The notes beneath the pieces were generated by a model, which was given only the letters and a program-made list of their open reading frames with translations, was not told where the DNA came from and searched no databases. The position numbers and the translations under genes are program-made. This document shows, one piece after another, positions 1 to 64,000 of a stretch of DNA of 64,000 nt. Position 1 is the first letter of the stretch. Each line of letters begins with the position of its first letter. Location: assembly GCA_022846075.1 (NCBI GenBank), contig AP025582.1, positions 372,001 through 436,000 of the forward strand, read 5' to 3'. The DNA is from Oscillospiraceae bacterium (GTDB taxonomy: Bacteria; Bacillota; Clostridia; Oscillospirales; Oscillospiraceae).

Positions 1-2
1 TG

Positions 3-857
3 TTCTTCGGCTCCGCCCTCACCAACTTCGGCGTGGAGCCCTTCCTGGAGGGCTTCCTCAAGATGACCACGCCCCCCCTGCCCCGGATGGCGGGGGAAAA
101 GCTGGTGGACTCCATGGACGACGACTTCTCCGCCTTCGTCTTTAAGATCCAGGCCAACATGAACAAGGCCCACCGGGACCGCATCGCCTTCATGCGGGTG
201 GTCTCCGGCCGCTTCGACGCGGACAGGGAGGTCTACCACGTCCAGGGGAAGCGGAAGCTCAAGCTCTCCCGGCCCCAGCAGCTTATGGCCGCCGAGCGGG
301 AGATCATCGAGGAGGCCTACGCCGGAGATATCATCGGCGTTTTTGACCCCGGCGTCTTCTCCATCGGGGACACTCTCTGCGCCCCCGGCAAAAAGTTCAA
401 GTTCGACCCCATCCCCACCTTCGCCCCTGAACACTTCCGCCGGGTCCGCCCCCTGGACACCATGAAGCGCAAGCAGTTTTTGAAGGGGGCGGAGCAGATC
501 GCCCAGGAGGGCGCCATCCAGATGTTCAAGGCCCCCTACACCGGCATGGAGGAAATCATCGTCGGCGTGGTGGGCACCCTCCAGTTCGACGTGCTGGAAT
601 ACCGCCTCAAGGGCGAATACGGGGTGGACATCTTTATGGAGGGTCTGCCCTACGAGTACCTGCGCTGGATCACCACCGCCGACGGCGAGCCGGTGAAGGA
701 GGAGGACCTGATCCTGGGCACCGACACCAAGCTGGTGGAGGACTTCAAGGGCCGCCAGCTCCTGCTCTTCGGCTCCCAGTGGGCGGTGAACTGGACGGGG
801 GAGCGCAACAAGCAGCTCACCTTCTCCGAGTTCAGCGCCCCGGAAGAGGACGAATAA
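3..857 (+). CDS. prfC: Peptide chain release factor 3, C-terminal part (5' truncated by window)
   Basis: RF3 is the GTPase that recycles RF1/RF2 from the ribosome after peptide release. The frame is already open at base 3, so the N-terminal GTPase domain lies outside the window. The visible 284 residues cover the middle beta-barrel domain (KIQANMNKAHRDRIAF, a family signature) and the C-terminal domain (GTLQFDVLEYRLKGEYGVD). The stop TAA is followed nine bases later by a strong terminator, so this is the last gene of its transcript. EF-G-like proteins share the fold, but the motifs match RF3 closely. Confidence 0.95.
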   Translation, partial: FFGSALTNFGVEPFLEGFLKMTTPPLPRMAGEKLVDSMDDDFSAFVFKIQANMNKAHRDRIAFMRVVSGRFDADREVYHVQGKRKLKLSRPQQLMAAEREIIEEAYAGDIIGVFDPGVFSIGDTLCAPGKKFKFDPIPTFAPEHFRRVRPLDTMKRKQFLKGAEQIAQEGAIQMFKAPYTGMEEIIVGVVGTLQFDVLEYRLKGEYGVDIFMEGLPYEYLRWITTADGEPVKEEDLILGTDTKLVEDFKGRQLLLFGSQWAVNWTGERNKQLTFSEFSAPEEDE

Positions 858-865
858 AACCTGCC

Positions 866-898
866 AAGCGGCCTGTGTTGATACACAGGCCGCTTTTC
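866..898 (+). terminator. Rho-independent terminator of prfC
   Basis: A perfect 13-bp stem (AAGCGGCCTGTGT / ACACAGGCCGCTT) with loop TGAT is followed by TTC, nine bases after the prfC stop. Confidence 0.85.
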
Positions 899-1118
899 GC
901 ATCCTTTCAAAGTTGAATCGAACTGTGAGAAGAAAGGGGGGGATTTGGTGTGGGTGGATATTTCTCCGGGTTCCTGTTTGGTGTTCCCCGCCGCCATGAT
1001 GTACTCTGACGATTTAATTATGTAAACTTCTGCGCCACTCCCGCCCAGGCCGGGGCGGCGGAGCCGGAGGACCTGGAGCCGCCGCTGTAACGGAGGAAGC
1101 CGCAAGCGCCAAAGGGGC
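899..1118. other. Intergenic spacer without a recognisable gene
   Basis: Between the prfC terminator and the next promoter I see no convincing reading frame, hairpin or repeat. It holds short A/T-richer stretches only. Confidence 0.5.
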
Positions 1119-1147
1119 TTGCGACTTTCCCCGTTCCGGGGTATGAT
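1119..1147 (+). promoter_or_regulatory. Sigma-A type promoter of the SLH-transglutaminase operon
   Basis: TTGCGA (1119-1124), a 17-bp spacer and TATGAT (1142-1147) lie 35 bp before the start codon at 1182. AAGGAGG at 1167-1173 is the ribosome binding site. Confidence 0.65.
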
Positions 1148-1181
1148 AGAAAAAAAGCCCGTTACGAAGGAGGCCCCTTCC

Positions 1182-3116
1182 ATGAACCGAGTGTTCCGCC
1201 CCGCCGCCCTGCTCCTGGCCTTGGCCCTGCTCCTTCCCGCCCCCGCCTCCGCCGCAAACGACCACCAGGCCAGCGCATGGGCCCGCCAGGAGGTCAGCGA
1301 CGCGGTGATGGGGGGCCTGTCCCCCTTCCCGCCCTACCCGGAGCCCCTGGACTACCAAGGGGACGTGACCCGGCGGGAGTTCGCCGGGGTGGCGGTCCAC
1401 CTCTACGCCGCCCTCACCCTGCAATTTGCCCCCAACCTGCAAGCCGGGGCGGCGGCCTCCCCCTTCGCCGACGCGGCGGGGGACCGCTACGTGGACGCCG
1501 CCTGCGCCCTGGGGCTGATGAACGGCACCGGAGTGGGCTTCGAGCCGGAGCGCTCCATCACCCGGCAGGAGATCTGCGTCCTGCTGGACCGGGTGGTGGA
1601 CAAGGCGGGGGCCGCCCTGCCCCAGGCCGAGTCCGCCGCCGCCGACGCCCTGGCGGCGGGGAGCGAGGGGCCGGTGCCCGACTGGGCCGTAGATGGGGTG
1701 CGGAAGCTGGTGGCCTCCGGGCTGATGAAGGGGACCGGCGGCGGCTATGACCTCTTGGGGCACACCAGCCGGGAAATGGCCCTGGTCCTCTCCCTCAGGA
1801 CCCTGCGGGCCGTCCAGGCCCAGCCGCCCCTGCTGGGACGGCGCTCCGCCAACGGCTGGGCCTTCGCCGTGGAGGACGCGGCGGAGCTGATGAAGGTCCT
1901 GAAGGAGACCATGCCCAAGGCCCCGGACTGCCTGACCTTCTATACCCGCCAGCCGGTGACCCAGGCCCAGCTCTCCGCCCTGGGCCTGCCCGTGGACGGC
2001 AATTACACGCAGTACCCCGAGCTGGCCCTGGACTACGGCCTCTTCGCCGGGGGCTGGTTCATGGCCTGCGAAATTTCGGACGGCCCCGAGGGCTATGCCA
2101 GCGCCTGCACCCTCAAGCCCGCCTACGACTCCTGGGCCTACCTGGACCAGTACCGCCGGGGCCTGCGGGACTTCCTGCCCGCGGGCATCTACGCCTGGTC
2201 GGACCCCGAGTCGGTGGAGCGCACCCCGGCGGACTACGGCCCGCTGACGGCGGCGGTGGCGGCGCTGGACGGGACCGTGGTCACCCCCGGCATGTCCGAC
2301 TACGAAAAGGCCAAGGCCCTCCACGACTACGCGGCGGAGTTAATTGAGTACGACTACGCCCAGCTCCGCGCCGACAGCGTGGTGGACTACCTGTCCGGCT
2401 ACGGCTACCCCGCCAACCTGAACCGGGCCCTGCTGAACGGAAAGGGCGTCTGCGCCGCCTACGCCGGGACGTACACCGCCCTTTGCAACCTCTTCGGCCT
2501 GCGCTGCGTGGACACGGTGGGGACGGCGGGGGGCGACTCCCACGCCTGGAACGTGGTGGAGGTGGACGGCCAGTGGTACCAGGTGGACGTGACCTGGGAC
2601 GACAAGGGCTCCTCCGTCTCCTACAAATACTTCCTGGTCAGCGACGCTTCTCTGGCCAAGGATCACCACTGGACCCTCCCCTACCCCGTCTGCCCGGAGG
2701 ACTACTCCGCCAATCATACCGTCTCTTCCGGCCAGCCCTCCCAGGGCAATGGGAGCCAGAGCCAGCCCACCGGGGGCGGGGAGACGCCCCAGGAGCCCAG
2801 TGGGCCCCAGGACCCCAGGTCCGCCTGCACCGTCAACCCGGACTTCCCGGGGACTTACCTGGGGGAGACGGCGGACGGCCTGTGGGAGTTTGAGATTACC
2901 GTCCCCGCCGACCGGAAAAACCTGCCCTACCCCTTCGACGGCGGGCGGTACACCCAAATGGAAATCAGCGACACCGGCGTGGTGGGCCAGCGGGCCCAGT
3001 ACTTTTACGGCCGGGCCCCCGGAAAGGCCGACGTGACCTATTCGGTCTGCGAGACCCACGGCGGCGACTATCTGCCGCTGTGCGTGGTCCATGTCACCGT
3101 GGTGGAGGCCGAATAA
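1182..3116 (+). CDS. Secreted SLH-domain protein with a transglutaminase-like cysteine protease domain
   Basis: 644 residues. A signal peptide (MNRVFRPAALLLALALLLPA, cleavage near residue 24) precedes three S-layer-homology-like units (about 30-70, 90-135 and 165-205; for example SITRQEICVLLDRVV). A transglutaminase-like domain follows, with all three catalytic residues visible: C424 (GKGVCAAYAG), H454 (GGDSHAWNVVE) and D469 (YQVDVTWDD). A Ser/Gly/Pro/Gln linker (about 505-545) leads to a small C-terminal beta domain. The start at 1182 has AAGGAGG eight bases upstream; earlier in-frame ATGs lack a ribosome binding site and the signal peptide fits only this start. The protein is probably anchored to the cell wall by the SLH units and acts on peptides or cross-links outside the cell. 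The substrate is unknown. The next gene starts 18 bp downstream, so it probably shares a transcript with the LuxE/LuxC-like pair. Confidence 0.85.
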   Translation: MNRVFRPAALLLALALLLPAPASAANDHQASAWARQEVSDAVMGGLSPFPPYPEPLDYQGDVTRREFAGVAVHLYAALTLQFAPNLQAGAAASPFADAAGDRYVDAACALGLMNGTGVGFEPERSITRQEICVLLDRVVDKAGAALPQAESAAADALAAGSEGPVPDWAVDGVRKLVASGLMKGTGGGYDLLGHTSREMALVLSLRTLRAVQAQPPLLGRRSANGWAFAVEDAAELMKVLKETMPKAPDCLTFYTRQPVTQAQLSALGLPVDGNYTQYPELALDYGLFAGGWFMACEISDGPEGYASACTLKPAYDSWAYLDQYRRGLRDFLPAGIYAWSDPESVERTPADYGPLTAAVAALDGTVVTPGMSDYEKAKALHDYAAELIEYDYAQLRADSVVDYLSGYGYPANLNRALLNGKGVCAAYAGTYTALCNLFGLRCVDTVGTAGGDSHAWNVVEVDGQWYQVDVTWDDKGSSVSYKYFLVSDASLAKDHHWTLPYPVCPEDYSANHTVSSGQPSQGNGSQSQPTGGGETPQEPSGPQDPRSACTVNPDFPGTYLGETADGLWEFEITVPADRKNLPYPFDGGRYTQMEISDTGVVGQRAQYFYGRAPGKADVTYSVCETHGGDYLPLCVVHVTVVEAE

Positions 3117-3134
3117 CGGCGGGGAGGTGATTTG

Positions 3135-4259
3135 ATGCCCAGCAGACAGGCCCTTTTCTGGCACCGGGACCCCTACGATTTGGCCGGGACCGACGCCCTC
3201 TTTCTCCGGGCGGCGGCGGACAACTGTGCCTACCACATCCGCCACTGCCCCGGCTACGCCGCCATCTGCGCCCACCTGGGCTTCTCCCCGGATGCGCTGC
3301 GGACCATGGACGACCTGGCGAGGCTCCCCGTTCTGCCCACCCTCTTTTTCAAGCGCAAGGCCCTCTTCTCCATGCCCCAGCGGCGCGTGGCCATGAAGGT
3401 CACCTCCTCGGGCACCAGCGGGAGGTTCAGCCAAATCGGCTTCGACTGGGGCTGTATGCTGGCCGAGGTCCCCATGGTCCTGCGGCTGGGCTGGCGGCAC
3501 CACATGGTGTCCCCAAAACCCGCCAACTACGTGGTGCTGGGCTACCAGCCGGACAAGTCCAACCACACCGGCGTCACCCGCACCATGTACGGCCTGACCT
3601 GGTTCGCCCCGCCCCTGCGGCGGACCTACGCCCTCAAGATGACGGACGGGGGCTACGTCCCCGACCTGGACGGCGTGGCCGCCGCCCTGGCCCGGTACGC
3701 CGCCTCGCCCCTCCCCACCCGCGTCATCGGCTTCCCCTCCTACCTCTGGTTCGGCCTGAAGCGGATGGAGGAGCTGGGCCTCTCCGTCAAGCTGCGCCCC
3801 GGCTCCCGCATCATCCTGGCGGGGGGCTGGAAACAGCACTACGCCCAGCAGGTGGAAAAGCCGGTGCTCTACGCCCTGGCCCGGCGGGTGCTGGGCATCC
3901 CGGAGGAGAACATCAACGAGCTCTTCGGGGCGGTGGAGCACCCCATCTTCTATAACGCCTGTGAGCGCCACCACTTCCATATCCCCATCTACGGCCGGGT
4001 CCTCATCCGGGACCCGGACACCCTGGAGCCCCTGCCCATGGGGCGGGTGGGGCTTGTGAACCTCATCTCCCCGCTGATGACCGCCACCCCCACCCTCAGC
4101 GTCATGACCGACGACCTGGGCTATCTCACCCCGGGGGAGGACTGCGGCTGCGGCATCTCCTCGCCCTACCTGACCATCCTGGGCCGGGTGGGCATGGCCG
4201 ACATCCAGACCTGCGCCGCCGGGGCCGCGGAGCTGCTGGGAAAGGGGGAGATGGGATGA
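3135..4259 (+). CDS. LuxE-like acyl-protein synthetase (adenylate-forming)
   Basis: 374 residues. LuxE enzymes activate a fatty acid with ATP and pass the acyl group to a partner reductase. An adenylation motif VTSSGTSGRFSQ lies near residue 92, and the overall pattern (RRTYALKMTDGGY, HFHIPIYGRVLIRD) resembles LuxE/PaaK-type ligases rather than full acyl-CoA synthetases. GGGGAGGTGA just upstream fixes the ATG at 3135 (a TTG one codon earlier is also possible). It overlaps the downstream LuxC-like gene by ATGA, so the two are translationally coupled, matching the known LuxE-LuxC fatty acid reductase complex. No luciferase (LuxAB) or LuxD is present here, so the product is more likely a fatty aldehyde or alcohol for another use. 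The physiological substrate is unknown. Confidence 0.8.
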   Translation: MPSRQALFWHRDPYDLAGTDALFLRAAADNCAYHIRHCPGYAAICAHLGFSPDALRTMDDLARLPVLPTLFFKRKALFSMPQRRVAMKVTSSGTSGRFSQIGFDWGCMLAEVPMVLRLGWRHHMVSPKPANYVVLGYQPDKSNHTGVTRTMYGLTWFAPPLRRTYALKMTDGGYVPDLDGVAAALARYAASPLPTRVIGFPSYLWFGLKRMEELGLSVKLRPGSRIILAGGWKQHYAQQVEKPVLYALARRVLGIPEENINELFGAVEHPIFYNACERHHFHIPIYGRVLIRDPDTLEPLPMGRVGLVNLISPLMTATPTLSVMTDDLGYLTPGEDCGCGISSPYLTILGRVGMADIQTCAAGAAELLGKGEMG

Positions 4260-5521
4260 TATTCGCCAAGGGAAAGCTCCTCCCGGACAGCGACCGGGCC
4301 AAGGTCTTGGCGGGGCTGGAAACGGAGATCGACGCCACCCGAGCGGCCAAGACCCTCCCGCCGGAAACGGTGCTCTCCGCCGTGGACGCCCTGGGCCGCC
4401 GCCTGCGCTCCGGGGAGCTGGACGCCCTGGCCGCCCAGGTCCTCCCAGCGGGGGAGCTGGCGGAGGTGAAAGCCCTCCTCCGGCGGGAGACGTTAGCGGA
4501 AAAGCTGGACGCCGAGCTGGGGCCGGACTTCCTCCGCCCCAGGGAGTTCGCCCGCACCACCGCCCATGTCCTGCCTTTGGGGACCCTCCTCCACGTGGCC
4601 CCCGGCAACCAGCTGGGCCTGGGGCTTTACAGCGTGGTGGAGGGCCTGCTCACCGGCAACGTGAACCTATTAAAGCTGCCCCGGGCCGACAAGGGGGCCT
4701 CCCTGGCGGCCCTCTCCCTCCTGGTGGAGGAGGCCCCGGAGCTGGCGGATTTCCTCTACGCCTTCGACCTGCCCTCCAGCGAGACGGAGGACTTGAAAGC
4801 CCTGGCGGCCCTGGCCGACGGGGTGGTGACCTGGGGCGGGGAGGGGGCGGTCTCCGCCCTGCGGGCGCTGGCCCCGCCCGGGGCCAAGCTCATCGAGTGG
4901 GGCCACCGCCTCAGCTTCGCCTATGTCTCCGGCTACGCCGACAAGGACCGGGAGCTGGCGGGGCTGGCGGAACACATCGTCGCCACCGGCCAGCGGCTTT
5001 GCTCCTCCTGCCAGGTAATTTTCCTGGATACGGAGGACTTCGGGGAAGTACGCCGGTTCTGCGGGGACTTCCTGCCCTGGCTGGAGCGGGCGGCGTCTGC
5101 CCGCACCGGTCCCGGTGCGGGGGCGCAGGCCACCCTGAGCGGCCACACCGCCCTTCTGGAGCGCATCGTGGAAGGCCGCGCGGTGGGGGAGGCCCACTTC
5201 CCCGGCCGGGGCTGCTCGGTCACCGCCCGGCCCGACCGGGAGCTGGAGCTGTCCCCCATGGAGGGGAACGTGCTGGTGAAGGCCCTGCCCCAGGCGGAGC
5301 TGCTGCCCGCCCTCCGGCGGCAGAAGGGGCGGCTCCAGACGGCGGGGCTCATCTGCGCCCCGGCGGAGCGGGAGGCCCTCACGGCCCTCCTGGCCCGGGC
5401 GGGTGTGACCCGGATCACCCGGGCGGGGGATATGTCCGCCTCCTTCCCCGGGGAGGGGCATGACGGGGAGTATTCTTTGCGGCGGTATATCCGTATTGTA
5501 GATGTGGAGAAGGAAAAATAG
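4256..5521 (+). CDS. LuxC-like acyl-CoA/acyl-protein reductase
   Basis: 421 residues of the aldehyde-dehydrogenase-related LuxC family, which reduces an activated acyl group to the aldehyde with NADPH. The nucleotide-binding stretch HVAPGNQLGLGLYSVVEG is followed by the nucleophile region RLCSSCQVIFLD (C249 or C252 would carry the acyl thioester). The start codon overlaps the stop of the LuxE-like gene. A bidirectional terminator follows 17 bp after the stop, so the operon ends here. The pair forms a complete acid-to-aldehyde module; what the aldehyde is used for cannot be told from this window. Confidence 0.8.
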   Translation: MIFAKGKLLPDSDRAKVLAGLETEIDATRAAKTLPPETVLSAVDALGRRLRSGELDALAAQVLPAGELAEVKALLRRETLAEKLDAELGPDFLRPREFARTTAHVLPLGTLLHVAPGNQLGLGLYSVVEGLLTGNVNLLKLPRADKGASLAALSLLVEEAPELADFLYAFDLPSSETEDLKALAALADGVVTWGGEGAVSALRALAPPGAKLIEWGHRLSFAYVSGYADKDRELAGLAEHIVATGQRLCSSCQVIFLDTEDFGEVRRFCGDFLPWLERAASARTGPGAGAQATLSGHTALLERIVEGRAVGEAHFPGRGCSVTARPDRELELSPMEGNVLVKALPQAELLPALRRQKGRLQTAGLICAPAEREALTALLARAGVTRITRAGDMSASFPGEGHDGEYSLRRYIRIVDVEKEK

Positions 5522-5538
5522 AGCCTTGGAACAGGAAA

Positions 5539-5590
5539 AAGCGCGCGCCGCGGAATGGGGGAACCGTTCCGCGGCGCGCGCTTATTTATT
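5539..5590. terminator. Bidirectional terminator between luxC-like and cobW-like genes
   Basis: A 17-bp perfect stem (5539-5555 with 5567-5583, core GCGCGCGCCGCGGAA) has an A-tract before it and TTATTTATTTT after it. It serves the convergent genes on both strands. Confidence 0.9.
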
Positions 5591-5593
5591 TTG

Positions 5594-6526
5594 TTAAAAG
5601 GAGACGACCTCCTGTCGGGCCGGAGAACAGGGCCGAACGGTGAGGAGCTCCATAACGGGCCCCTTCCCCTGGTATGCGGGGTGTTCCTCCACCCCCATGC
5701 GGGCGGTGACCTCCATCCAGTCCCGGTCGTGAAAGGGGGCCAGAAGGGCCTCCCCCCTGGCCAGGAGGCCCAGGAAGGTCACGTCGTCGGCGCAGCAGAC
5801 CATGGCGAAGCGGCCGGGGCAGGGGACGCCGCCGTAACGCTGGGAGCGGGCCATCACCAGCTTGGCGTGGATGGTCTTGCCCGCGTAGCGCTCGGGGTGG
5901 TCCATCACGTCCACGTAAAAGAACCCGAAGTCGTCGTCGGGGATCTCCACCGGGTCCTGGCTCAGGTCGAAGGGGCACTCGTCCCCGGTGAGATAGTCCT
6001 CGCTGGTGCCGTCCTCGTTTTCCAGATAAATGCTGGCCTGGCGGTTCACCATCCGCAGGTTTCGGGCCCGGAGGGCCTCCCGGAGCTGGGGGGTGCAGCG
6101 GTTGAAGATGAGAAGGTCGGCGTTGGTGATCTTCTCCATCATCAGCTGTCCCATGTTCTTTACATAGACCTCGAAGGTGGCGGCCTCCACCAGGGTCATG
6201 ATCTGATAGAGGATCCAGTTTTCCGGCAGGACCTCCCGGTAGAGCCGCTCCAGGCTCCACATGCCGTTGTACTCGATCATCACCTGCTGGGGGTGGTACT
6301 TGCTCTGGCACTGTTCCAGAAAGGCCCGATTCAGATCCGCCTCCGACCCAACGTCCACCACGGTAACGTTGTCCAGGGCCCCGTGTTCGTATTCCTCCTC
6401 CCCCTCCTCACAGCGCAGGAGGAGGGTCCGCTCGGAGCGGGTGAAGCCGTCCTCCAGGGCGCCGTTGATGAAGGAGGTCTTTCCGGCGTCCAGAAAGCCG
6501 GTGATCAGATAGACAGGAATTTCCAC
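5594..6526 (-). CDS. CobW-family GTP-binding protein lacking the CxCC motif
   Basis: 310 residues. P-loop GFLDAGKTSF is near residue 9, as in CobW/ZNG1/HypB-type metallochaperone GTPases. Where the family normally has a GCxCC metal-binding motif, this protein reads LRCEEGEEEYEHG, so the usual metal transfer site is absent. The base-recognition motif is also divergent (IFNRCT). The start is a GTG at 6526, chosen because it directly precedes the P-loop strand and has GGAAAGGGG upstream; upstream in-frame sequence overlaps the preceding gene. It starts 17 bp after a second, metal-binding CobW paralogue, and the two probably form one operon. A partner or regulatory role for the paralogue is possible but inferred. 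Confidence 0.8.
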   Translation of the reverse strand: MEIPVYLITGFLDAGKTSFINGALEDGFTRSERTLLLRCEEGEEEYEHGALDNVTVVDVGSEADLNRAFLEQCQSKYHPQQVMIEYNGMWSLERLYREVLPENWILYQIMTLVEAATFEVYVKNMGQLMMEKITNADLLIFNRCTPQLREALRARNLRMVNRQASIYLENEDGTSEDYLTGDECPFDLSQDPVEIPDDDFGFFYVDVMDHPERYAGKTIHAKLVMARSQRYGGVPCPGRFAMVCCADDVTFLGLLARGEALLAPFHDRDWMEVTARMGVEEHPAYQGKGPVMELLTVRPCSPARQEVVSF

Positions 6527-6543
6527 GCTTGACCCCTTTCCGC

Positions 6544-7590
6544 TCACAGGCCGAAGAGCTCGGCCAGCTTGTCCTCCCGAAGCTCGGCGCCGATGACGCA
6601 AAGCCTGCCGGTGTAGTCCGGCTTTCCGGGGCGCAGGTCGTGCTCCTGGGGGACGTAGTCGAACTCCAGCCAGCCCTCCTGGCCGGGGACGATGCCCTTG
6701 GCCCGGAGGATCTTGCCGCAGCCGCCCTCGTCCAGGGCGGTGAGGATGGCCTCCAGCTCCTCCCGGGAGAAGCGCTTGGGGGTCTCCCGGCCCCAACTGG
6801 AGAACACCTCGTCGGCGTGGTGGTGATGGTGGTGCTCGTGGTCGTGGTCATGACAGCCGCAGGTACACTCCGGGCCGTGACCGTCCTCGTGGTCATGGTG
6901 GTGATGATGCTCGTGGCCCTCGTGGTCATGCGCGTGGTGGTGATGGTGTTCCGGCTCATGCTCCAGCGTCTCCAACAGCTGGTCGGCCAGGGAAGTCCCC
7001 TCCACGGCGGTGAGGATGGCCGTTCCGTCCAGCTCCTCCCAGGGGGTGGTGAGGATGGCGGCGCCGGGGTTCTTCTCCCGCAGAAGGGCCACGGCGGCCT
7101 CCAGCTTTTCCTGGGAGAGCTTCTGGGTCCGGGAGAGGATGATGGTCCCGGCGGTCTCCACCTGGTCGTTGTAGAACTCCCCGAAGTTTTTCATGTAGAC
7201 CTTTACCTTGGAGGCGTCGGCCACGGTGACGAAGCTGTTGAGCTTCATCTCCGGGTCCCCGGCGGCGGTGTCCCGCACCGCGGCGATTACGTCGGAGAGC
7301 TTGCCCACCCCGGAGGGCTCAATAAGGATGCGGTCGGGGTGGAACTGGGCCTCCACGTCCTTCAGGGCCTTGCTGAAATCCCCCACCAGGGAGCAGCAGA
7401 TGCAGCCGGAGGACATCTCGGAGATCTGGACCCCGGCCTCCTTCAGAAAGCCCCCGTCCACGCTGACCTCGCCGAACTCGTTTTCGATGAGCACCAGCTT
7501 TTCGCCGGAGAAGGCCTCGGCCAGCAGCTTTTTGATGAGCGTGGTCTTTCCGGCTCCCAGGAAGCCGGAGATGATGTCGATCTTGGTCAT
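6544..7590 (-). CDS. CobW-family metallochaperone GTPase with a histidine-rich segment
   Basis: 348 residues. P-loop SGFLGAGKTTLI sits at the N terminus, the metal motif SSGCICCSLVGD near residue 63, and the CobW C-terminal domain at the end. Residues about 211-258 contain roughly 24 histidines plus CTCGC, a segment typical of zinc, nickel or cobalt handling. The ATG at 7590 is chosen because it starts the first beta strand of the GTPase domain and has GAGGGA upstream. A promoter lies at 7631-7658. The protein probably delivers a divalent metal (zinc most often in this family) to a client enzyme; neither client nor metal is shown by the sequence. Confidence 0.85.
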   Translation of the reverse strand: MTKIDIISGFLGAGKTTLIKKLLAEAFSGEKLVLIENEFGEVSVDGGFLKEAGVQISEMSSGCICCSLVGDFSKALKDVEAQFHPDRILIEPSGVGKLSDVIAAVRDTAAGDPEMKLNSFVTVADASKVKVYMKNFGEFYNDQVETAGTIILSRTQKLSQEKLEAAVALLREKNPGAAILTTPWEELDGTAILTAVEGTSLADQLLETLEHEPEHHHHHAHDHEGHEHHHHHDHEDGHGPECTCGCHDHDHEHHHHHHADEVFSSWGRETPKRFSREELEAILTALDEGGCGKILRAKGIVPGQEGWLEFDYVPQEHDLRPGKPDYTGRLCVIGAELREDKLAELFGL

Positions 7591-7630
7591 AGAAGTGTTT
7601 CCCTCGCTTTGCTGTTTTTTGAATATACCA

Positions 7631-7658
7631 ACTATATCACGAAACGGAGAAAATGCAA
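7631..7658 (-). promoter_or_regulatory. Promoter of the cobW-like gene pair
   Basis: On the minus strand TTGCAT, a 16-bp spacer and TATAGT lie 41 bp before the start codon. I see no obvious Zur-type palindrome overlapping it. Confidence 0.55.
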
Positions 7659-7684
7659 TCGGCGGAAGAGAAGATTTCCGCCGG

Positions 7685-7722
7685 AAAAAAGACCGGACCG
7701 GCGGAATCCCGCCGGTCCGGTC
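7685..7722 (-). terminator. Rho-independent terminator of the tatD operon
   Basis: A perfect 14-bp stem (GACCGGACCGGCGG and its complement) with a four-base loop is followed, on the minus strand, by TTTTTT. It lies 15 bp after the radical SAM gene. Confidence 0.9.
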
Positions 7723-7736
7723 CGATGGTCTGATGG

Positions 7737-8354
7737 TCAATCAGGGATATACTCCCGCACCCGCAGGGTGGCCCCCAGGCTCTCCGCCAGGGCACGGGCC
7801 CGGTCGATGTCCTCCGGGGTCTTGTCCTTGTCCACGATGGTCATCACCACCGAGGGGACGTACTGGGCCGACTTCCGGGTGAAGTCCAGCATGTCCGCCC
7901 ACCCCAGCGCCCCAGTGGAGGGCTGGGTCACGGCGGTATACTCCGCCTCGTCGGCCCCGTTGAGGGAGATGGAGATGATATCCACCCGGCCCTGGAGCTC
8001 GGGGGTGATGTCCCGTCCCAGGATGCGGTTGGCGTGGCCGTTGGTGTTGAAGCGCACCGGGGGCAGCTTCACGCCCCGCTCCTTCAGGGTGTCGATGAGC
8101 CAGGCGTCGTCGTCCCAGCGGAACATGGGCTCGCCGAAGCCGCAGAACACCAGGTTTTTATACTGGCTCATGTCCCGCTTCAAGAGGTCGGCCAGGGCCT
8201 CCTCCCGGCTGGGCTCGTGCTCCAGCCACAGGTCGTCGGCGTAGATGCTGCCCTTGTGGCCGTTGTGGCGCAGGCAGAAGACGCAGGCGCAGTCGCACTT
8301 GTTTGTGAGGTTTACATAAAGTGAGCCCTCGTACTCGTAGGAAATGGTCATCAT
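7737..8354 (-). CDS. TatD-linked radical SAM protein
   Basis: 205 residues. The cluster-binding motif CDCACVFC (C-x3-C-x2-C) lies near residue 20, followed by glycine-rich FCGFGEPMF and SISLNGAD, as in small radical SAM enzymes. It starts by ATGA overlap with tatD (an alternative ATG is one codon later), with GGAGG upstream. Radical SAM proteins encoded next to tatD form a recognised family whose reaction is unknown, so the genomic pairing is the only functional clue. The terminator at 7685-7722 ends the two-gene operon. Confidence 0.85.
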   Translation of the reverse strand: MMTISYEYEGSLYVNLTNKCDCACVFCLRHNGHKGSIYADDLWLEHEPSREEALADLLKRDMSQYKNLVFCGFGEPMFRWDDDAWLIDTLKERGVKLPPVRFNTNGHANRILGRDITPELQGRVDIISISLNGADEAEYTAVTQPSTGALGWADMLDFTRKSAQYVPSVVMTIVDKDKTPEDIDRARALAESLGATLRVREYIPD

Positions 8355-9133
8355 AGGGGGGTGTCCTCCAATCCAAAAAATCGCAGTCCGTTTTGATAGG
8401 TGGCCTCCGCCACGGCCTCCGGGTCCAGGCCCTTCACCTGGGCCACCGTCTCGGCCACCCGGTAGACATAACTGGAATCGCACCGCCGGCCCCGGAAGGG
8501 CTCGGGGGCCATGTAGGGGGAGTCGGTTTCGATCATAATGCGCTCCAGGGGGACGGCGGCGATGACCTCCAGGGCCCGGCGGGCATTTTTAAAGGTGACG
8601 TTGCCGGTGAAGGAGACGTGCCAGCCCAGCTTCACCACCGCCTTGGCGTCCTCGGCGGAGAGGGCGCAGCAGTGGAACACGCCCCGGGCCCCCGGGTGGG
8701 CGCGGACCAGGTCCACCGTGTCCTTGTGGGCGTCCCGGTCATGGACGATGGCGGGCAGGTCCAGCTCCTCGGCCAGGGAGAGCTGGGCGTCGAAGAAGTC
8801 CCGGGAGTTGGCCCGGTCCTCCGGGGTTTTCACCCAGTAGTAGTCGAGGCCGATCTCGCCCACGGCCACGCACTTGGGGTGGGCGGCCAGCCCGCGCACC
8901 TCGTCCAGGTCGGCCAGGGAGGCCCCCTCCAGGTTTTCCGGGTGGAGCCCGGCGGCAAAATAGAGGAAGGGATATTGCTCCGCCAGGGCCAAACTTTGGC
9001 GGGAGCTTTCCAGGTCGCAGCCGGGGCAGACCACCCGCCGCACCCCCCTCGCGGGGAGGGCGGAGAGCACCGCGTCCCGGTCGGCGTCGAAGGCGTCGTC
9101 GTAGTAGTGGGCGTGGGTATCGAACAGCTCCAT
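8351..9133 (-). CDS. tatD: TatD family metal-dependent deoxyribonuclease
   Basis: 260 residues, the usual size. The first metal ligands are seen in FDTHAHYYD at the N terminus, with GEIGLDYYW, FHCCALS and ETDSPYMAPEPFRG completing the TIM-barrel metallohydrolase pattern. TatD enzymes are 3'-5' exonucleases acting in DNA damage and degradation. The start at 9133 is preferred over the ATG two codons earlier because only it leaves proper spacing from GAGGTG. A strong promoter is at 9162-9190. It is coupled to the downstream radical SAM gene by a four-base overlap. Confidence 0.9.
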   Translation of the reverse strand: MELFDTHAHYYDDAFDADRDAVLSALPARGVRRVVCPGCDLESSRQSLALAEQYPFLYFAAGLHPENLEGASLADLDEVRGLAAHPKCVAVGEIGLDYYWVKTPEDRANSRDFFDAQLSLAEELDLPAIVHDRDAHKDTVDLVRAHPGARGVFHCCALSAEDAKAVVKLGWHVSFTGNVTFKNARRALEVIAAVPLERIMIETDSPYMAPEPFRGRRCDSSYVYRVAETVAQVKGLDPEAVAEATYQNGLRFFGLEDTPL

Positions 9134-9161
9134 GGGCATCACCTCGGTTTCAAGTAAGGAC

Positions 9162-9190
9162 ATGATACCCCGTTCCGGCGGAAAATGCAA
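9162..9190 (-). promoter_or_regulatory. Promoter of the tatD operon
   Basis: On the minus strand TTGCAT, a 17-bp spacer and TATCAT lie 29 bp before the tatD start codon. Confidence 0.65.
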
Positions 9191-9196
9191 GGGAGG

Positions 9197-9242
9197 GCCC
9201 TCTCAGTCAGGCAAAGGCGGACAGCTCATTGGCGAGAGGGGA
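9197..9242 (-). repeat. Degenerate arm of the gut-clostridial palindromic repeat
   Basis: CCCTCTCAGTCAGGC and GACAGCTC resemble, in reverse orientation, the arm seen at 25741-25793. It has decayed and pairs poorly. Confidence 0.4.
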
Positions 9243-9312
9243 CTCCTTTTTTCCTGCCGCTGGTTTGTCGGGTGGCGGCGGGTGGCTATCAGCTACCTGC
9301 CCCCGCCCCCTT

Positions 9313-9452
9313 AGCCTTCCCCTTAGGGGAAGGTGGCAGCGGCAAAGCCGCTGACGGATGAGGGAAACTGTGGATAACAAAAAAGGTTCTGCTAAAGAGA
9401 TAAGTTCCCCTCATCAGTCTGCTTCGCAGACAGCTTCCCCCAGGGGAAGCCT
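9313..9452 (+). repeat. Composite palindromic repeat, copy 1
   Basis: 140 bp. The left arm (AGCCTTCCCCTTAGGGGAAG, then a GCGGC...GCCGC hairpin and a GATGAGGG run) is matched by an inverted right arm (CCCCTCATCAGTCTGC..., ending in CAGGGGAAGCCT). Each arm has its own small hairpins and the whole folds as a long imperfect palindrome. Copies 2 and 3 lie at 13323-13458 and 28824-28962. The size and lack of coding capacity suggest a non-autonomous (MITE-like) or RNA-structural element. Confidence 0.75.
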
Positions 9453-9468
9453 AATTTGCTCCTATTCA

Positions 9469-9605
9469 GGCGCGCCTATGAGTTGCAAACGCAGTCCGTA
9501 CAGCAGGAGCCAGCGGCAGCGGCGCTAAGAGGAGTACGAGTTGACAGACGTGAGCGCTGGTCGTATAAACGCCACCACCCATAAATTTAGTTCGGCGCTT
9601 TTCTT
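9469..9605 (+). repeat. 135-bp repeat attached to the palindromic element, copy 1
   Basis: Shares CCTATGAGTTGCAAA, a GCTAAGAG run, CGAGTTGACA and ATAAATTTAGTTC with the reverse complement of 28669-28802. In both places it sits about 20 bp from the same arm of the palindromic repeat. One frame is weakly alike at the peptide level (YELQ..., RVDRR/RVDKR), but neither copy has a start codon with a ribosome binding site. Confidence 0.55.
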
Positions 9606-9738
9606 TGGCATCCACCGCAGCGTTCAGAAAACTTGCCGGTGGCAAGTTTTTAGCGTAGGCTGGCCGGCTATGCCAGCCAAGTCTCTGTTCTTGAGAACAT
9701 AAACCGAGTTTGGGCCCCGCAGGGTGGCAACCCTGCGC
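9606..9738. other. Intergenic remainder with two short hairpins
   Basis: GGCTGGC/GCCAGCC (9659-9678) and GCAGGGT/ACCCTGC (9719-9736) can form hairpins. The second lies just beyond the stop of the minus-strand ECF gene but has no T-run. No gene is seen. Confidence 0.4.
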
Positions 9739-10248
9739 CTACACCGCCAGCATCCGCTTTTTGAGGCCCACCCGGTCCACGCCGTAGGCCAGGACGGCAA
9801 AGACCAGGCCGCTGCCCACCGCCTGGACCAGGGTGCCCAGGAACTGGGGGAGGAAGGCGGCGGCGGTGCCGGTAAAGATCACGTTGGCCACGCCGTAGAG
9901 GGCGGGGGAGAGGAGCCCGGAAATGAAGATGGCCGCGATGTTCCGGCCGCAGAGGACCCGCTGGTTTTTGCTGGTAAAGGGCAGGCATACCAGGGCCTTG
10001 ACGATGAGGGTGGGCAGGACCCACATGGGGGCGGTCAGCAGGTCGGCCAGCCCCGCCCCCACGGCCCCGGCGGCCATGGCCCAAGGGGCTGGCAGCAGGC
10101 AGGCGGCCAGATAAATGAGGGCGTCCCCCAGATGGACGTAGCCCCCCGTGGGCAGGGGGATGTGGAGGATGTAGGCGGTGGTGACGGCGATGGCGGCGGC
10201 GAAGATGGCCGCCATGACCAGCTGGTGGAGCTTTTCATTTTCTCTCAT
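9739..10248 (-). CDS. ECF transporter S component, probable vitamin B6 type
   Basis: 169 residues, almost entirely hydrophobic, with about six predicted membrane segments. Its size and N-terminal helix (LHQLVMAAIFAAAIAVTTAY) are typical of substrate-binding S components of energy-coupling factor vitamin transporters, which need a separate EcfA/A'/T module (not in this window). GGAGG nine bases before the ATG supports the start. It is divergent from a MocR-type regulator. PdxU-type S components are known to be paired with such regulators, so pyridoxine or pyridoxal is the likely substrate. This is inference from context; related S components carry thiamine precursors or folate. Confidence 0.75.
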   Translation of the reverse strand: MRENEKLHQLVMAAIFAAAIAVTTAYILHIPLPTGGYVHLGDALIYLAACLLPAPWAMAAGAVGAGLADLLTAPMWVLPTLIVKALVCLPFTSKNQRVLCGRNIAAIFISGLLSPALYGVANVIFTGTAAAFLPQFLGTLVQAVGSGLVFAVLAYGVDRVGLKKRMLAV

Positions 10249-10261
10249 TGGAAGGACCTCC

Positions 10262-10347
10262 TTGACGGTCAGGTTGGATTCTGGTACTATAATAACAAAA
10301 ACTGGCCCTTTGGAAATATCCAGTTTCCAACTTTTTTAAAGGGCCAG
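10262..10347 (+). promoter_or_regulatory. Divergent regulatory region of ECF and MocR genes
   Basis: On the plus strand TTGACG (10262-10267), a 17-bp spacer and TACTAT (10285-10290) form a promoter for the MocR gene. Just downstream, CTGGCCCTTT (10302-10311) and its inverse AAAGGGCCAG (10338-10347) make a dyad, with a further CCAGTTT inside. Repeated CTGG/CCAG half-sites between a MocR gene and its target are the expected operator layout. Confidence 0.55.
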
Positions 10348-10361
10348 ATGGAGGGGTGGAC

Positions 10362-11723
10362 ATGACTGAACTGACCCCCAGTTTCCACGAGGATGCCCCA
10401 CTCTATGAGCAGCTCTACCGCTACATCGTCTCCCAGATCCGCTCCGGCGCCCTGGCCGAGGGGGAGAAGCTGCCCTCCAAGCGGCGGCTGGCGGAGCATC
10501 TGGGGGTGAGCCTCACCACCGTGGAGCGGTCCTACGGCCTGCTGACGGCGGAGGGCTATCTGGAGGCCGCCCCCCGCAGCGGCTACCGGGTGACCCCAGC
10601 CCTCACCATGATCCCCACCGAGCCGCCCCCGGCCCCTCCGGCTCAGGAGCGGCGGGAGACGCTGAACGACTGCTTTTCCACCTCGGCGGTGGACACCTCC
10701 GTGTTCCCCTACGCCACCTGGGCCAGGCTCTCCAAGGAGGCGGTCTACGAGAACCCGGAGCTGCTCCAGCGGGGGGACGGCCAGGGGGACTGGGCCCTCC
10801 GGGCCACCCTGTCGGGCTTCCTCCACCAGTACCGGGGGGTGAACTGCGCCCCGGAGCAGGTGGTGCTGGGGGCGGGGCTGGAGGCCCTCATGTGGGTCCT
10901 CATCCAACTGCTGCCCGACGCCGTGTTCGGCCTGGAGGACCCGGGCTACGCCTTCCTCCAACGGCTGCTGTCCAACCTCCGGCGGCCCTACGTCCCCGTG
11001 CCGGTGGACGGGCACGGCATGGACCCGGCGGCCCTCCGGGCGTCCGGGGCCGACGTGGCCTACGTCACTCCCTCCCACCAGTTCCCCCTGGGGGTGACCA
11101 CCCCGGTGGGCCGCCGCTCCGACCTTCTGCGCTGGGCCTATGAGCGCCCCGGCCGCTACCTGATCGAGGACGACTACGATTCCGAGTTCCGCTACGCCTC
11201 CCGTCCAATCCCCGCCATGCAGGGATTGGACGAGGGACGGAAGGTGATCTACGTGGGCACCTTTTCCCGGACCCTGGCCCCCTCCATTCGGGTGGCCTAC
11301 CTCATCCTGCCCCCCGCCCTGCTGGAGCGGTACCGGGCCAAGTTCGGCCACGCCGCCGCCACCGTCTCCCGCTTCGAGCAGGAGGCTCTGCGCCGCTTCC
11401 TGGCCGCGGGCAGTTACAGCCGCCACCTGCGGCGGGTGGGCAACCTCTACCGCCACCGGCGGGACGCCCTGGTAGCCCAGCTGGAGCCCTGGGGGGAGGT
11501 CCGGGGGGCGGACGCGGGGCTCCACCTCCTCTTCACCCTGCCGGGCCGGGAGGACCGGGAGCTGGCGGCACTGGCCGGGGCGGCGGGCTACCGGGTCCGG
11601 GGCCTGAGCGAGTACTGCCTGCGGGCAATCCCCCGTCCCGGCACCCTGGTGCTGGGCTTCGCCGGACTTCCGGCGGAGGAGGCGCCCGGTGCGGCGGCGG
11701 ATCTGAAAAAGGCCTTTTTGTAA
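10362..11723 (+). CDS. MocR-family (GntR/aminotransferase) transcriptional regulator, PdxR-like
   Basis: 453 residues. An N-terminal GntR winged helix (LYEQLYRYIVSQIRSG, LPSKRRLAEHLGVSLTTVER, residues 10-75) is joined to a class I aminotransferase-like domain (about 110-450, IEDDYDSEFRY). Regulators of this type sense pyridoxal phosphate or amino compounds. The lysine that normally forms the Schiff base (GTFSKxL) is arginine here (GTFSRTLAPS, R303), so PLP may bind non-covalently or not at all. GGAGGGG five bases upstream favours the ATG at 10362 over the GTG two codons earlier. It is divergent from the ECF S component, its probable target. Confidence 0.85.
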   Translation: MTELTPSFHEDAPLYEQLYRYIVSQIRSGALAEGEKLPSKRRLAEHLGVSLTTVERSYGLLTAEGYLEAAPRSGYRVTPALTMIPTEPPPAPPAQERRETLNDCFSTSAVDTSVFPYATWARLSKEAVYENPELLQRGDGQGDWALRATLSGFLHQYRGVNCAPEQVVLGAGLEALMWVLIQLLPDAVFGLEDPGYAFLQRLLSNLRRPYVPVPVDGHGMDPAALRASGADVAYVTPSHQFPLGVTTPVGRRSDLLRWAYERPGRYLIEDDYDSEFRYASRPIPAMQGLDEGRKVIYVGTFSRTLAPSIRVAYLILPPALLERYRAKFGHAAATVSRFEQEALRRFLAAGSYSRHLRRVGNLYRHRRDALVAQLEPWGEVRGADAGLHLLFTLPGREDRELAALAGAAGYRVRGLSEYCLRAIPRPGTLVLGFAGLPAEEAPGAAADLKKAFL

Positions 11724-11750
11724 AATATCCGGCCCTCCAGTTTTCTCCTC

Positions 11751-11795
11751 TTGACATATCGAACGCACGTACTATAATAAAAGTACAAACGTTCG
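11751..11795 (+). promoter_or_regulatory. Promoter with a 36-bp dyad operator upstream of the repair-type radical SAM gene
   Basis: TTGACA (11751-11756), a 16-bp spacer and TATAAT (11773-11778). A dyad spans 11760-11795: CGAACG, 3 bp, GTACT, 8 bp, AGTAC, 3 bp, CGTTCG. Each half reads CGAAC-N4-GTAC, close to the Firmicute LexA box CGAAC-N4-GTTC, so two imperfect LexA-like sites bracket the -10 element. SOS control is an inference. Confidence 0.65.
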
Positions 11796-11810
11796 AGAGG
11801 GGAACCCTGC

Positions 11811-13067
11811 ATGGAAATGATGGACAAGCTGACCATCCTGGCTGACGCCGCCAAATATGACGCCGCCTGCACCTCCAGCGGGGTGGTCCGGGGGGGCGTG
11901 GGGGGCGGCATCGGAAACGCCACCAACTCCGGCTGCTGCCACACCTTTTCCGCCGACGGGCGGTGCGTGTCCCTGCTGAAGGTGCTGATGACCAACCACT
12001 GCTGCTATGACTGCGCCTACTGCGTCAATCGCCGCTCCAACGACGTGCCCCGGGCGGCCTTCACCCCCCGGGAGCTGGCCGAGCTGACCATCCAGTTCTA
12101 CCGGCGCAACTATATCGAGGGGCTTTTCCTCTCCTCCGCGGTGCTGAAGGACCCGGACTTCACCACCGAGCGGATGATTGAAGCTCTGCGGCTGCTGCGG
12201 AGAGAGTACCATTTCAACGGCTACATCCACGCCAAGGCCATCCCCGGCGCCGATCCGGGGCTGACCTACGAGCTGGGTCTGCTGGCCGACCGGCTCAGCG
12301 TGAACATCGAGCTGCCCTCCGAGGCCTCCCTTCAAAAGCTGGCCCCCGAGAAGAAAAAATCCGCCATCCTGGCCCCCATGGCCCAGATCCGGGACGGGGC
12401 CCGGCAGTCCAAGCAGGAGTTGAAGCTCTACCGCCACGCCCCAAGGTTCGCCCCGGCGGGGCAGGCCACCCAGATGATTGTGGGGGCCACCCCGGAGACA
12501 GACCGCCACATCCTCTCCCTGACCCAGGGGCTCTATCAGAAATACCGGCTCAAGCGGGTGTTTTTCTCCGCCTATATGCCGGTGTCCGACAGCAAGCTGC
12601 TTCCCGCCCCGGCGGACTTCAAGCCGCCGCTGCTGCGGGAGCACCGGCTCTACCAGGCCGACTGGCTGCTGCGGTTTTACCACTTCAAGGCGGAGGAGCT
12701 GCTGGACGAGGGCCACGAGAATTTCGACAACGCCCTGGACCCCAAATGCGACTGGGCCCTGCGGCACATGGAGCATTTTCCGGTGGAGGTGAACAAGGCC
12801 GACTACGAGACCCTTCTGCGGGTGCCGGGGCTGGGGGTGCGCAGCGCCCAACGCATCGTCACCGCCCGGCGGTGCGGGCCGCTGACCTTCGAGGGGCTCA
12901 AGCGGCTGGGTGTGGTGCTGAAGCGTGCCCAGTACTTCCTCACCTGCGGGGGGCGGATGATGCCGGGGCTGCGGTGCTCGCCGGAGGGGGTGTACCGCCG
13001 TTTGGCGGGGCTGGAGCGGGAGGCCCTGCCCCAGGCGGGGTGGGAGCAGATGACGCTGTTTGAGTGA
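11811..13067 (+). CDS. Putative DNA modification/repair radical SAM protein (UDG-linked family)
   Basis: 418 residues. The N-terminal signature (DAAKYDAACTSSG, GGIGNATNSGCCHTF) and the cluster motif CCYDCAYC (C64, C68, C71) are characteristic of the radical SAM family found next to DUF4130 and uracil-DNA glycosylase genes. A C-terminal helix-hairpin-helix (LLRVPGLGVRSAQRIVTARR, about residues 330-350) suggests direct DNA contact. The reaction is not established for the family. The partner DUF4130 gene lies at 13735, but here the two are separated by 667 bp of repeat sequence. The LexA-like dyad in the promoter fits a damage-response role. No uracil glycosylase is found in the window. Confidence 0.85.
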   Translation: MEMMDKLTILADAAKYDAACTSSGVVRGGVGGGIGNATNSGCCHTFSADGRCVSLLKVLMTNHCCYDCAYCVNRRSNDVPRAAFTPRELAELTIQFYRRNYIEGLFLSSAVLKDPDFTTERMIEALRLLRREYHFNGYIHAKAIPGADPGLTYELGLLADRLSVNIELPSEASLQKLAPEKKKSAILAPMAQIRDGARQSKQELKLYRHAPRFAPAGQATQMIVGATPETDRHILSLTQGLYQKYRLKRVFFSAYMPVSDSKLLPAPADFKPPLLREHRLYQADWLLRFYHFKAEELLDEGHENFDNALDPKCDWALRHMEHFPVEVNKADYETLLRVPGLGVRSAQRIVTARRCGPLTFEGLKRLGVVLKRAQYFLTCGGRMMPGLRCSPEGVYRRLAGLEREALPQAGWEQMTLFE

Positions 13068-13098
13068 GGGTTCTCCCACCTGTGGAAGGAGGGGGAAC

Positions 13099-13310
13099 GT
13101 GGGGGGCTATTCTTTCTGGAAAGAATAGCCCCCCACACCTCTCAAGAAAGCACCAGGGGGAGAGAGTTCCGACTCTCTCTCCCCCTGGACCCCCTCTCTC
13201 AACGGCCAAAGGAGGGGAAACTGCGGTCTCCCCTCCTTTGGAAACCTCCCCAAGCTGTCCACAAGGGGGTGGGAAACCCCGTCCCCTTACTCCGTAACGG
13301 GTCCGGGGTT
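13099..13310 (+). repeat. 212-bp four-hairpin repeat, copy A
   Basis: Four consecutive stem-loops lie at 13099-13136 (17-bp stem, loop CTGG), 13153-13188, 13206-13241 (12-bp stem) and 13275-13310. The element has exactly the same length and hairpin order as 25305-25516. It begins 32 bases after the last base of the upstream stop codon, as copy B does. Spacers between hairpins are conserved (CAAGAAAGCA; ACCCCCTCTCTCAACG; CCCCAAGCTGTCCACAAG). No T-run follows any stem and no coding frame is credible. The first hairpin may protect the mRNA 3' end. Confidence 0.8.
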
Positions 13311-13322
13311 CGGCAGGTCTTT

Positions 13323-13458
13323 GGCTTCCCCTGGGGGAAGCTGTCTGCGAAGCAGACTGATGAGGGGAACTCATCAGGTTGGCAGGGCCTTTGTTGTTAT
13401 CCCCAGTTCCCCTCATCCGTCAGCCCTTCGGGCTTCCACCTTCCCCCAAGGGGAAGGC
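13323..13458 (+). repeat. Composite palindromic repeat, copy 2
   Basis: Same family as 9313-9452. The left arm starts GGCTTCCCCTGGGGGAAGCT with a TCTGCGAAGCAGA hairpin and GATGAGGGGAA. The right arm reads CCCCTCATCCGTCAGC and ends TTCCCCCAAGGGGAAGGC. It directly follows the four-hairpin repeat. Downstream flank ACACATCAGCGGTA is shared with copy 3. Confidence 0.75.
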
Positions 13459-13734
13459 AAAGGATCAGGCTGTGTCAAGCACACATCAGCGGTAGCAGCG
13501 CAAGGGGACCCACAGGTCGCACAGACGCTCCCGTGCTTTTCACCCTAACTTCGGGTACTAAACCTTCTACCAAGAAGGGAATCTGCGCTCAAGGCTGCAC
13601 CAGAGACTTTTCTTCGGGGGTCTGGGGGACATTTTTTCCTCGGGAAAAGAAATGTCCCCCAGAAGCACGCACCTCCCGACGTGTAGCCATCCAACACTAA
13701 ACACCCCTACCCACCCAACCAGAAAGGTGTTACA
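13459..13734. other. Intergenic remainder with one long hairpin
   Basis: A hairpin at 13621-13663 (arms TCTGGGGGACATTT and AAATGTCCCCCAGA, with a few inner mismatches) is the only clear structure. It recalls the first hairpin of the four-hairpin repeat in shape but not in sequence. AAAGGTG at 13723-13729 is the ribosome binding site of the next gene. Confidence 0.5.
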
Positions 13735-14508
13735 ATGATACAAGTCTGTTACCGCTACGACGGCACCTTCCCCGGCTTCCTGACCTGTGTCTTTGAAGCC
13801 TACGCCAACCACGAACCGCCGGCGGCCTTCCTGTGCCGGTCCGACCCCACAGCCACCCTCTGGCCGGAGCGGGAGGTGGAGACCGACCGCCCCCACGCCC
13901 GGCGGGTCTACAAGGCCCTGGGGGAGAAGATCTCCCCCGAATTCCGCCACCTGGTGGAGCGGGCCTTCCTCACCTGCCTGCCGGAGCGGGAGCTGGCCCT
14001 CTACGGCCTGATCCGCCGGGGGCTGGACGGGGAGGGGGACCGGGTGCGGCGCGACCTGGCCGATCCCACCATGGCCAAGGTGACCCTGGCCCTTCAAAAG
14101 CTGGCCACCGAGGAGGACCATCTGAAGGGCTTCGTCCGCTTTTCCGACCTGGACGGGGTGCTGGTGGGGGAGATCGAGCCCAAGAACCGGGTCCTGCCCC
14201 TGCTGGCTCCCCACTTTGCCGCCCGCCTCAACGGGGAAAAGCTGGCCCTCTATGACCGCACCCACAAAGAGGCTTTCTTTTCCGCCAACTTCCAATGGCG
14301 CATCGTCCCAGTGGAGGATTTCCGGATGGGTCCCGCCGGGGAGACCGAGCGGGCCTGGCGGGCCCTGTGGCGGAAGTTCTACGCCACCATCGCCATTGAG
14401 GGCCGCACCAACCCCAAGTGCCAGTCCGTCCATATGCCCAAGCGCTACCGGCATGTGATGACCGAATTTCAGAGCGACGACGAAAGAGAGAGGAAGTCCC
14501 TGCCATGA
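13735..14508 (+). CDS. DUF4130 probable DNA metabolism protein (partner of the repair-type radical SAM protein)
   Basis: 257 residues. The opening IQVCYRYDGTFPGFLTCVFE and the internal WRIVPVEDFRM and YATIAIEGRTNPKCQ blocks match the family encoded beside the UDG-linked radical SAM gene, sometimes fused to a family 4 uracil-DNA glycosylase. No glycosylase domain is attached here, as the length covers DUF4130 only. The biochemical role is unknown; a DNA base repair or modification function is inferred from the gene association. The start has AAAGGTG upstream. It overlaps nrdG by ATGA, tying it to nucleotide metabolism in this genome. Confidence 0.8.
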   Translation: MIQVCYRYDGTFPGFLTCVFEAYANHEPPAAFLCRSDPTATLWPEREVETDRPHARRVYKALGEKISPEFRHLVERAFLTCLPERELALYGLIRRGLDGEGDRVRRDLADPTMAKVTLALQKLATEEDHLKGFVRFSDLDGVLVGEIEPKNRVLPLLAPHFAARLNGEKLALYDRTHKEAFFSANFQWRIVPVEDFRMGPAGETERAWRALWRKFYATIAIEGRTNPKCQSVHMPKRYRHVMTEFQSDDERERKSLP

Positions 14509-15197
14509 AAATCGAAGGCCTGCAAAACCTCACCCTGCTGGACTACCCCGGCCAGGTGGCCTGCACCCTGTTCACCTCCGGGTGCGATTTCCGCTGCCCC
14601 TTCTGCCACAACGCCTCCCTGGTCCTGCCCGGCCGGGCCCCGGCGGCCATCCCCGAGGAGGACTTTTTCGCCCTGCTGGAAAAGCGGCGGGGGGTGCTGG
14701 ACGGGGTGTGCGTCACCGGGGGGGAGCCCACCCTCCAGCCCGACCTGCCCGACTTCCTGCGCCGGGTCAAGGCCCTGGGCTATGCCGTGAAGCTGGACAC
14801 CAACGGGGGCCGGCCCCAGGTCCTCCGGGCCCTGGCGGAGGAGGGGCTTGTGGACTACGTGGCCATGGACATCAAAAACTGCCCGGACCGCTACGCCGAG
14901 ACGGCGGGGGTCCCCGGGCTGGACCTGGCCCCCATCCGGGAGAGCGTGGAGTTCCTCATGAGGGGGGATTTGCCCTTCGAGTTCCGCACCACCGTGGTCC
15001 GACCCTTTCATGACGAGGGCTGCTTCCGTGCCATCGGGGCGTGGCTTGCGGGGGAAGAGCCCTATTTCCTCCAGCTCTTCCAGGATTCCGGCGACTTGAT
15101 CGGCGGCGGCTTATCCGCCTTTGGTGAGGAAGAAATGAGGGGATTTCGCCAAATCCTGCTAAATTTCATCCCAAATACAGCCCTAAGGGGTATATAA
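14505..15197 (+). CDS. nrdG: Anaerobic ribonucleoside-triphosphate reductase activating protein
   Basis: 230 residues, radical SAM. The cluster motif SGCDFRCPFCHN (C27, C31, C34), GGEPTLQPDLPDF and KLDTNGGRPQVL follow the NrdG2-type pattern. It cleaves S-adenosylmethionine to place the glycyl radical on NrdD, the next gene. The ATG at 14505 overlaps the preceding stop; GAGAGAGGAAG lies just upstream. nrdD has its own regulated promoter 40-84 bp downstream, so the two may be separately controlled. Confidence 0.88.
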   Translation: MKIEGLQNLTLLDYPGQVACTLFTSGCDFRCPFCHNASLVLPGRAPAAIPEEDFFALLEKRRGVLDGVCVTGGEPTLQPDLPDFLRRVKALGYAVKLDTNGGRPQVLRALAEEGLVDYVAMDIKNCPDRYAETAGVPGLDLAPIRESVEFLMRGDLPFEFRTTVVRPFHDEGCFRAIGAWLAGEEPYFLQLFQDSGDLIGGGLSAFGEEEMRGFRQILLNFIPNTALRGI

Positions 15198-15263
15198 CAA
15201 TATCTTGTGGCAAAAAGATTCAGCATAACCACATATTGACGAAACCGGGCTTGATGATATAAT
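15195..15263 (+). promoter_or_regulatory. nrdD promoter with two NrdR-like boxes
   Basis: TTGACG (15236-15241), a 16-bp spacer and TATAAT (15258-15263). Two sites resemble the NrdR consensus core C-w-A-t-A-T-a-T-w-G: CAATATCTTG (15198-15207, 9 of 10) and CCACATATTG (15229-15238, 8 of 10). They start exactly 31 bp apart, the tandem spacing known for NrdR. The second overlaps the -35 element, which fits repression. Confidence 0.7.
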
Positions 15264-15319
15264 AAAAGAACTCGAGTTTAGAAAACATGAGAATGTGTAA
15301 AAGCAGGGGGAGCGTTACC

Positions 15320-17704
15320 ATGTATCAGGTCATCAAGCGGGACGGCACGGTCGCCGACTTCGACATCGCCAAAATCTCGGCCGCCATCACCAAGGCCTTC
15401 GAGGCCCAGCTCAAGGAGTATCACCCCAGCGTCATCGATCTGCTGGCCCTCCGGGTCACCTCGGATTTCGAGGGGAAGATCAAGGACGGCAAAGTGGCGG
15501 TGGAGGATATCCAGGACAGCGTGGAGAAGGTCCTCAGCGAGGCGGGGTACGCCGACGTGGCCAAGGCCTATATCCTCTACCGCAAGCAGCGGGAGAAGAT
15601 CCGCAACATGCGCTCCACCATGCTGGACTATAAGGCCGTCATGGACTCCTACGTGAAGGTCACCGACTGGCGGGTGAAAGAGAACTCCACCGTGACCTAT
15701 TCGGTGGGGGGCCTTATCCTGTCCAACTCCGGGGCCATCACCGCCAACTACTGGCTCAGCGAGATCTACGACGACGAGGTGGCCGCCGCCCACCGGGCGG
15801 GGGACATCCACCTCCACGACCTGTCCATGCTCACCGGCTACTGCGCGGGCTGGAGCCTGAAGCAGCTGATCCAGGAGGGCCTGGGCGGCGTGCCCGGAAA
15901 GATCACCTCCTCCCCGGCCAAGCACCTGTCCTCCCTGTGCAACCAGATGGTCAACTTCCTGGGCATCATGCAGAACGAGTGGGCGGGAGCCCAGGCCTTC
16001 TCCTCCTTCGACACCTATCTGGCCCCCTTCGTCAAGGTGGACAACCTCTCCTATTACGAGGTCAAGAAGTGCGTCGAGTCCTTTATTTACGGTGTCAACA
16101 CCCCGTCCCGGTGGGGCACTCAGGCCCCCTTCTCCAACATCACCCTGGACTGGACGGTGCCCAATGACCTGAAGAACCTGCCCGCCATCGTGGGGGGCAA
16201 AGAGATGCCCTTCACCTACGGCGACTGCAAAAAAGAGATGGACATGGTCAACAAGGCCTTCATCGAGACCATGATCGAGGGGGACGCCAACGGCCGGGGC
16301 TTCCAGTACCCCATCCCCACCTACTCCATTACCCGGGACTTCGACTGGTCGGAGACCGAGAATAACCGCCTCCTCTTCGAGATGACCGCCAAGTATGGCA
16401 CCCCCTACTTCTCCAACTACATCAACTCCGACATGGAGCCCTCCGACGTGCGCTCCATGTGCTGCCGCCTGCGCCTGGACCTCAGAGAGCTGCGGAAGAA
16501 GTCCGGCGGCTTCTTTGGCTCCGGCGAGTCCACCGGCTCCGTGGGCGTGGTCACCATCAATCTGCCCCGCATCGCCTACCTGGCCGCCGACGAAAAGGAC
16601 TTCTACAAGCGGCTGGACCGGATGATGGATATCGCCGCCCGGAGCCTGAAAACGAAGCGCACCGTCATCACCAAGCTCCTCCACGAGGGGCTCTACCCCT
16701 ACACCAAGCACTACCTGGGCTCCTTTGACAACCACTTCTCCACCATCGGCCTCATCGGCATGAACGAGGTGGGCCTCAACGCCAAGTGGCTGAGGAAGGA
16801 TCTGACCCACGCCGAGACCCAGAAGTTCGCCCAGGAGGTGCTGGACCATATGCGGGGCCGCCTGTCCGACTATCAGGAGGAGTACGGCGACCTCTACAAC
16901 CTGGAGGCCACCCCCGCCGAGTCCACCACCTACCGCTTCGCCAAGCACGACGTGGAGAAGTACCCCGACATCATCACCGCCGCCGAGCCCGGCGGCACCC
17001 CCTATTACACCAACTCCTCCCACCTGCCGGTGGGCTATACCCAGGACATTTTCTCCGCCCTGGATGTCCAGGACGACCTCCAGACCCGGTATACCTCGGG
17101 CACCGTGTTCCATGCCTTCCTGGGGGAGAAGCTGCCCGACTGGAAGGCGGCCGCCGCCCTGGTGAAGAAGATCGCGGAGAACTACAAGCTGCCCTACTAT
17201 ACCCTCTCCCCCACCTACTCGGTGTGCAAGGACCACGGGTATCTGGCCGGGGAGCAGTATTCCTGCCCCCACTGCGGCCGGACCACCGAGGTTTACAGCC
17301 GCATCACCGGCTACTACCGCCCGGTGCAGAACTGGAACGACGGCAAGCTCCAGGAGTTCAAGGAGCGAAAGGTCTACGACATCGGCACCTCCAAGCTGAC
17401 CCATTCCGGCCCGGTGAACGCCCCGGAGCAGGTCCAGACCAGCGCTCCCGCCGGGGAGGGCAGGGTGCTTTTGTTCACCACCAAGACCTGTCCCAACTGC
17501 CGTCTGGCGGTGTCCACCCTGGAGCGGGCGGGTATCGGCTTTGAGAAGGTGGACGCCGAGGAGCAGGCCGACCTGGCCCGGTCCTACGGCGTGATGCAGG
17601 CCCCCACGCTGGTGGTCACCACCCCCGACGGGCAGGTGGAGAAGATTGCCAACGCCTCCAACATCAAGGGCTTTGCCGAGCGCTGTTCCGCCGCCCATGT
17701 ATGA
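15320..17704 (+). CDS. nrdD: Anaerobic (class III) ribonucleoside-triphosphate reductase with a C-terminal redoxin domain
   Basis: 794 residues. An ATP-cone (YQVIKRDGTVADFDIAKISA, residues 1-95) is followed by the glycyl-radical barrel. A zinc-binding stretch (CKDHGY and CPHCGRTTEV) precedes the radical glycine G664 in RITGYYRP. Beyond the normal end, residues about 710-794 form a thioredoxin/glutaredoxin-like domain with active site TCPNC (C724, C727) and a cis-Pro loop (MQAPTLVV). A thioredoxin reductase overlaps the 3' end by 8 bp, so electrons probably run NADPH to TrxB to the fused redoxin to NrdD rather than from formate. The ATG at 15320 has GGGGGAG upstream and a promoter with NrdR-like boxes. 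Confidence 0.9.
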   Translation: MYQVIKRDGTVADFDIAKISAAITKAFEAQLKEYHPSVIDLLALRVTSDFEGKIKDGKVAVEDIQDSVEKVLSEAGYADVAKAYILYRKQREKIRNMRSTMLDYKAVMDSYVKVTDWRVKENSTVTYSVGGLILSNSGAITANYWLSEIYDDEVAAAHRAGDIHLHDLSMLTGYCAGWSLKQLIQEGLGGVPGKITSSPAKHLSSLCNQMVNFLGIMQNEWAGAQAFSSFDTYLAPFVKVDNLSYYEVKKCVESFIYGVNTPSRWGTQAPFSNITLDWTVPNDLKNLPAIVGGKEMPFTYGDCKKEMDMVNKAFIETMIEGDANGRGFQYPIPTYSITRDFDWSETENNRLLFEMTAKYGTPYFSNYINSDMEPSDVRSMCCRLRLDLRELRKKSGGFFGSGESTGSVGVVTINLPRIAYLAADEKDFYKRLDRMMDIAARSLKTKRTVITKLLHEGLYPYTKHYLGSFDNHFSTIGLIGMNEVGLNAKWLRKDLTHAETQKFAQEVLDHMRGRLSDYQEEYGDLYNLEATPAESTTYRFAKHDVEKYPDIITAAEPGGTPYYTNSSHLPVGYTQDIFSALDVQDDLQTRYTSGTVFHAFLGEKLPDWKAAAALVKKIAENYKLPYYTLSPTYSVCKDHGYLAGEQYSCPHCGRTTEVYSRITGYYRPVQNWNDGKLQEFKERKVYDIGTSKLTHSGPVNAPEQVQTSAPAGEGRVLLFTTKTCPNCRLAVSTLERAGIGFEKVDAEEQADLARSYGVMQAPTLVVTTPDGQVEKIANASNIKGFAERCSAAHV

Positions 17705-18605
17705 TCTGCTGATCGTCGGGGGCGGCACCGCCGGCCTCACCGCGGCGGTGTACGCCCGCAGGGCGGGAAAAAGCGTCCTGGTGCTGGAAGGCAGCGCTTT
17801 CGGCGGCCAGATCACCGCCTCCCCCCTGGTGGAAAACTGGCCGGGGACCAAGGCCGTCAGCGGCATCTCCTTTGCCGACGGCCTCATGGAGCAGGCCTTG
17901 GACCTGGGGATGGACGCCGAGCTGGAGCGGGTCACCGCCGCCCGGCGCACGGAGGGGGGATTTTCCCTCACCGCCGGAGGGCGGGAGTTTGAGGGGCGGA
18001 CCCTCATCCTGGCCACCGGGGCCAAACACCGAAAGTTGGACCTGCCCCGGGAGGAGGAACTCTCCGGCCAGGGGGTTAGTTACTGCGCCGTCTGCGACGG
18101 GGCCTTCTTCACCGGGCAGGATACCGCTGTGGCCGGCGGGGGCGACGCCGCCCTCCAGTCCGCCCTATTCCTGTCGGGACTGTGCAGGCGGGTGTATCTC
18201 ATCCACCGCCGGGACCAGTTCCGGGCGGAGCCCAGCCACGTCAGGGCCATGGAGGGGCGGGCCAACATCGTCCCCCTCCTCTCCCGCCGGGTGACCGGGC
18301 TGCGGGGAGAGGAGGCGCTCACCGGCCTGGAGCTGACGGACACCGCCACCGGTACGACCGAGGAGCTGGCCGTCTCCAGCCTGTTTGTGGCTGTGGGACA
18401 GGAGCCGGACAACGGGGCCTTCGCCTCTCTGGTGGAGCTGGACGGGGCGGGGTACGTGAAGGCGGGGGAGGACTGCCGCACCAGCTGTCCCGGGGTGTTT
18501 GCCGCCGGGGACTGCCGGACCAAGACCCTCCGCCAGCTTACCACAGCCGCCGCCGACGGCTCCGTGGCCGCTGTGGCGGCCTGCGGGTGGCTGGATCAGA
18601 TTTGA
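17697..18605 (+). CDS. trxB: Thioredoxin reductase-like flavoprotein
   Basis: 302 residues. FAD-binding DLLIVGGGTAGLTAAVYARR at the N terminus, redox-active YCAVCDGAFF (C130, C133), the second dinucleotide fold (AVAGGGDAALQSALF) and the FAD-closing GVFAAGDCR near the end are all present. It reduces a dithiol redoxin with NADPH; its obvious partner is the redoxin domain fused to NrdD, whose stop it overlaps by 8 bp. It depends on translational coupling because no separate ribosome binding site is clear. Confidence 0.88.
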   Translation: MYDLLIVGGGTAGLTAAVYARRAGKSVLVLEGSAFGGQITASPLVENWPGTKAVSGISFADGLMEQALDLGMDAELERVTAARRTEGGFSLTAGGREFEGRTLILATGAKHRKLDLPREEELSGQGVSYCAVCDGAFFTGQDTAVAGGGDAALQSALFLSGLCRRVYLIHRRDQFRAEPSHVRAMEGRANIVPLLSRRVTGLRGEEALTGLELTDTATGTTEELAVSSLFVAVGQEPDNGAFASLVELDGAGYVKAGEDCRTSCPGVFAAGDCRTKTLRQLTTAAADGSVAAVAACGWLDQI

Positions 18606-18610
18606 AAAAC

Positions 18611-18648
18611 AAGACCCCCTGCCCAGCGTGAGCTGGGCAGGGGGTCTT
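18611..18648 (-). terminator. Hairpin between trxB and the phospholipase-like gene
   Basis: A 17-bp perfect stem (AAGACCCCCTGCCCAGC and complement) with loop GTGA. A T-run (GTTTTTC) follows only on the minus strand, so it terminates minus transcription and may also act as a weak terminator for trxB. Confidence 0.75.
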
Positions 18649-18711
18649 GCTGCGCTGGTCCGTCCTGTGTGACGCCCAGTATCCCGAAAGAACCGCAAAA
18701 GAAAGGCTTGA

Positions 18712-18760
18712 AAGAAAAAGCGGGGCCCATCCCGGCGGCTTGCCGCCGGGATGGGCCCCG
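18712..18760 (-). terminator. Terminator of the zinc-dependent phospholipase C-like gene
   Basis: A very stable near-continuous stem (CGGGGCCCATCCCGGCGGC with its complement) is followed on the minus strand by CTTTTTCTTTC. Confidence 0.85.
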
Positions 18761-18775
18761 AACCGTTTGAAAGCG

Positions 18776-19615
18776 TTACCGGGTGGCCGCTCTCCGGCCC
18801 ACCAGCTGCTGGTCGGTCTTCCACTGGCCGCCGAAGGGGCGGTCGTACCAGCCGTCCAGCTCGGTGCCCCGGGCCACGGCGGCAAAAAAGCGACTGAGTT
18901 CCTGGGCGGTGGGGGAGACCTCCTCCTCCAGCAGGGCCAGGAGGGTCCGGGTGGTCTCGGCGTACACCGGATCGGGGGCGGGGGAGAGCACCGTCCCCCG
19001 GACCTTGGAAAACTTGTGGGATCTGCCTCCCGCCCAGTTGGCGAAGCGGTGGACCTTGGTCCCCGCCGCCCGGGTCTGAAGCCGGCTCACCCGGCGGAAC
19101 AGCTGCAAGCCCTTTTCAAACTGGACCGGCTTGACCCCGGGGTAGACGGCGGCGGCCGTCTCATAGAAGGACGGGGGCAGGTCGGCGCTGGGCATGGGGG
19201 TCTCGTGAAGGGGGTCCACCCCGTCAGCCACCATCAGGGCCCGGTCCAGCTCCACCTCCATCCCGGCGTGGGACAGGCCCCAACGGGCCACCTGCTCCTC
19301 CACGTAGTAGTGGCATCGGCTGTCCAGGGCAAAGTGGCACAGGAACCCGGCGGCATAGCCCCGGGCGTAGGGGAGGTCGTCCTCCACCGCCCGCCGCAGC
19401 CGCTCAGCCGCGGGGCGTACCGGCTGCTTGTGCATGGCGATTCCCGTGGCGCGGGCGTGATTGCGGGTCATGGGGTGGTAGAAGAACAGGGGGTCGGGAC
19501 CATAGAGCCCCACGTCGAAGGCTTCCCGCTCCGCTTCCAGCTGGCTTCTCAGCACGGCGGGAAGCTGGGACAGGACCGCACGGCCAAAGATCAAATGGGC
19601 GTAATAATTGGGCAT
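18776..19615 (-). CDS. Zinc-dependent phospholipase C family protein
   Basis: 279 residues, no signal peptide. The N-terminal PNYYAHLIFGRAVL and histidine/aspartate-rich segments (YGPDPLFFYHP, GFLCHFALDSRCHYYVEEQ) supply the zinc ligands typical of this family (phospholipase C / S1-P1 nuclease fold). Members in clostridia are mostly uncharacterised and intracellular; the substrate cannot be named. The ATG at 19615 is chosen because AAAGGAAC lies upstream and the conserved sequence starts there. Two terminators follow it. Confidence 0.75.
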   Translation of the reverse strand: MPNYYAHLIFGRAVLSQLPAVLRSQLEAEREAFDVGLYGPDPLFFYHPMTRNHARATGIAMHKQPVRPAAERLRRAVEDDLPYARGYAAGFLCHFALDSRCHYYVEEQVARWGLSHAGMEVELDRALMVADGVDPLHETPMPSADLPPSFYETAAAVYPGVKPVQFEKGLQLFRRVSRLQTRAAGTKVHRFANWAGGRSHKFSKVRGTVLSPAPDPVYAETTRTLLALLEEEVSPTAQELSRFFAAVARGTELDGWYDRPFGGQWKTDQQLVGRRAATR

Positions 19616-19784
19616 AAAGTCACGTTCCTTTTGGAATTTCAAGGCCGCCGCTTGGCAAAGCGGAAAGAAAGAGACAAGGATATGGTTTTCGAAATTAGAT
19701 TACCCTGCTATTATAGCATCCCCCTGTCAAAAAGGGAAGGGGGAAAAGGGGCCCGCCGGGCTGTGTTGCTCCGCCCGTTCCGGC

Positions 19785-19830
19785 GGCAAAGGCACTCCCC
19801 GTTTCAAAATGAAAGGGAAGTGCCTTTGCC
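19785..19830 (+). terminator. Palindrome with T-rich 3' flank
   Basis: GGCAAAGGCACTCCCC pairs with GGGAAGTGCCTTTGCC (one mismatch) over a 14-base loop. GGTTTTCCTTTATTTTA follows on the plus strand. No plus-strand gene precedes it, so its role is unclear; on the minus strand it lies about 50 bp after the small membrane protein gene. Confidence 0.45.
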
Positions 19831-19883
19831 GGTTTTCCTTTATTTTACGCGCGCGGGTGCCGGGACGGCCCTTCTGCCGGGCC

Positions 19884-20069
19884 TTACTCGTCCCAATCGG
19901 CGTAGTCGTCGTACTCGGAGGGGCGGCTGCAGCACCGGCAGCCCAGTTTTTCACCGATGGCGTGGACCCCCTCGGTGATCTTGTCCCAATAGGCGATGAC
20001 GCAGCAGGCGGCAGCCGCCGCGGCCAGGCAGAATCCCACGATTTTCAGTACGAAGCGGGCAACTTTCAT
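19884..20069 (-). CDS. Small membrane-associated protein of unknown function
   Basis: 61 residues. One hydrophobic segment (residues 5-27, VLKIVGFCLAAAAAACCVIA) is followed by a short tail with GCRCC and an acidic end (EYDDYADWDE). A clear ribosome binding site (AAAAGGAGG) and a promoter at 20106-20134 show it is a real gene. The cysteine cluster could bind a metal or iron-sulfur cluster, but nothing more can be said. It is divergent from the asp23 gene. Confidence 0.7.
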   Translation of the reverse strand: MKVARFVLKIVGFCLAAAAAACCVIAYWDKITEGVHAIGEKLGCRCCSRPSEYDDYADWDE

Positions 20070-20105
20070 GTCCCCGTCGCCTCCTTTTCAGAGATGGTTG
20101 AGTCT

Positions 20106-20134
20106 AGTGTACACGGTTTTTGGAGAAATTACAA
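20106..20134 (-). promoter_or_regulatory. Promoter of the 61-residue membrane protein gene
   Basis: On the minus strand TTGTAA, a 17-bp spacer and TACACT lie 37 bp before the start codon. Confidence 0.55.
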
Positions 20135-20156
20135 TCGTTTGAAGCGACTTTTTCCC

Positions 20157-20185
20157 TTGTATTTTTGGCAAAAATAGAATACAAT
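20157..20185 (+). promoter_or_regulatory. Promoter of the asp23-fakA-like operon
   Basis: TTGTAT (20157-20162), a 17-bp spacer and TACAAT (20180-20185). A second TATAAT at 20195-20200 lacks a good -35 element. Confidence 0.6.
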
Positions 20186-20246
20186 AGCACCACGATATAA
20201 TCGAGTCACTATGAAAAAATGCGGGCTTGCGGAAAGGAAGGGTCTT

Positions 20247-20597
20247 ATGAAGCTGCAAACGGAAAAGGGTGTCATCACCATCAGCAGCGACGTATTTACC
20301 AATATCACCGGCGCCGCCGCCACCAACTGCTACGGCGTCAAGGGCATGGCCATCCGCTCCACCACGGACGGGCTGGTGCATCTTCTGCGCCGGGAGTCCA
20401 TGGCCAAGGGCGTGAAGGTGATCTACAACGACGACGCCACCATCTCCCTGGAGCTGCACATCATCGTGGACAATGGGGTCAACCTCATGGCGGTGAGCCG
20501 TTCCATCATGAGCGAAGTGCGCTATAACGTCAGCCGTGCCACAGGCGTGGAGGTCAAGAGCGTGGACGTATTCGTGGACTCCATGGTCATCGGCTGA
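20247..20597 (+). CDS. Asp23/Gls24 family envelope stress protein
   Basis: 116 residues, normal for the family. The pattern GVITISSDVFTNITGAAATN and LELHIIVDNGVNLMAVSRSI is typical. The ATG at 20247 has AAGGAAGG upstream; an earlier in-frame ATG (20211) has none. Together with the DhaK-type gene 19 bp downstream it reproduces the conserved yloU-yloV pair of Firmicutes. The family is linked to cell-envelope homeostasis; the molecular role is unsettled. Confidence 0.85.
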   Translation: MKLQTEKGVITISSDVFTNITGAAATNCYGVKGMAIRSTTDGLVHLLRRESMAKGVKVIYNDDATISLELHIIVDNGVNLMAVSRSIMSEVRYNVSRATGVEVKSVDVFVDSMVIG

Positions 20598-20616
20598 AAG
20601 GAAGGTACCAGAAACA

Positions 20617-22287
20617 ATGATAACTACCATTGACGGGGCGCTGTTTGCCAAAATGGTCATCCACGGCTCGGCCTGCATCAACGCCCAGAAACAGCAGATC
20701 AATGAGCTCAACGTCTTCCCGGTGCCCGACGGGGACACCGGCACCAACATGTCCATGACCATCGGCACCGCCGCCGAGGAGTTGAAAAAGAAGTCCCACG
20801 CCGGGGTGGGAGACGCCGCCATGGCCACCGCAAACGCCCTCCTCCGGGGGGCCCGGGGCAACTCCGGCGTCATCCTCTCCCTCCTCTTCCGGGGCTTTGC
20901 CAAAGCCGTGAAGGAGAAGGAGACCATCGACGGCCGGGATCTGGCCATCGCCCTGGATTTCGGCGTGGCCGCCGCCTATAAGGCGGTGATGAAGCCCGCC
21001 GAGGGCACCATCCTCACCGTCTCCCGCCTCTCCGCGGCCGCCGCGGCCGCCGCCGCACGGGAGGACTCCGGCGCCGAGCACGTGCTGGACGCCGCCATCC
21101 AGGCCGGTCTGGTGGCATTGGACGACACCATCAATCAAAACCCGGTGCTGAAGAAGGCCGGCGTGGTGGACTCCGGCGGCAAGGGCTTCCTGGTGATCCT
21201 CCAGGGGATGCTGGACGAGATGCGGGGGGAGGCCCTCCCCGAGGGCGCCGCCGCGGCCGAGACCAAGAAGCCCAAGACCGACTACGCTGCCATCGCCGCC
21301 GAGGAGATCACCTTCACCTTTGATACGGTATTCATCGTCCGCCGGACGGGCAACAAGGGCATAGAGCCCTTCCGGGCGTATCTGAACAGCATCGGCGACA
21401 GCCTGGTGATCGGCGAGAGTGACGACGCCTTCAAGGTCCACGTCCATACCGACATCCCCGGCGCGGCCCTCACGGAGGCCCAGAAGTACGGCACTCTGGA
21501 GCTGGCCAAGATCGAGAACATGCGCACCCAGGCCGAGGACCTCTCCGCCGGGAAGCACGTCCAGAGCACCGACGACCTGGAGGAGGACGACCACCATCCC
21601 GCCGAGCGGAGGATCGCCCCGCCGGAGAAGAAGTACGGCGTGGTGGCCGTGGCCGCGGGCGAGGGCCTGGCAGCCGTGTTCCACGACCTGGGCGTGGACG
21701 GGGTCATCAGCGGCGGGCAGACCATGAACCCCGCTACCGAGGACATCCTCCGGCAGATCGACGCCACCCCCGCCGAGGTGGTTTTCGTCCTGCCCAACAA
21801 CAAGAATATCATCATGGCCGCCCAGCAGTGCATCCCCTTGGCCGAGGGGAAACAGGTGGTGGTCCTGCCCAGCAAGACGGTCCCCCAGGGCATCTCCGCC
21901 CTCCTTATGATGGATCCGGAGGCCGGGGTGGAGGCCAACGAGGAGGCCATGACCGCCGCCATGGAGGGGGTCTCCACCGCGGAGGTGACCTACGCCGCCC
22001 GGGATTCCGATTTCGGCGGCTTCGCCATCAAGCACGGGGATTATATGACCCTTCTGAACGGGCAACTCTTCGATACCGAGCGGAACCTGGACAAGATGCT
22101 CAAAAAGCTGGCCAAGGAGGACACTTACCAGCAGGCCGAGTTCATCAATATCTACTACGGCGAGGATGTGAAGCAGGGGGACGCGGAGAAGACGCTGAAG
22201 CTCTTCCACGCCGCCTGCCCCAAGGCGGAGATCACCCTCCTGGCCGGTGGCCAGCCGGTCTATTACTACATGATCTCTGCAGAGTGA
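20617..22287 (+). CDS. YloV/FakA-like DAK2-domain protein (fatty acid kinase subunit)
   Basis: 556 residues. The N-terminal DhaL-type ATP-binding domain (NVFPVPDGDTGTNMSM near residue 36, GARGNSGVILSLLFRGF) is followed by a middle domain and a C-terminal DegV-like domain (FVLPNNKNIIMAAQQ). In staphylococci FakA phosphorylates fatty acids held by a FakB protein, feeding them into phospholipid synthesis; no FakB is in this window. Length and domain order match YloV. GGAAGG lies 11 bases before the ATG. The operon ends at the terminator 22302-22323. Confidence 0.88.
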   Translation: MITTIDGALFAKMVIHGSACINAQKQQINELNVFPVPDGDTGTNMSMTIGTAAEELKKKSHAGVGDAAMATANALLRGARGNSGVILSLLFRGFAKAVKEKETIDGRDLAIALDFGVAAAYKAVMKPAEGTILTVSRLSAAAAAAAAREDSGAEHVLDAAIQAGLVALDDTINQNPVLKKAGVVDSGGKGFLVILQGMLDEMRGEALPEGAAAAETKKPKTDYAAIAAEEITFTFDTVFIVRRTGNKGIEPFRAYLNSIGDSLVIGESDDAFKVHVHTDIPGAALTEAQKYGTLELAKIENMRTQAEDLSAGKHVQSTDDLEEDDHHPAERRIAPPEKKYGVVAVAAGEGLAAVFHDLGVDGVISGGQTMNPATEDILRQIDATPAEVVFVLPNNKNIIMAAQQCIPLAEGKQVVVLPSKTVPQGISALLMMDPEAGVEANEEAMTAAMEGVSTAEVTYAARDSDFGGFAIKHGDYMTLLNGQLFDTERNLDKMLKKLAKEDTYQQAEFINIYYGEDVKQGDAEKTLKLFHAACPKAEITLLAGGQPVYYYMISAE

Positions 22288-22301
22288 CAAAAAATCGTGA
22301 G

Positions 22302-22323
22302 GGGGGCCGAAAGGCCCCCTTTT
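22302..22323 (+). terminator. Terminator after the fakA-like gene
   Basis: GGGGGCC / GGCCCCC with a GAAA tetraloop followed by TTTT. Confidence 0.85.
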
Positions 22324-22347
22324 CGAATTTCAAAGGGGAGAGATAAA

Positions 22348-22644
22348 ATGGAGATCTTACCCAGTGAGTTTCCCGTTTTATTGACGCTGCTGTCCCGGAG
22401 GATGGGGGAAGGGGCGATGGGCCTGACCCCCATGCCGCCGGAGGGCATCATGGAGCGGATGCTCCAAAATGCCTCCACCCGGGAGGATCTGACGCTCTTT
22501 CGGGATCTGCTGCGGGCGGATTCGGAGGGGCGGTCCCGGGCGGCCGGGGAGGACCCGGCCGTTACCCAGGCGGTGGAGGCGCTGGACGGGATCTCCGCGC
22601 CGCTCTTAAAGCGGGTCGAGCAGGCGTTGGAAGTCATGGAGTGA
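22348..22644 (+). CDS. Small protein of unknown function
   Basis: 98 residues. The ATG at 22348 has GGGGAG upstream. The sequence is predominantly helical (GIMERMLQNASTREDLTLFRDLLRADSEGRS; no signal peptide or membrane segment). I do not recognise the family. It lies between the fakA-like terminator and the patatin gene. Real coding is supported by its ribosome binding site and by codon use like that of its neighbours. Confidence 0.55.
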   Translation: MEILPSEFPVLLTLLSRRMGEGAMGLTPMPPEGIMERMLQNASTREDLTLFRDLLRADSEGRSRAAGEDPAVTQAVEALDGISAPLLKRVEQALEVME

Positions 22645-22649
22645 CGGAC

Positions 22650-22675
22650 CCGGTCTCTCAGAAAACCGGATTTTT
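22650..22675 (+). terminator. Weak terminator candidate
   Basis: A short 5-bp stem (CCGGT/ACCGG) with a 10-base loop is followed by ATTTTT. It could only partly stop transcription into the patatin gene. Confidence 0.35.
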
Positions 22676-22704
22676 CATAGGAACAGAAAGGAGCGCGTAT
22701 CGGT

Positions 22705-23559
22705 TTGCTTGGTATGATCGATGTGGGCGGCGGGATGCGGGGAGCATTCACCGCGGGGATCTACGACTACCTGATGGACCAGGGGGTCCAGCCCTTCGAC
22801 TACTGCCTGGGCGTTTCGGCGGGCAGCGGGAACATGGTCACATATCTGGCGCTTCAGCGGGGGCGGAACCTGCGCTTCTACCTGGACTACGCCTTCCGCT
22901 CCAAGTATATGTCCATGGGCAATTTCCTCCGCAAGGGCTCTTACATTGACCTGGACTATCCCTACACCGTTCTCTCAGCCCCCGGTGGGGAGGACCCGGT
23001 GGATCTGGCGGCCTTCAACGCCAGCGCGGCCCGGTATGAGGCGGTGGTCACCGACGCCGCCAGCGGCGAGCCGGTCTATTACGACAAAGCGGAGATGGCC
23101 GGTGGGAACTTCGATGTCATCAAGGCCTCCTGCGCCGTCCCCGGCGTCTGTAAGCCTTATCCCGTAAAGGGCCGCCCCGGCTTTGACGGCGGCGTGGCCG
23201 ACCCGGTGCCCTATCAGCACGCCCTGGACATGGGCTGTGACCGGCTGGTGGTGCTGCTGACCCGCCCGGCGGACTTTGTCCGCCCGCCCCTGGACCACCC
23301 CAGAGCCATGGAGCGGAGCCTCCGCCGCTGGCCTGGCACCTTCGCCGCCCTCAAGCGCCGCTATATCCGCTATAACCAGGACGTGGCGGCGGTGAAGGAG
23401 ATGGAGAAGGAGGGAAGGGCCCTTTTGGTGGCCCCTTCCGATATCTCGGGCATGTCCACCCTGAAACGGGACAGGGCCGCCATCCAGCGGCTTTACGATA
23501 TGGGCTACGGGGAGGGCCGGCGGGTCCTTTCCTTCGCCCTGGACGGAAAGGGGAAATAA
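22705..23559 (+). CDS. Patatin-like phospholipase
   Basis: 284 residues. The oxyanion motif DVGGGMRGAFTAG opens the protein, the nucleophile elbow GVSAGSG (Ser near residue 38) follows, and the catalytic Asp is in FDGGVADPVPY (near 160). This is a complete Ser-Asp dyad, so an active lipid acyl hydrolase is likely; it resembles the bacterial YjjU-type cytosolic patatins. The start is taken as TTG at 22705, 11 bases after AAGGAG; the ATG at 22714 is the alternative but lies 20 bases away. The DUF4177 gene follows after 2 bp. Confidence 0.85.
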   Translation: MLGMIDVGGGMRGAFTAGIYDYLMDQGVQPFDYCLGVSAGSGNMVTYLALQRGRNLRFYLDYAFRSKYMSMGNFLRKGSYIDLDYPYTVLSAPGGEDPVDLAAFNASAARYEAVVTDAASGEPVYYDKAEMAGGNFDVIKASCAVPGVCKPYPVKGRPGFDGGVADPVPYQHALDMGCDRLVVLLTRPADFVRPPLDHPRAMERSLRRWPGTFAALKRRYIRYNQDVAAVKEMEKEGRALLVAPSDISGMSTLKRDRAAIQRLYDMGYGEGRRVLSFALDGKGK

Positions 23560-23561
23560 CT

Positions 23562-23774
23562 GTGGAACGCTACGAATACCAATTTATTGCCGTCCCCGCC
23601 CAGAGCGGGCTGAAGGTGAGGCCCGGCGACACCTTCGAGGCCTGCAAGGATATCATCCAAACGAAAGCGGCGGAAGGCTGGCGGCTCAAGCAGGTGGTGA
23701 CCCCCTTCAACGAGAAGATGGGGGTCTATGGAGCGCTGGGCTACCAGCTCATCTTCGAGCGGCCCGCCCCTTGA
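23562..23774 (+). CDS. DUF4177 domain protein
   Basis: 70 residues beginning with a GTG at 23562, with GGAAAGGGG upstream. The pattern YEYQFIAVP...EGWRLKQVVTP...YQLIFERP is that of DUF4177, a short beta-rich protein of unknown role common in Firmicutes. It starts 2 bp after the patatin gene and is probably cotranscribed with it. Confidence 0.75.
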   Translation: MERYEYQFIAVPAQSGLKVRPGDTFEACKDIIQTKAAEGWRLKQVVTPFNEKMGVYGALGYQLIFERPAP

Positions 23775-23799
23775 CTTTCCGGGCGTTCCCGCTTACAAT
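23771..23799 (+). promoter_or_regulatory. proS promoter
   Basis: TTGACT (23771-23776), a 17-bp spacer and TACAAT (23794-23799), 35 bp before the proS start. The leader is too short for a T-box. Confidence 0.75.
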
Positions 23800-23833
23800 A
23801 AAAACCAACTTTTGATAAAAGGATGGAGAGACA

Positions 23834-25273
23834 ATGGCTCAGGACAAGAAGCAGGTGGAGCAGATCACCGACATGGAGGTGGACTTCGCCCAGTGGTTCA
23901 CCGACGTCTGCCGCAAGGCGGAGCTCATCGACTATACCAGCGTGAAGGGCATGTTCATCTACCGCCCCTACGGCTACGCCATCTGGGAGAACATCCAGCA
24001 CACCCTGGACGGGGAATTCAAAAAGACCGGGCACGAGAACGTGTACCTGCCCATGCTGATCCCCGAGAGCCTCCTCCAGAAGGAGAAGGACCACGTGGAG
24101 GGCTTCGCCCCCGAGTGCGCCTGGGTCACCATGGGCGGCGACGACAAGCTGGAGGACCGCATGTGCGTCCGCCCCACGTCGGAGACCCTGTTCTGCGAGC
24201 ACTACGCCCACATCATCCACTCCTGGCGGGACCTCCCCAAGCTCTACAACCAGTGGTGCTCGGTCCTGCGCTGGGAGAAGACCTCCCGTCCCTTCCTCCG
24301 CCACCGGGAGTTCCTCTGGCAGGAGGGCCACACCATGCACGCCACTCCCGAGGAGGCCCGGGAGGAGACCATGCGGATGTTGAACATCTACGCCGACTTC
24401 TGCGAGAACGTGCTGGCCATGCCCGTGGTGAAGGGCCGCAAGACCGACAAGGAGAAGTTCAACGGCGCGGAGGAGACCTACACCGTGGAGTGCATGATGC
24501 ACGATAAGAAGGCCCTCCAGGCCGGCACCAGCCACTACTTCGGCGACGGCTTCGCCAAGGCCTTCGACATCACCTTCACCGGCAGGGACAACCAGCCCCA
24601 TTACCCCCACCAGACCTCCTGGGGCGTGTCCACCCGGCTCATCGGCGGCATCATCATGACCCACGGCGACAACAACGGCCTTGTGCTGCCCCCCCGTATC
24701 GCCCCCACCCAGGTCATCGTCATCCCCGTGGCCCAGCACAAGGAGGGCGTCATCGAGGCCAACCGGGCCGTGATGGAGCGGCTCCAAAAAGCGGGCTTCC
24801 GGGTAAAGATGGACGACTCCGACCAGTCCCCCGGCTGGAAGTTTGCCGAGTACGAGATGAAGGGCGTGCCCCTGCGGCTGGAGCTGGGCCCCAAGGATAT
24901 GGAGAAGAACCAGTGCGTCCTGGTCCGCCGGGACTCCGGCGAGAAGGCCTTCGTCTCCCTGGACAATATCGAGGAGACGGTGGGCCAAATGCTGGACGCC
25001 ATCCACGACGGGCTGTACGCCCGGGCCCTTAAGAACCGGGAGGAGAACACCTACCCCTGCGCCACCCTGGACGAGGTCAAGGAGAAGATGGCCGCCCAGG
25101 GCGGGTTCGCCAAGACCATGTGGTGCGGCGATCTGGAGTGCGAGCTCAAAATGAAGGAGGAGGCCGGGGTCACCTCCCGGTGCATTCCCCTGGAGCAGGA
25201 GCACCTGGGCGACACCTGCGCCTGCTGCGGGAAGCCCGCCAGGCATATGGTCTATTGGGGCGTAGCTTATTGA
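23834..25273 (+). CDS. proS: Prolyl-tRNA synthetase, archaeal/eukaryotic-type (ProS type 3)
   Basis: 479 residues. Class II motifs ([56 protein letters not shown]) and the C-terminal zinc-type domain ending [18 protein letters not shown] are the short ProS type without the bacterial editing insertion. It charges tRNA-Pro. The start has AAAGGATGGAGAG upstream and its own promoter. A four-hairpin repeat begins 32 bases after the end of the gene. Confidence 0.95.
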
Positions 25274-25304
25274 GTTTAACGCACGTTTCAGCGTGCGGGG
25301 AAGC

Positions 25305-25516
25305 GTGGGGGGCTATTCTTTCTGGAAAGAATAGCCCCCCACACCCCCCAAGAAAGCACTCGGGGGAGAGAGTTTCGACTCTCTCTCCCCCAAGACCCCC
25401 TCTCTCAACGACCAAAGGAGGGGCGCCCGCGGGCGCCCCTCCTTTGGAAACCACCCCAAGCTGTCCACAAGAACAGAGAAAACCCCGGCGGCGCACTCCG
25501 TAGCACCGCCGGGGTT
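25305..25516 (+). repeat. 212-bp four-hairpin repeat, copy B
   Basis: Same length and order as 13099-13310. Hairpins are at 25305-25342 (17-bp stem identical to copy A), 25362-25391, 25412-25447 (a perfect 36-base palindrome; copy A keeps only the outer 12 bp) and 25481-25516 (11-bp stem, with sequence changed on both sides relative to copy A so that pairing is kept). The paired changes indicate that structure is under selection. Confidence 0.8.
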
Positions 25517-25544
25517 CGCTTATACGGAGGACGGAGGACGAGGA

Positions 25545-25684
25545 ACGGGCGGCTGATAGCCGCCCCTACAAGGAAGAGAGAGTACAAACTATAGGCGGCA
25601 CCACGAGTATCACGTATCCATTACACAAAGCCCACCTATATGAGGTATCACATATTCGTAGGGGCGGATATTATCCGCCCGCCC
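25545..25684. repeat. Two short GCGGAT-type palindromes
   Basis: GGGCGGCTGATAGCCGCCCC at 25548-25567 (reverse orientation) and GTAGGGGCGGATATTATCCG onward at 25658-25684. The same unit, GTAGGGGCGGAT-N3-ATCCGCCCGCC, recurs at 27431-27456 and 27502-27529. They form simple hairpins and carry no coding sequence. Confidence 0.65.
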
Positions 25685-25740
25685 ACCTCTCAACAAGCAA
25701 ACGGCAAGAAAAAACGGAACAGCCCTTCCAATCCCTGCCA

Positions 25741-25793
25741 AGGGCTCCCCCTCCGGGGGAGCTGTCAGGCGAAGCCTGACTGAGAGGGTCGCT
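25741..25793 (+). repeat. Single arm of the palindromic repeat family
   Basis: GCTCCCCCTCCGGGGGAGCT followed by GTCAGGCGAAGCCTGAC and TGAGAGGG: two consecutive hairpins that match one arm of the composite element, in a divergent subtype. The rest of 25274-25878 shows no gene. Confidence 0.6.
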
Positions 25794-25878
25794 CCACCCG
25801 CGAGCGAAAAAACATCCGTATATCAGATAAAATAAAAGTGTTCAATCAAAAAACTACTATGATAGCCCTGGTGATGAT

Positions 25879-26124
25879 ATGGAAACGAGAATGATTTTTT
25901 CAGTCAGGATTCGGAATCTGCGCACAGCCAGCGGCTATTCCCAACAACAGATTGCCAAATTTCTGCAAGTGGCGCCCAACACATACTCCCGCTACGAGTG
26001 TGGAAAAATCCTGTGTCCCTTGGACATGGTGATTCGTCTCGCGCAGTACTTTCACACCAGCGTGGACTATCTTGCGGGGCTGACGGATACGCCCGCGCCG
26101 CATCCCCGCCGCAAGTCCCCCTAA
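25879..26124 (+). CDS. XRE-family HTH transcriptional regulator (short)
   Basis: 81 residues, a single helix-turn-helix (IRNLRTASGYSQQQIAKFLQ, then VAPNTYSRYECGK) with the C-terminal FHTSVDYLAGLTD common to small clostridial Cro/CI proteins. Its target is unknown. The ribosome binding site is weak and an in-frame ATG four codons later is possible. Base composition is more AT-rich than the neighbours and it is flanked by repeats, which fits an acquired gene. The aroF promoter begins 9 bp after its stop. Confidence 0.75.
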   Translation: METRMIFSVRIRNLRTASGYSQQQIAKFLQVAPNTYSRYECGKILCPLDMVIRLAQYFHTSVDYLAGLTDTPAPHPRRKSP

Positions 26125-26132
26125 ACTTTTTG

Positions 26133-26161
26133 TTGCCTTTTCCCCCCAACCGGAGTATAAT
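26133..26161 (+). promoter_or_regulatory. Promoter of the aroF leader
   Basis: TTGCCT (26133-26138), a 17-bp spacer and TATAAT (26156-26161). Transcription would start near 26168, giving a leader of about 240 bases before aroF. Confidence 0.75.
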
Positions 26162-26193
26162 AACCACAATCTTTCCAGAAGTGGGGCAGAAGC

Positions 26194-26298
26194 ATGAACC
26201 GAACCACCCTCACAACTGCATCCTTTTTTACCTTTGGCTGGGCTCGATTTATGAGCGCCGGCTATTTTGCCATGGGTGAAAAAGGATGGACGAAATGA
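26194..26298 (+). CDS. Probable attenuator leader peptide of aroF
   Basis: A 34-codon frame beginning about 26 bases after the predicted transcription start. Its peptide holds five Phe, two Trp and one Tyr (8 of 34), densest at residues 11-25 (FFTFGWARFMSAGYF). GTGGGG lies eight bases before the ATG, a modest ribosome binding site. The stop codon (26296-26298) lies inside AATGAGC, the 5' strand of the proposed antiterminator, exactly where a terminating ribosome would block it. I see the frame, the codons and the pairings directly; the regulatory role is inferred from the classical pheA/trp leader layout. Confidence 0.7.
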   Translation: MNRTTLTTASFFTFGWARFMSAGYFAMGEKGWTK

Positions 26299-26381
26299 GC
26301 TTGTCCGGCTGACCGCCGGGCGAGAATACCCGTATACAAGAGGGGCTCATTGATGTTCATTCATCAATGGGCCCCTTTTTT
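26294..26381 (+). terminator. Attenuator with alternative antiterminator before aroF
   Basis: Terminator: GGGGCTCATTGATG (26342-26355) pairs with CATCAATGGGCCCC (26362-26375), loop TTCATT, then TTTTTT (26376-26381). Antiterminator: AATGAGC (26294-26300) pairs with GCTCATT (26345-26351), extended by TTGT (26301-26304) with ACAA (26336-26339) across a five-base bulge. The two are mutually exclusive. A small CCGGC/GCCGG hairpin (26305-26319) fills the antiterminator loop. Confidence 0.8.
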
Positions 26382-26409
26382 GCCGTCAAAAGAGAAAGGA
26401 AGATGTAAA

Positions 26410-27429
26410 ATGGTAGTCGTTATGAAGCCGGGCACCCAGCAGCGGGAAATTGATAAATTGGTGGCCCAGTTCCAGCTCCAGGGCCTCCAGGTGGGCATCA
26501 CCAACGGCGTGGGGTGCACCATCCTGGGCCTCGTCGGGGACACCACCGCCGTGGACATGGACAAGATCTCCATCAACGAGCACGTGGAGCGGGTCATGCG
26601 GGTCCAGGAGCCCTTCAAAAAGGCCAACCGCAAGTTCCACCCCGAGGACACCGTGGTCACGGTGGGGGACGCCAAAATCGGTGGCGGGAACTTCTCCGTC
26701 ATCGCCGGCCCCTGCTCGGTGGAGAGTGAGGAACAGATCGTCGCCGTGGCCGAGGACGTCCAGCGCTCCGGCGCGGCCCTGATGCGGGGCGGCGCCTTCA
26801 AGCCCCGCACCTCCCCCTACTCCTTCCAGGGCATGGGCACCGAGGGCCTGGACCTCCTTTTGAAGGCCAAGGCCGCCACCGGCATGCCCATCGTCACCGA
26901 GATCATGAGCCCCAAGTACTGCCAGCTCTTCGAGGACAAGGTGGACGTCATCCAGGTGGGGGCCCGGAACATGCAGAACTTCGACCTTTTGAAAGAGGTG
27001 GGCAAGCTCTCCAAGCCCGTCCTTTTGAAGCGGGGCCTCTCCAACAGCTACGAGGAGTGGATCATGTCCGCCGAGTACATCATGTCGGAGGGCAACGAGA
27101 ACGTCATCCTCTGCGAGCGGGGCATCCGCACCTTTGAGACTTACACCCGCAACACCCTGGACGTCTCCGCCATCCCGGCGGTGAAGAAGATGAGCCACCT
27201 GCCGGTGATCGTGGACCCCTCCCACTCCGCCGGGATGTACTGGATGGTGGAGCCCCTGGCCCTGGCCGCCGTGGCGGCGGGGGCGGACGGCCTCATCATC
27301 GAGGTCCACAACGACCCGGCCAACGCCAAGTGCGACGGCCAGCAGTCCTTGACCCCGGAGCGCTTCGACAATCTGATGGGCAAGGTGTCCGCCCTGGTTG
27401 ACCTGGTGGGCAAAACTCTGATAAAATAA
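26410..27429 (+). CDS. aroF: 3-deoxy-7-phosphoheptulonate (DAHP) synthase, AroA-beta type
   Basis: 339 residues. It condenses phosphoenolpyruvate with erythrose 4-phosphate, the first step to chorismate. An N-terminal ferredoxin-like regulatory domain (VVVMKPGTQQREIDKLVAQF, about 1-75) precedes the beta/alpha barrel with GPCSVESEEQI, GARNMQNFDLLKEVG, KRGLSNSYEEW and DPSHSAGMYWMVEPLALAA. This is the Bacillus/Thermotoga type, in which the N-terminal domain gives feedback inhibition by an aromatic amino acid. The ATG at 26410 has AAAGGAAG upstream. A leader-peptide attenuator precedes the gene. aroB follows 122 bp downstream, across two short palindromic repeats. Confidence 0.95.
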   Translation: MVVVMKPGTQQREIDKLVAQFQLQGLQVGITNGVGCTILGLVGDTTAVDMDKISINEHVERVMRVQEPFKKANRKFHPEDTVVTVGDAKIGGGNFSVIAGPCSVESEEQIVAVAEDVQRSGAALMRGGAFKPRTSPYSFQGMGTEGLDLLLKAKAATGMPIVTEIMSPKYCQLFEDKVDVIQVGARNMQNFDLLKEVGKLSKPVLLKRGLSNSYEEWIMSAEYIMSEGNENVILCERGIRTFETYTRNTLDVSAIPAVKKMSHLPVIVDPSHSAGMYWMVEPLALAAVAAGADGLIIEVHNDPANAKCDGQQSLTPERFDNLMGKVSALVDLVGKTLIK

Positions 27430-27430
27430 C

Positions 27431-27529
27431 GTAGGGGCGGATATCATTCGCCCGCCACCCCCCAATACAGGCTGCGTCCGTTCTCCACCGCCGTCCCCAA
27501 TGTAGGGGCGGATACCATCCGCCCGCCAC
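27431..27529 (+). repeat. Two tandem GCGGAT-type palindromes between aroF and aroB
   Basis: GTAGGGGCGGATATCATTCG onward at 27431-27456 and GTAGGGGCGGATACCATCCG onward at 27502-27529, about 70 bp apart. Each can form an 8-10 bp hairpin, so they may modulate read-through from aroF to aroB. Confidence 0.65.
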
Positions 27530-27551
27530 CCTTCAAAAAGGAAGTGTCCGC

Positions 27552-28613
27552 ATGAAGACCCTCCGCGTCAGCTTACAGGAGCGCTCCTACGATATCCAAA
27601 TCGCCCCCGGCCTCCTGACCTCCGCCGGCGAGGCCATCCGGGCCGTCTGCCCCAAGGCCACCCGCCTTTTCGTGGTGACGGATTCCAACGTACACCCCCT
27701 CTACGCCCCGAGGCTGGAGGAGAGCCTAACCGCCGCCGGCTTCCAGGTCCAGATCCACGTCATCCCCGCCGGTGAGGCCTCCAAATCCGCCCTGCGCCTC
27801 TCCGAGCTGTGGGAGGCCATGCTGGACTTCGGTCTTACCCGCACTGACGCGGTGGTGGCCCTGGGCGGCGGTGTGGTGGGGGATCTGGCGGGCTTCGCCG
27901 CCGCCACCGTCCTCCGGGGGGTGGACTTCATCCAGCTCCCCACCACCCTCCTGGCCCAGGTGGATTCCTCCGTGGGCGGCAAGGTGGCGGTGGACCTCCG
28001 GGCGGGCAAGAACCTGGCCGGGGCCTTCTGGCAGCCCCGGCTGGTGCTCATGGATACCGACACCCTCGCCACCCTTCCCGACGCCACCTTCTCCGACGGC
28101 ATGGCGGAGGTCATCAAATACGGCTGTATCTGGGACAAGTTCTTCTTCGATTTCCTGGCCGCCCGCCCCACCCGGGCCGCTCTCACGGCGGAAATCGAAT
28201 CCATCCTGTATACCTGCTGTGAGATTAAACGCCAGGTAGTGGAATCCGACGAGCGGGACACCGGCAAGCGGATGCTCCTGAACTTCGGACATACCCTGGG
28301 CCACGCCTACGAGCTGGCGGGAAATTATGAAAAATGGACCCACGGCCAGGCGGTGGCGGCGGGCATGGTGGCCGCCGCCCGCCTTGGCGTGACGCTGGGT
28401 GTCACCCCCGCGGACGTCCCCGCCCATCTGGAAGCCGTCCTCGCCGCCCTGGACCTCCCCACCGCCATCCCCTGTGGCAGAGCCACCTACGCCGCCGCCA
28501 TCGGCCGGGACAAAAAGGGGGCGGGGGAGGATATCTCCCTCATCCTCCTGGAATCCCTGGGCCGTGCGGTGATCCAACAGCTCCCCAAGGCGGAACTGCT
28601 GGAATTGCTTTAG
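27552..28613 (+). CDS. aroB: 3-dehydroquinate synthase
   Basis: 353 residues. It converts DAHP to 3-dehydroquinate with NAD and a divalent metal. NAD-binding GGGVVGDLAGFAAATVLRG, the PTTLLAQVDSSVGGKVAVD block, and metal ligands in MAEVIKYG and FGHTLGHAYE are all present. AAAAAGGAAG lies upstream of the ATG. A 461-bp repeat-filled gap separates it from aroA. Confidence 0.95.
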   Translation: MKTLRVSLQERSYDIQIAPGLLTSAGEAIRAVCPKATRLFVVTDSNVHPLYAPRLEESLTAAGFQVQIHVIPAGEASKSALRLSELWEAMLDFGLTRTDAVVALGGGVVGDLAGFAAATVLRGVDFIQLPTTLLAQVDSSVGGKVAVDLRAGKNLAGAFWQPRLVLMDTDTLATLPDATFSDGMAEVIKYGCIWDKFFFDFLAARPTRAALTAEIESILYTCCEIKRQVVESDERDTGKRMLLNFGHTLGHAYELAGNYEKWTHGQAVAAGMVAAARLGVTLGVTPADVPAHLEAVLAALDLPTAIPCGRATYAAAIGRDKKGAGEDISLILLESLGRAVIQQLPKAELLELL

Positions 28614-28668
28614 CAGTGTTTTCCCGCCCCGGGCGGGGACGTATGGCAGGGTGGCCCTGCGGGGCAAA
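28614..28668. other. Short hairpins after aroB
   Basis: CCCGCCCCGGGCGGG (28625-28639) and GCAGGGTGGCCCTGC (28647-28661) are small hairpins without T-runs. The second resembles the hairpin at 9719-9736 beside the other 135-bp repeat copy. Confidence 0.4.
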
Positions 28669-28802
28669 AAAAGCCGGAACTAAATTTATAACTGGCAGTT
28701 CCTAAGGACCGGCGCTGACGTTTGTCAACTCGTGCTACTCTTAGCATTGCTTCCGCTAAACACTGTTGTACAGTCAGTATTTGCAACTCATAGGTACGCC
28801 TG
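28669..28802 (-). repeat. 135-bp repeat attached to the palindromic element, copy 2
   Basis: The reverse complement shares several blocks with 9469-9605 (CCTATGAGTTGCAAA, CGAGTTGACA, ATAAATTTAGTTC). It lies 21 bp from the same arm of the palindromic repeat as copy 1, so the two sequences form one composite element inserted in opposite orientations. Confidence 0.55.
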
Positions 28803-28823
28803 GGCTCGGAAAGTTTGTCAAAT

Positions 28824-28962
28824 AGGCTTCCCCTGGGGGAAGCTGTCGAGCGAAGCGAGACTGATGAGGGGAGCTTATCGGTTTGTAAAGCCTTTCCCAT
28901 GTCTGCAGTTCCCCTCATCCGTCAGCGGCTTCGCCGCTGCCACCTTCCCCCTGGGGAAGGCT
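28824..28962 (+). repeat. Composite palindromic repeat, copy 3
   Basis: The left arm begins AGGCTTCCCCTGGGGGAAGC with a GCGAAGCG hairpin and GATGAGGGGAG. The right arm reads CCCCTCATCCGTCAGCGGC and ends CCCCCTGGGGAAGGCT. The central 40 bases differ from the other copies while the arms are conserved. From 28963 to the aroA ribosome binding site (GGAAAGGAG, 29058-29066) I see only ACACATCAGCGGTA, shared with copy 2. Confidence 0.75.
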
Positions 28963-29074
28963 AGAACCAACCCTCTGTTAAGAACACATCAGCGGTAACG
29001 GGGAGCTTGTACGGCCGATAGCCGCCCAAACTTCCCCACAACACCCCTCAAGCACCAGGAAAGGAGCCCCCCCG

Positions 29075-30352
29075 ATGACCCTCACCCTCACCCCCCACAA
29101 GCTGTCCGGGAGCGTCACCCCGCCCCCATCCAAATCCCAGTCCCACCGTTTCCTCATCGCCGCCGCCCTGGCGGGAGCGGGGAGCGTCATCCACAACCTG
29201 GCCGACTCCCAGGACATCCAGGCCACCCGGCACTGCATGTCCGCCCTGCTGGACGCCGGGAAGGCGTGGTGGCCCCTCTTCGAGGTCCCGAAGGATATGC
29301 CGCCGGAGGAGCTCAAGACACGCCAGGCCCGCCAGGAGCGGGCCCTTCAAGCCACCGGCGAAGACCTCCCCCTGCTCTTCTGCGGCGAGTCCGGCTCCAC
29401 CCTCCGCTTCCTCATCCCTGTGGCCCTGGCCCTCCGGGGCGGGGCCCGCTTCTGGGGGGAGGGCCGCCTCATGGAGCGGCCCCAAAAGCCCTACTTCGAC
29501 CTCTTCGAGGAGAAGGGCGTCTACTACCGCCAGCGGGAAAACATCCTGGGTGTCCGGGGCGTCCTCGCCCCCGGCGAATACCGCCTCCCCGGCGACGTCT
29601 CCTCCCAGTTTATCACCGGCCTGCTCTACGCCCTGCCTCTGCTGGAGGGCAATTCAAAAATTATGTTAACCACAGATTTGGAGTCCCGGAACTACGTGGA
29701 CATGACCCTGGAAGCCCTGTCCGCCTTCAGGGTCAAGGCCGACTGGCTGGACGACCGCGCCCTGGCCGTCCCCGGCGGGCAGACCTACCGCCCGGCGGAG
29801 GTGGCCATCGAGGCCGACTGGTCCCAGGCGGGCTTCTGGTACGCCGCCAACGGCCTGGGGAACAGGGTTGATATAAAAAATATGAACCCCCGCTCCACCC
29901 AGGGCGACAGGAGGGCGGCGGCCTATTATGAAAAATTATGTCAATCTGGAATAGTAGACCTGGACGTCTCCCAGTGTCCCGATCTGGTGCCCGAGCTGGC
30001 CGTCCACGCCGCCCTTCGGGCGGGCCAGACCACCCATATCGTGAACGCCGCGCGCCTGCGGATGAAGGAGAGCGACCGCCTTGCCGCTGTCCGGGAAGAA
30101 TTATGTAAATTGGGCGCCCGGGTGACCGAGGGCCCTGACAGCCTCACCATCCAAGGGGTGGAGGCCCTCACCGGCGGCAAGGTAGACAGCCACAACGACC
30201 ACCGCATCGCCATGATGCTGGCGGTGGCCGCCACCCGGTGCGCCGGCCCTGTGACCCTCACCGGGGCGGAGAGCGTGCGGAAATCCTATCCGAATTTCTG
30301 GGAAGACTATACAGCCTTGGGCGGCCGGACCGCCCGGGAGGAGGACGTATGA
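29075..30352 (+). CDS. aroA: 3-phosphoshikimate 1-carboxyvinyltransferase (EPSP synthase)
   Basis: 425 residues. It joins phosphoenolpyruvate to shikimate 3-phosphate. The N-terminal LSGSVTPPPSKSQSHRFLIA, substrate loop LLFCGESGSTLRFLIPVALA and C-terminal KESDRLAAVREEL and DHRIAMMLAVAA are all conserved. The start has GGAAAGGAG upstream. The stop overlaps the aroC start (ATGA), beginning the tightly packed aroA-aroC part of the operon. Confidence 0.95.
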   Translation: MTLTLTPHKLSGSVTPPPSKSQSHRFLIAAALAGAGSVIHNLADSQDIQATRHCMSALLDAGKAWWPLFEVPKDMPPEELKTRQARQERALQATGEDLPLLFCGESGSTLRFLIPVALALRGGARFWGEGRLMERPQKPYFDLFEEKGVYYRQRENILGVRGVLAPGEYRLPGDVSSQFITGLLYALPLLEGNSKIMLTTDLESRNYVDMTLEALSAFRVKADWLDDRALAVPGGQTYRPAEVAIEADWSQAGFWYAANGLGNRVDIKNMNPRSTQGDRRAAAYYEKLCQSGIVDLDVSQCPDLVPELAVHAALRAGQTTHIVNAARLRMKESDRLAAVREELCKLGARVTEGPDSLTIQGVEALTGGKVDSHNDHRIAMMLAVAATRCAGPVTLTGAESVRKSYPNFWEDYTALGGRTAREEDV

Positions 30353-31392
30353 AGTATACCATCTTCGGCGAGTCCCACGGCCCCGCCATCGGCGTGGTGC
30401 TGGAGGGGGTGCCCGCCGGTCTGGAGCTGGACCTGGAGGCCATGGGAAAGGACCTCTCCCGCCGCGCCACCGGGAAGGACGCCCTCTCCACCGCCCGGAA
30501 GGAGGCGGACGTGGTGAACATCCTCTCCGGCGTCTTTGAGGGCAGGACCACCGGCGCTCCCCTGGCCCTGGTCATTGCCAACTCCGACCAGCACTCCGGG
30601 GACTATGAGGCCCTGCGCTACACCCCCCGGCCCAGCCACGGCGACTTCGCCGGGTTCATCCAGAGCAAGGGCTGTCTCGACTACCGGGGCGGCGGCCACT
30701 TCTCCGGCCGCCTCACCGCCCCTCTGGTGGCGGCGGGGTCGGTGGCCAAACAGCTTTTGGCCGAGAAAAACGTCTGGGTGGGGGCCCACATCAGCGCCAT
30801 CTACGGCATCACCGATGCCGCCCTGAACGATCCCCAGGAGCTTCGGGGGGTGGCGGATAAGCCCTTCCCCGTGCTGGACGACGCCAAGGGCGAGGAGATG
30901 AAAAAGGCCATTCTGGAGGCCAAGGAGGGACAGGACTCCGTGGGCGGCTCCATCGAGTGCGCCGTCACCGGCTTGCCCGTGGGCCTGGGGGCTCCGGACT
31001 TCGGCCGCAACGTGGAGGGGATTTTTTCCCAGTATCTCTTTGCCGTCCCGGCCGTGAAGGCGGTGGCCTTCGGCGCCGGAGTGGCCTTTGCCTATATGCG
31101 GGGCACCGAGGCCAACGACCCCTTCGAGGTGGTGGATGGTAAGGTAGTCACCCGCACCAACAACGCCGGCGGGGTCAACGGGGGCATCACCAACGGGATG
31201 CCGGTGACCTTCGAGGTGACCATGCGCCCCACCCCCTCCATCGCCCTGCCCCAGGAGAGCGTGGACCTGCGCACCGGGGAAGAGGTGGAGATTGAGATCA
31301 AGGGCCGCCACGACCCCTGCGTGGTCCACCGGGCGGTACCGGTGATTGAGGCCGCCGCTGCCTTAGCTGCCTGCGAGGTTTTGGGCATCTAG
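30349..31392 (+). CDS. aroC: Chorismate synthase
   Basis: 347 residues, slightly shorter than most. It needs reduced FMN and makes chorismate from EPSP. Signatures FGESHGPAIGVVLEGVP, GRATTGKDA-type region RRATGKDALSTARKE, RPSHGDFAGFIQ and RGGGHFSGRLTAPLVAAG are present. The start overlaps aroA. The last 27 codons are duplicated, with only synonymous changes, at 31547-31630 downstream, suggesting that the 3' end was replaced by recombination. Confidence 0.95.
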   Translation: MKYTIFGESHGPAIGVVLEGVPAGLELDLEAMGKDLSRRATGKDALSTARKEADVVNILSGVFEGRTTGAPLALVIANSDQHSGDYEALRYTPRPSHGDFAGFIQSKGCLDYRGGGHFSGRLTAPLVAAGSVAKQLLAEKNVWVGAHISAIYGITDAALNDPQELRGVADKPFPVLDDAKGEEMKKAILEAKEGQDSVGGSIECAVTGLPVGLGAPDFGRNVEGIFSQYLFAVPAVKAVAFGAGVAFAYMRGTEANDPFEVVDGKVVTRTNNAGGVNGGITNGMPVTFEVTMRPTPSIALPQESVDLRTGEEVEIEIKGRHDPCVVHRAVPVIEAAAALAACEVLGI

Positions 31393-31543
31393 GGGCGTGG
31401 CGGCCCGCGAGCGCAGGCGAGCCGCCGCGGAAAGCGGCGTAAATCCGAAGGGGAGCGGAGGATTTCCGCAGGCGGGATTTACTCCCGCCGAGGATGTGAA
31501 ATAGAAGGGGCCCCCGGAAAGCGCGGCGCGCTTTTTGGGGAAG
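31393..31543 (+). other. Inserted spacer rich in inverted repeats between aroC and its remnant
   Basis: 151 bp with GGCGGGATTTACTCCCGCC (31471-31489 region), AAATCC/GGATTT and AAAGCGCGGCGCGCTTT hairpins. No coding frame. It separates intact aroC from a degraded copy of its own 3' end, so it probably arrived with a recombination or insertion event. Confidence 0.6.
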
Positions 31544-31630
31544 TGCCACGACCCCTGCGTGGTCCACCGGGCGGTGCCGGTGATCGAGGCGGCGGCGGCC
31601 CTGGCGGCTTGCGAAGTGCTGGGAATTTGA
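31544..31630 (+). pseudogene. Remnant of a second aroC 3' end
   Basis: After CACGACCCCTGCGTGGTCCA, identical to intact aroC, the remnant keeps the same amino acids (HDPCVVHRAVPVIEAAAALA, then ACEVLGI and stop) but differs at many third codon positions. It lacks a start and everything upstream. It is probably the original aroC terminus, left in front of pheA when a homologous allele replaced the gene. Confidence 0.8.
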
Positions 31631-31641
31631 GGAGTGATCGC

Positions 31642-32799
31642 ATGAGTGAGTTAGAGGACTACCGCCGTCAGATCGACGACATCGACGCCCGGCTGGTGGA
31701 GCTGTTTTTGAAACGGATGGAGGTCACCGGCCGGGTGGGGGCCTACAAAAAGGCCAACGGGATCCCGGTGCTGGACGCCGAGCGGGAGCGGCGGGTCATC
31801 GCCGCCAAGACGGCCCTGACCGACGACCCGGCCCGCCGGGCCGACCTGGCCGTCCTGTATGAGTCCATCATGGCCATCTCCCGCCGCCAGCAGCGGACGC
31901 TGGTGCGGGAGGGGGCGGAGGACGCGGGCTATGCCCGGTGGCTCAAGGCTCTGAAGCGCCGCCGCTCCCCGGTGCGGGACCCCCGGGTGGTCTACCAGGG
32001 GGAGCCGGGGGCGTACAGCGAGGAGGCCGCCGCCGGATTCTTCGGGGAGGGCGTCCGGGCCAAGGGCCTGCCCTGGTTCGGGGACGTGTTCGAGGCCCTG
32101 GCGGCGGGGGGCGCCGACTATGCCGTCCTCCCCATCGAAAATTCCTCTACCGGTTCCATCCGGCAGGTCTACGACCTGCTGGCCCAATATGATTTCTCCC
32201 TGGTGGGGGAGTGGCAGGTGAAGGTGGAGCACTGTCTGGCCGCGCTCCCCGGGGTGACGCTGGAGGAGATCGAGACGGTCTATTCCCATGAGCAGGGCTT
32301 GATGCAGTGCGACAAGTTCCTGGACAGCCACCGCCACTGGCGGCGGGTGCCCACCCTGGACACTGCGGGCTCCGCCAAGCAGGTGAAAGAGACGGGGGAC
32401 ATGAGGGCCGCCGCCATCTGCTCCAAGCGGGCGGCTAAGCTTTACGGGCTCCGGGTCCTGGCCGAGGGCATCAACCATAACGCCGCCAACGTCACCCGGT
32501 TCGTGGTGGTCTCGCCGGTACCCGAGCTCCGGGAGGGGAGAAACAAGATCTCCGCCCTCTTTTCCCTGCCCCACCAGACCGGCTCCCTCCACGAGATCCT
32601 GACCATTTTCGCCGTACAAGGATTGAACCTTCAGAAGATCGAGTCCCGCCCCATCCCCGGACGGGGGTGGGAGTACCTCTTCTTCCTGGAGTGCACCGGC
32701 GACCTGCTGGCCCCCGGTATGGACGGGGTGCTTCACGAACTCTCCCAGCTCACCGCCGATTTCCGGGTGTTGGGCAATTTTCGGGGGTATGAGGGATGA
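31642..32799 (+). CDS. pheA: Bifunctional chorismate mutase / prephenate dehydratase (P-protein)
   Basis: 385 residues. An AroQ-type chorismate mutase (about 1-90, YRRQIDDIDARLVELFLKRM), prephenate dehydratase (about 115-290, VVYQGEPGAYSEEAAAGFFG; NVTRFVVVS) and a C-terminal ACT domain with the phenylalanine-binding LQKIESRPIPGRGWEYLFF. It makes phenylpyruvate and should be feedback-inhibited by Phe. GAGGAG eight bases upstream fixes the ATG at 31642. It overlaps aroK. Confidence 0.95.
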   Translation: MSELEDYRRQIDDIDARLVELFLKRMEVTGRVGAYKKANGIPVLDAERERRVIAAKTALTDDPARRADLAVLYESIMAISRRQQRTLVREGAEDAGYARWLKALKRRRSPVRDPRVVYQGEPGAYSEEAAAGFFGEGVRAKGLPWFGDVFEALAAGGADYAVLPIENSSTGSIRQVYDLLAQYDFSLVGEWQVKVEHCLAALPGVTLEEIETVYSHEQGLMQCDKFLDSHRHWRRVPTLDTAGSAKQVKETGDMRAAAICSKRAAKLYGLRVLAEGINHNAANVTRFVVVSPVPELREGRNKISALFSLPHQTGSLHEILTIFAVQGLNLQKIESRPIPGRGWEYLFFLECTGDLLAPGMDGVLHELSQLTADFRVLGNFRGYEG

Positions 32800-33287
32800 A
32801 AAACATCATACTGATCGGCATGATGGGCTGCGGCAAGACCACCGTGGGACATCTGCTGGCGGGCAGGCTCAAACGGACGCTGGTGGATACCGACCAGCTG
32901 ATCGAGGCCCGGGAGGGGCTGACTGTTTCCGAGATCTTCGCCACCGAGGGGGAGGGGTATTTCCGCTCCCTGGAGTTGGGCGTGGCCCAGGCTCTTTCCC
33001 TGCGCAGCGACCTTATTATCGCCTGCGGCGGCGGTCTTCCCCTTCAGGACGCCGCTATCTCGGCGCTGAAGGAAAGCGGCACCGTGTTCTGGCTGGACCG
33101 GGACGCCGGGGAGATCTACGACAGCGAGAGCCTGGCCGACCGGCCCCTGGCCCAGGACGGACGGGAGGCCTTCCTGGCGAAGGCGGCGGAGCGGCGGAGC
33201 GTCTATGAGAAGTGGGCCGACCGCGTCATCACGGACTTTACCTCGTCCGTCTCCACGGCGGCGAGGGTCATGGAGGGATTGGAATGA
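32796..33287 (+). CDS. aroK: Shikimate kinase
   Basis: 163 residues. P-loop GMMGCGKTTVGHLLAGRLKR, substrate-binding DTDQLIEAREG and CGGGLPLQDAA, and DRPLAQDG of the lid region. It phosphorylates shikimate with ATP. The start overlaps pheA by four bases and the stop overlaps aroQ by four, indicating coupled translation. Confidence 0.95.
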   Translation: MKNIILIGMMGCGKTTVGHLLAGRLKRTLVDTDQLIEAREGLTVSEIFATEGEGYFRSLELGVAQALSLRSDLIIACGGGLPLQDAAISALKESGTVFWLDRDAGEIYDSESLADRPLAQDGREAFLAKAAERRSVYEKWADRVITDFTSSVSTAARVMEGLE

Positions 33288-33715
33288 AATTTCTCATCAT
33301 CAACGGGCCCAACCTGAACCTGCTGGGCAGGCGGGAGCCGGGCATCTACGGCCAGGAGAATTACGAGAGCCTGTGCCAGCGGCTCCGGGCCTTTGCCGCC
33401 GCTCACGGCAGCACGGCGGAGTGCTTCCAGTCCAACCACGAGGGGGCCATCATCGACGCCATCCACGCCGCCGACGGAGTCTATGACGCCATCATCATGA
33501 ACCCCGGGGCCTTTACCCATTACAGCTACGCCATCCTGGACGCCCTGAAGGCGGTGGGCGTGCCCTGCGTGGAGGTCCACATCTCCAATGTCCACCAGCG
33601 GGAGGAGTTCCGGCACAAGTCGGTCACCGCCCCCGCCTGCGTGGGGCAGGTGTGCGGCCTGGGCCTCTACGGCTATGAGGCGGCCATGGGGTACTTCCTG
33701 GACCAGAAGGACTGA
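33284..33715 (+). CDS. aroQ: 3-dehydroquinate dehydratase, type II
   Basis: 143 residues, the dodecameric type II enzyme. The signatures INGPNLNLLGRREPGIYG, QSNHEGAIIDAIHAA, NPGAFTHYSYAILDAL and EVHISNVHQREEFRHKS carry the catalytic Tyr, His and Arg. It makes 3-dehydroshikimate for the AroE module encoded 29 bp downstream. The start codon overlaps the aroK stop. Confidence 0.95.
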   Translation: MKFLIINGPNLNLLGRREPGIYGQENYESLCQRLRAFAAAHGSTAECFQSNHEGAIIDAIHAADGVYDAIIMNPGAFTHYSYAILDALKAVGVPCVEVHISNVHQREEFRHKSVTAPACVGQVCGLGLYGYEAAMGYFLDQKD

Positions 33716-33744
33716 AACAGGCTTGCCGGAGACGGAGGGAGACC

Positions 33745-35151
33745 ATGACAAAAGTGACCGTGCCCAAGGTGGGCATGCGTGTGATCAAGACGGCGGTGGC
33801 GGTGATACTCTCCTACCTTTTGTTTGTCCCCTTCGGCCTTCTGTACGACAGCGGCCGGCCGGGGGTGCTGGGGTATGTGGGGCCCCTCTACGCCTGCATC
33901 GCCTGTATCGTGTGTATGCAGAGCAGTATGGGCCAGACCCTTCGGCAGGGGGTCTCCCGCTTCATCGGCGTCTTTGTGGGCGGGCTCCTGGGGGCGGCCA
34001 CCCTGCTGTTGGGGGAACGGCTGGATGCCCCGCTGGTTCTGGTGCCTGTGCTGGGACTGGTGTGCGTGGCGGGGCTGTGGATCTGCCAGCTCATCGGGCG
34101 GCCCGCCGCCTGCGGCATGGCCTGTATCGTGCCCTGCGTCATGCTCATCACCGGGGTCACCGGCGTGGCCCGGTATTACTACGCCGCCGCCCGGATTATG
34201 GAGACGGTGGTGGGGGTGGCCGTGGCCTTCGCGGTCAACGCCGCCCTGCCCGACCACCGGCCGCCGGAACAGGAGGAGGAAAAAGAGATGCGCGTGGAAG
34301 TGAAAAACACCACCCGGAAGCTCTGTGTCATCGGCGACCCGGTGCTCCACTCCAAGTCGCCCATTCTTCAAAACGCCATGATCTCCGCCCTGGGCCTGGA
34401 CTATATCTATTTATGTCAACCTGTTCCGAAGGGGGAGGCGGGCCGGTGGCTGGAGTGTGCCGCCTACGCGGGATATGCCGGGTTCAATGCCACCATGCCC
34501 CATAAGGAAGAGCTCTTTCCCCTGATGGACGAGGTGGACGAGGGGGCCCGACGGTGCGGCGCGGTGAATACGGTTTGTATTTGTGACGGGAAATATTACG
34601 GATATAACACCGATGGAGCCGGATTTCTCCGGGCCCTGGCGGATTTGGGCGTGGAGCCCGCCGGGAAGCGGGTGACCCTGCTGGGCTCCGGCGGCGCCGC
34701 CAAGGCGGTGGCTCTGGCCCTGGCCGGGGCGGGAGCCAAGGTCACCGTGTGCAACCGCACGGTGGAAAAGGCGGAGGCGCTGTGCGCCGCCGACCCGGCC
34801 AGCCTGACCCCCGCCGGGTTTGAAATTGAAACTTTATGTAAACTTGCTTCTGAGAGCGATGTGCTGGTGAACTGCACCTCCCTGGGGATGGCGGGCACCG
34901 GAACCCAGTTTGCCGACCTGTCCTTCCTGGACTGCCTGCCCCCCCACGCGGCGGTGTGCGACGTCATCTACGCCCCGGAGGAGACCGAGCTGCTCCGGCG
35001 GGCCCGGGCGGGGGGGTACCCGGCCATGAACGGCCTGGGGATGCTCCTCCATCAGGCTATCCTGGCTCTGGAGCATTTCACGGGGGAGAAGCTGGACGTG
35101 GAGAAGGCCAAGGCGGCGGCCCTGGCGGCGCTGGAGGCGGAGAGGACATGA
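33745..35151 (+). CDS. aroE: Membrane (aromatic-acid-exporter-like) domain fused to shikimate dehydrogenase
   Basis: 468 residues in one uninterrupted frame. Residues 1-170 are a polytopic membrane domain with about six hydrophobic segments (KTAVAVILSYLLFVPFGLLY; GVSRFIGVFVGGLLGAATLL), resembling the N-terminal domain of aromatic acid exporter (ArAE/FUSC-type) proteins. Residues 182-468 are a full-length AroE: GDPVLHSKSPILQNAM, FNATMPHKEE, GAVNT, NTDGAGFLRAL, NADP-binding LLGSGGAAKAVALAL and the final LLHQA. An acidic linker (EQEEEKEM) contains GGAGGAGG seven bases before an in-frame ATG at 34288, so a stand-alone 287-residue AroE could also be made. Upstream GGAGGGAG supports the start at 33745. 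The usual cytoplasmic domain of the exporter family is missing, replaced by AroE. Confidence 0.85.
   Translation: MTKVTVPKVGMRVIKTAVAVILSYLLFVPFGLLYDSGRPGVLGYVGPLYACIACIVCMQSSMGQTLRQGVSRFIGVFVGGLLGAATLLLGERLDAPLVLVPVLGLVCVAGLWICQLIGRPAACGMACIVPCVMLITGVTGVARYYYAAARIMETVVGVAVAFAVNAALPDHRPPEQEEEKEMRVEVKNTTRKLCVIGDPVLHSKSPILQNAMISALGLDYIYLCQPVPKGEAGRWLECAAYAGYAGFNATMPHKEELFPLMDEVDEGARRCGAVNTVCICDGKYYGYNTDGAGFLRALADLGVEPAGKRVTLLGSGGAAKAVALALAGAGAKVTVCNRTVEKAEALCAADPASLTPAGFEIETLCKLASESDVLVNCTSLGMAGTGTQFADLSFLDCLPPHAAVCDVIYAPEETELLRRARAGGYPAMNGLGMLLHQAILALEHFTGEKLDVEKAKAAALAALEAERT
34271..34290 (+). promoter_or_regulatory. Internal ribosome binding site and start within the aroE fusion
   Basis: AGGAGGAGG followed by ATG at 34288. 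The spacing is ideal and the resulting product has the canonical AroE length, so dual translation is plausible. Confidence 0.55.
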
Positions 35152-36020
35152 GATACGAGGGCACTATCTACCGCCCGCCGGGGGAGTGGCGGAGCTACCT
35201 GCTCCAGGTCACGGTGGGCTGTTCCCACAACGGATGCACCTTCTGCGGGATGTACAAGGGCAAGCGGTTCCACACCCGGCCCCTGGCGGACATTTTGGAG
35301 GATATCCAGATGGCCAAAGCCCGGTACGGGGACGTGGAGCGGGTGTTCCTCTGCGACGGCGACGCCGCGGCCCTGCCCATGGAAGAATTGCTGACTATTC
35401 TGAAGGCCCTCTATGACGCCTTTCCCGGCCTCATAAAGGTCACCAGCTACGCCGGACCACGGACCATTCTGGACAAGACCCCGGAGCAGTGGCGGGCCCT
35501 CCAGGCGGCGGGGCTCCAGCGGGTCTATCTGGGGGTGGAGACGGGGAACGACGCCCTGCTCCGCGCCATCCGCAAAGGGGTGGGTGCCCAAGAGATGCTG
35601 GAGGCCGGGAAGCGGGTCCGGGAGGCCGGGCTGGACCTGTGGGCCATGGTGATCCTGGGGCTGGCGGGACCGGGGGAGGCCTCCCGGCGGCACATCCTGG
35701 ACACGGTGGACATGATGAACGAGATGAAGCCCCGGCACCTGTCGGCCCTGTCCCTGATGCTGGAGGAGGGGACGCCCCTCTGGCGGGACTGGCGGGCGGG
35801 GCGGTTTACGCCGGTGACGGCCCGGGAGAGCCTCCAGGAGGTCCGGCTCTTGATCGAGGGGCTGGACGTGATGCCCCTCCACTTTACCTGCGACCACGCC
35901 TCCAACTACCTGCCCCTGAAGGGGAGCCTGCCCGCCGAGCGGGAAAACTTTCTCGCCGCCATCGACGCCGCCCTGGCGGGGGAGCGGGGGATACGGCCCG
36001 AGTGGAGCCGGGGGGTATGA
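35148..36020 (+). CDS. Radical SAM protein of unknown function
   Basis: 290 residues. The cluster motif TVGCSHNGCTFCGMYKGKRF (C-x4-C-x2-C) near residue 25, then FLCDGDAAALPMEELL, VYLGVETGND and MVILGLAGPGEAS, follow the Elp3/HemN-like B-family of radical SAM enzymes often annotated only by superfamily. It overlaps the aroE fusion by four bases and so is the last gene of the aro operon. A link to aromatic metabolism is possible but rests on position alone. Confidence 0.8.
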   Translation: MRYEGTIYRPPGEWRSYLLQVTVGCSHNGCTFCGMYKGKRFHTRPLADILEDIQMAKARYGDVERVFLCDGDAAALPMEELLTILKALYDAFPGLIKVTSYAGPRTILDKTPEQWRALQAAGLQRVYLGVETGNDALLRAIRKGVGAQEMLEAGKRVREAGLDLWAMVILGLAGPGEASRRHILDTVDMMNEMKPRHLSALSLMLEEGTPLWRDWRAGRFTPVTARESLQEVRLLIEGLDVMPLHFTCDHASNYLPLKGSLPAERENFLAAIDAALAGERGIRPEWSRGV

Positions 36021-36051
36021 GGATATATATAAGGTAGTGGGGGAGGGATAG

Positions 36052-36103
36052 GTTCCCTCCATCAGTCAGCCTGCGGCTGACAGCTTCCCCCGAGGGGAAG
36101 CCT
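36052..36103 (+). repeat. Single arm of the palindromic repeat family
   Basis: CCCTCCATCAGTCAGCCTGC, GGCTGACAGCTTCCCCC and GAGGGGAAGCCT: one conserved arm directly after the radical SAM gene. From 36104 to 36300 only degraded traces of similar sequence (GGACCCCGGGGGAAGCCCC; CCCTCAGCCCGCGG) are seen, and no gene. Confidence 0.6.
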
Positions 36104-36315
36104 AAAAGACACCTTGGCCTGCGGCATATGACCTCAACGACTTTGCTTGCATCAAAGTGGGCCTAAGCTGTTGCTGAGGTCCGCTGGACCCCGGGGGAAG
36201 CCCCAAAGATACGGGTTTCCTTATCCCTCAGCCCGCGGTTGAGCGCGCGTTTTGGGGCCTCCTCTCAGGTAAGCCCCGGAGGGCGAAAATTCCTCAAAAA
36301 AATTGAATATTTTGC

Positions 36316-36344
36316 TTGACTTGCAAAGAGGTTTGCTGTATTAT
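36316..36344 (+). promoter_or_regulatory. Main promoter of the ribosomal protein supercluster
   Basis: TTGACT (36316-36321), a 17-bp spacer and TATTAT (36339-36344), within the most AT-rich stretch of the region. Confidence 0.8.
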
Positions 36345-36350
36345 TATCAA

Positions 36351-36618
36351 GCGCCTGTTTAGGGGCGCACTATGCGATGATGCGGGAGATTGCGGTCTGT
36401 GACCGGTAACTTCCGCGGAGTATGTCCGTTGAATCGGGCGGCTGAGAACCTCTGTGCCAGCGTATATCGTCACGCTGAGGCAGAACCGGCCGGCTTTATC
36501 CTGCCGGTTTTCTTTCTGTCGTGGAGTGATACGCACGAGATAGTGGTCAGAAAAAGTTCTCACCGTACGAAGGGCGGCACCCAACACCACCACTCGTATG
36601 TTAAGGAGGAAACAAACC
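36351..36618 (+). promoter_or_regulatory. Structured S10-operon leader with attenuator-like hairpin
   Basis: About 268 bases of untranslated leader. A bulged hairpin at about 36451-36484 (TCTG-T-GCC-AGCGT against ACGCT-GA-GGC-AGA) is followed by AACCGGC/GCCGGTT (36484-36509) and TTCTTTCTG, a terminator-like structure. In other bacteria the S10 leader is the target of autogenous control by L4; the same is inferred here. TTAAGGAGG serves rpsJ. Confidence 0.65.
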
Positions 36619-36933
36619 ATGGCAGCTCAGAAAGAAATGATCCGCATCCGTCTCAAGGCCTACGACCACCAGCTCATCGACCAGAGCGCCGAGAAGATCG
36701 TGGAGACCGCCAAGCGCACCGGCGCCACCGTCTCCGGCCCCATCCCCCTGCCCACCAAGAAGGAAGTCGTCACCATCCTGCGGGCCGTCCACAAGTACAA
36801 GGACAGCCGGGAGCAGTTCGAGCGCCGCACCCACAAGCGGCTCATCGACGTCATCAAGCCCTCCCCCAAGACCGTGGAGGCCCTGATGAGCCTGGAGCTC
36901 CCCGCCGGCGTGGATATCGAGATCAAGCTGTAA
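36619..36933 (+). CDS. rpsJ: 30S ribosomal protein S10
   Basis: 104 residues. [20 protein letters not shown] and [20 protein letters not shown] are family signatures. S10 sits in the 30S head and, as NusE, in antitermination complexes. TTAAGGAGG before the ATG at 36619 decides the start against an upstream in-frame ATG. It is the first gene of the supercluster; 117 bp with a hairpin separate it from rplC. Confidence 0.97.
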
Positions 36934-37050
36934 GATCCCCGCCCCCGCGTTTTAATTTTGTGTACCGCGGCCCATCGCTTTTTGAGATGGGCGGGTCAAG
37001 TCGCGGCACCCGGTGCCCCGACCAATAACCTTAATTAAGGAGGAAAACAC
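36934..37050 (+). promoter_or_regulatory. Structured spacer between rpsJ and rplC
   Basis: GCCCATC/GATGGGC hairpin (36970-36992) with loop GCTTTTTGA, flanked by two GCGG(C) tracts. This 117-bp gap is much longer than the usual 12-20 bp in the cluster, so a regulatory or processing site is likely. TTAAGGAGG precedes rplC. Confidence 0.45.
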
Positions 37051-37776
37051 ATGGAAAAGGCCATCATCGGCAAGAAGGTCGGCATGACGCAGATCTTCGA
37101 CGAAGCCGGACACGTGATCCCGGTCACCGTCATCGCCGCCGGCCCCTGCACCGTAGTGCAGAAGAAGACCGAGGAAAAGGACGGCTACAACGCCGTGCAG
37201 CTGGGCTACGAGGACGTGGCCGAGCGCAAGCTCACCAAGCCCGAGCTGGGCCATCTGAAGAAGGCCGGCGACGGCGTTCTGAAAAAGACCCTCAAGGAGT
37301 TCAAGCTCCAGGACTGCGACAGCCTCAACGTGGGCGACACCGTGGACTGCTCCGTCTTCGCCGAGGGCGACCGGGTGGACGTCACCGGCATCAGCAAGGG
37401 CCACGGCTACGCCGGCGTCATCAAGCGCTGGGGCGCCCAGCGGACCCCCACCAGCCACGGCGGCGGCCCTGTCCACCGTCACGCGGGCTCCATGGGCTCC
37501 AGCACCGATCCCTCCCGGATCTTCAAGGGCAAGATCGGCGCCGGCCACATGGGCGTTGACCAGGTCACCGTGCTGAACCTGGACATCATCAAGGTGGACA
37601 CCGAGCTGGGCGTCATCGCCGTGCGGGGCGCCGTTCCCGGCCCCAAGGGCGGCGTTGTGTATCTGCGCAACAGCGTGATCAACGTCAAGGAGAAGGGCGC
37701 TGCCGCCGCGGAGAGCAAGAACCCGCAGAAGGCGTCCGGCCGTAACCCCCAGAAGGCTTCGGCCCGCAACGCTTAA
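37051..37776 (+). CDS. rplC: 50S ribosomal protein L3
   Basis: 241 residues. [20 protein letters not shown] opens the protein and [20 protein letters not shown], near the peptidyl transferase loop, is conserved. The C terminus is extended by about 25 residues with two copies of NPQKAS(G/A)R, a basic tail not usual for L3. Strong ribosome binding site (AAGGAGG). Confidence 0.97.
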
Positions 37777-37794
37777 GGAGAGGAGAGAAAAGAC

Positions 37795-38409
37795 ATGCCT
37801 AAGGCTAACGTTTTTGATATGGCCGGCAAGCAGGTCGGTGAGATCGACCTGAGCGACGCCATCTTCGGCATTGAGCCCAACGTCAGCGTCATGCACGACG
37901 TTGTGAAGAACCACCTGGCCAACTGCCGGCAGGGCACCCAGAGCGCCCTGACCCGCGCGGAGGTCTCCGGCGGCGGCCGCAAGCCCTGGCGCCAGAAGGG
38001 CACCGGCCGGGCCCGTCAGGGTTCCACCCGGGCTCCCCAGTGGACCCACGGCGGCATCGTGTTCGCCCCCAAGCCCCGCTCTTACCGCTACACCCTCAAC
38101 AAGAAGGTGAAGCGCCTGGCTCTGAAGTCCGCTCTCTCCGCCAAGGCGGCTGAGGGCAAGGTCTTTGTGGTGGAGGATCTCGGCATGGACGAGATCAAGA
38201 CCAAGACCTTCCAGAGCTTCCTGAACACCATGGGCGCCGGCAAGGCCGTCGTGGTCACCGCCTGCCCCAACGTGGTGAAGTCCGCCCGGAACATCCCCGG
38301 CGTCGTGACTTCCCCCGCCACGCTGATCAATGTGTATGACATCGTCAACGCCAACGAGTTCATCGTGGACAAGGCCGCCCTGGCCCAGATCGAGGAGGTG
38401 TTCGCGTAA
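37795..38409 (+). CDS. rplD: 50S ribosomal protein L4
   Basis: 204 residues. The long loop that lines the exit tunnel is recognisable ([20 protein letters not shown]), followed by the globular domain. In many bacteria L4 represses its own operon through the S10 leader. It starts 18 bp after rplC and its TAA overlaps the rplW ATG by one base (TAATG). Confidence 0.97.
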
Positions 38410-38708
38410 TGGCTGCTACCGCTTATGACATCATCAAGCGCCCCATCATCACCGAGCAGTCGATGGGCGAGACCGAAAACAAGAAGTACACCTTTGAGGT
38501 GGCCAAGGACGCCAACAAGATCGAGATCGCCAAGGCGGTCGAGGAGATCTTCGGCGTGAAGGTTGCCAAGGTCAACACCCTGAACATGTATGGCAAGGAG
38601 AAGCGCACCGGCCGTTATCCCGCCGGCCGCCGTGCCTCCTGGAAGAAGGCTATGGTCACCCTGACCGCCGATTCCAAGTCCATCGAGTTCTTCGAGGGTA
38701 TGGTGTAA
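38409..38708 (+). CDS. rplW: 50S ribosomal protein L23
   Basis: 99 residues. [19 protein letters not shown] and [20 protein letters not shown] are typical. L23 lies at the tunnel exit and docks trigger factor and SRP. Start and rplD stop overlap (TAATG), so translation is coupled. Confidence 0.97.
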
Positions 38709-38722
38709 GGAGGAGAAGGAAA

Positions 38723-39556
38723 ATGGCGATCAAGACTTATAAACCGACGACCCCCTCCCGGCGCCACATGACCGTGTCCGCTTTCGAGGGGATCGACAAG
38801 AAGGCCAAGCCCGAGCGCAGCCTTCTGGAGAACCTGAAGAAGAACGCCGGCCGCAACAGCTACGGCCGCATCACCGTCCGCCACCGCGGCGGCGGCAACA
38901 AGAAGAAGTACCGCATCGTGGACTTCAAGCGGGACAAGGCCGGCCGGGCCACTGTGGTGAACCTGCAGTACGACCCCAACCGCTCCGCCAACATCGCCCT
39001 CATCAAGTATGACGACGGCGAGCTGCGGTATATCCTGGCTCCCGTGGGCCTGAAGGCCGGGCACATCATCATGACCGGCTCCGGCTCCGACATCCTGCCG
39101 GGCAACGCCATGCCCATCAGCGAGATCCCCGTGGGCACCATGATCCACAACATCGAGCTCTACCCCGGCAAGGGCGGCCAGCTGGTCCGTTCCGCCGGTG
39201 TGGCCGCCCAGCTGATGGCCAAGGAGAACGGCATGGCCCAGGTCCGCCTCCCCTCCGGCGAGATGCGCTATATCCGCCCCGAGTGCATGGCCACCATCGG
39301 CCAGGTGGGCAACACCGACCATGAGAACATCCAGCTGGGCAAGGCCGGCCGGAAGCGCCACATGGGCTGGCGGCCCACCGTCCGCGGCTCCGTCATGAAC
39401 CCCAATGACCACCCCCACGGCGGCGGCGAGGGCAAGTCCCCCGTGGGCCGTCCCGGCCCTGTCACTCCCTGGGGCAAGCCGGCCATGGGTTACAAGACCC
39501 GCTCCAAGAAGAGCCGCACCGAGAAGTTCATCGTCAAGCACCGTAACGCGAAGTAA
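38723..39556 (+). CDS. rplB: 50S ribosomal protein L2
   Basis: 277 residues, normal length. [20 protein letters not shown] and the C-terminal [20 protein letters not shown] with the conserved His of the peptidyl transferase region are intact. 14 bp after rplW, with AAGGAGG. Confidence 0.97.
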
Positions 39557-39574
39557 GTAAGGAGGTAGTAAAAC

Positions 39575-39847
39575 ATGTCTAGAAGCATCAAGAAAGGCCC
39601 GTTTTGCGCCCCCGAGCTGCTGAAGCGGGTCGACGAGCTGAATGAGAAGAACGAGAAGAAGGTTCTGAAGACCTGGAGCCGTGCCTCCACCATCTTCCCC
39701 TCCTTCGTTGGTCACACTTTTGCCGTCCACGACGGCCGCAAGCACGTGCCCGTTTACGTCACTGAGGATATGGTGGGCCACAAGCTGGGCGAGTTCGCCC
39801 CCACCCGCACCTTCAAGGGCCACTCGGGCAGCAAGACTGGTAAGTAA
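39575..39847 (+). CDS. rpsS: 30S ribosomal protein S19
   Basis: 90 residues. [20 protein letters not shown] and [20 protein letters not shown] are family signatures. S19 is in the 30S head next to S13. AAGGAGG lies upstream; the gap to rplV is 14 bp. Confidence 0.97.
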
Positions 39848-39861
39848 GGAGGAGAGAGAAT

Positions 39862-40203
39862 ATGGAAGCGAAAGCAGTTCTGAGATACGCCCGTATCTCT
39901 CCCCGGAAGGTCGGCATCGTGTGCGACCTGATCCGCGGCAAGAGCGTGGCCCAGGCCACCGCCATTCTCATGACCACGCCCAAGGCCGCCTCTGAGCTTC
40001 TTCTGAAGCTCCTCAAGAGCGCCGCCGCCAACGCCGAGAACAACCACCAGATGGACCCCGAGAAGCTGTACGTGTCCGAGACCTTCGCCACCCCCGGCCC
40101 CATCATCAAGCGGATGATGCCCCGGGCCCAGGGCCGCGGCTACCGGATCAACAAGCGCACTTCTCACATCACCATCACTGTGGCGGAAAAGGAGGCCAAG
40201 TAA
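39862..40203 (+). CDS. rplV: 50S ribosomal protein L22
   Basis: 113 residues. [20 protein letters not shown] and the extended loop sequence [20 protein letters not shown] that reaches into the exit tunnel are conserved. One base separates it from rpsC. Confidence 0.97.
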
Positions 40204-40204
40204 T

Positions 40205-41065
40205 ATGGGACAGAAAGTCAATCCGCACGGCCTCCGCGTCGGCGTCATCAAGGATTGGGATTCCCGCTGGTACGCCAAGAACGAGAACGTGGGCGACCTG
40301 CTGGTGGAGGACCACAAGATCCGTGAGTACCTGAAAAAGACCCTGTACTCCGCCGGAGTGCCCAAGATCGAGATCGAGCGCGACAGCGCCAAGGTCCGCA
40401 TCTACCTGCACTGCTCCAAGCCCGGCGTGGTCATCGGCAAGGGCGGCACCGAGATCGAGCGCATCCGCCTCCAGGTGGAGAAGATGATCGGCAAGCCTGT
40501 GGCCCTCAACATCGTCGAGGTCAAGAGCATGGACACCAACGCCCAGCTGGTGGCCGAGAACATCGCCCAGCAGCTTGAGGCCCGCATCGGCCACCGCCGG
40601 GCCATGAAGAACGCCATGGGCCGCGCCATGCGCGCCGGTGCCCTGGGCATCAAGGTCTCCTGCTCCGGCCGTCTGGGCGGGCGCGAGATCGCCGGCAACG
40701 AGCACTATCACGACGGCACCATCCCCCTGCAGACCCTCCGGGCCGACATCGACTACGGCTTCACCGAGGCTGCCACCACCTACGGCCGCATCGGCGTGAA
40801 GGTGTGGATCTACAAGGGCGAGGTGCTGACCCAGACCCTTCGCTCCACCCCCCGCACCCTGGACACCAAGACCTTTAAGGAGCGCCCCGAGCGTCCCCGC
40901 CGGGATCGCCGTGACGGCGACCGCCGGGGCGGCGGCTTCCGCCGTGACGACCGCCGCGGCGGCCCCAGCCAGCCCACCTTTAACCGGGTGCAGAGCCGGC
41001 CCGCCCCCCGTCCCGCCGCTCCCGCTCCCGCTGCCCCTGAGACTCAGGAAGGAGGCCAGAATTAA
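40205..41065 (+). CDS. rpsC: 30S ribosomal protein S3 with a long C-terminal extension
   Basis: 286 residues against the usual 210-230. The KH domain ([20 protein letters not shown]) and C-terminal domain (GAEIAGNEH-type stretch [20 protein letters not shown]) are normal. Residues about 220-286 are an added basic, Gly/Arg-rich then Pro/Ala-rich tail ([20 protein letters not shown]). Such tails occur in some high-GC clostridia; their role is unknown. rplP follows without a gap. Confidence 0.97.
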
Positions 41066-41503
41066 ATGCTGCTGCCCAAGAGAGTAAAATACCGCCGCGT
41101 TCACCGTGGCCGCATGACCGGTAAGGCCACCCGCGGCAACACCGTGACCTACGGCGAGTGGGGCCTCCAGTCCACGGAGCCCGCCTGGATCACCTCGAAC
41201 CAGATCGAGGCCGCCCGTGTGGCCATGACCCGTTACACCAAGCGCGGCGGTAAGGTCTGGATCAAGATCTTCCCCGACAAGCCCGTGACCAAGAAGGCCC
41301 TGGGTACCCGTATGGGCTCCGGTAAGGGCGCCCCTGAGTACTGGATCGCCGTGGTCAAGCCCGAGCGCGTCATGTTCGAGATCGGCGGCGTGTCCGAGGA
41401 AGTGGCCAAGGAGGCCCTCCGTCTGGCCAGCCACAAGCTGCCCGTCAAGTGCAAGATCGTGAAGAAAGAAACCCCTGTTGTGACCGAGAATGGTGGTGAA
41501 TGA
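41066..41503 (+). CDS. rplP: 50S ribosomal protein L16
   Basis: 145 residues. [20 protein letters not shown] and [20 protein letters not shown] are family signatures. L16 positions the A-site tRNA. It begins directly after the rpsC stop and overlaps rpmC by four bases. Confidence 0.97.
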
Positions 41504-41703
41504 AGATGAAAGCGAATGACGTCCGTAAAATGAGCGCCGCCGAGCTGGAGACCAAGCTGGGCGACCTGAAGAAGGACCTGTTCCAGCTCCGTCTTCAGCA
41601 CGCGACCAACCAGCTCGATAACCCCGTGAAGATCGCTCAGGTCAAGCGGGACATTGCCCGGGTCAAGACCATCATCCGCGAGCAGCAGCTCGCCAGCCGA
41701 TAA
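41500..41703 (+). CDS. rpmC: 50S ribosomal protein L29
   Basis: 67 residues. [20 protein letters not shown] and the C-terminal [18 protein letters not shown] form the two-helix fold near the tunnel exit. The start could be the ATG at 41500 (overlapping rplP) or the one at 41506; GGTGGTGA upstream favours neither clearly. Confidence 0.95.
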
Positions 41704-41716
41704 GGAGGAGTAGAAC

Positions 41717-41983
41717 ATGAGCGAAGAGAAGCGTACTTCTTCCCGCAAGACCAGAGTCGGCATGGTGGTTTCCGATAAGATGGACAAGACCGTTGTGGTG
41801 GCCATCGCCGACCGTGTGGCCCACCCGCTGTACAAGAAAATCGTCAAGAGGACCTATAAGCTCAAAGCCCACGATGAGCAGAACGCCTGCGGCGTGGGCG
41901 ACCGCGTGCGGGTCATGGAGACCCGGCCCCTGTCCAAGGACAAGCGCTGGCGCGTGGTCGAGATCCTCGAGAAAGCCAAATAA
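41717..41983 (+). CDS. rpsQ: 30S ribosomal protein S17
   Basis: 88 residues. [20 protein letters not shown] and [20 protein letters not shown] are typical of this OB-fold primary 16S rRNA binder. AAGGAGGAG lies upstream. Confidence 0.97.
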
Positions 41984-41995
41984 GGAGGTGCCAGT

Positions 41996-42364
41996 ATGAT
42001 TCAGCAGGAAAGTTATCTGAAGGTGGCCGATAATACCGGCGCCAAGGAGATCAAGACCATCCGTGTCCTGGGCGGCTCCAAGCGGAAGTTCGGCAACATC
42101 GGCGACGTCGTTGTGGCCTCTGTCCGCAAGGCTCAACCCGGCGGCACCGTGAAGAAGGGCGAAGTGGTCCGGGCCGTTATCGTCCGTACCGCCAAGGGCA
42201 TCCATCGTGCCGACGGCAGCTACGTCCGGTTCGACGAGAACGCCGCCGTCCTCATCAAGGACGACAAGAACCCCAGAGGCACCCGTATCTTTGGGCCCGT
42301 GGCCCGGGAGCTCCGGGACAAGGATTACATGAAGATCCTGTCCCTGGCCCCCGAAGTGCTGTAA
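41996..42364 (+). CDS. rplN: 50S ribosomal protein L14
   Basis: 122 residues, the family's exact usual length. [20 protein letters not shown] and the C-terminal [20 protein letters not shown] are highly conserved. AAGGAGG precedes the ATG. Confidence 0.97.
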
Positions 42365-42382
42365 GGGGGGTAGGAGAAGAAC

Positions 42383-42700
42383 ATGAACACTATGAGCATC
42401 AAGAAGGGCGACACCGTCGTCGTTCTCTCCGGCAAGGACAAGGGCAAGCAGGGCAAGGTCCTGGAGGCCATGCCCGAGACCCGCAAGGTCGTTGTGGAGA
42501 AGGTCAATGTGGCCACCCGTCACCAGAAGCCCCGCAAGCAGGGCGAGGAGGGCGGCATCATGAAGAAGGAAGCCCCCATCTACGCCTGCAAGGTCATGCG
42601 GGTGTGCCCCAAGTGCAACAAGCCCACCCGCCCCGCCAGCAAGGTGGGCGCCGACGGCAAGCGTGTCCGCGTCTGCAAGAAGTGCGGCGCTGAGATCTGA
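42383..42700 (+). CDS. rplX: 50S ribosomal protein L24
   Basis: 105 residues. The KOW motif KKGDTVVVLSGKDKGKQGKV is at the N terminus. A C-terminal zinc ribbon (CPKCNKPTR ... CKKCGAEI) is complete. A second in-frame ATG three codons later is an alternative start. Confidence 0.97.
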   Translation: MNTMSIKKGDTVVVLSGKDKGKQGKVLEAMPETRKVVVEKVNVATRHQKPRKQGEEGGIMKKEAPIYACKVMRVCPKCNKPTRPASKVGADGKRVRVCKKCGAEI

Positions 42701-42717
42701 GAGAGGAGGAGTAACAA

Positions 42718-43278
42718 ATGGCTGATCAGAAAATGCCTAACCTGAAGGCGAAGTACCAGAAGGAAGTCGCTCCTGCTCTGATGCAGAAGTTCGGCTACAA
42801 GTCCGTCATGCAGATCCCCAAGCTGGAGAAGATCGTGGTCAACTGCGGCTGCGGTGAGGCCCGGGACAACGCCAAGGTCCTGGAGGCCGTCGTGGGCGAT
42901 CTGAACAAGATCACCGGCCAGAAGGCCATCATCACCAAGGCCAAGAAGTCCGTGGCTAACTTCAAGCTGCGGGAGGAGATGCCCATCGGCGCCAAGGTCA
43001 CCCTCCGGGGTGACCGGATGTGGGAGTTCCTGGACCGCCTGTTCAACGTGGCCCTCCCCCGTGTCCGTGACTTCCGGGGCATCAACCCCAACTCCTTCGA
43101 CGGCCGCGGCAACTACGCCCTGGGCATCAAGGAGCAGCTCATCTTCCCCGAGATCGAGTACGATAAAATCGACAAGATCCGCGGCATGGATGTGGTTTTC
43201 TGCACTACCGCCAACACCGACGAGGAGGCCCGGGAGCTGCTGACGCTCATCGGCGCGCCCTTCGCCGCCCGGGCGTAA
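42718..43278 (+). CDS. rplE: 50S ribosomal protein L5
   Basis: 186 residues. [40 protein letters not shown] and [20 protein letters not shown] are family signatures. L5 binds 5S rRNA with L18. GAGAGGAGGAG lies upstream of the ATG. Confidence 0.97.
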
Positions 43279-43290
43279 GGAGGCAATCGA

Positions 43291-43476
43291 ATGGCTAAGA
43301 AATCTATGATCCTCAAGCAGCAGGCTGAGCCCAAGTTCTCCAGCCGCCGCTATAACCGCTGCAAGATCTGCGGCCGTCCCCACGCCTACCTGCGGGACTA
43401 CGGCGTCTGCCGTATCTGCTTCCGCGAGCTGGCTTACAAGGGTCAGATCCCCGGAGTCAAGAAGGCGAGCTGGTAA
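43291..43476 (+). CDS. rpsN: 30S ribosomal protein S14, zinc-binding type (type Z)
   Basis: 61 residues, the short zinc-containing form with [20 protein letters not shown]. Zinc-independent S14 paralogues are usually encoded elsewhere. A GCTGG/CCAGC hairpin overlaps its stop codon, and an unusually long 130-bp gap follows before rpsH. Confidence 0.97.
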
Positions 43477-43606
43477 ATACCAGCCCGCCTCTTCCCCGGT
43501 TATTTGAACGAACCCCCGCCGGCGGCAACAGGTCTAAGTTACCTAGCTTGGATACCTTCCGCTGACACAGGCGGAACGCCTGTAACTCTAATAGGAGGTA
43601 ACACAC
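43477..43606 (+). promoter_or_regulatory. Structured leader between rpsN and rpsH
   Basis: A compact fold at 43528-43583: outer ACAGG/CCTGT closes around a perfect TTCCGC/GCGGAA stem with an eight-base loop. The spc operon of other bacteria is controlled by S8 binding to mRNA near this junction; an S8 site here is inference only. The stop of rpsN lies in a GCTGG/CCAGC hairpin. Confidence 0.45.
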
Positions 43607-44008
43607 ATGCATATCACCGATCCTGTTGCGGATATGCTCACCCGCATCCGCAACGCCAACAACGCCAAGCATGACACTGTGGACGTTCCCGCGTCCAACA
43701 TGAAGAAGTCCATCGCGCAGATCCTGCTGGATGAGGGCTATATCAAGAACTACCAGCTCATCGACGATGGCACCCAGGGCATCATCCGGGTGGCCCTGAA
43801 GTACAACCAGCCCAACAAGGAGAAGGTCATCACCGGCCTGCGCCGGGTGTCCAAGCCCGGCCTGCGGGTCTATGCCGGTGCCGACGAGCTGCCCCGGGTC
43901 ATCAAGGGCCTGGGTATCGCCATTGTCTCCACGTCCAAGGGCGTCATGACCGACAAGGCTGCCCGCGCGGCCCACGTCGGCGGTGAAGTCCTGGCTTTCG
44001 TGTGGTAA
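43607..44008 (+). CDS. rpsH: 30S ribosomal protein S8
   Basis: 133 residues. [20 protein letters not shown] and the C-terminal [20 protein letters not shown] are family signatures. S8 binds 16S rRNA helix 21 and in E. coli regulates the spc operon. TAGGAGG lies upstream. Confidence 0.97.
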
Positions 44009-44023
44009 GGAGGGGAAAAGAGA

Positions 44024-44572
44024 ATGTCTAGAATTGGTAGAATGCCGATCTCTGTCCCCGCCGGTGTGGACGTGAAGATCGAGGCGGGCAACCTGGTGAC
44101 CGTCAAGGGCCCCAAGGGGACCCTGAGCCAGCAGTTGTGCCCCGCTATGACCATTACCCAGGAGGGTTCCGAGCTCCACGTGACCCGTCCCGACGACGCC
44201 AAAGAGAACCGCAGCCTTCACGGCCTGACCCGCACCCTGCTCAATAACATGGTGGTGGGCGTGACCGACGGCTTCAAGAAGAACCTGGAAGTCAACGGCG
44301 TGGGTTACCGCGTGGCCAAGGACGGCAAGAAGCTGGTGATGAACCTGGGCTTCTCCCATCAGGTCATCGTGGAGGAGATCGACGGCATCACCATCGACGT
44401 GCCCGATGCCAACCACATCGTCATCAGCGGGCCCGACAAGCAGAAGGTGGGCCAGTTTGCCGCCGAAGTGAGAGAGAAAAGACCTCCCGAGCCTTACAAG
44501 GGCAAGGGGATCAAATATGCTGACGAGGTCATCCGCCGCAAGGAAGGCAAGACCGGCGTCAAGAAGAAGTAA
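44024..44572 (+). CDS. rplF: 50S ribosomal protein L6
   Basis: 182 residues. [20 protein letters not shown] and the C-terminal [20 protein letters not shown] are conserved. L6 lies at the base of the stalk. AAGGAGG precedes the start. Confidence 0.97.
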
Positions 44573-44586
44573 GGAGGTGTGCCAAT

Positions 44587-44946
44587 ATGATCAAGAAAAT
44601 CGATACCAACGCCCAGCGGCTTAAGCGCCACAAGAGAGTGCGCGCCAAAATCTCCGGCACGCCCGAGAGACCCCGTCTGAACGTGTTCCGCAGCGGGACC
44701 AACATCTATGCCCAGGTCATCGACGATGTCAACGGCAAGACCCTGGTCGCCGCTTCCTCCCTGGACAAGGCCTTCGAGGGCACCGGCTCCAACTGCGAGG
44801 CGGCCAAGAAGGTGGGCCTGATGGTGGCCGAGCGCGCCAAGGCCGCGGGCATCACCAACGTGGTGTTCGATCGCGGCGGCTATGTCTACCACGGCCGTGT
44901 CGCGGCCTTGGCCGAGGGCGCCCGTGAGGGCGGCCTGGAATTTTAA
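44587..44946 (+). CDS. rplR: 50S ribosomal protein L18
   Basis: 119 residues. [20 protein letters not shown] and the C-terminal [20 protein letters not shown] are typical of this 5S rRNA-binding protein. AAGGAGG lies upstream. Confidence 0.97.
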
Positions 44947-44963
44947 CGGGAGGAGGAAACGAA

Positions 44964-45464
44964 ATGCCTAGATTTGAAAAAGAGCAGAGCGAGTACAGCG
45001 AGAAGCTCGTTTCCCTGAACCGCGTGTCCAAGACCGTCAAGGGCGGCCGTGTCATGAAGTTCGCCGCCCTCATGGTGGTCGGCGACGAGAAGGGGAATGT
45101 GGGCTTCGGCACCGGTAAGGCCGCCGAAGTTCCCGAGGCCATCCGCAAGGGCATCGAGGATGCCAAGAAGAACATGATCAAGGTGAGCGTCTCCGGCACC
45201 ACCATCCCCCACGAGGTCACCGGCATCTTTGGTGCCGGTAAGGTGATGCTCAAGCCCGCCGCCCCCGGTACCGGCATCATCGCCGGCGGCCCGGTCCGCG
45301 CCGTCATGGAGGCCGCCGGCATCCGTGACATCCGCGCCAAGTGCCTGCGCTCCAACAACCCCCAGAACGTGGTTTCCGCCACCTTCGAGGGCCTCAAGTC
45401 CCTGCGGACCCCCGAAGAGGTGGCCCGTCAGCGCGGCAAGAGCGTAGAAGAAATCGTCGGTTAA
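44964..45464 (+). CDS. rpsE: 30S ribosomal protein S5
   Basis: 166 residues. The double-stranded RNA-binding domain ([20 protein letters not shown]) and the [20 protein letters not shown] block, a fidelity-related region, are intact. GGGAGGAGG lies upstream. Confidence 0.97.
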
Positions 45465-45479
45465 GGAGGAGGTCGCAAA

Positions 45480-45662
45480 ATGGCTAACGTGAACATCAAG
45501 CTGATCAAGAGCCTGAACGGCCGCATCGCCAAGCACAAGGCCACGGCGGAAGCCCTGGGCCTGCGCAAGATCGGCGACACTACCGTCCAGCCGGACAATG
45601 CCGCCACCCGCGGCAAGATCGCCAGCATCGGTTACCTCCTGCAGGTCACCGAGGACAAGTAA
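45480..45662 (+). CDS. rpmD: 50S ribosomal protein L30
   Basis: 60 residues. VNIKLIKSLNGRIAKHKATA and LGLRKIGDTTVQPDNAATRG match bacterial L30. AAGGAGGAGG lies before the ATG. Confidence 0.97.
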   Translation: MANVNIKLIKSLNGRIAKHKATAEALGLRKIGDTTVQPDNAATRGKIASIGYLLQVTEDK

Positions 45663-45677
45663 GGAGGAGCAACAATC

Positions 45678-46118
45678 ATGAATCTGCATGATCTTTCTCC
45701 CGCGGCCGGCTCCACCCAGGTGGGCAAGCGCAAGGGCCGCGGCCCCGGCACCGGCAACGGCAAGACCGCCGGTAAGGGACACAAGGGCCAGAAGGCCCGC
45801 TCCGGCGGCGGCGTCCGCGTGGGCTTCGAAGGCGGCCAGATGCCTCTGGCCCGCCGGCTGCCTAAGCGCGGCTTCAACAACATTTTCGCCAAGCCCCTGG
45901 AGGCCATCAACGTGGCTTCTTTGAACAAGTTTGAGGACGGCGCCACCGTCAATGTCTGTGACCTGCTGGAAATGGGCATCCTTTCCAAGTGCGAGTACGG
46001 CGTGAAGGTGCTGGGCAACGGGACTCTGACCAAGAAGCTCACTGTCCGCGCCACGGCTTTCTCCGCCTCCGCCAAGGAAAAGATCGAAGCGGCGGGCGGA
46101 AAGGCCGAGGTGATCTGA
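45678..46118 (+). CDS. rplO: 50S ribosomal protein L15
   Basis: 146 residues. The glycine- and basic-rich N terminus ([20 protein letters not shown]) and [20 protein letters not shown] are characteristic. secY starts one base after its stop. Confidence 0.97.
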
Positions 46119-46119
46119 G

Positions 46120-47469
46120 TTGATCCAGACACTGAGAAACGCCTGGAAGGTCCCTGAGCTCAAGAGCAAGATCCTCTTTACGATCTTCGCCCTGCTCATC
46201 TTCCGGTTCGGTTCTGCCATCCCGGTGCCGTTCATCAACACCGAGGGGCTCACCAATTATATCAACTCCATGTCCGGCACCATCTTCGGCCTTCTGGGCA
46301 CCATGAACGGCACGGCCTTCTCCATCGCCGCCGTGTTTGCCCTGGGTGTGCAGCCCTATATCAACTCCTCCATCATCATCCAGCTCCTCACCGTGGCCAT
46401 CCCGGCCCTGGAGCGGCTGCAGAAAGAGGGCGGAGAAGAGGGCCGCAAGAAGATCGCCGCCATCACCCGCTACGTCACTGTGGCCATCGCCCTCCTTCAG
46501 GGCTTCGGCTACTACACCATCATCCGGACCAACCAACTGCTGAACCTGGGCACCATGAACGGCATCTGGGGCGGCATCGTCATCGTCGCCACCTTCGCCG
46601 CCGGCTCCGCCTTCGTCATGTGGCTGGGCGAGCAGATCACCGATAAGGGCATCGGCAACGGTATCTCCATCATCCTGTTTGCCGGTATCCTCTCCCGGAT
46701 GCCCACCATGATCACCGAGCTCTACACCGGCGTGAGCAACTGGGCCCACCATGTGGACACCAGCGACTTCACCGAGCAGCAGCTCAAGAATTTCTTCGTG
46801 CTGCCCCCCTGGGGCCTGGTCCTCATCATCGTGGGCATGCTGGCCATGATCCTCTTCGTGGTGTGGATCCAGAACGCCGAGCGCCGCATCCCTGTCCAGT
46901 ACGCCAAGCGCGTGGTGGGCCGGAAGATGTACGGCGGCCAGTCCAGCCACATCCCCCTGAAGGTGAATATGTCCGGCGTTCTGCCCATCATCTTCGCCCA
47001 GTCCATCGCCTCCCTCCCCGCCACCATCGCGGCTTTCGCCGGGGTCCAGGCCGGGGACGAGGGCTTCTGGGGCTCCTTCCTGCGGGTGTTTGACGCCAAC
47101 GGGGCGGTGTACACCGTGGTGTACTTCCTCCTGATCCTGGCGTTCAGCTACTTCTACTCCACCATGCAGTTCGATCCCACGGAGGTGGCCAACAACCTCA
47201 AGAAGAACGGCGGCTTTGTCCCCGGCTTCCGCCCGGGCAAGCCCACCGCCGACTTCATCCACAAGGTGCTCAACAAGATCACCTTCTTCGGGGCTATGTT
47301 CCTCTCCGTCATCGCCATCGCCCCCATCGTCACCGGCGGTATCATCGGGATGCAGAACCTGGCCATCGGCGGCACCTCCGTCATCATCGTGGTGGGCGTC
47401 GCTCTGGAGACCAGCAAGGCTCTCGAGGCCCAGCTCATGATGCGCCACTACAAGGGCTTCCTTGAGTAA
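46120..47469 (+). CDS. secY: Preprotein translocase subunit SecY
   Basis: 449 residues with ten membrane segments, forming the protein-export channel. NAWKVPELKSKILFTIFALL, FGSAIPVPFIN and the cytoplasmic loop VVGRKMYGGQSSHIPLKVN are family signatures. The start is a TTG at 46120, set by GAGGTGA upstream and by the conserved MIQTLRNAWK start; no in-frame ATG fits. It begins one base after the rplO stop. Confidence 0.96.
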   Translation: MIQTLRNAWKVPELKSKILFTIFALLIFRFGSAIPVPFINTEGLTNYINSMSGTIFGLLGTMNGTAFSIAAVFALGVQPYINSSIIIQLLTVAIPALERLQKEGGEEGRKKIAAITRYVTVAIALLQGFGYYTIIRTNQLLNLGTMNGIWGGIVIVATFAAGSAFVMWLGEQITDKGIGNGISIILFAGILSRMPTMITELYTGVSNWAHHVDTSDFTEQQLKNFFVLPPWGLVLIIVGMLAMILFVVWIQNAERRIPVQYAKRVVGRKMYGGQSSHIPLKVNMSGVLPIIFAQSIASLPATIAAFAGVQAGDEGFWGSFLRVFDANGAVYTVVYFLLILAFSYFYSTMQFDPTEVANNLKKNGGFVPGFRPGKPTADFIHKVLNKITFFGAMFLSVIAIAPIVTGGIIGMQNLAIGGTSVIIVVGVALETSKALEAQLMMRHYKGFLE

Positions 47470-47485
47470 TCGGGAGGACGGGGAC

Positions 47486-48121
47486 ATGATGAAACTGATC
47501 TTCCTGGGCCCTCCGGGCGCCGGTAAAGGCACTCAGGCGGCCATTGTGAGCAAGAAGCTGGGCATCCCCACCATCTCCACCGGCGACATGCTTCGCGCCG
47601 CCGTGAAGGAGGGGACCGAGGTGGGCCGGCAGGCCAAGTCCTTCATGGACGCGGGTAAGCTGGTCCCCGATGAGGTCATCATCGGCATCGTGGCGGAGCG
47701 GGTGGAAAAGCCCGACTGCGCCATGGGCTACATCTTGGACGGGGTGCCCCGCACCATCGCCCAGGCCAAGGCCCTGGAGGAGATCGGCATCCGGTTCGAT
47801 CACGTCATCTCCATCGAGACGGCGGACTCCGTGGTCTCCGAGCGGCTGGTGGGCCGGAGAATGTGTCAGAACTGCGGCGCCACCTTCCACATCACCAACA
47901 ATCCCCCCAAGGCGGAGGGGGTGTGCGACGTGTGCGGTCACTCGCTGATCCAGCGGGATGACGACAGAGCCGACACCGTCCGCCACCGCCTGGAGGTCTA
48001 CCACCGTGAGACCGAGCCCCTGAAGGATTTCTACCAGCAGCGGAACGTCCTGCGGATGGTGGAGAACGAGGGGGGCATCGAAAGCGTCAACCGCCGGATC
48101 ATGGCGGTCCTGGGGAAGTGA
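47486..48121 (+). CDS. adk: Adenylate kinase, zinc-lid type
   Basis: 211 residues. P-loop LIFLGPPGAGKGTQA, and a long LID with CQNCGATFHITNNPPKAEGV then CDVCG, a Cys4 zinc site as in Gram-positive enzymes. It interconverts ATP, ADP and AMP. Adjacent ATGs at 47486 and 47489 are both possible; GGGAGG is eight bases before the first. Confidence 0.96.
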   Translation: MMKLIFLGPPGAGKGTQAAIVSKKLGIPTISTGDMLRAAVKEGTEVGRQAKSFMDAGKLVPDEVIIGIVAERVEKPDCAMGYILDGVPRTIAQAKALEEIGIRFDHVISIETADSVVSERLVGRRMCQNCGATFHITNNPPKAEGVCDVCGHSLIQRDDDRADTVRHRLEVYHRETEPLKDFYQQRNVLRMVENEGGIESVNRRIMAVLGK

Positions 48122-48125
48122 CGAT

Positions 48126-48887
48126 ATGGACATGATCTCCATCAAGTCCCCCAGCGAGATCGAAAAGATGCGCGCGGCCGGGCGGCTCACCGCCCAGACC
48201 CGGGCTCTGGCCGGTTCCCTGGTAAAGCCGGGGATCTCCACCCTGGAGATCGACCGGGAGGTCCGCAAGTTCATCGAAAGCCACGGCGCCAAGCCGTCTT
48301 TCCTGGGCTACGGCGGCTTCCCCGGCTCGGCGTGCATCTCCATCAACGAAGTGGTCATCCACGGCATCCCCGACCACCGGAAGCTGAAGGAGGGCGACAT
48401 CGTCTCTGTAGACGTGGGCGCCTATCTGGACGGCTTCCACGGCGACTGCGCCGCCACCTTCCCCTGCGGGGAGGTCTCTGACGAGGCCGGGAAGCTCATC
48501 GAGGTCACCCGGCAGAGCTTCTTCGAGGGCATCAAGTTCGCCAAGGTGGGACAGCGGGTGTCCGACATCGGCCACGCCGTCCAGCAGTACGTCGAGAGCT
48601 TCGGCTACGGCGTGGTGCGGGACTTTGTGGGCCACGGCGTGGGCAGCAAGCTCCACGAGGCGCCGGAGGTCCCCAACTATGGGGCCGCCGGACATGGCGC
48701 CCGGCTCCTGCCGGGTATGGTCATCGCTGTGGAGCCCATGGTGTGCGCCGGCGACTGGCGGGTGAAGGTGCTGAAGGACGGCTGGACCACCGTGTCCGCC
48801 GACGGAAGCCTTACCGCCCACTACGAGAACACCATCCTCATCACCGAAGGCGAACCCGAGATCCTCACCGATCCGGGCGAGGGCTGA
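48126..48887 (+). CDS. map: Methionine aminopeptidase, type I
   Basis: 253 residues. It removes the initiator methionine. SIKSPSEIEKMRAAGRLTAQ opens the protein; metal ligands are in SVDVGAYLDGFHGDCAATF, GHGVGSKLHEAPEVPNYG and TEGEPEIL. The start (48126, or 48132 two codons later) follows adk by 4 bp. Confidence 0.96.
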   Translation: MDMISIKSPSEIEKMRAAGRLTAQTRALAGSLVKPGISTLEIDREVRKFIESHGAKPSFLGYGGFPGSACISINEVVIHGIPDHRKLKEGDIVSVDVGAYLDGFHGDCAATFPCGEVSDEAGKLIEVTRQSFFEGIKFAKVGQRVSDIGHAVQQYVESFGYGVVRDFVGHGVGSKLHEAPEVPNYGAAGHGARLLPGMVIAVEPMVCAGDWRVKVLKDGWTTVSADGSLTAHYENTILITEGEPEILTDPGEG

Positions 48888-48888
48888 T

Positions 48889-49155
48889 ATGGTGGGAGGG
48901 CTGGTCCGTTCTCTGGCCGGACATGACAAGGGCGATGTGTTCTGCGTCGTCGGCGAGGAGGAGGGGTTCCTCCTTCTGGCAGACGGCAAGCGCAGGCCCC
49001 TGGGGTCCCCCAAACGGAAGAAGCGTATGCACACTGAGGCCGCGGGGGAGTTCGACCACCCGGCGCTCCAAAAGCTCAGCCGGCGCGAGCCGGTGACCGA
49101 CAATGAGATTCGGAGGGCGCTGGCCGCTTTCCGAGCCCAGTCAAGGAGGGTTTGA
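48889..49155 (+). CDS. KOW-domain RNA-binding protein (L14e-like)
   Basis: 88 residues starting one base after map. [20 protein letters not shown] is a KOW-type beta fold as in L14e/L6e/L27e proteins, followed by a basic stretch ([14 protein letters not shown]). Such a gene between map and infA is a conserved feature of Clostridia. It probably binds RNA or the ribosome; its exact role is not known. Confidence 0.85.
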
Positions 49156-49159
49156 CGCT

Positions 49160-49378
49160 TTGGCAAAGGACGATATGATCGAAGTGGAGGGCGTCGTCGT
49201 CGAGTCCCTTCCCAACACCACATTCCACGTGGACATCGGAAACGGCCACATCATCCTGGCCCACATCTCCGGGAAGCTGCGGATGAACTTCATCCGCATC
49301 CTGCCCGGCGACAAGGTCACGGTCCAGATGTCGCCCTACGATGTGACACGAGGCAGAATCACCTGGCGGACCAAATAA
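49160..49378 (+). CDS. infA: Translation initiation factor IF-1
   Basis: 72 residues, the exact family length, starting at a TTG (49160) with AAGGAGGG upstream. [20 protein letters not shown] and [20 protein letters not shown] are near-universal. The 97-bp spacer to rpmJ holds GC-rich hairpin-forming sequence (GGGGCC/GGCCCC types) and no gene. Confidence 0.96.
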
Positions 49379-49475
49379 GGACCGCTTTTGTACGTTCCCA
49401 TTCACGACCGGCGAGGGCAGAAGGGGCCTTGCCCCCTCCCCGCTGGGGCCATCAAGGCTATCAGGAGGTTTCAAA

Positions 49476-49589
49476 ATGAAAGTAAGACCGTCCGTGAAGC
49501 CCATGTGCGAGAAGTGCAAGATCATCAAGCGCAAGGGCAAGGTCATGGTTATCTGCGAAAACCCCAAGCATAAACAGAGACAAGGTTAA
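49476..49589 (+). CDS. rpmJ: 50S ribosomal protein L36, zinc-binding type
   Basis: 37 residues. [20 protein letters not shown] then [17 protein letters not shown] gives the complete Cys3-His zinc site (C11, C14, C27, H32). CAGGAGG lies before the ATG. Gene position between infA and rpsM is canonical. Confidence 0.96.
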
Positions 49590-49610
49590 AGTAGGAGGTG
49601 CTGAAACAGT

Positions 49611-49979
49611 ATGGCTCGTATTGCTGGCATTGACCTGCCGAAGGATAAGCGGATCGAGATCGGTCTGACCTATATCTACGGCATTGGGCGCACCAGCGCC
49701 AATAAGATCCTGGAGGAATCCGGGATCAACCCCGATACCCGGGTCAAGGATCTGACCGAGGCCGAGGAGGCCAAGCTGCGTGAGATCATTGGCCGCAGCT
49801 ATACCGTGGAGGGCGACCTCCGGCGGGATCTGGCCATGGACATCAAGCGGCTGACCGAGATCGGCTGCTACCGGGGCGTGCGGCATCGCCGCGGCCTGCC
49901 CGTCCGGGGCCAGCGGACCAAGACCAACGCCCGTACCCGCAAGGGCCCGAAGCGTACCGTCGCGAATAAGAAGAAGTAA
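49611..49979 (+). CDS. rpsM: 30S ribosomal protein S13
   Basis: 122 residues. [20 protein letters not shown] and the C-terminal [20 protein letters not shown] are family signatures; the basic tail reaches the P-site tRNA. TAGGAGG lies upstream. First gene of the alpha-operon part. Confidence 0.97.
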
Positions 49980-49992
49980 GGAGGGATAGCAA

Positions 49993-50391
49993 ATGGCTGC
50001 GAATACCGGCAAGAAAGTGGTGCGTCGGCGCCGCGAAAAGAAGAACGTTGAAAAGGGCCAGGTGCATATCCGCTCCTCCTTCAACAACACTATGGTCACC
50101 ATGACCGACATGCAGGGCAACGCCCTCTCCTGGGCGTCCTCCGGCGAGATGGGTTTCCGGGGCTCCCGGAAGTCTACCCCCTTCGCTGCTCAGACCGCCG
50201 CCGAGACGGCCGCCAAGGCCGCCATGGAGCACGGGCTGAAGACCGTCGAGGTCTACGTGAAGGGCCCCGGGTCCGGCCGTGAGGCCGCCATCCGTGCGCT
50301 GCAGGCCGTGGGTCTGGAAGTCACCCTCATCAAGGACGTGACCCCCGTTCCCCACAACGGCTGCCGCCCGCCCAAGCGCCGCAGAGTGTAA
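49993..50391 (+). CDS. rpsK: 30S ribosomal protein S11
   Basis: 132 residues. [20 protein letters not shown] and the C-terminal [20 protein letters not shown] are highly conserved. S11 lies on the 30S platform. AAGGAGGG lies upstream. Confidence 0.97.
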
Positions 50392-50411
50392 GAAGGAGGA
50401 GAAATCAGAAT

Positions 50412-51014
50412 ATGGCTAAGAATATGCAGCCCATCGCCAAGCGCTGCAAGGCGCTGAACATTTCTCCCGCGGCCATGGGCTATGACAAAAAGACCACCAA
50501 GCGCAAGCCCAAGGCCAACGTCCGCCGCAAGCAGAGCGAGTACGCTATGCAGCTGCAGGAGAAGCAGAAGGTCAAGTTCGTTTACGGCATCATGGAGAAG
50601 CAGTTCCGCTCCTACTATGAGAAGGCCGCCCGCATGCCCGGCAAGACCGGCGAGAACCTGCTGGTCCTCGTGGAGCGCCGCCTGGACAACGCGGTGTACC
50701 GCCTGGGCTTCGCCATGACCCGCCGTGAGGCCCGTCAGCTGGTGAACCACGGCCACTTCACCGTCAACGGCCACAAGGTCAACATCCCCTCCTACCTGGT
50801 GAAGGTGGGCGATGTGATCGAGGTCAAGGAGTCCAGCCGTTCCAGCGTGAAGTTCAAGCGCTTTGTGGGCGAGGACGCCATCATCGTCAACGTTCCCCAG
50901 TGGTTGGAGAAAGAGAAAAACACCCTGAAGGGCACCGTGACCAAGATGCCCGCCCGGGAGGACATCGACCTGCCCATCGAGGAGCACCTCATCGTCGAGT
51001 TGTACTCCAAGTAA
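50412..51014 (+). CDS. rpsD: 30S ribosomal protein S4, zinc-free type
   Basis: 200 residues. The S4 RNA-binding domain ([20 protein letters not shown], then [16 protein letters not shown]) is clear. The N-terminal domain holds only one cysteine, so this is the zinc-free form, in contrast to the zinc-type S14 and L36 nearby. 77 bp with a GGCGGC/GCCGCC hairpin separate it from rpoA. Confidence 0.97.
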
Positions 51015-51091
51015 GCCTTACCCTCGAATCCGAGCTCGCAACCAACCAGGCGGCGGCAGGAACGCCGCCGTCCCAAGAAGGAGGGTAATCT

Positions 51092-52045
51092 ATGGTTGAA
51101 ATTGAAAAACCCCGCATTGAATGTGTGGAGAACCCCGGCGACAACACCTACGGCAAGTACGTGGTGGAGCCGCTGGAGCGGGGCTATGGCACCACCCTGG
51201 GCAACGCCCTTCGGCGGGTGCTTCTCTCCTCCCTGCCCGGCACCGCGGTGACTTCCATCAAGATCGCCGGGGTCCAGCATGAATTCTGCACCATTCCCGG
51301 CGTGAAGGAGGACGTGACGGAGATCGTCCTCAACGTCAAAGCCATCATCGCCAAGCTCCACGCCGAGGGCGTGAAGACGGTGTATATCGAGGCCACCGGC
51401 GAGTGCGAGGTCACCGCCGGGGACATCAAGGCCGACGGCGAGGTGGAGATCCTCAATCCGGAGCTCCATATCGCCACCCTGGGGCCCGGCGCCAACCTCA
51501 ATATGGAGCTGACGCTCTCCCATGGCCGGGGTTACGACCCCGCCGACCGGAACAAGACACCCCAGACCGTCATCGGCGTCATTCCCGTCGATTCCGTGTA
51601 CACCCCGGTGAAGAAGGTCAACTACACCGTGGAGAACACCCGTGTGGGCGACCGCACCGACTTCGACAAGCTGACGCTGGAGGTCTGGACCAACGGCACC
51701 ATCGACGCCCGTGACGCCGTCAGCCTGGGTGCCCGCATCCTGGTGGATCACTTCCTGCTGTTTACCGATCTCAGCGAGACCATGGGCTCCGCCTCCACCG
51801 TGGTGGAGAAGGCCGAGGCTCAGCGGGACAAGGTGCTGGAGATGACCATCGAGGAGCTGGACCTGTCCGTCCGCTCCTTCAACTGCCTGAAACGGGCCAA
51901 CATCAACACTGTGGAAGACCTCATCTCCAAGACCCAGGATGAGATGATGAAGGTCCGCAATCTGGGCCGCAAGAGCCTGGAGGAGGTCATCAACAAGCTG
52001 GCCATGATGGGCCTGAGCCTGGCGGATGACGAGAACAACAACTAA
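51092..52045 (+). CDS. rpoA: RNA polymerase alpha subunit
   Basis: 317 residues. The N-terminal assembly domain ([20 protein letters not shown], about 1-230) and the C-terminal DNA- and activator-contacting domain ([20 protein letters not shown], about 245-310) are complete. AGAAGGAGGG lies upstream of the ATG at 51092. Confidence 0.98.
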
Positions 52046-52070
52046 TACACGCCGAGAGGAGTGAGACAAC

Positions 52071-52412
52071 ATGCCCGCGAATCGTAAACTGGGAAAGCCT
52101 ACCGACCAGCGTATGGCTATGCTCCGCGCCATGACCACTTACCTGCTGGAGAACGGCCAGATCAAGACCACCGTGACCCGCGCCAAGGAAGTGGCTCCCA
52201 TCACCGAGAAGATGATCACCCTGGCTAAGAAAAACGACCTGGCCGCGTACCGGCAGGCTTTGAGCTTCATCACCAAGGAGGATGTGGCGAAGAAGCTCTT
52301 CGACCAGATCGGTCCCAAGTACGCCACTCGTGACGGCGGCTATACCCGTGTGGTCCGGATCGGGCCCCGCCGCGGCGACGCCGCTGAGATGGCCATTGTC
52401 CAGCTGGTGTAA
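52071..52412 (+). CDS. rplQ: 50S ribosomal protein L17
   Basis: 113 residues. [20 protein letters not shown] and [20 protein letters not shown] are family signatures. It is the last gene of the supercluster; a strong terminator begins 26 bp after the stop. Confidence 0.97.
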
Positions 52413-52437
52413 GACCAGATCGGCATAACCCAAACGC

Positions 52438-52487
52438 AAAAGCCCCTATCGTATCCCCGGTACACCTGGGATACGATAGGGGCTTTT
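52438..52487. terminator. Bidirectional terminator ending the ribosomal supercluster
   Basis: A 20-bp perfect stem (52438-52457 with 52468-52487, AAAAGCCCCTATCGTATCCC) with a ten-base loop; CTTTTTC follows on the plus strand and a T-run also on the minus strand. It serves rplQ and the convergent GntR fusion gene. Confidence 0.92.
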
Positions 52488-52551
52488 CTTTTTCAGCTTT
52501 TTTTCAGCGGATGAAGTTGATTCTATGTTCCCAAACTGTCCAGGGGCCGTC

Positions 52552-54177
52552 TCAGCCCTCTCTGCCGAAGCACTCCAGCACCGAGTTGGCGATGCTCTCC
52601 GCGTCCAGGATGTGGGTCTCCAGCTGGGCCAGGCAGCCCCGGTCGCCGGAGAGAAGCAGTTCATAGATCCGCCGGTGCTTCTCGAAAAACTCCATGGCGT
52701 ACCGCTCGCTGTAACCGGTGAGGGTGTTGAAATTCATCAGGGTATAAAAGATCTCGGCGTTGCTCTCCCAGGCGTTGGAGAGGAAGATGTTCTCCGCCGA
52801 GGCCACCAGGGCCCGGTGGAAGCGCACGTCCAGATCGTACCAGTCCACCGTCTCGGGGGAGGAGGCGCAGCAGGACTCGATGATGCCAAGGACCTCCGCC
52901 AGCTTGGGATAGACGGAGCCGCTCTTCTCCAGGGCCAGCTCCAGGGCCCGGTTTTCAATCATCCAGCGGAAGTCGTAGAGATTCTTGACCTGCCGCTCGG
53001 AAAACTCCACCACCTCCCGGCGGCCGTTGGGGTGGGTGATGATAAGGCCCTCGCCGGAGAGGATCTGCAAAGCGGTGCGGATGGAGCTGCGGCTGGCGCC
53101 GTACTGCTCCGCCAGGTTTTTTTCCACCAGCTTGTCGCCCGCCTTGTATTTGCGCTTGACGATGTCGATGCGGATGAGGCTGGCGATTTTTTTGGGCGTG
53201 GCCACGGGACTCTTTTCGGCGGAGGAGAGGTCCCCCTCGCCGTCCGCTCCGCCCTTTCCGGCGTCCCGGTCCCGCTCCATCTGCTTGATGCGGGCGTTCA
53301 GCCGGGCGTTGATGGGGGTGGGGACCCCCAGCTTTTCCCCCAGGCGGCATACGTAGTCCCCCAGGATGTTCGTCTCCAGGGGCCGGCCGGTCCAGTAGTC
53401 CTGGAGCATGGAGGAGCGGCCGTCGGGGGAGAGGGCGGCCAGGGTCCGTTCCCACTGGGTGATGGTGTCCTCGTCCAGCGGTACGCCGCAGCGGTTGGCC
53501 AGGGCGATCACCTCCCGCTGGGCGCTGCGCATGAGCTCCATGGCCTCCCGGTTCTCCCGGAATTGGCCGTAGGTCAGCTGATAGACCGTGCTGGTCTGGT
53601 TGAACCCTGCGTTTACCAGGAATTTGGACCACATGTGATAGAGGATGTCCGGAGCCCACTGGGCGGGGACGGAGCAGCAGCGAAAGAATTCCTCCAGCCG
53701 TTGGACGGCGGGGCTGGACTGGCCGTCCTTTTCCCCAAAGAGAAGGGTGCCCGGGCTCTGACAGCGGATTTTATGGCCTTCCCGGTTAGTGTCCGCCCCC
53801 ACCACGGTGGAGCAGAGCACGTGGCCTGGGCCGAAGGCCTGGGTCAGCGCCTCCTCGCTGGTCATGCCGTTGAGGAGGGCCAGGATGAGGGTATCCTCCC
53901 CCACCAGGGGGGCCATATCCGAAATGACCTTGTCTAGATCATAGGACTTGACGGTCACCAGGATGAGGTCCACCGGCCCGCCCTCCAGGTCACGGCAGGA
54001 TTGGTAATCGATGTTCAGGGGCCGGTCGTTCAGGATTACCGGCTCCCGTTGGCTCCGTGCGGGGTCCCGGACGATGCCGTAAAGGGTGACGGAGGGGTCC
54101 CCCCGCCGGATCTGGTCGGCGTAACAGGCCCCCAGGGCGCCCAGGCCGATGACGGCCACACGCTGAATGGGTTTCAT
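52552..54177 (-). CDS. Fusion of a ketopantoate-reductase-like dehydrogenase with a GntR/FCD transcriptional regulator
   Basis: 541 residues in one frame. Residues 1-301 form a PanE/ApbA-type 2-hydroxy/2-keto acid dehydrogenase: Rossmann VAVIGLGALGACYAD, LVTVKSYDLD, LLNGMTSEEAL and KFLVNAGFNQT with the conserved Lys and Asn. A linker (about 302-328) leads to a GntR winged helix (AGDKLVEKNLAEQYGASRSS, about 345-365) and an FCD ligand-binding domain with the histidines of its metal site (RFHRALVASAEN, FFEKHRRIYELL, LETHILDAES). No internal start with a ribosome binding site is seen at the junction (the only candidate ATG, 53280, lacks one). AGGAGG eight bases before 54177 fixes the start. It is divergent from the TRAP operon it probably controls. 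Confidence 0.85.
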   Translation of the reverse strand: MKPIQRVAVIGLGALGACYADQIRRGDPSVTLYGIVRDPARSQREPVILNDRPLNIDYQSCRDLEGGPVDLILVTVKSYDLDKVISDMAPLVGEDTLILALLNGMTSEEALTQAFGPGHVLCSTVVGADTNREGHKIRCQSPGTLLFGEKDGQSSPAVQRLEEFFRCCSVPAQWAPDILYHMWSKFLVNAGFNQTSTVYQLTYGQFRENREAMELMRSAQREVIALANRCGVPLDEDTITQWERTLAALSPDGRSSMLQDYWTGRPLETNILGDYVCRLGEKLGVPTPINARLNARIKQMERDRDAGKGGADGEGDLSSAEKSPVATPKKIASLIRIDIVKRKYKAGDKLVEKNLAEQYGASRSSIRTALQILSGEGLIITHPNGRREVVEFSERQVKNLYDFRWMIENRALELALEKSGSVYPKLAEVLGIIESCCASSPETVDWYDLDVRFHRALVASAENIFLSNAWESNAEIFYTLMNFNTLTGYSERYAMEFFEKHRRIYELLLSGDRGCLAQLETHILDAESIANSVLECFGREG

Positions 54178-54205
54178 GGAGCTCGCCTCCTTTTTCTGTG
54201 AGTGC

Positions 54206-54230
54206 ATTATATCAAATAAATGTCGACAAT
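54206..54230 (-). promoter_or_regulatory. Promoter -10 and operator O1 of the fusion regulator gene
   Basis: On the minus strand TATAAT lies at 54211-54206, with a weak -35 (TGGAAT). The spacer contains TGTCGACA (54221-54228). AAATAAATGTCGACA is identical to the left part of operator O2. Binding here would block the regulator's own promoter. Confidence 0.6.
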
Positions 54231-54338
54231 TCCAGCTTTCCTGACCTTCGGACTGAGAAGCAGGATAGACGTGTGCAAAATAGACAGATTTCGACAACCT
54301 GTTTTGTACTGCTTGACTAAATGAGAGGACAATTATAA

Positions 54339-54356
54339 ATAAATGTCGACATTTAT
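54339..54356. promoter_or_regulatory. Operator O2, perfect 18-bp palindrome
   Basis: ATAAATGTCGACATTTAT, centred on GTCGAC and ending 9 bp before the -35 element of the TRAP operon promoter. Symmetry and length suit a GntR/FCD dimer. It shares 15 bases with O1. Confidence 0.7.
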
Positions 54357-54365
54357 AAAAAAGTA

Positions 54366-54394
54366 TTGACAATTATAGGGACGAAGTCTACAAT
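54366..54394 (+). promoter_or_regulatory. Promoter of the TRAP/kinase/aldolase operon
   Basis: TTGACA (54366-54371), a 17-bp spacer and TACAAT (54389-54394): near-consensus, so regulation is probably by repression. Confidence 0.8.
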
Positions 54395-54461
54395 GACGGT
54401 AAGGAAGCCGTCCGAAGGGCGGCAAGAGAGAAATCCATGAAACATGAAAGGGGTATTTGAA

Positions 54462-55514
54462 ATGAAAAAGAGAGCGTTTCTTGCGTCTGTCCTGACCCTG
54501 AGCATGGCCTTCAGCCTGGCCGCCTGCGGCGGCGGGGACAAGGACAAAGGAACGGCCACGCCTCCGCCGGCCGCCGAGAGCCAGCCCCAGGGCAGTGAGC
54601 CCGCCGGCGATGTGGAGACCGTCTATCTGAAGGCCAGCCACGTCTTTGCCGAGGGCCATCCCGTCTACCAGGCCTTCCAGGAGTCCGCCGACCTGCTGTA
54701 CGAAAAGACCAACGGCCGCTACGGCCTGACCATCTATCCCAACGGCACCTACGCCAACTACTCCGACTCCATCACCGCCTGCCAGATGGGCGATCTGGAC
54801 ATCGCCTGCCTGGATTCCGCCGCCGACTGGCTGGAGTCCGCCGGCGTGCTGCTGGCCCCCTACTGCTTCCAGAGCTACGACCACTGGGCTGCCTATAAGG
54901 CCAGCGACCTGTGTACCGAGATGCGCCAGGCCATCGGCGACGCCGTGGGCGGCGTGGTGCAGCTGAACATGTACAACTTCGGCTTCCGCAACCTGACGGC
55001 CAACAAAGAGATCCGCAATCTGGACGACATTTCCGGCCTGACCCTGCGGTGCGTCAACTTCGCCCCCTACTCCACCCTGGCCGACGTGTTCAACGTGCCC
55101 ATCACCTCCATCCCCATCGAGGAGGTGTACATGAGCCTCCAGACCGGCCTGGCCGACTGTGAGGAGAACCCCCTGACCCAGATCGTCACCATGAAGTTCT
55201 ACGAGGTACAGAAGTACCTGATGAAGACCCAGCACATGCTGGCCGTCTCCTCCACCATCATCAACCAGGACTTGTGGAACTCCCTCTCCGATGAGGACAA
55301 GGCCATCTTCCAGGAGGTCTTCACCCGCCAGGGGGACCGTATCGACGAGCTGACGGTGGAAAATGAGAACGCCCTCATCCAGACCTGCGTGGACAACGGC
55401 ATGACCGTCATCGACGACGTGGACACCACCCCCTTCCGTGAGAACGCGGCCAAGGTGGTGGAGAGCTATCCCGCCTGGAAGGATTGGTACGATCAGATCC
55501 AGGCCATGGCCTGA
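54462..55514 (+). CDS. dctP: TRAP transporter substrate-binding lipoprotein (DctP family)
   Basis: 350 residues. A lipoprotein signal (MKKRAFLASVLTLSMAFSLA then AC, cysteine near residue 25) and a Pro/Glu-rich tether precede the DctP fold (HVFAEGHPVYQAFQESADLL, GLTLRCVNFAPYSTLADVFN). In this family a conserved Arg (here in LTLRCVN) salt-bridges a carboxylate, so the ligand is probably an organic or sugar acid. The ATG at 54462 has AAAGGGG upstream; one six codons earlier is less likely. It is the first gene of the operon, with an intraoperon hairpin after it. Confidence 0.9.
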   Translation: MKKRAFLASVLTLSMAFSLAACGGGDKDKGTATPPPAAESQPQGSEPAGDVETVYLKASHVFAEGHPVYQAFQESADLLYEKTNGRYGLTIYPNGTYANYSDSITACQMGDLDIACLDSAADWLESAGVLLAPYCFQSYDHWAAYKASDLCTEMRQAIGDAVGGVVQLNMYNFGFRNLTANKEIRNLDDISGLTLRCVNFAPYSTLADVFNVPITSIPIEEVYMSLQTGLADCEENPLTQIVTMKFYEVQKYLMKTQHMLAVSSTIINQDLWNSLSDEDKAIFQEVFTRQGDRIDELTVENENALIQTCVDNGMTVIDDVDTTPFRENAAKVVESYPAWKDWYDQIQAMA

Positions 55515-55539
55515 TTCGGGTGCGCCGGTAAAATAGGAC

Positions 55540-55590
55540 GGAGGCCCGCGGCTTCCCGTGTGCTTTGGCGGGGGACCGCGGGCCTCCTTT
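55540..55590 (+). terminator. Intraoperon hairpin between dctP and dctQ
   Basis: GGAGGCCCGCGG (55540-55551) pairs with CCGCGGGCCTCC (55576-55587), followed by TTTACCCTTT. A partial terminator or 3'-end stabiliser here would give more binding protein than permease, as is common for binding-protein-dependent systems. Confidence 0.65.
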
Positions 55591-55677
55591 ACCCTTTGGG
55601 GCGTACGGCCCACAATTTCGGGCGCCCGGCTGACCGGCCGCGGCCTACGACATTCTCGACAGAAGGGCAGGTTTCTC

Positions 55678-56196
55678 ATGGAACGGTTTTATCACGGATT
55701 TTCCGCGGTGAACAGCGCGCTGAAGAAGGCGGAGATGTTTTTGGGCTGTTTGTCTCTGGGCGTGCTGTTCCTCATCATGATCTTTAACGCCGCCCTGCGG
55801 TATCTCATGGGCAGCGGCCTCAACTGGTCGGACGAGCTCAACGGCTTCTTGTTCGTCTGGTTCGGGTTCCTGGCGGCCGCCTACGCTATGAGCACGGACT
55901 CCCACCTGCGCATCACCGCCTTCGTGGGGCTCTTTCCCCCGGTGGTGCGCTACGCCCTCAAGCAGATCATGAACATCCTCATGATCGCCATGTTCCTCCT
56001 CTATATGGGGCCGCTGGCCAACCTGATGGCGACGCTGCCCATCTCCAACGTCCTGCGCTTCCCCATGAAGTGGGTCTATCTGATCCTGCCCATCGGCTTC
56101 GGCCTGATGTGCGTACATATCCTGTTCAACATGCTCCAGGATACCATGGAGCTGATCCGCGGCAAAAAGGAGCCGGGAGAGGGGGAAAAGGCATGA
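55678..56196 (+). CDS. dctQ: TRAP transporter small permease (DctQ family)
   Basis: 172 residues with four membrane segments (LGVLFLIMIFNAALRYLMGS; DELNGFLFVWFGFLAAAYAM, a DctQ signature). It forms the membrane complex with DctM. GAAGGGCAG lies upstream of the ATG at 55678. The stop overlaps the dctM start by four bases. Confidence 0.9.
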   Translation: MERFYHGFSAVNSALKKAEMFLGCLSLGVLFLIMIFNAALRYLMGSGLNWSDELNGFLFVWFGFLAAAYAMSTDSHLRITAFVGLFPPVVRYALKQIMNILMIAMFLLYMGPLANLMATLPISNVLRFPMKWVYLILPIGFGLMCVHILFNMLQDTMELIRGKKEPGEGEKA

Positions 56197-57488
56197 GCCC
56201 GTTGATGGTGTTCCTCATCAGCTTTGTGGTGCTGTTCCTGCTGGGCATGCCCATCGCCGGCGCCATGATCACTTCCTCCTTCCTCTACGCCTTCGGCGCG
56301 GGCATCAGTCTCTCGGTCATGGGGACCCGGATGTTCACGGGGCTCAATAACTTCGCCCTGATCGCCATCCCCCTGTTCATCCTCACCGCCGAGGTGATGA
56401 ACCGCACCTCGGTGGCCGACCGCATCTTCGGCTTCTGCCGGGATCTGGTGGGCTACATCCCCGGCGGCATGGGCCACGTGAACATCGCCACCTCCATCAT
56501 CTTCGCCGGCATGTCCGGCTCCGCCGTGGCCGACGCAGGCGGCATCGGCAATCTGGCCTACCAGGCCATGGTGGACGAGGGCTTTGACGAGGAGTTCAGC
56601 GCATGCACCACCATCGCCTCCTCCACCGTGGGCCCCATCATCCCCCCCAGCATTCCGGCGGTGGTGTACGCTATGGTGGCCAATGTGTCCGTGGGCAAGC
56701 TCCTCTTCGGCGGCATTGTCCCCGGATTCTTCATGGGCTTCGTTATGATGGCCTACGTCTTCGTCTGGTCCAAGCGCCACAACGGCCCCAAGCTGGAGTG
56801 GCAGGGCTGGCGGTACTACCTGGTGCACCTGCTCCACGCCTTCATCTCCTGCCTGCTGCCCCTGCTGACCCCGGCCATCCTGCTGGGCGGCATCTACCTG
56901 GGCGTGGTCACAACCACCGAGGCCGCCGCCGTGGCCGTCCTCTACTCCCTCATCCTGGGCGTGGTCATCTATAAGACCATGGGGTTCAAGGATCTGACCG
57001 CCAGCCTGAAGAGCGTCTTTATCGCCAGCGGCTCCGTGCTCCTCATCATCCCCGCCTCCAAGTGCTTCAGCTTCGTGCTGACGGCGGAAAGCCTTCAGGA
57101 TAAGCTCTACCAGGCATTTTCCAGCTTTGCCGGGGACAGCAAGTTTTTGACTGCCCTGTGCGTTACGGTGCTGTTCCTCATCCTGGGCTGCCTGAGCGAT
57201 CCCAACGTGAACATCATGGTCTTTGTGCCCATGGTGCTTCCCCTGCTCAACGCCGCCGGATTCGACCCCGTCCACGCGGGCATCTGCATCATCGTCATTG
57301 CCATGATCGGCAACATCACCCCGCCGGTGGGGGTGGTGCTGATGACCACCTGCAGCCTGCAGCACTTGAACATCGAGCGGGTCAGTAAGGCACTGCTGCC
57401 ATGGATCGCGGTCCTGATGGGAGAAGTGGTCATCCTCTGGCTCTGCGAGCCCATTGTGACCTTTGTCCCCAATCTGCTGATGGGGTGA
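56193..57488 (+). CDS. dctM: TRAP transporter large permease (DctM family)
   Basis: 431 residues, about 12 membrane segments. IPLFILTAEVMNRTSVADRI, GMSGSAVADAGGIGNLAYQA, SSTVGPIIPPSIPAVVYAM and NITPPVGVVLMTTCSLQ are DctM signatures. It drives sodium- or proton-coupled uptake of the ligand held by DctP. Coupled to dctQ by ATGA; GGGGGAAAAGG lies just upstream. Confidence 0.93.
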   Translation: MSPLMVFLISFVVLFLLGMPIAGAMITSSFLYAFGAGISLSVMGTRMFTGLNNFALIAIPLFILTAEVMNRTSVADRIFGFCRDLVGYIPGGMGHVNIATSIIFAGMSGSAVADAGGIGNLAYQAMVDEGFDEEFSACTTIASSTVGPIIPPSIPAVVYAMVANVSVGKLLFGGIVPGFFMGFVMMAYVFVWSKRHNGPKLEWQGWRYYLVHLLHAFISCLLPLLTPAILLGGIYLGVVTTTEAAAVAVLYSLILGVVIYKTMGFKDLTASLKSVFIASGSVLLIIPASKCFSFVLTAESLQDKLYQAFSSFAGDSKFLTALCVTVLFLILGCLSDPNVNIMVFVPMVLPLLNAAGFDPVHAGICIIVIAMIGNITPPVGVVLMTTCSLQHLNIERVSKALLPWIAVLMGEVVILWLCEPIVTFVPNLLMG

Positions 57489-57520
57489 CCCCGGAAAGGC
57501 CCGGACACGAGGAGACGAGT

Positions 57521-58879
57521 ATGAGTAAAAACATGATCGCCCTGGACTTGGGCAGCACCTTCATCAAAGCCGCCGTCTTTGACGTGGAGCGGCAGAAAGT
57601 GCTTTTTTCCGAAAAGTGCCACACGCCGGACAAACGTCCCAATGAGGACCCGGCGGTATTCGAGAACGACGCCGAGGCCTTCGTGGACGCGGTAAAGACC
57701 ATGATCCGCCGGTGCGCCCGGGAGGTGCCCCAGCTCCGGGGGCTCCTGCTCTCCACCCAGCAGCACGGCTGTGTGCTCTGCCACCCCCAGCTGGAGCGGG
57801 ACACCTACATTTCCTGGCAGGACACCCGGTGCCTGGGGCTGGACCCTGGGACGGGAAAGAGCTATTTGGAGGAGCTGCAAGAGCTGCTCCCCCCCCAGGT
57901 CATGGAGAATACCGGCGTTCCGGTGAAGCCGGCCCTGGCCCTTTGCAACCTGTACGCCCTGTTTCAGCAGGGGGGGCTGGAGCGCCGGGAGGAGACCCGG
58001 GTCTATACCCTGGGGGCCTATATCATCGAGCGGCTCACCGGCAATAACGTCTGCCACATCACCAACGCCGCCCCCATGGGCTTTGCGAATATCCTGGACC
58101 ACACCTGGCGCGGGGACATCCTGGCCCGGACTGGGCTGGACTTCATCCGCCTGCCCCGGATCACCGCCGGGCTGGAGTGCTGCGGCGTCTATACCGACGG
58201 GGACCTCCGGCTGGAGGTCTACCCCGACGTGGGGGATGTGCAGACCAGTGTCTATGGAACGGGGGCCAGGTCGGGGGATATGATCGTCAACATCGCCACC
58301 AGCGGCCAGCTCATCTATATCAGCGACGAGTATGTCCCCGGCGATTACGAGATCCGCCCCTATTACGACGGCAACTACTGCAACGTCATCTCCCGGATGC
58401 CCGGCGGGCGCAACTTCGATGTGCAGATCGACTACATCCGGGACGTGGGAGAAAAGGTCTTTGGCCAGAGCTTGAGCCGTGAGGCGGTGTGGCGTCAGGT
58501 GCAGGCGCGGATGACCGGGCCGGAGGAGGACGGCGGGCTGGCGGTGGACTGCAGCTTCTATGAGCTGCCCGACCGGCTGGCCGACGGGGCCATCTCCCAT
58601 ATCAGCCACGTCAACCTGACCCTGGAGCACGTCATCGCCGCCACGGCCCAGGACTTCGGCCGCCAGTACCGCCGGTTTGCCGGGACCCTGTGCGACTTTT
58701 CTAAATTTTCCGGCACCCTCTACCTGTCCGGGGGCGCCATTCTGAAAAACCCCATCCTGCGCCAGGCGGTCACCGGCGCCATGGGGGCGGAGCGGACGGT
58801 GGCCGCCTCGGCGGACGAGGTCTATGGAGGCATGTTTAAGCTGGCGCAAAAATGTGTCTGCGGGAGGGAGTGCGCATGA
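57521..58879 (+). CDS. FGGY-family carbohydrate kinase
   Basis: 452 residues. ALDLGSTFIKAAVFDVERQ is the first phosphate loop, LLLSTQQHGCVL and YISWQDTRC match the substrate region of xylulokinase/sedoheptulokinase-like members, and LYLSGGAILKNPILRQAVTG is the C-terminal adenosine motif. It phosphorylates a sugar, polyol or sugar acid with ATP. GAGGAGACGAG lies before the ATG. The neighbouring HpcH/HpaI aldolase suggests that the phosphorylated intermediate is then cleaved. The substrate cannot be assigned. Confidence 0.85.
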   Translation: MSKNMIALDLGSTFIKAAVFDVERQKVLFSEKCHTPDKRPNEDPAVFENDAEAFVDAVKTMIRRCAREVPQLRGLLLSTQQHGCVLCHPQLERDTYISWQDTRCLGLDPGTGKSYLEELQELLPPQVMENTGVPVKPALALCNLYALFQQGGLERREETRVYTLGAYIIERLTGNNVCHITNAAPMGFANILDHTWRGDILARTGLDFIRLPRITAGLECCGVYTDGDLRLEVYPDVGDVQTSVYGTGARSGDMIVNIATSGQLIYISDEYVPGDYEIRPYYDGNYCNVISRMPGGRNFDVQIDYIRDVGEKVFGQSLSREAVWRQVQARMTGPEEDGGLAVDCSFYELPDRLADGAISHISHVNLTLEHVIAATAQDFGRQYRRFAGTLCDFSKFSGTLYLSGGAILKNPILRQAVTGAMGAERTVAASADEVYGGMFKLAQKCVCGRECA

Positions 58880-59637
58880 AGATGAAGGAGACGATCCACA
58901 GCGGGGAAATGGTCCTGGGGGCCTTTTTGTCGGAGATCCCGGCCCCTAACCTGACCCGGCTCATGAAGGCCTCGGGGCTGGATTTCGTCATTGTGGACTG
59001 CGAGCACGGTTACTTTGATTATTCCCAGGTGGCGGCCCTGGCCGCCGTGGCCAACGGCATCGGCTTCCCCCTGGTGGTCCGGGTGCCCGGGATCAGCCGG
59101 GAGTGCGTCCAAAAATACCTGGACGCGGGGGTGGACGGCCTGCTGGTCCCCATGCTGGAGACCCGGCGGCAGGCCGAGGACCTGGTGCGCTATGGGAAAT
59201 ACGCCCCCGAGGGGGCCAGGGGCATCTCCACCATGCGGCCCCACAGCGACTATGACCCGGGCAGGCTCACCGAGTATACGGCCAAGGCCAACCGGCGCAC
59301 CCTGTTCTTTGCCCAGATCGAGACCCGGACCGGTGTGGAGAACGCCGCCGATATCGCGGCGGTCCCCGGCCTGGACGGACTTTTCGTGGGCCCCAACGAT
59401 CTGGCCTGCGACCTTGGCTGCACCGGAAATTTTGACACCCCGGAGATGGAGGCGTCCATTGAGCGCGTGGTGGAGGCTGGCCGCAAGGCGGGCAAGCCCA
59501 CCGGCATCATCGCCTCCAGCCCCGCCTTCCTGCGCCGCTGGCACGAAAAGGGCATGACCATGTTCAGCTGCGACAGCGAGCTGGGGCTCCTGAAAAAGGG
59601 CATCCAGTCCATGGCCCGGGACGTGCGGGGGGCGTGA
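58876..59637 (+). CDS. HpcH/HpaI family aldolase
   Basis: 253 residues. The class II pyruvate-aldolase signatures are complete: FVIVDCEHGYFDYSQ, RVPGISREC, FAQIETRTGVENAADI (metal-binding Glu) and DGLFVGPNDLACDLG (metal-binding Asp). Relatives cleave 2-keto-3-deoxy or 4-hydroxy-2-oxo acids to pyruvate plus an aldehyde. The start overlaps the kinase stop. With the kinase and TRAP uptake it forms an acid-sugar breakdown route of unknown substrate. Confidence 0.88.
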   Translation: MKMKETIHSGEMVLGAFLSEIPAPNLTRLMKASGLDFVIVDCEHGYFDYSQVAALAAVANGIGFPLVVRVPGISRECVQKYLDAGVDGLLVPMLETRRQAEDLVRYGKYAPEGARGISTMRPHSDYDPGRLTEYTAKANRRTLFFAQIETRTGVENAADIAAVPGLDGLFVGPNDLACDLGCTGNFDTPEMEASIERVVEAGRKAGKPTGIIASSPAFLRRWHEKGMTMFSCDSELGLLKKGIQSMARDVRGA

Positions 59638-59644
59638 GCCCCTC

Positions 59645-60568
59645 ATGTGGGAAGTGATATGGAGGGCGGGCTCGTTCCTGCTGGTGATCTGCGCCGGATA
59701 CCTGCTCCGGCGGCTGGGCATTTTCGGGCCCAGGGAATATGACGTGCTTCTGCGGGTGGTGATGAACCTCACCATCCCGGCGGCCATCATCATCAGCTTC
59801 GCGGATTTCCGGATGGACCTGTCCCTGCTGGGGGTGGCCCTGCTGGGCCTGGGTCTGAACGTGCTGATGATGGCCCTGGCGGCGGCGGTGACCCGGAACC
59901 GGGACCGGAATACCCGGATCCTGCACCTGATGAACCTTTGCGGCTACAACGTGGGCTGCTTTGCCCTGCCCTTTCTCCAGGGCTTCGTGGGCCCCTACGG
60001 GGTGGCGCTGGCCTGCCTCTTTGACGTGGGCAATTCCCTGGTGGCCACCGGGGGCGGCTACGCCGTGGCCGAAAGCCTGCTCCGGGAGGGGGAGCGCCGC
60101 TCCTTTTCCCTGTGGGACACGCTGAAAAAGCTCCTTCGGGTGGTGCCCTTCGTTACCTACCTCTGCCTGATCGTCTATACGGCGGCGGGGCTCCGGGTGC
60201 CCGGTGCGGTGGTGACGCTTCTCACCCCCATGGCCAACGCCAACGCCTTCGCCGCCATGCTGATGATCGGCCTCATGGTGGATTTCCGCATGGAGCGGCG
60301 GGAGCGGGGCACCGTCCTGCGGGTGGTGGGCCTGCGGGGCGGGCTGAGCCTTCTCCTGGCGGCGGGACTCTATTTCCTCCTGCCGGTGGGGGAGGAGACC
60401 CGGCGGGTATTGGCCATCCTGGCCCTCTCGCCCATCTCCATGCTCTCCTCGGGATTTACGGCCCAGCTGGGCGGGCCCGTGGGGACCTCGGCGGCCATCA
60501 ACTCCATCTACGCGGTGTTCAGCGTGGCGGCCATGTCGGTGCTGGTGGTCCTCTTTGGGATCTCCTGA
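59645..60568 (+). CDS. AEC family transporter (auxin efflux carrier-like permease)
   Basis: 307 residues with about ten hydrophobic segments. RLGIFGPREYDVLLRVVMNL and LTIPAAIIISFADFRMDLSL at the N terminus and LCGYNVGCFALPFLQGFVGP follow the AEC pattern. Bacterial members carry malate, malonate or similar acids. It may export a waste product or be a second carrier for the pathway's substrate. 7 bp after the aldolase; last gene of the operon before a bidirectional terminator. Confidence 0.82.
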   Translation: MWEVIWRAGSFLLVICAGYLLRRLGIFGPREYDVLLRVVMNLTIPAAIIISFADFRMDLSLLGVALLGLGLNVLMMALAAAVTRNRDRNTRILHLMNLCGYNVGCFALPFLQGFVGPYGVALACLFDVGNSLVATGGGYAVAESLLREGERRSFSLWDTLKKLLRVVPFVTYLCLIVYTAAGLRVPGAVVTLLTPMANANAFAAMLMIGLMVDFRMERRERGTVLRVVGLRGGLSLLLAAGLYFLLPVGEETRRVLAILALSPISMLSSGFTAQLGGPVGTSAAINSIYAVFSVAAMSVLVVLFGIS

Positions 60569-60593
60569 CCGGCGCCGGAGCCTGGGCCATAAT

Positions 60594-60633
60594 AAAAAGC
60601 AGTCCGTCCCCAACTGGGGACGGACTGCTTTTT
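60594..60633. terminator. Bidirectional terminator after the AEC gene
   Basis: An 18-bp perfect stem (AAAAAGCAGTCCGTCCCC and complement) with loop AACT and T-runs on both strands. It separates the operon from the convergent ProC-like gene. Confidence 0.92.
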
Positions 60634-60645
60634 ATTTGGAATATC

Positions 60646-61785
60646 TCATCCGCAGAGGGTGAGGCCGTGACGGGCGATGGCCCGGGCGGCCTCCAGCCCC
60701 ATGGCCCGCCAGCGGGCCCACCAGCCCTCGGGCAACGGCCGGTGGTCCAGCCAGAGGCCGAAAGCCCCGGCCAGCATGTCCCGGCATTCGGCCTGGAAAA
60801 AGATCCCCGACTTTTCACACACGCCCCCCTTGGTGGCAAGCTGGGCGGTCATCCGGTCCAGCTCGGGCCGGGAGAGGAGGCAGAGGGTCACCAGGTAGGC
60901 CTCAGCCCGGTAGGCCCGGACCACGTGCCCGGCGTCGTCGGGGAGGCCGGCCTCCGGGGCGAAGTCGCATACCCCCTTCAGCCAGGTGACGGCGCAGCCG
61001 GCCACGAATTGGGCGCAGTGGGGGTCCAGGCTGTCCATGGAGCAGGGGACCAGCGCCCGGGGCAGGTCGTCCCAGGTCCGGCGCAGGGCGGCGCGCATGA
61101 CGCTGGCGGCCTCCTGATGGCCGCCGGGGAGCCCACGGGCGGAGAGCATGTCCGCGAACAGGTAGCACATGTCGTAGTAGCAGTGGGCGGCGTTGCGCAT
61201 ACCCAGATAGGGGACGGAGTCCTCCTCCCGCACCTCGATGGTGTTGACCAGGGGGGAGAGGAAATCGTAGAGCCGGGCCCGGTTGGCCTCCGGCCAGGGG
61301 TGGGCGTCGCTGAAGGTGATGAAATTGGCCTCCAGATAGGCCGAGGAAAGGCCCGCCACGGAGTAGAACATATTGGGCAGGACCTTGACGGCGTTGACGT
61401 CGGGGCCCAGCCGCTCATAGAAATAATCCACGCTGGGGGTGGGGGCGAAGCTGAGGATGTCGGGCAGGACGCCGCCCCTCTCCCACTGTTCCCGGCAGTA
61501 GGGGGCCAGAGAGTCGGTGACCACCGGAGGGATCTGCCTGGGGGGCGGGCAGACCAGCACCAGGTCCGGTTCCATCCGGCGCAGGGCATCCAGGGTGCCG
61601 CCCACGGCGACCTCACAGTCAAAGTCCCGCTCCAGCGCCGCCAATCCGTTGGGAGTGGCCTTATTTAAAAGGACATTTCCGCGCAGGACTCCACCCGCCG
61701 CCCGCTGGTAGCAAATGCGCATGTAGGTGCCGATGTGTCCCGTGCCGATGACCACGAGCTTGAGTGCTCCGCAAGGTTTTATCAT
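60646..61785 (-). CDS. NAD(P)-binding ProC-like protein
   Basis: 379 residues, longer than pyrroline-5-carboxylate reductase (about 270). The N-terminal fold KLVVIGTGHIGTYMRICYQR binds a dinucleotide; PDLVLVCPPPRQIPPVV and VKVLPNMFYSVAGLSSAYLE recall the ProC/ketol-acid-type layout, and LATKGGVCEKSGIFF parallels the PGG-T motif of ProC dimerisation domains. The reaction is not identifiable. GGGAGG precedes the ATG. It is convergent with the AEC operon and lies 51 bp after the SLH protein gene. Confidence 0.7.
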   Translation of the reverse strand: MIKPCGALKLVVIGTGHIGTYMRICYQRAAGGVLRGNVLLNKATPNGLAALERDFDCEVAVGGTLDALRRMEPDLVLVCPPPRQIPPVVTDSLAPYCREQWERGGVLPDILSFAPTPSVDYFYERLGPDVNAVKVLPNMFYSVAGLSSAYLEANFITFSDAHPWPEANRARLYDFLSPLVNTIEVREEDSVPYLGMRNAAHCYYDMCYLFADMLSARGLPGGHQEAASVMRAALRRTWDDLPRALVPCSMDSLDPHCAQFVAGCAVTWLKGVCDFAPEAGLPDDAGHVVRAYRAEAYLVTLCLLSRPELDRMTAQLATKGGVCEKSGIFFQAECRDMLAGAFGLWLDHRPLPEGWWARWRAMGLEAARAIARHGLTLCG

Positions 61786-61825
61786 AGGTTCCTCCCATGT
61801 GTGTTTGTATGTGGGGGAAGGGGAT

Positions 61826-61846
61826 AAAGACGGGGCTTATGCCCCG
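61826..61846 (-). terminator. Short terminator overlapping the stop of the SLH protein gene
   Basis: On the minus strand CGGGGC-ATAA-GCCCCG followed by TCTTTAT; the loop contains the TAA stop codon. The stem is only 6 bp, so termination may be partial. Confidence 0.45.
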
Positions 61847-64000
61847 GAGGGCATCAGGGAGATCAAACGCAGAAGGACCACGGAGACCTCGGCCCGGGTG
61901 GCGTTGGCCTGGGGCCGCAGCGTGCCGTCGGGATAGCCGCCCAGAAGGTCCTGTTCCACCGTCCAGGACATGGCATCCCGGGCCCAGGCGTCGATTTCAG
62001 CGGCGTCGGTGTGGGCCTGGAGTCGCTCCGGGTCGGCCTGGGGGGCCAGCCCGGCCAGCTTGGCGTACTGGTACAGCATGACCGCCATCTGCTCCCGGGT
62101 CACCAGGTTTTCCGGGGAGAAGCCGCTGTCCGTTCCCGTCACGATCTGAGAATCGGCGGCCCAGGCCACCGCCCCGGTGTACCATGTGTCCGCCGGGACG
62201 TCGGCGAAGGCGGAGTCCGCCTTGGTTGCCGGCTGGCCCGCCAGCCGGTAAAGAACGGTGACCATCATGGAGCGGGTCATGCCCCCGTCGGGGGCGAAGG
62301 TGTCCTCGCTGAGGCCGTTGAAGAGGCCCCGCTCCACCACGGCGCGAATGCTGTCGGCGGCCCAGTGGGAGGACACGTCGGTCAGCTTGGCGAAGATTTG
62401 GGCGTTGGTGGATTCGGCGGTGGCCGTGTCGGGCGCCGGCTCCGGGGTCTGCGGGGCCGCGTCCGGCTTGGCTTCCGGCTTGGGGGAGGGGGAGCCGCCG
62501 CCTCCGCCACCACCGCCGCCCCCGCCGATGCTGCCGGGGGCGTTGGCGGCCGGCAGTTTGGCGATGGTTTTGGAGATCGTGAGTTCGGCTGTCTCGCCGC
62601 TGTCCCGGGCCAGGGCGGCGGGCGCGCCGTTCTGTGCCAGCAGGATCGTGCCGGAGATGCTGCCCAGGGCGGAGGCGGTGGCGGGCGTCTTGGTAAAGCC
62701 GGCCCCCTCTTTCCAGGCTGCGGTCAGGCGGGGGTCGGTCAGACAGGCCTTGACTCCGTTCAAAATGTCATCGGCGGTGGTGTCGTTGGTAACGGTCAGC
62801 CCGTCCAGCCAGGTCTGGGCGGCGGCCTTGGCCTGGGCGGGGCTCTGGATCTTGTTCAGCGTAATATCCACGTCGGTTCGGACGGGCGGGATGCGGATGA
62901 CGTCCTTCCCCTCGGGGGAATCCAGAGGGGGAGCGGTGCCGTAGACCGCGTCCAGATAGCCCGGGGCCGTGGCCCGGACCTGATAGACCCCCGCGGGGAC
63001 CATCCAGCCGTAAGCCCCGTCCGCGCCTGTGGTCTGGGGGTTGACCTGCAAGTGGCTGTTGGCGTCCCAGGGGGTGTCAAACCATTTGCCGTTGGCCTCG
63101 TCCCACTGATAGAGGGTGACGGAAGCCCCTGCTATGGGCTGGCCGGACTGGTCATAGATGACGCCCGAGGGGTCGATGAGGACCGTGACCTGGGCGATGA
63201 CGAATTGGTAGACCTCCTCCTGCGCCGTCACCGTGGCGATGACCTGCTTGACGCCCGTGGTGGACCAGCCGGAGAGGGTGGCGGTGTAGTAGCCTTTTTC
63301 GTTCTTGACCGCCTGCACGACGATGCCGCCGAAGTGGAAGGCCACGCTGGGCGGGGGAGTGCCCTCCTCCGGGTCCGGGAGGCTCCCATCCTTGAATTTT
63401 ACAAAGAGGGTGAAGGGATTGCCGATCAGCCTCGCGTTGGTCCAGGCGGTGAAGGTGGGGACGCCCACCTCCGGGTTTTTCTCGATCAGATTGCTCCACC
63501 CGTTGTTGACGATGACATGGTCGATGACGGGATAGGCGTCCCGGCTGACGACGGTAGCGGGCTCGGAACAGTAGGTTTTTCCGGAGCGGGTGGCTTGGAG
63601 GCGGAAGTCGAAGGTGCCGGAAGTTTGGAGCTTAAGCATGGCGGTATACCAGGAGTCCGACTGCTTGATCGCGGTATAGAACATGCTGGCGCCGGCCGTC
63701 TGCCAGCCGGAGTCATCGGGTGTGCCCTCCTCCGGGTGGCTGCGGTACTGGATGTCCAGTTTCGCGTTGGGTACGGTCTCTCCGTAGACGCCGAAGGGCT
63801 CACCGGCCTTGATGGCGGTGGGGAGGTTGATGGTGGCCCGCAGGATGCGCACGGTGAAGACGTCGACCTGCGTGCGCTCGCCGCCCAGGGGGGTGAGGTA
63901 GGCCTTTGCCGTCACGCTGTCGGTGGCGTCGCTGGACAGGCGGAAGGAGACGGACAGCTCCAGCTGTTCGTCCCGGCCCAACGCCTGGTCCAGGGTGAGG
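61837..64000 (-). CDS. Large SLH-anchored surface protein, C-terminal part (5' end beyond window)
   Basis: About 720 residues are visible and the frame runs open past base 64000. From the N side: several beta-sandwich stretches (for example IKAGEPFGVYGETVPNAKLD), a carboxypeptidase-regulatory-like domain (GQPIAGASVTLYQWDEANGK and DGAYGWMVPAGVYQVRATAP), a helical segment, a run of ten glycines with a Pro/Lys-rich linker, and three SLH repeats (LTDVSSHWAADSIRAVVERG; FADVPADTWYTGAVAWAADS; IDAWARDAMSWTVEQDLLGG). SLH repeats bind secondary cell-wall polymer, so this is a wall-bound extracellular protein; signal peptide and any enzymatic domain would lie outside the window. Confidence 0.85.
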   Translation of the reverse strand, partial: LTLDQALGRDEQLELSVSFRLSSDATDSVTAKAYLTPLGGERTQVDVFTVRILRATINLPTAIKAGEPFGVYGETVPNAKLDIQYRSHPEEGTPDDSGWQTAGASMFYTAIKQSDSWYTAMLKLQTSGTFDFRLQATRSGKTYCSEPATVVSRDAYPVIDHVIVNNGWSNLIEKNPEVGVPTFTAWTNARLIGNPFTLFVKFKDGSLPDPEEGTPPPSVAFHFGGIVVQAVKNEKGYYTATLSGWSTTGVKQVIATVTAQEEVYQFVIAQVTVLIDPSGVIYDQSGQPIAGASVTLYQWDEANGKWFDTPWDANSHLQVNPQTTGADGAYGWMVPAGVYQVRATAPGYLDAVYGTAPPLDSPEGKDVIRIPPVRTDVDITLNKIQSPAQAKAAAQTWLDGLTVTNDTTADDILNGVKACLTDPRLTAAWKEGAGFTKTPATASALGSISGTILLAQNGAPAALARDSGETAELTISKTIAKLPAANAPGSIGGGGGGGGGGGSPSPKPEAKPDAAPQTPEPAPDTATAESTNAQIFAKLTDVSSHWAADSIRAVVERGLFNGLSEDTFAPDGGMTRSMMVTVLYRLAGQPATKADSAFADVPADTWYTGAVAWAADSQIVTGTDSGFSPENLVTREQMAVMLYQYAKLAGLAPQADPERLQAHTDAAEIDAWARDAMSWTVEQDLLGGYPDGTLRPQANATRAEVSVVLLRLISLMPSGA

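Follow-up and report, generated by a model that had tools for sequence, protein, structure and literature searches.

The window, the whole 64,000-nucleotide stretch of DNA that was analyzed, holds two copies of a hairpin-rich element on its plus strand (positions 13099 to 13310 and 25305 to 25516), each located behind an open reading frame (ORF) (11811 to 13067 and 23834 to 25273, respectively). As described in the original prediction, both copies are 212 bp long, begin 32 bases past the end of the upstream gene, and carry four hairpins (H1 to H4) in register. The differences claimed between the copies were likewise borne out: H1 is identical, H3 changes from a partial palindrome in copy 1 to a perfect one in copy 2, and H4 differs in both arms while keeping its pairing. 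An alignment of 19 copies places the beginning of the element before 13099 and 25305, at a fifth hairpin (H0), which is variable and immediately follows the stop codon. In other copies, the span from H0 to H4 is about 238 to 253 nt, and the start lies about 15 to 75 nt after the stop codon. As both values vary, the equal length and the equal distance from the stop codon are coincidences of the window pair.

In copy 1, H0 (13073 to 13095, located with the 19-copy alignment) follows the stop codon at 13067 and is weak. H1 (13099 to 13136) is a 17-bp hairpin opening with GTGGGGGGCTATTCTTTC, followed by a linker (ACCTCTCAAGAAAG; 13137 to 13150) that complements the 5′ arm of H1 in parallel orientation, skipping 3 nt; together, the two would form a first, alternate-strand triplex. 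H2 (CCAGGGGGAGAGAG...CTCTCTCCCCCTGG; 13153 to 13188) is followed by ACCCCCTCTCTCAAC (13189 to 13203), which mirrors the 3′ arm of H2 and was also picked up in a scan of the window hairpins. H3 (CCAAAGGAGGGG...CCCCTCCTTTGG; 13206 to 13241) precedes the third putative third-strand segment (AAACCTCCCC; 13242 to 13251), and H4 (AACCCCG...CGGGGTT; 13275 to 13310) ends the left part of the element, here called A. Beyond it lie a middle repeat, M (GGCTTCCCC...GGGGAAGGC; 13311 to 13464, plus strand), and an inverted right end, B (about 13474 to 13687, minus strand), which has its own H0 and a candidate triplex hairpin of the H1 type (hairpin at 13622 to 13662 and third segment at 13605 to 13621).

Copy 2 consists of A only. 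Its H0 (25281 to 25296) has the form GCACG-loop-CGTGC, and H1 (25305 to 25342), H2 (25359 to 25394), H3 (25412 to 25447, a 16-bp palindrome), and H4 (25481 to 25516) follow, with the corresponding linkers ACCCCCCAAGAAAG (25343 to 25356), ACCCCCTCTCTCAAC (25395 to 25409), and AAACCACCCC (25448 to 25457) after the first three. An XRE-like ORF lies downstream of this copy (25879 to 26124).

Copy number, insertion, and mosaic structure

The genome holding the window (G000; 3.23 Mb in a single contig) belongs to an Oscillospiraceae genus near Pseudoflavonifractor. It contains at least 30 copies of A by BLAST and about 35 by a covariance model built from 19 copies. The element was found in 13 of the 16 genomes of the genus at an E value of ≤1e-12. 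Among the 40 relatives searched, strong matches were confined to the same genus; outside it, in 24 other genera, three genomes had weak matches (E > 0.001). Named records carrying the motif are Oscillospiraceae MAGs and an uncultured Pseudoflavonifractor sp., and the phages, plasmids, and viral contigs searched gave no match.

The stems covary strongly in the relatives. Thirty-eight of the 48 stem pairs have changed on both sides, 93.4% of the cells are paired, and the covariation score (0.456) is far above those of the shuffled (0.168) and slid (≤0.113) controls. A recent duplication without function, which the original prediction had named as the alternative if only two copies existed and relatives showed no covariation, is thus not what these counts describe.

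Comparison with the relatives also shows insertion. In G000, the element starts directly after the stop codons of recG and aspS, yet it is missing behind aspS in all 11 relatives with a readable gene 3′ end and behind recG in all 14 such relatives (25 loci). In several of the latter, only 10 to 30 bp separate recG from the next gene, which appears to be the one located beyond A, M, and a truncated B in G000, where it begins more than 400 bp from recG. Insertion positions are not common to different species. These observations support a mobile, noncoding, genus-specific repeat that inserts between genes, typically directly after a stop codon. The only transposase type sought, the Y1 transposase (Y1_Tnp, PF01797), had no match in G000, and mobilization of the REP/RAYT type was rejected on this ground. 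No Rfam 15 family scored above its gathering score at the element; the sub-threshold matches were weak, mostly to miRNA or sRNA models far under their cutoffs. Elsewhere in the window, an S10-Clostridia ribosomal protein leader (Rfam RF03136, 43 bits) is found at 36369 to 36441 on the plus strand.

Many copies of A, which spans about 250 bp and five hairpins (H0 to H4), form the left end of a mosaic of approximately 630 bp, in which A is followed by M (about 160 bp) and an inverted B (about 220 bp). Entered from the other side, B opens with the same kind of H0-H1 module as A, so that the two ends have an inverted module in common by structure, while their sequence identity looks low. B has about 40 copies, some with M but without A, and two pairs of A copies are arranged tail to tail. 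None of the loci inspected carried a gene between A and B, as a long autonomous version would.

Several further repeats accompany the mosaic. M is a second interspersed palindromic repeat (GGCTTCCCCTGGGGGAAGC...GGGGAAGGC), with window copies at 13311 to 13464, 9374 to 9451, 28825 to 28883, and 36052 to 36110; it often lies between A and B but also occurs alone or with B only. The B copies (L143 to L172; about 40, including the one in the window) carry their own putative triplex hairpin of the H1 type, and in the variant at L038, a longer T-run is matched by a longer A-run in the third segment (AAAGAAAAAAG). A further family (GGTTTATG...GGATGCCAAA...GCGCCGCTGCCGCTGA) comprises B-like pieces beside M (window 9600 to 9750, minus strand; L152, L159, and L161). 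Some copies of the element (L048, L054, L056, L059, L113, and L114) contain insertions of other palindromic repeats, in two cases (L048 and L114) at the identical place in the H2 loop (GACTC|AACAGC...). The loops of H1, H3, and H4 are found in both orientations (e.g., ACTTCGTA versus TACGAAGT; L008, L015, L017, and L030), which suggests that entire palindromes have been inverted in the DNA.

The genes upstream of the G000 copies are mostly housekeeping genes, such as those for IleRS, ProRS, AspRS, RecG, RNase J, UvrC, and a release factor. None of the upstream genes is common to the copies of G000 and those of the relatives, except for small XRE genes. A small XRE/HTH_3 gene lies directly upstream of 11 copies, two of them in G000 (L051, L066, L068, L077, L078, L079 [two copies], L086, L108, L110, and L114), with part of these neighbors recognized by sequence similarity only. 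As HTH_3 matches number 16 to 56 per genome (roughly 2% of genes), about one such neighbor would be expected by chance, and the 11 observed are far above the expectation from gene share. Along the G000 chromosome, with dnaA at base 398, A and B are both origin proximal: full copies of A lie at 34 to 1141 kb and 2378 to 3195 kb, and B copies lie at 30 to 1140 kb and 2089 to 3220 kb. No copy of either was found in the roughly 0.95 Mb (from about 1.14 to 2.09 Mb) that surround the presumed terminus. Counted by hand, 28 of the 35 A copies point in the direction of replication, a bias that is expected if copies follow gene direction.

Putative third-strand segments and the strand that may fold

The most unusual feature of the element, absent from the original prediction, is the relation between the hairpins and the linkers behind them. 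Each linker after H1, H2, and H3 complements the 5′ arm of its hairpin in parallel orientation and therefore mirrors the 3′ arm, with a single register throughout. Examples for H2 are the arms GGGGGAGAGAG, GAGAGGGAAAG, GGGGAGGGAGAG, and GAGGGGGGA of different copies, which are followed by the linkers CCCCCTCTCTC, CTCTCCCTTTC, CCCCACCCTCTC, and CTCCCCCTT, respectively. In H1, the C residues match the G-run, 3 to 4 nt are skipped, and the linker then continues as AAGAAAG for TTCTTTC, AAGAAAC for TTCTTTG, or CGAAAC for GCTTTG. The linker follows changes in arm length as well as base changes, and the rule holds over many unrelated-looking arm sequences.

For statistical comparison, the H2 register was set by the structure, without fitting. 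The linkers matched their own arms at 87.5% of positions, compared with 63.3% when linkers were swapped between copies (standard deviation [SD], 2.25; maximum, 71.3; 5,000 swaps), and sliding the register by 1 to 3 bases lowered the match to 32 to 56%. These swapped and slid controls rule out chance from a C-rich composition. An antiparallel pairing between linker and 5′ arm fitted more poorly (0.697 versus 0.876 for H2). In comparisons of H2 copies with one or two arm differences, the linkers differ at 57 of the 67 changed positions and at 19 of the 389 unchanged ones. The association between arm base and linker base is strong (P of about 1e-45 by Fisher's test, with one row per distinct arm [25 arms]), although this and the other P values overstate independence and measure consistency rather than independent events, because the copies share ancestry. 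In the triplet code of H2, G is read as C in 326 of 347 cases and A is read as T or A in 130 of 136. Among the 94 hairpins of the window, the two H2 hairpins rank first and second for linker match, that of copy 2 being the best, with its scored arm fully matched; H1 of copy 2 ties for third. The distal part of H1 gave a score of 6.44 for matched pairs and 5.14 for swapped pairs (0 of 2,000 swaps as high). For H3, the difference was small (0.617 versus 0.595; 2 of 2,000), and H3 alone is weak evidence because few of its arm types vary; its AAA-to-AAA rule could have a cause other than a triplex. H0 and H4 were considered as extra triplexes and rejected, as inspection revealed no consistent third segment.

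Three asymmetries between the strands point to the antisense (template) DNA as the strand that would fold. An A in the arm pairs with a linker A as well as a T (A to A in 127 of 194 cases in H3 and 24 of 136 in H2), which is permitted only on the antisense strand, since T·A-T and A·A-T are canonical in the antiparallel purine motif and A over A-T does not belong to the pyrimidine motif. Mismatches on the sense strand of H1 to H3 are A·C in 52 cases and G·T in 8, i.e., wobbles on the antisense strand; over all stems, the counts are 65 and 20 (P of about 1e-6), with fewer independent events than counted because a conserved A·C in the H1 of the relatives contributes. In cases of conflict between the two arms, the linker agrees with the 3′ arm 19 times and with the 5′ arm 7 times, and in an antisense fold, the central purine strand is the one specified by the 3′ arm. 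Finally, according to Holder et al. (2015; PMC4666352), RNA is reported not to form triplexes of the purine motif, which favors DNA over RNA.

Interpretation and competing explanations

The element is a genuine multicopy mobile DNA element, and its comparative signal for predicted intrastrand triplex folding is strong. We consider it quite probable that A is the left part of a mobile repeat in which the segment behind each of H1, H2, and H3 can occupy the major groove of its hairpin as a third strand. One and the same strand would then form three intrastrand triple helices in a row. This reading draws on the observed copy number, the insertions, the two- and three-strand covariation in fixed register, the triplet code, and the strand asymmetries. 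H1 would be an alternate-strand triplex, with a third strand that skips 3 to 4 nt as it switches from the G-run in one arm to the purines in the opposite arm. If the covariation reflects a real triple helix, it would probably consist of G·G-C, A·A-T, and T·A-T triplets on the antisense DNA when this strand is transiently single stranded. We propose more tentatively, as one serious possibility, that selection acts on the triplex and that the folded triple-helix ends of the single-stranded antisense DNA are recognized by a putative mobilizing or replication-linked enzyme, possibly as part of a new single-stranded-DNA-based mobility or roadblock system.

The original prediction had left the choice between a functional RNA and a structured mobile element. 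The mobile part is upheld by the approximately 35 genus-restricted copies and the empty sites in relatives, and the RNA part is not favored. As an RNA, the element would act in the 3′ untranslated region, with hairpins of the sense transcript forming pyrimidine-motif triples (C+·G-C and U·A-U) that shield the 3′ end of the mRNA or act in transcription termination. Its placement on the strand of the upstream gene, directly after the stop codon and often behind housekeeping genes, would suit such a role, as would the T-run after H4 in several copies and the strong two-sided covariation; PMC4666352 also states that RNA can form pyrimidine-motif triplexes. We nevertheless regard this explanation as unlikely. 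Sense G·U pairs are almost absent and the sense A·C mismatches correspond to antisense wobbles, the frequent A-to-A matches are not pyrimidine-motif triples, and the 5′ arm, which would be the central purine strand of a sense fold, is the least constrained arm. Moreover, the absence of the element behind the same genes in relatives indicates that it has no conserved gene-specific role.

Two further explanations dispense with a third strand. If the element were an ordinary MITE-like hairpin repeat, its compensatory changes could have arisen from template switching at palindromes, with one arm copied onto the other and no selection or triplex involved; the two loop orientations of H1, H3, and H4 and the nearly perfect Watson-Crick stems are what such palindrome correction would give. 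Template switching yields reverse complements, however, and cannot yield a mirror-image linker that tracks each arm change in register, length changes included, which makes this account very unlikely. It is still harder to credit that a protein imposes the mirror relation, with hairpin and linker forming a composite binding site whose half-sites have common base preferences. The XRE/HTH_3 genes behind which 11 copies lie hint that a DNA-binding protein may be connected with the element, but most copies have no such neighbor, and arm types such as GGGGGAGAGAG, GAGGGGGGA, GAGAGGGAAAG, and GGGGAAGGGCG are too different for a sequence-specific protein, while the pairing rule is still kept. Intrastrand triplex folding of the antisense DNA thus stays our preferred reading. 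The formation and importance of intrastrand DNA triplexes in living bacteria have been in question since BoxC/PIT was described, and a hairpin and third strand that change together over dozens of copies and more than 10 species would be evolutionary evidence for selected triplex folding. The family also offers natural sequences, strand-switching ones included, for direct triplex tests, together with a strand-specific prediction.

Relation to known repeats and triplex motifs

Multicopy, noncoding, and inserted where relatives have empty sites, the element behaves like a MITE. It resembles MITEs, REP/BIME elements, and REPINs in being present in tens of palindromic, modular (A, M, and B) copies with inverted ends. 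Unlike these elements, it is much larger, has multiple hairpins, and is not accompanied by a REP-associated Y1 transposase in G000, and what its two ends have in common appears to be their structure more than a strict terminal inverted repeat. Integron attC sites likewise depend on the folding of one DNA strand and are located immediately after ORFs. This is a resemblance only: the genes upstream of the present element are resident housekeeping genes, not cassettes. The mirror-symmetric purine/pyrimidine tracts recall H-DNA, but H-DNA needs only a mirror repeat in the duplex, whereas the present element combines mirror and inverted repeats, so that a single strand could fold alone.

The closest likeness is to the BoxC/PIT (potential intrastrand triplex)/TM motif of E. 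coli and other bacteria (Hoyne and Maher, cited in Holder et al. 2015, PMC4666352). According to the 2015 study, the E. coli motif forms stable triplexes in vitro, but none were shown by in vivo footprinting, and it clusters near the origin in K-12 but not in other strains. Both elements are interspersed, intergenic, and G/C rich; have pyrimidine, purine, and third-strand segments consecutively on one strand; include both A·A-T and T·A-T; and show inverted pairs and origin-proximal clustering (in K-12 for the E. coli motif). In H1, H2, and H3, likewise, three consecutive segments of the same strand obey the triplet rules. The TM motif is described there (PMC4666352) as 34 to 37 nt long, with one class II triplex and the consensus CCCTCNCCC-N3-6-GGGNGAGGG-N3-GGGNGAGGG. 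The present element departs from this consensus and from the class II order: its sequences are different, and its antisense order is third strand-purine-pyrimidine (class I; class III on the sense strand). As it would work alike but differs in consensus and class, we view it as a variant of a BoxC/PIT-like triplex motif rather than a member of that family. It would place three tandem triplex hairpins, one of them alternate strand, in approximately 250 bp with two more hairpins, and its arms and third strands covary over copies and species, which the cited parts of PMC4666352 do not describe for the TM motif.

Follow-up and report, generated by a model that had tools for sequence, protein, structure and literature searches.

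We found that the DAHP synthase gene aroF1 (hereafter aroF; 26410-27429, + strand) is very probably controlled by a ribosome-mediated transcription attenuator responding to the supply of phenylalanyl-tRNA. The gene lies in a window of 64,000 nucleotides, the whole stretch of Oscillospiraceae DNA that was analyzed, and the same control probably reaches aroB, aroA, aroC, pheA, aroK, aroQ and aroE downstream of it (27552-35151, + strand). This reading draws on features seen by sequence comparison, namely a conserved leader frame with its Phe codons, a covarying terminator, conserved and mutually exclusive pairings, a promoter and the gene content of the cluster. All aromatic amino acids draw on the carbon flow that DAHP synthase sets. 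The identity of aroF was assigned from NF006421 and TIGR01361, over cut-off; for aroA, pheA and aroK the family matches stay below the curated cut-offs. The leader carries a run of codons for a product of the operon, that is, Phe codons ahead of a cluster with pheA, which encodes chorismate mutase-prephenate dehydratase (below the curated cut-off). At the far end of the cluster, a single frame (33745-35151, + strand) encodes shikimate dehydrogenase AroE as its residues 193-463, preceded by some 180 N-terminal residues that look membrane-like by eye, which represents either a fusion or a missed start.

The original prediction for this region had proposed a promoter followed by a 34-codon frame with eight aromatic codons, and both were recovered. 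The sigma-70 type promoter TTGCCT-17 bp-TATAAT (26133-26161, + strand) was found by sequence scan and in genus orthologs. TATAAT precedes the leader in all 15 sampled genus orthologs and TTGCCT stands at 17 bp in 12 of them, the remaining three having TTGCAA, TTGCGT, or ATTGCA at 18 bp. The leader frame (26194-26298, + strand) has 34 codons, among them 5 Phe, 2 Trp and 1 Tyr, and translates to MNRTTLTTASFFTFGWARFMSAGYFAMGEKGWTK. Its Shine-Dalgarno sequence in the window, GTGGGG (26181-26186, + strand), is weak and doubles as the 5' arm of a hairpin that we call P0; GTGAGG takes its place in 39/63 relatives. The promoter thus stands over a short leader frame with a start codon and a ribosome-binding site. 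The window holds 73 ATG-started open reading frames of 200 aa or more, counting both strands and overlapping frames; aroF is the only one with a short frame in its 400 nt of upstream sequence that follows a Shine-Dalgarno sequence and reaches 6 or more aromatics per 18 residues. A second mini-frame overlapping the leader stop codon (ATGAGC...) was rejected by eye, its length not being conserved. Directly upstream of the leader promoter lies an open reading frame of 81 residues (25879-26124, + strand), whose product we take to resemble a small helix-turn-helix regulator. We also observed a palindromic repeat, TAGGGGCGGAT-N3-ATCCGCCCGCC, flanking the leader and the aroF gene at 25659-25683 and 27503-27527 (two exact copies versus none in shuffles), with a looser copy near 27432.

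The leader transcript (26168-26390) folds at -96.1 kcal/mol with a z score of -5.6, a value equaled by none of 200 shuffles. All of its elements lie on the + strand. In P0 the Shine-Dalgarno sequence pairs with CCTCAC (26208-26213) inside the leader frame, at codons 5-7. Further along, strand 1 (26218-26232; GCATCCTTTTTTACC, coding for Ala-Ser-Phe-Phe-Thr) pairs in the minimum free energy (MFE) fold with 26275-26289 (GGTGAAAAAGGATGG), which overlaps the antiterminator strand. This long in-frame hairpin corresponds to the 1:2 pairing in classical attenuators, linking the control codons with the antiterminator strand; neither it nor the P0 hairpin, which sequesters the Shine-Dalgarno sequence, had been part of the original prediction. 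It encloses an inner hairpin, P2 (26237-26262), with an invariant GATTT in the loop from the Arg-Phe codons CGA-TTT. Strand 2, the 5' arm of the antiterminator (AUGGACG.AAUGAGC, 26286-26300), is followed by a hairpin P3 (26301-26323) within the antiterminator loop and by strand 3 (26345-26360), the antiterminator 3' arm that is common to the 5' arm of the terminator. The intrinsic terminator itself (26342-26381), located between leader and gene, has a 14 bp stem (26342-26355 with 26362-26375) and a T6 tract (26376-26381), exactly as had been predicted. A consensus terminator scan of the window did not list it, perhaps because the stem runs into the T tract.

We folded 26284-26360 alone, a segment that mimics strand 1 held by a ribosome with the last terminator arm not yet made. 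The antiterminator was its MFE structure at -32.6 kcal/mol (z -4.3), formed by 26286-26292 and 26294-26300 with 26354-26360 and 26345-26351, respectively. Once complete, the terminator wins over the antiterminator in the fold, and the two exclude each other. The predicted antiterminator strand AATGAGC (26294-26300) does contain the leader stop codon and does complement GCTCATT (26345-26351), but the full antiterminator has about double the predicted length (26286-26300 with 26345-26360).

On this anatomy the switch would operate as follows. With no ribosome on the leader, strand 2 would be taken up by the Phe codons of strand 1, leaving the terminator to form. A ribosome translating past the Phe codons to the stop codon would cover strand 2, and again the terminator would form and transcription would end. 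Stalling at the Phe codons, or perhaps the Tyr codon, would instead keep the ribosome on strand 1; strand 2 (26286-26300) could then join strand 3 (26345-26360) while the last terminator arm was still to be transcribed, so that transcription would read through into aroF and presumably into the genes co-transcribed with it. By pairing the Shine-Dalgarno sequence with codons 5-7, P0 probably restrains renewed initiation on the leader and so leaves the decision to a single ribosome.

We then compared the leader among relatives. A close set was assembled from 87 chosen loci, 12 of which were without an [ATNCGQ]RF-pattern leader or upstream sequence; L048, L049, L052, L053, L055, L062, L065 and L067 were excluded by hand for an absent or weak leader, the upstream sequence was unusable for L193 and L226, and removal of duplicates left 63 sequences, so that frequencies in the 63 are conditional on the pattern. 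All 15 genus loci were retained, and together with L044 from another genus they form the 16 closest sequences. A leader was found in the same place in 15/15 sampled paralog-1 genus orthologs, and four of its positions retain Phe, in 15, 14, 14 and 11 of the 15. The original prediction would have been overturned by close relatives with a broken frame or lost aromatic codons and an intact terminator; instead, Phe was kept across the 15 orthologs. In one of them (L007, a draft genome with Ns) the leader stop codon is lost and the frame runs on. Together with the anatomy and the exclusive pairings, this conservation of Phe favors the predicted ribosome-mediated attenuation.

Pairing was well preserved for most elements. 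Among the 16 closest sequences it reached 98.2% for the terminator, 94.6% for the antiterminator core, 100% for the antiterminator outer part, 96.9% for P0 (slid 34-65%), 75.9% for hairpin 1:2 (slid 49-62%) and 71.7% for P3, with slid controls for all these elements between 12 and 65%. The corresponding values in the 63 family sequences were 93.0%, 87.3%, 80.8%, 80.4%, 66.6% and 50.3%, and slid controls for hairpin 1:2 gave 45-62% over both sets. P0 occurs as GTGAGG with CCTCAC, or in a longer form, in 34/63 family sequences and as the variant GTAAGGAA with TTTCTTAC in one. Covariation had been expected in both alternative stems and was strong in the terminator, for which 98.0% of cells were paired in a 26-sequence alignment and the covariation score was reached by 0/500 shuffles. 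In the antiterminator (97.2% paired versus 33-56% slid) the changes were mostly one-sided; only 1/7 pairs changed on both sides and the score was reached by 11/500 shuffles, a weak signal. P2 was paired at 90.2% with little covariation, and its percentage paired alone exceeds shuffles. RNAalifold recovered the terminator alone from all 63 family sequences (the column-shuffle control on these was void, all values being zero) and hairpin 1:2, P2 and P0 only from the genus set. Substitution rates by codon position were flat across the leader (0.26/0.32/0.285), which speaks against protein-like selection, and we therefore attribute its conservation to particular codons and to the RNA.

Such flat rates, and the absence of the hairpin from the consensus scan, would also suit an ordinary terminator, belonging either to the frame at 25879-26124 or to a leader RNA under other control, with the aromatic frame arising by chance. 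A conserved promoter, however, separates the upstream frame from the hairpin, and aromatic leaders are no isolated occurrence. Among 154 aroF upstreams (both paralogs, several loci per genus), 118 reach at least 6 aromatics per 18 aa with a mean best of 6.7 versus 2.3 in shuffles, and in 103/154 at most 1 of 60 shuffles matched the aromatic count; the window locus itself scored zero in this test because the Shine-Dalgarno pattern had no GGGG. Furthermore, the Phe and Tyr content of the leaders follows the genes behind them. We regard a chance frame before an ordinary terminator as very unlikely.

At leader codons 18-19 (26245-26250), CGA-TTT showed no synonymous change in 63/63 family sequences; the Arg-Phe residues were required by the search pattern and their presence is hence conditional, but the identity of the codons is not. 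This invariance may reflect a constraint on the RNA loop or a slow codon pair. In TnaC, arrest by the nascent peptide senses an aromatic compound, and a comparable arrest here, rather than hunger for charged tRNA, would agree with the invariant codon pair and with the similar F.SAGYF/L end that recurs in Clostridium leaders. However, CGA-TTT sits at the loop of P2, where a constraint on the RNA explains its invariance equally well, while the rest of the peptide varies, the many separate Phe/Tyr codons fit codon hunger and the Tyr-coded paralog described below follows its product. We give stalling by the nascent peptide little credence and favor stalling at hungry Phe codons.

The two Trp codons raise the question of whether tryptophan could be the signal, and Trp indeed occupies column 18 of the leader alignment in 46/63 family sequences. 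Within the genus, however, 3 of the 15 orthologs have Trp in the column of Trp16, against 10 with Tyr and 2 with Gln, and Trp32 exists in only 5/15. In 9 sequences Tyr at the Trp16 position is accompanied by Met across P2, a combination never seen with Trp, so Trp there looks structural. A search of the organism's own genome for anthranilate synthase component I, trpE, with one family (PF04715) gave no hit, which also argues against Trp, and we consider a tryptophan signal extremely improbable. This agrees with the original proposal that Phe/Tyr rather than the last Trp is read, given that Phe is conserved. As for the organism itself, the lack of a hit to this one family perhaps points to a tryptophan auxotroph.

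Between Phe and Tyr, Phe is the likelier signal for the aroF-pheA cluster, since a Tyr-type leader sits on a second DAHP synthase gene before tyrA. This gene, aroF2, encodes a protein 62% identical to the first in the same genome and is followed by tyrA. Ahead of it stands a leader of its own, MVNQNRHGYCYYYRYCDSGFLSCP, which by sequence follows the same plan but is coded for Tyr; an in-frame hairpin, a terminator and a complementary strand were recognized there by eye. In 18 genomes with both leaders (18 pairs from 20 paralog-2 loci, L104 and L105 excluded), Phe, Tyr and Trp codons number 89:30:11 in paralog 1 and 16:94:3 in paralog 2. Phe outnumbers Tyr in 17/18 paralog-1 leaders (one tie), and Tyr outnumbers Phe in 18/18 paralog-2 leaders. 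The gene neighborhoods divide likewise: tyrA was found in 21/21 stretches at paralog 2 and 0/48 paralog-1 loci, and aroB lies within the flanks of 47/48 paralog-1 loci, the one miss being a contig end. Of the two excluded loci, L104 carries an in-frame TAG in its leader and comes from the same draft genome with Ns as L007. The other, L105 (paralog 2 of genome G006), is without a Tyr leader or terminator between a promoter-like sequence and the gene, unlike other members of the genus, and appears to be a natural loss.

Attenuators of this kind are known, but the leader family and the split of Phe and Tyr between isozymes appear to be new. The pheL-pheA and trpL-trpE attenuators of E. coli follow the strand logic 1:2, 2:3, 3:4 with codons for the product. 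The leader described here shares that logic and such codons, by which we liken it to them; in contrast to them, its target is the entry of the pathway and P0 sequesters the Shine-Dalgarno sequence. An attenuator before a DAHP synthase gene, aroR-aroF of Corynebacterium glutamicum, was reportedly described by Neshat et al. in 2014. Two accounts, one of which also mentions the E. coli attenuators (PMC11802643), describe aroF of C. glutamicum as controlled by a Phe-Tyr-Phe leader that responds to limitation of Phe, not Tyr (PMC11802643, PMC4046766). Compared by these descriptions, both leader peptides place Phe codons before a DAHP synthase operon, but C. glutamicum belongs to another phylum and its Phe-Tyr-Phe is short in comparison with the long aromatic run here. 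The uORFC-13-1 motif, too, precedes aroF and combines a predicted uORF containing Phe codon(s) with a terminator next to it; its 24 representatives were reported from Acholeplasma and environmental sequences only (PMC8632094). For His and Leu, Firmicutes have known or predicted attenuators with leader peptides (PMC9413887, PMC2965389, PMC5794164), which resemble the present case in placing leader-peptide control where T-boxes are expected, although amino acid and operons differ. A 2005 study assigned phenylalanine to attenuators and tyrosine to T-boxes (PMC1262725). In our searches of open-access literature, which leaves out most subscription journals, no listed paper dealt with leader-peptide control of aromatic genes in Clostridia or with a Tyr-responsive leader peptide; if our reading is true, the aroF2-tyrA leader would be a tyrosine-specific leader-peptide attenuator.

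Beyond the genus, an aromatic leader was found in 90/113 other, mostly more distant aroF upstreams (85 distinct leaders), a set that includes other genera of the same family, second copies, near-duplicates and the genus paralog-2 locus L022; two of the 90 (L127 and L152) are doubtful. The terminator score exceeded all 20 own shuffles at 85/90 leader-bearing loci; a lenient test was passed by 87/90 loci, but also by 808/1800 shuffles. Complementarity between the terminator 5' arm and the leader end had a median rank of 7 among 100 mononucleotide shuffles, with 35/87 loci at rank 5 or better. At the level of the class, which judging by named relatives is Clostridia, a leader was present in 31 of 40 loci from 39 families, hand-picked among the matches listed; 181 of the 243 genomes had a match. 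Among the carriers with a species name are Flavonifractor plautii, Clostridium beijerinckii and Clostridium magnum.

In the remaining 23/113 loci no leader was detected by a search reaching 460 nt back; some of these may be misses, and one had just 99 nt upstream. The T-box riboswitch (RF00230) senses tRNA charging before amino-acid genes, and an Rfam scan of all 23 placed one before aroF in three (L027, L078 and L080), in line with the original remark that Firmicutes are better known for T-box control of such genes. With these three loci and 13 T-box matches in the organism's own genome, 5 of them over cut-off, one could suppose that the frame is incidental and that the terminator answers to a T-box or to some other ligand-binding leader (riboswitch or protein). 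Yet the aroF upstream is without an Rfam match at gathering score, whether to the T-box or to the amino-acid leader families (Phe, Trp, His, Leu and Thr are represented in Rfam), and all 13 T-boxes are more than 50 kb away from both genes for DAHP synthase. Control by such a ligand-binding leader is in our view highly improbable, and a ribosome-read leader remains the preferred explanation. The sole Rfam gathering-score match in the window was an S10-Clostridia ribosomal protein leader (RF03136, 36369-36441, + strand, 43 bits).

Lastly, we considered how the leaders are related to each other. An HMM built on the close leaders placed 20/85 distinct other leaders above all 50 shuffles, and 33/85 at two or fewer. 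Shared ancestry of all leaders was not borne out by this profile, as 10/14 Clostridium leaders ranked 12th or worse. The P2 motif, by comparison with a shuffled rate of 0.3%, was found in 20/90 other leaders and 23/63 close leaders, using a pattern composed after the sequences were seen; in 10 of the 20 other leaders the loop-closing pair is U with U. A P2-like hairpin of similar shape is present in Clostridium leaders, and the proposed common descent of the leaders rests on the P2 motif instead of the HMM profile. We judge it fairly probable that an ancient family of leader-peptide attenuators prevails on DAHP synthase genes across much of Clostridia and was duplicated with the enzyme, a Phe copy going with aro-pheA and a Tyr copy with aroF2-tyrA. 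If the leaders work as we infer, many gut and soil Clostridia would control DAHP synthase by ribosome stalling where T-boxes are expected, and leader codons would assign the two isozymes to Phe and Tyr. They would then offer a natural system for change of amino-acid specificity in attenuators and a candidate new RNA family, for which about 150 distinct leader ORFs (85 + 63) make a starting set.

Follow-up and report, generated by a model that had tools for sequence, protein, structure and literature searches.

How a PanE-type dehydrogenase comes to share a reading frame with a transcriptional regulator, and what such a protein might do, is the question raised by one gene in the 64,000-nucleotide stretch of Oscillospiraceae DNA analysed here (the window). 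At positions 52552-54177 on the minus strand lies a single uninterrupted frame of 541 aa, whose ATG start is preceded by a good ribosome site (AAAAAGGAGG); an ORF call of 606 aa is merely an in-frame TTG extension upstream of that ATG. Pfam matches to ApbA (residues 7-151, 2.9e-21), ApbA_C (177-301, 4e-29), GntR (329-385, 1.5e-13) and FCD (400-519, 1.8e-12) all exceeded the curated gathering cut-offs, so that the joining of a PanE dehydrogenase to a GntR/FCD regulator, as reported in the preliminary description, is real. The linker, given there as 27 residues, measured about 24. A complete fusion with 71% identity was found in a second genome of the same genus (G013), an uncultured Pseudoflavonifractor MAG (stretch L061, CANSYW010000016.1). 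The window's own genome (G000) is 98% complete on one contig, and G013 is 78% complete. The gene and its parts are as follows.

52552..54177, minus strand: fusion gene, 541 aa, in the order PanE reductase, linker, GntR, FCD
53269..54177, minus strand: PanE/ApbA ketopantoate-reductase-type domain, aa 1-303 (Pfam, residue alignment, structure model)
53197..53268, minus strand: linker, aa 304-327 (25% identical between the two fusions, dN/dS about 1, low pLDDT)
53008..53196, minus strand: GntR winged-helix DNA-binding domain, aa 328-390 (89% identical to L061)
52555..53007, minus strand: FCD effector domain, aa 391-541 (candidate metal ligands D450, H454, H501, H522)

The regulator half has the order of the FadR/FCD subfamily, winged helix then FCD, but departs from the norm of that subfamily (an N-terminal winged helix in a protein of roughly 220-240 aa) in that a 303-residue enzyme precedes the helix. 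The C-terminal PLP aminotransferase-like domain that is the hallmark of MocR regulators had no Pfam match in the fusion protein. The regulator sequence becomes conserved again, in both fusions, at a GTG valine codon where the linker ends (codon 325; window 53203-53205, minus strand), which may once have been the start codon of a separate regulator gene. Internal initiation at the linker as the source of a separate regulator was not supported, as this GTG lacks a properly spaced ribosome site in either species.

Full-length fusions were confined to these two species in samples of 16 genomes from the genus, 400 from the family, 394 from the order, 371 from the class and 398 from the phylum, which overlap and in which weak matches and long open frames were Pfam-checked in part. 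A pattern scan of 84,980 species genomes, with a reach of close relatives only, returned the same two, and none was found in the viral contigs searched. Two long open frames (L084 and L127) considered as further fusions carried PanE only by Pfam. The nearest standalone PanE proteins were about 40% identical to the fused domain; in the regions examined beside them there was no convincing GntR/FCD gene (two weak matches, E 3e-4 and 7e-4), and their varied gene neighbours were uninformative on substrate. In a tree, the fused PanE domains group together with full support, and the stem leading to them is long (branch of 1.25). The preliminary description took separate genes in close relatives as the sign of a local fusion error; the sole close relative is also fused. 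Its authors knew of no such regulator, and we likewise found none in the open literature, a coverage that most subscription journals fall outside; the pairing is apparently rare and undescribed.

Transcribed divergently from the fusion gene in both genomes are genes for a TRAP transporter, a kinase, an aldolase and a permease (68-89% identity), a linkage that the preliminary description proposed to look for and that is present in both species carrying the fusion.

54444..55514, plus strand: DctP, TRAP solute-binding protein (80% identical in L061)
55678..56196, plus strand: DctQ, TRAP small permease (71% identical in L061)
56193..57488, plus strand: DctM, TRAP large permease (89% identical in L061)
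57521..58879, plus strand: FGGY-type kinase, only FGGY_N recognised (78% identical in L061)
58876..59637, plus strand: HpcH/HpaI class II aldolase (78% identical in L061)
59645..60568, plus strand: Mem_trans (auxin-efflux-carrier type, AEC) permease, last gene of the conserved block (68% identical in L061)

The block is flanked by ribosomal protein genes (rplQ side) in the window, and in L061 by genes for pyruvate carboxylase, a 2-hydroxyacid dehydrogenase and an acyl-CoA dehydrogenase. Because the flanking genes differ, the block, fusion included, behaves as a movable unit, and it appears to have been inherited or transferred as such with the fused gene as part of it; a search for near DNA matches on plasmids found none. 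Pfam and family profiles recognised no dehydrogenase among the other genes of the block. The C-terminal half of the FGGY-type kinase (57521-58879, plus strand) went unrecognised by Pfam, and matches to this protein at E<=1e-40 occurred in 3 of the 400 family genomes, the window's genome included. When the same protein was used to seek an orthologous operon lacking the fusion, it led to just a 29% relative, with no similar operon.

The region between the fusion gene and dctP contains the candidate control elements listed here.

54341..54354, no strand assigned: candidate operator AAATGTCGACATTT, kept in L061 and matching the FadR-subfamily consensus GTMKAC
54218..54230, no strand assigned: second candidate operator AAATGTCGACAAT, near the fusion gene, absent from L061
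54366..54394, plus strand: predicted sigma-70 promoter of the TRAP operon, TTGACA-17-TACAAT
54332..54359, minus strand: predicted promoter of the fusion gene, TTTATA-16-TATAAT, with the conserved candidate operator in its spacer

The longest conserved element of this region is AAATAAATGTCGACATTT, and the FadR-subfamily palindrome AAATGTCGACA(A/T)T occurs only here in each genome. Whole-genome scans for the 13-mer operator pattern AAATGTCGACAWT returned only the two sites of this intergenic region in G000 and only the syntenic site in G013; the reversed-pattern control gave 0 matches, and composition predicts 0.03 per 3.2 Mb. The candidate operator fits the GTMKAC consensus with the 2-nt GT..AC spacing of GntR, UxuR and HypR (PMC4494728), and a palindromic GT..AC element near target genes is thus, at the motif level, a FadR/FCD-subfamily trait present at this locus. 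Its position, just upstream of the predicted dctP -35 box and between the predicted -35 and -10 boxes of the fusion gene, suggests autorepression together with control of the TRAP operon. The operon may be activated or repressed: a site upstream of the dctP -35 box would suit an activator equally well, such as the FCD regulator CitO, which activates its operon (PMC4746285), and the term 'repressor' used in the preliminary description is unproven.

Both halves of the protein had been described as intact, and the residues bear this out. The PanE half passes TIGR00745 (196.9 bits against a cut-off of 141.35) and retains the cofactor motif G11xG13xxG16 with R37 and K77, and the catalytic residues N103, K185, N189, N193, S256 and E268. 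The GxGxxG motif, R31, K72, N98, K176, N180, N184, S244 and E256 of Escherichia coli MG1655 PanE, the active-site and NADPH positions of that enzyme, are all kept in both fusions; across 28 PanE-family rows the catalytic residues are invariant, as is nearly all of the combined catalytic and cofactor set. In the FCD half, D450, H454, H501 and H522 align with the metal site of TM0439, whose ligands include H134, H174 and H196 (PMC7674646), so that the required Asp/Asn and three His are present. The PanE half is thus probably an active NADPH-type 2-oxo/2-hydroxy-acid oxidoreductase, and the likely ligand of the predicted metal site in the FCD half is a 2-hydroxy or 2-oxo carboxylic acid.

A vitamin-synthesis role for the enzyme was ruled out. 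Neither panB nor panC was found in G000 or G013 by a search that recovered the E. coli and B. subtilis controls, and the fusion is the only ApbA_C (PanE-family) protein in either genome; the enzyme half therefore does not serve pantothenate synthesis, although the absence from G013 counts less because that MAG is 78% complete. Both genomes are predicted to be pantothenate auxotrophs.

On balance, we consider it probable that the fusion serves a small, movable catabolic block both as regulator and as enzyme: a TRAP-operon regulator that carries its own 2-oxo/2-hydroxy-acid oxidoreductase. The GntR/FCD half would bind AAATGTCGACATTT between the divergent promoters, controlling both the TRAP-kinase-aldolase operon and its own gene, with the FCD metal site sensing a 2-hydroxy or 2-oxo carboxylic acid. 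The PanE half would supply a dehydrogenase step otherwise missing from the block, between the hydroxy acid that is taken up and the 2-oxo acid on which the HpcH/HpaI aldolase acts. One chain would thereby join the regulator to an enzyme for its ligand or for its ligand's partner. Enzymes of the PanE family convert 2-oxo to 2-hydroxy acids and back, carboxylic acids are the typical ligands of FCD domains, and the substrates that HpcH/HpaI aldolases cleave are 2-oxo acids; these family properties, and a block with no other recognised dehydrogenase, make this the most economical reading, although the pathway could draw on a dehydrogenase encoded elsewhere in the genome. We infer from the sequence that the protein binds DNA and is active as an enzyme, and likewise its substrate, its ligand and any coupling of its halves. 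The preliminary description suggested that the dehydrogenase domain makes, removes or senses the regulator's ligand, or that NAD(P)H state feeds into regulation; either may be so. Tentatively, the coupling may go further: PanE may interconvert the very acid pair sensed by FCD, with NADPH state and flux setting the local inducer and hence operon expression, a possible but doubtful refinement. If true, and as far as our searches show, the protein would be without precedent among GntR/FCD regulators in containing an enzyme for the ligand it senses.

Selection on the two halves bears on an unlikely alternative, in which the PanE half is a sensor only, reporting NADPH and/or ketoacid state to GntR/FCD with catalysis lost or incidental. 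Compared pairwise, the two fusions gave dN/dS values of 0.33 in the PanE half and 0.99 in the 24-residue linker, against 0.12 in GntR and 0.15 in FCD, indicating that both domains are under selection and that the linker sequence is free. The PanE half therefore changes at two to three times the rate of the regulator half, which may reflect relaxed or altered enzyme function and, with the long stem branch, is what a sensor might show; the aminotransferase-fold domains of MocR regulators are a precedent for enzyme-fold sensors (PMC5320631, PMC6677901). However, the catalytic residues, beyond those that bind cofactor, are all kept in both fusions, where a pure sensor usually loses some, and the FCD half already has what looks like an intact ligand pocket.

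The structure models, built from alignments that left out rows from plasmid records, are consistent with two folded halves. AlphaFold2 gave the PanE half a pLDDT mostly >90 and the linker mostly <50, and the regulator half, modelled alone with its own alignment, formed a confident FCD fold (score 84). Because merely two rows cover the regulator in the full-length model, that half was poorly predicted there, and the domain arrangement is unreadable from it. PanE and FCD were aligned separately, since a joint alignment of PanE-only and FCD-only rows misaligned. The nearest solved folds to the PanE half were 3hwr and further ketopantoate reductases, among them D-mandelate dehydrogenases of the PanE family; the nearest solved structure to the regulator half was TM0439 (3fms), with DhdR (9jpj) also among the FCD-fold matches.

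An unconstrained linker modelled at low confidence would equally be expected had neighbouring genes of the same pathway been joined neutrally, the halves working independently through a flexible tether with co-expression as the sole benefit. We regard this as quite improbable. It gains from the possible former start codon at the GTG, and from two Cupriavidus megaplasmids (L066:3632-5573 and L067:3794-5606) on which a PanE-like gene is followed on the same strand by a separate GntR/FCD gene, in the order of the fusion, such that the pair can also exist as neighbours. Those genes are distant (about 29% identical) and not a direct ancestor of the fusion, however, and neutral joining leaves unexplained why the fusion was retained across a divergence to 71% identity and a change of genomic place. 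That the frame is an assembly or sequencing artefact or a pseudogene, two genes joined by a local frameshift, has a negligible chance, because full-length recurrence of the identical layout in one other species, an independent genome, excludes a local error, the frame has no stops and both halves are under purifying selection.

A regulator carrying its own oxidoreductase would have relatives in kind among known systems. PutA, a proline catabolic enzyme with a ribbon-helix-helix domain, likewise holds enzyme and regulator of one pathway in a single chain, but its domains are unrelated. MocR/PdxR/GabR regulators, which show that GntR helices accept enzyme-type partners, also join the winged helix to an enzyme-type domain; theirs is aminotransferase-like, C-terminal to the helix and without FCD, whereas the fusion has an N-terminal Rossmann/PanE enzyme as well as FCD. 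The FadR-type regulators TM0439, DgoR and CitO share with it the two regulator domains, the metal-ligand positions and the GT..AC operator type, but have no enzyme domain and an N-terminal winged helix. PanE and PanE-family D-mandelate dehydrogenases (3wfi, 5x20, 8wl1) share fold, cofactor motif and the catalytic Lys/Asn/Ser/Glu; unlike them, the enzyme is here joined to a DNA-binding protein, and it occurs in genomes without the pantothenate pathway (no panB, no panC). Closest in logic is DhdR/D2HGDH of Achromobacter denitrificans (PMC8651671), an FCD-fold GntR regulator co-transcribed with the 2-hydroxy-acid dehydrogenase of its effector, yet those are separate proteins with a different dehydrogenase, whereas the fusion is a single chain, its enzyme belongs to the PanE family and its gene adjoins a TRAP operon. 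Enzyme-regulator fusions and separate pairs are already known, and the PanE-GntR/FCD combination appears to be new. FCD regulators are numerous, and what they bind is often guessed from the genes nearby; with a likely ligand-converting enzyme in the same chain, the ligand, the substrate of the enzyme and the pathway could be identified at the same time. Were the halves coupled, the protein would offer compact, natural redox- or flux-gated transcription and a possible biosensor template.

Two further genes lie beyond the block in the window. The first (60646-61785, minus strand) adjoins it, lies outside the conserved block in L061, and encodes a 379-aa Rossmann-like protein with no Pfam match above cut-off (F420_oxidored only at E 0.015). 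The second (61837-63981, minus strand) encodes a large protein with a glycine run and, by eye only, C-terminal S-layer-homology-like repeats.
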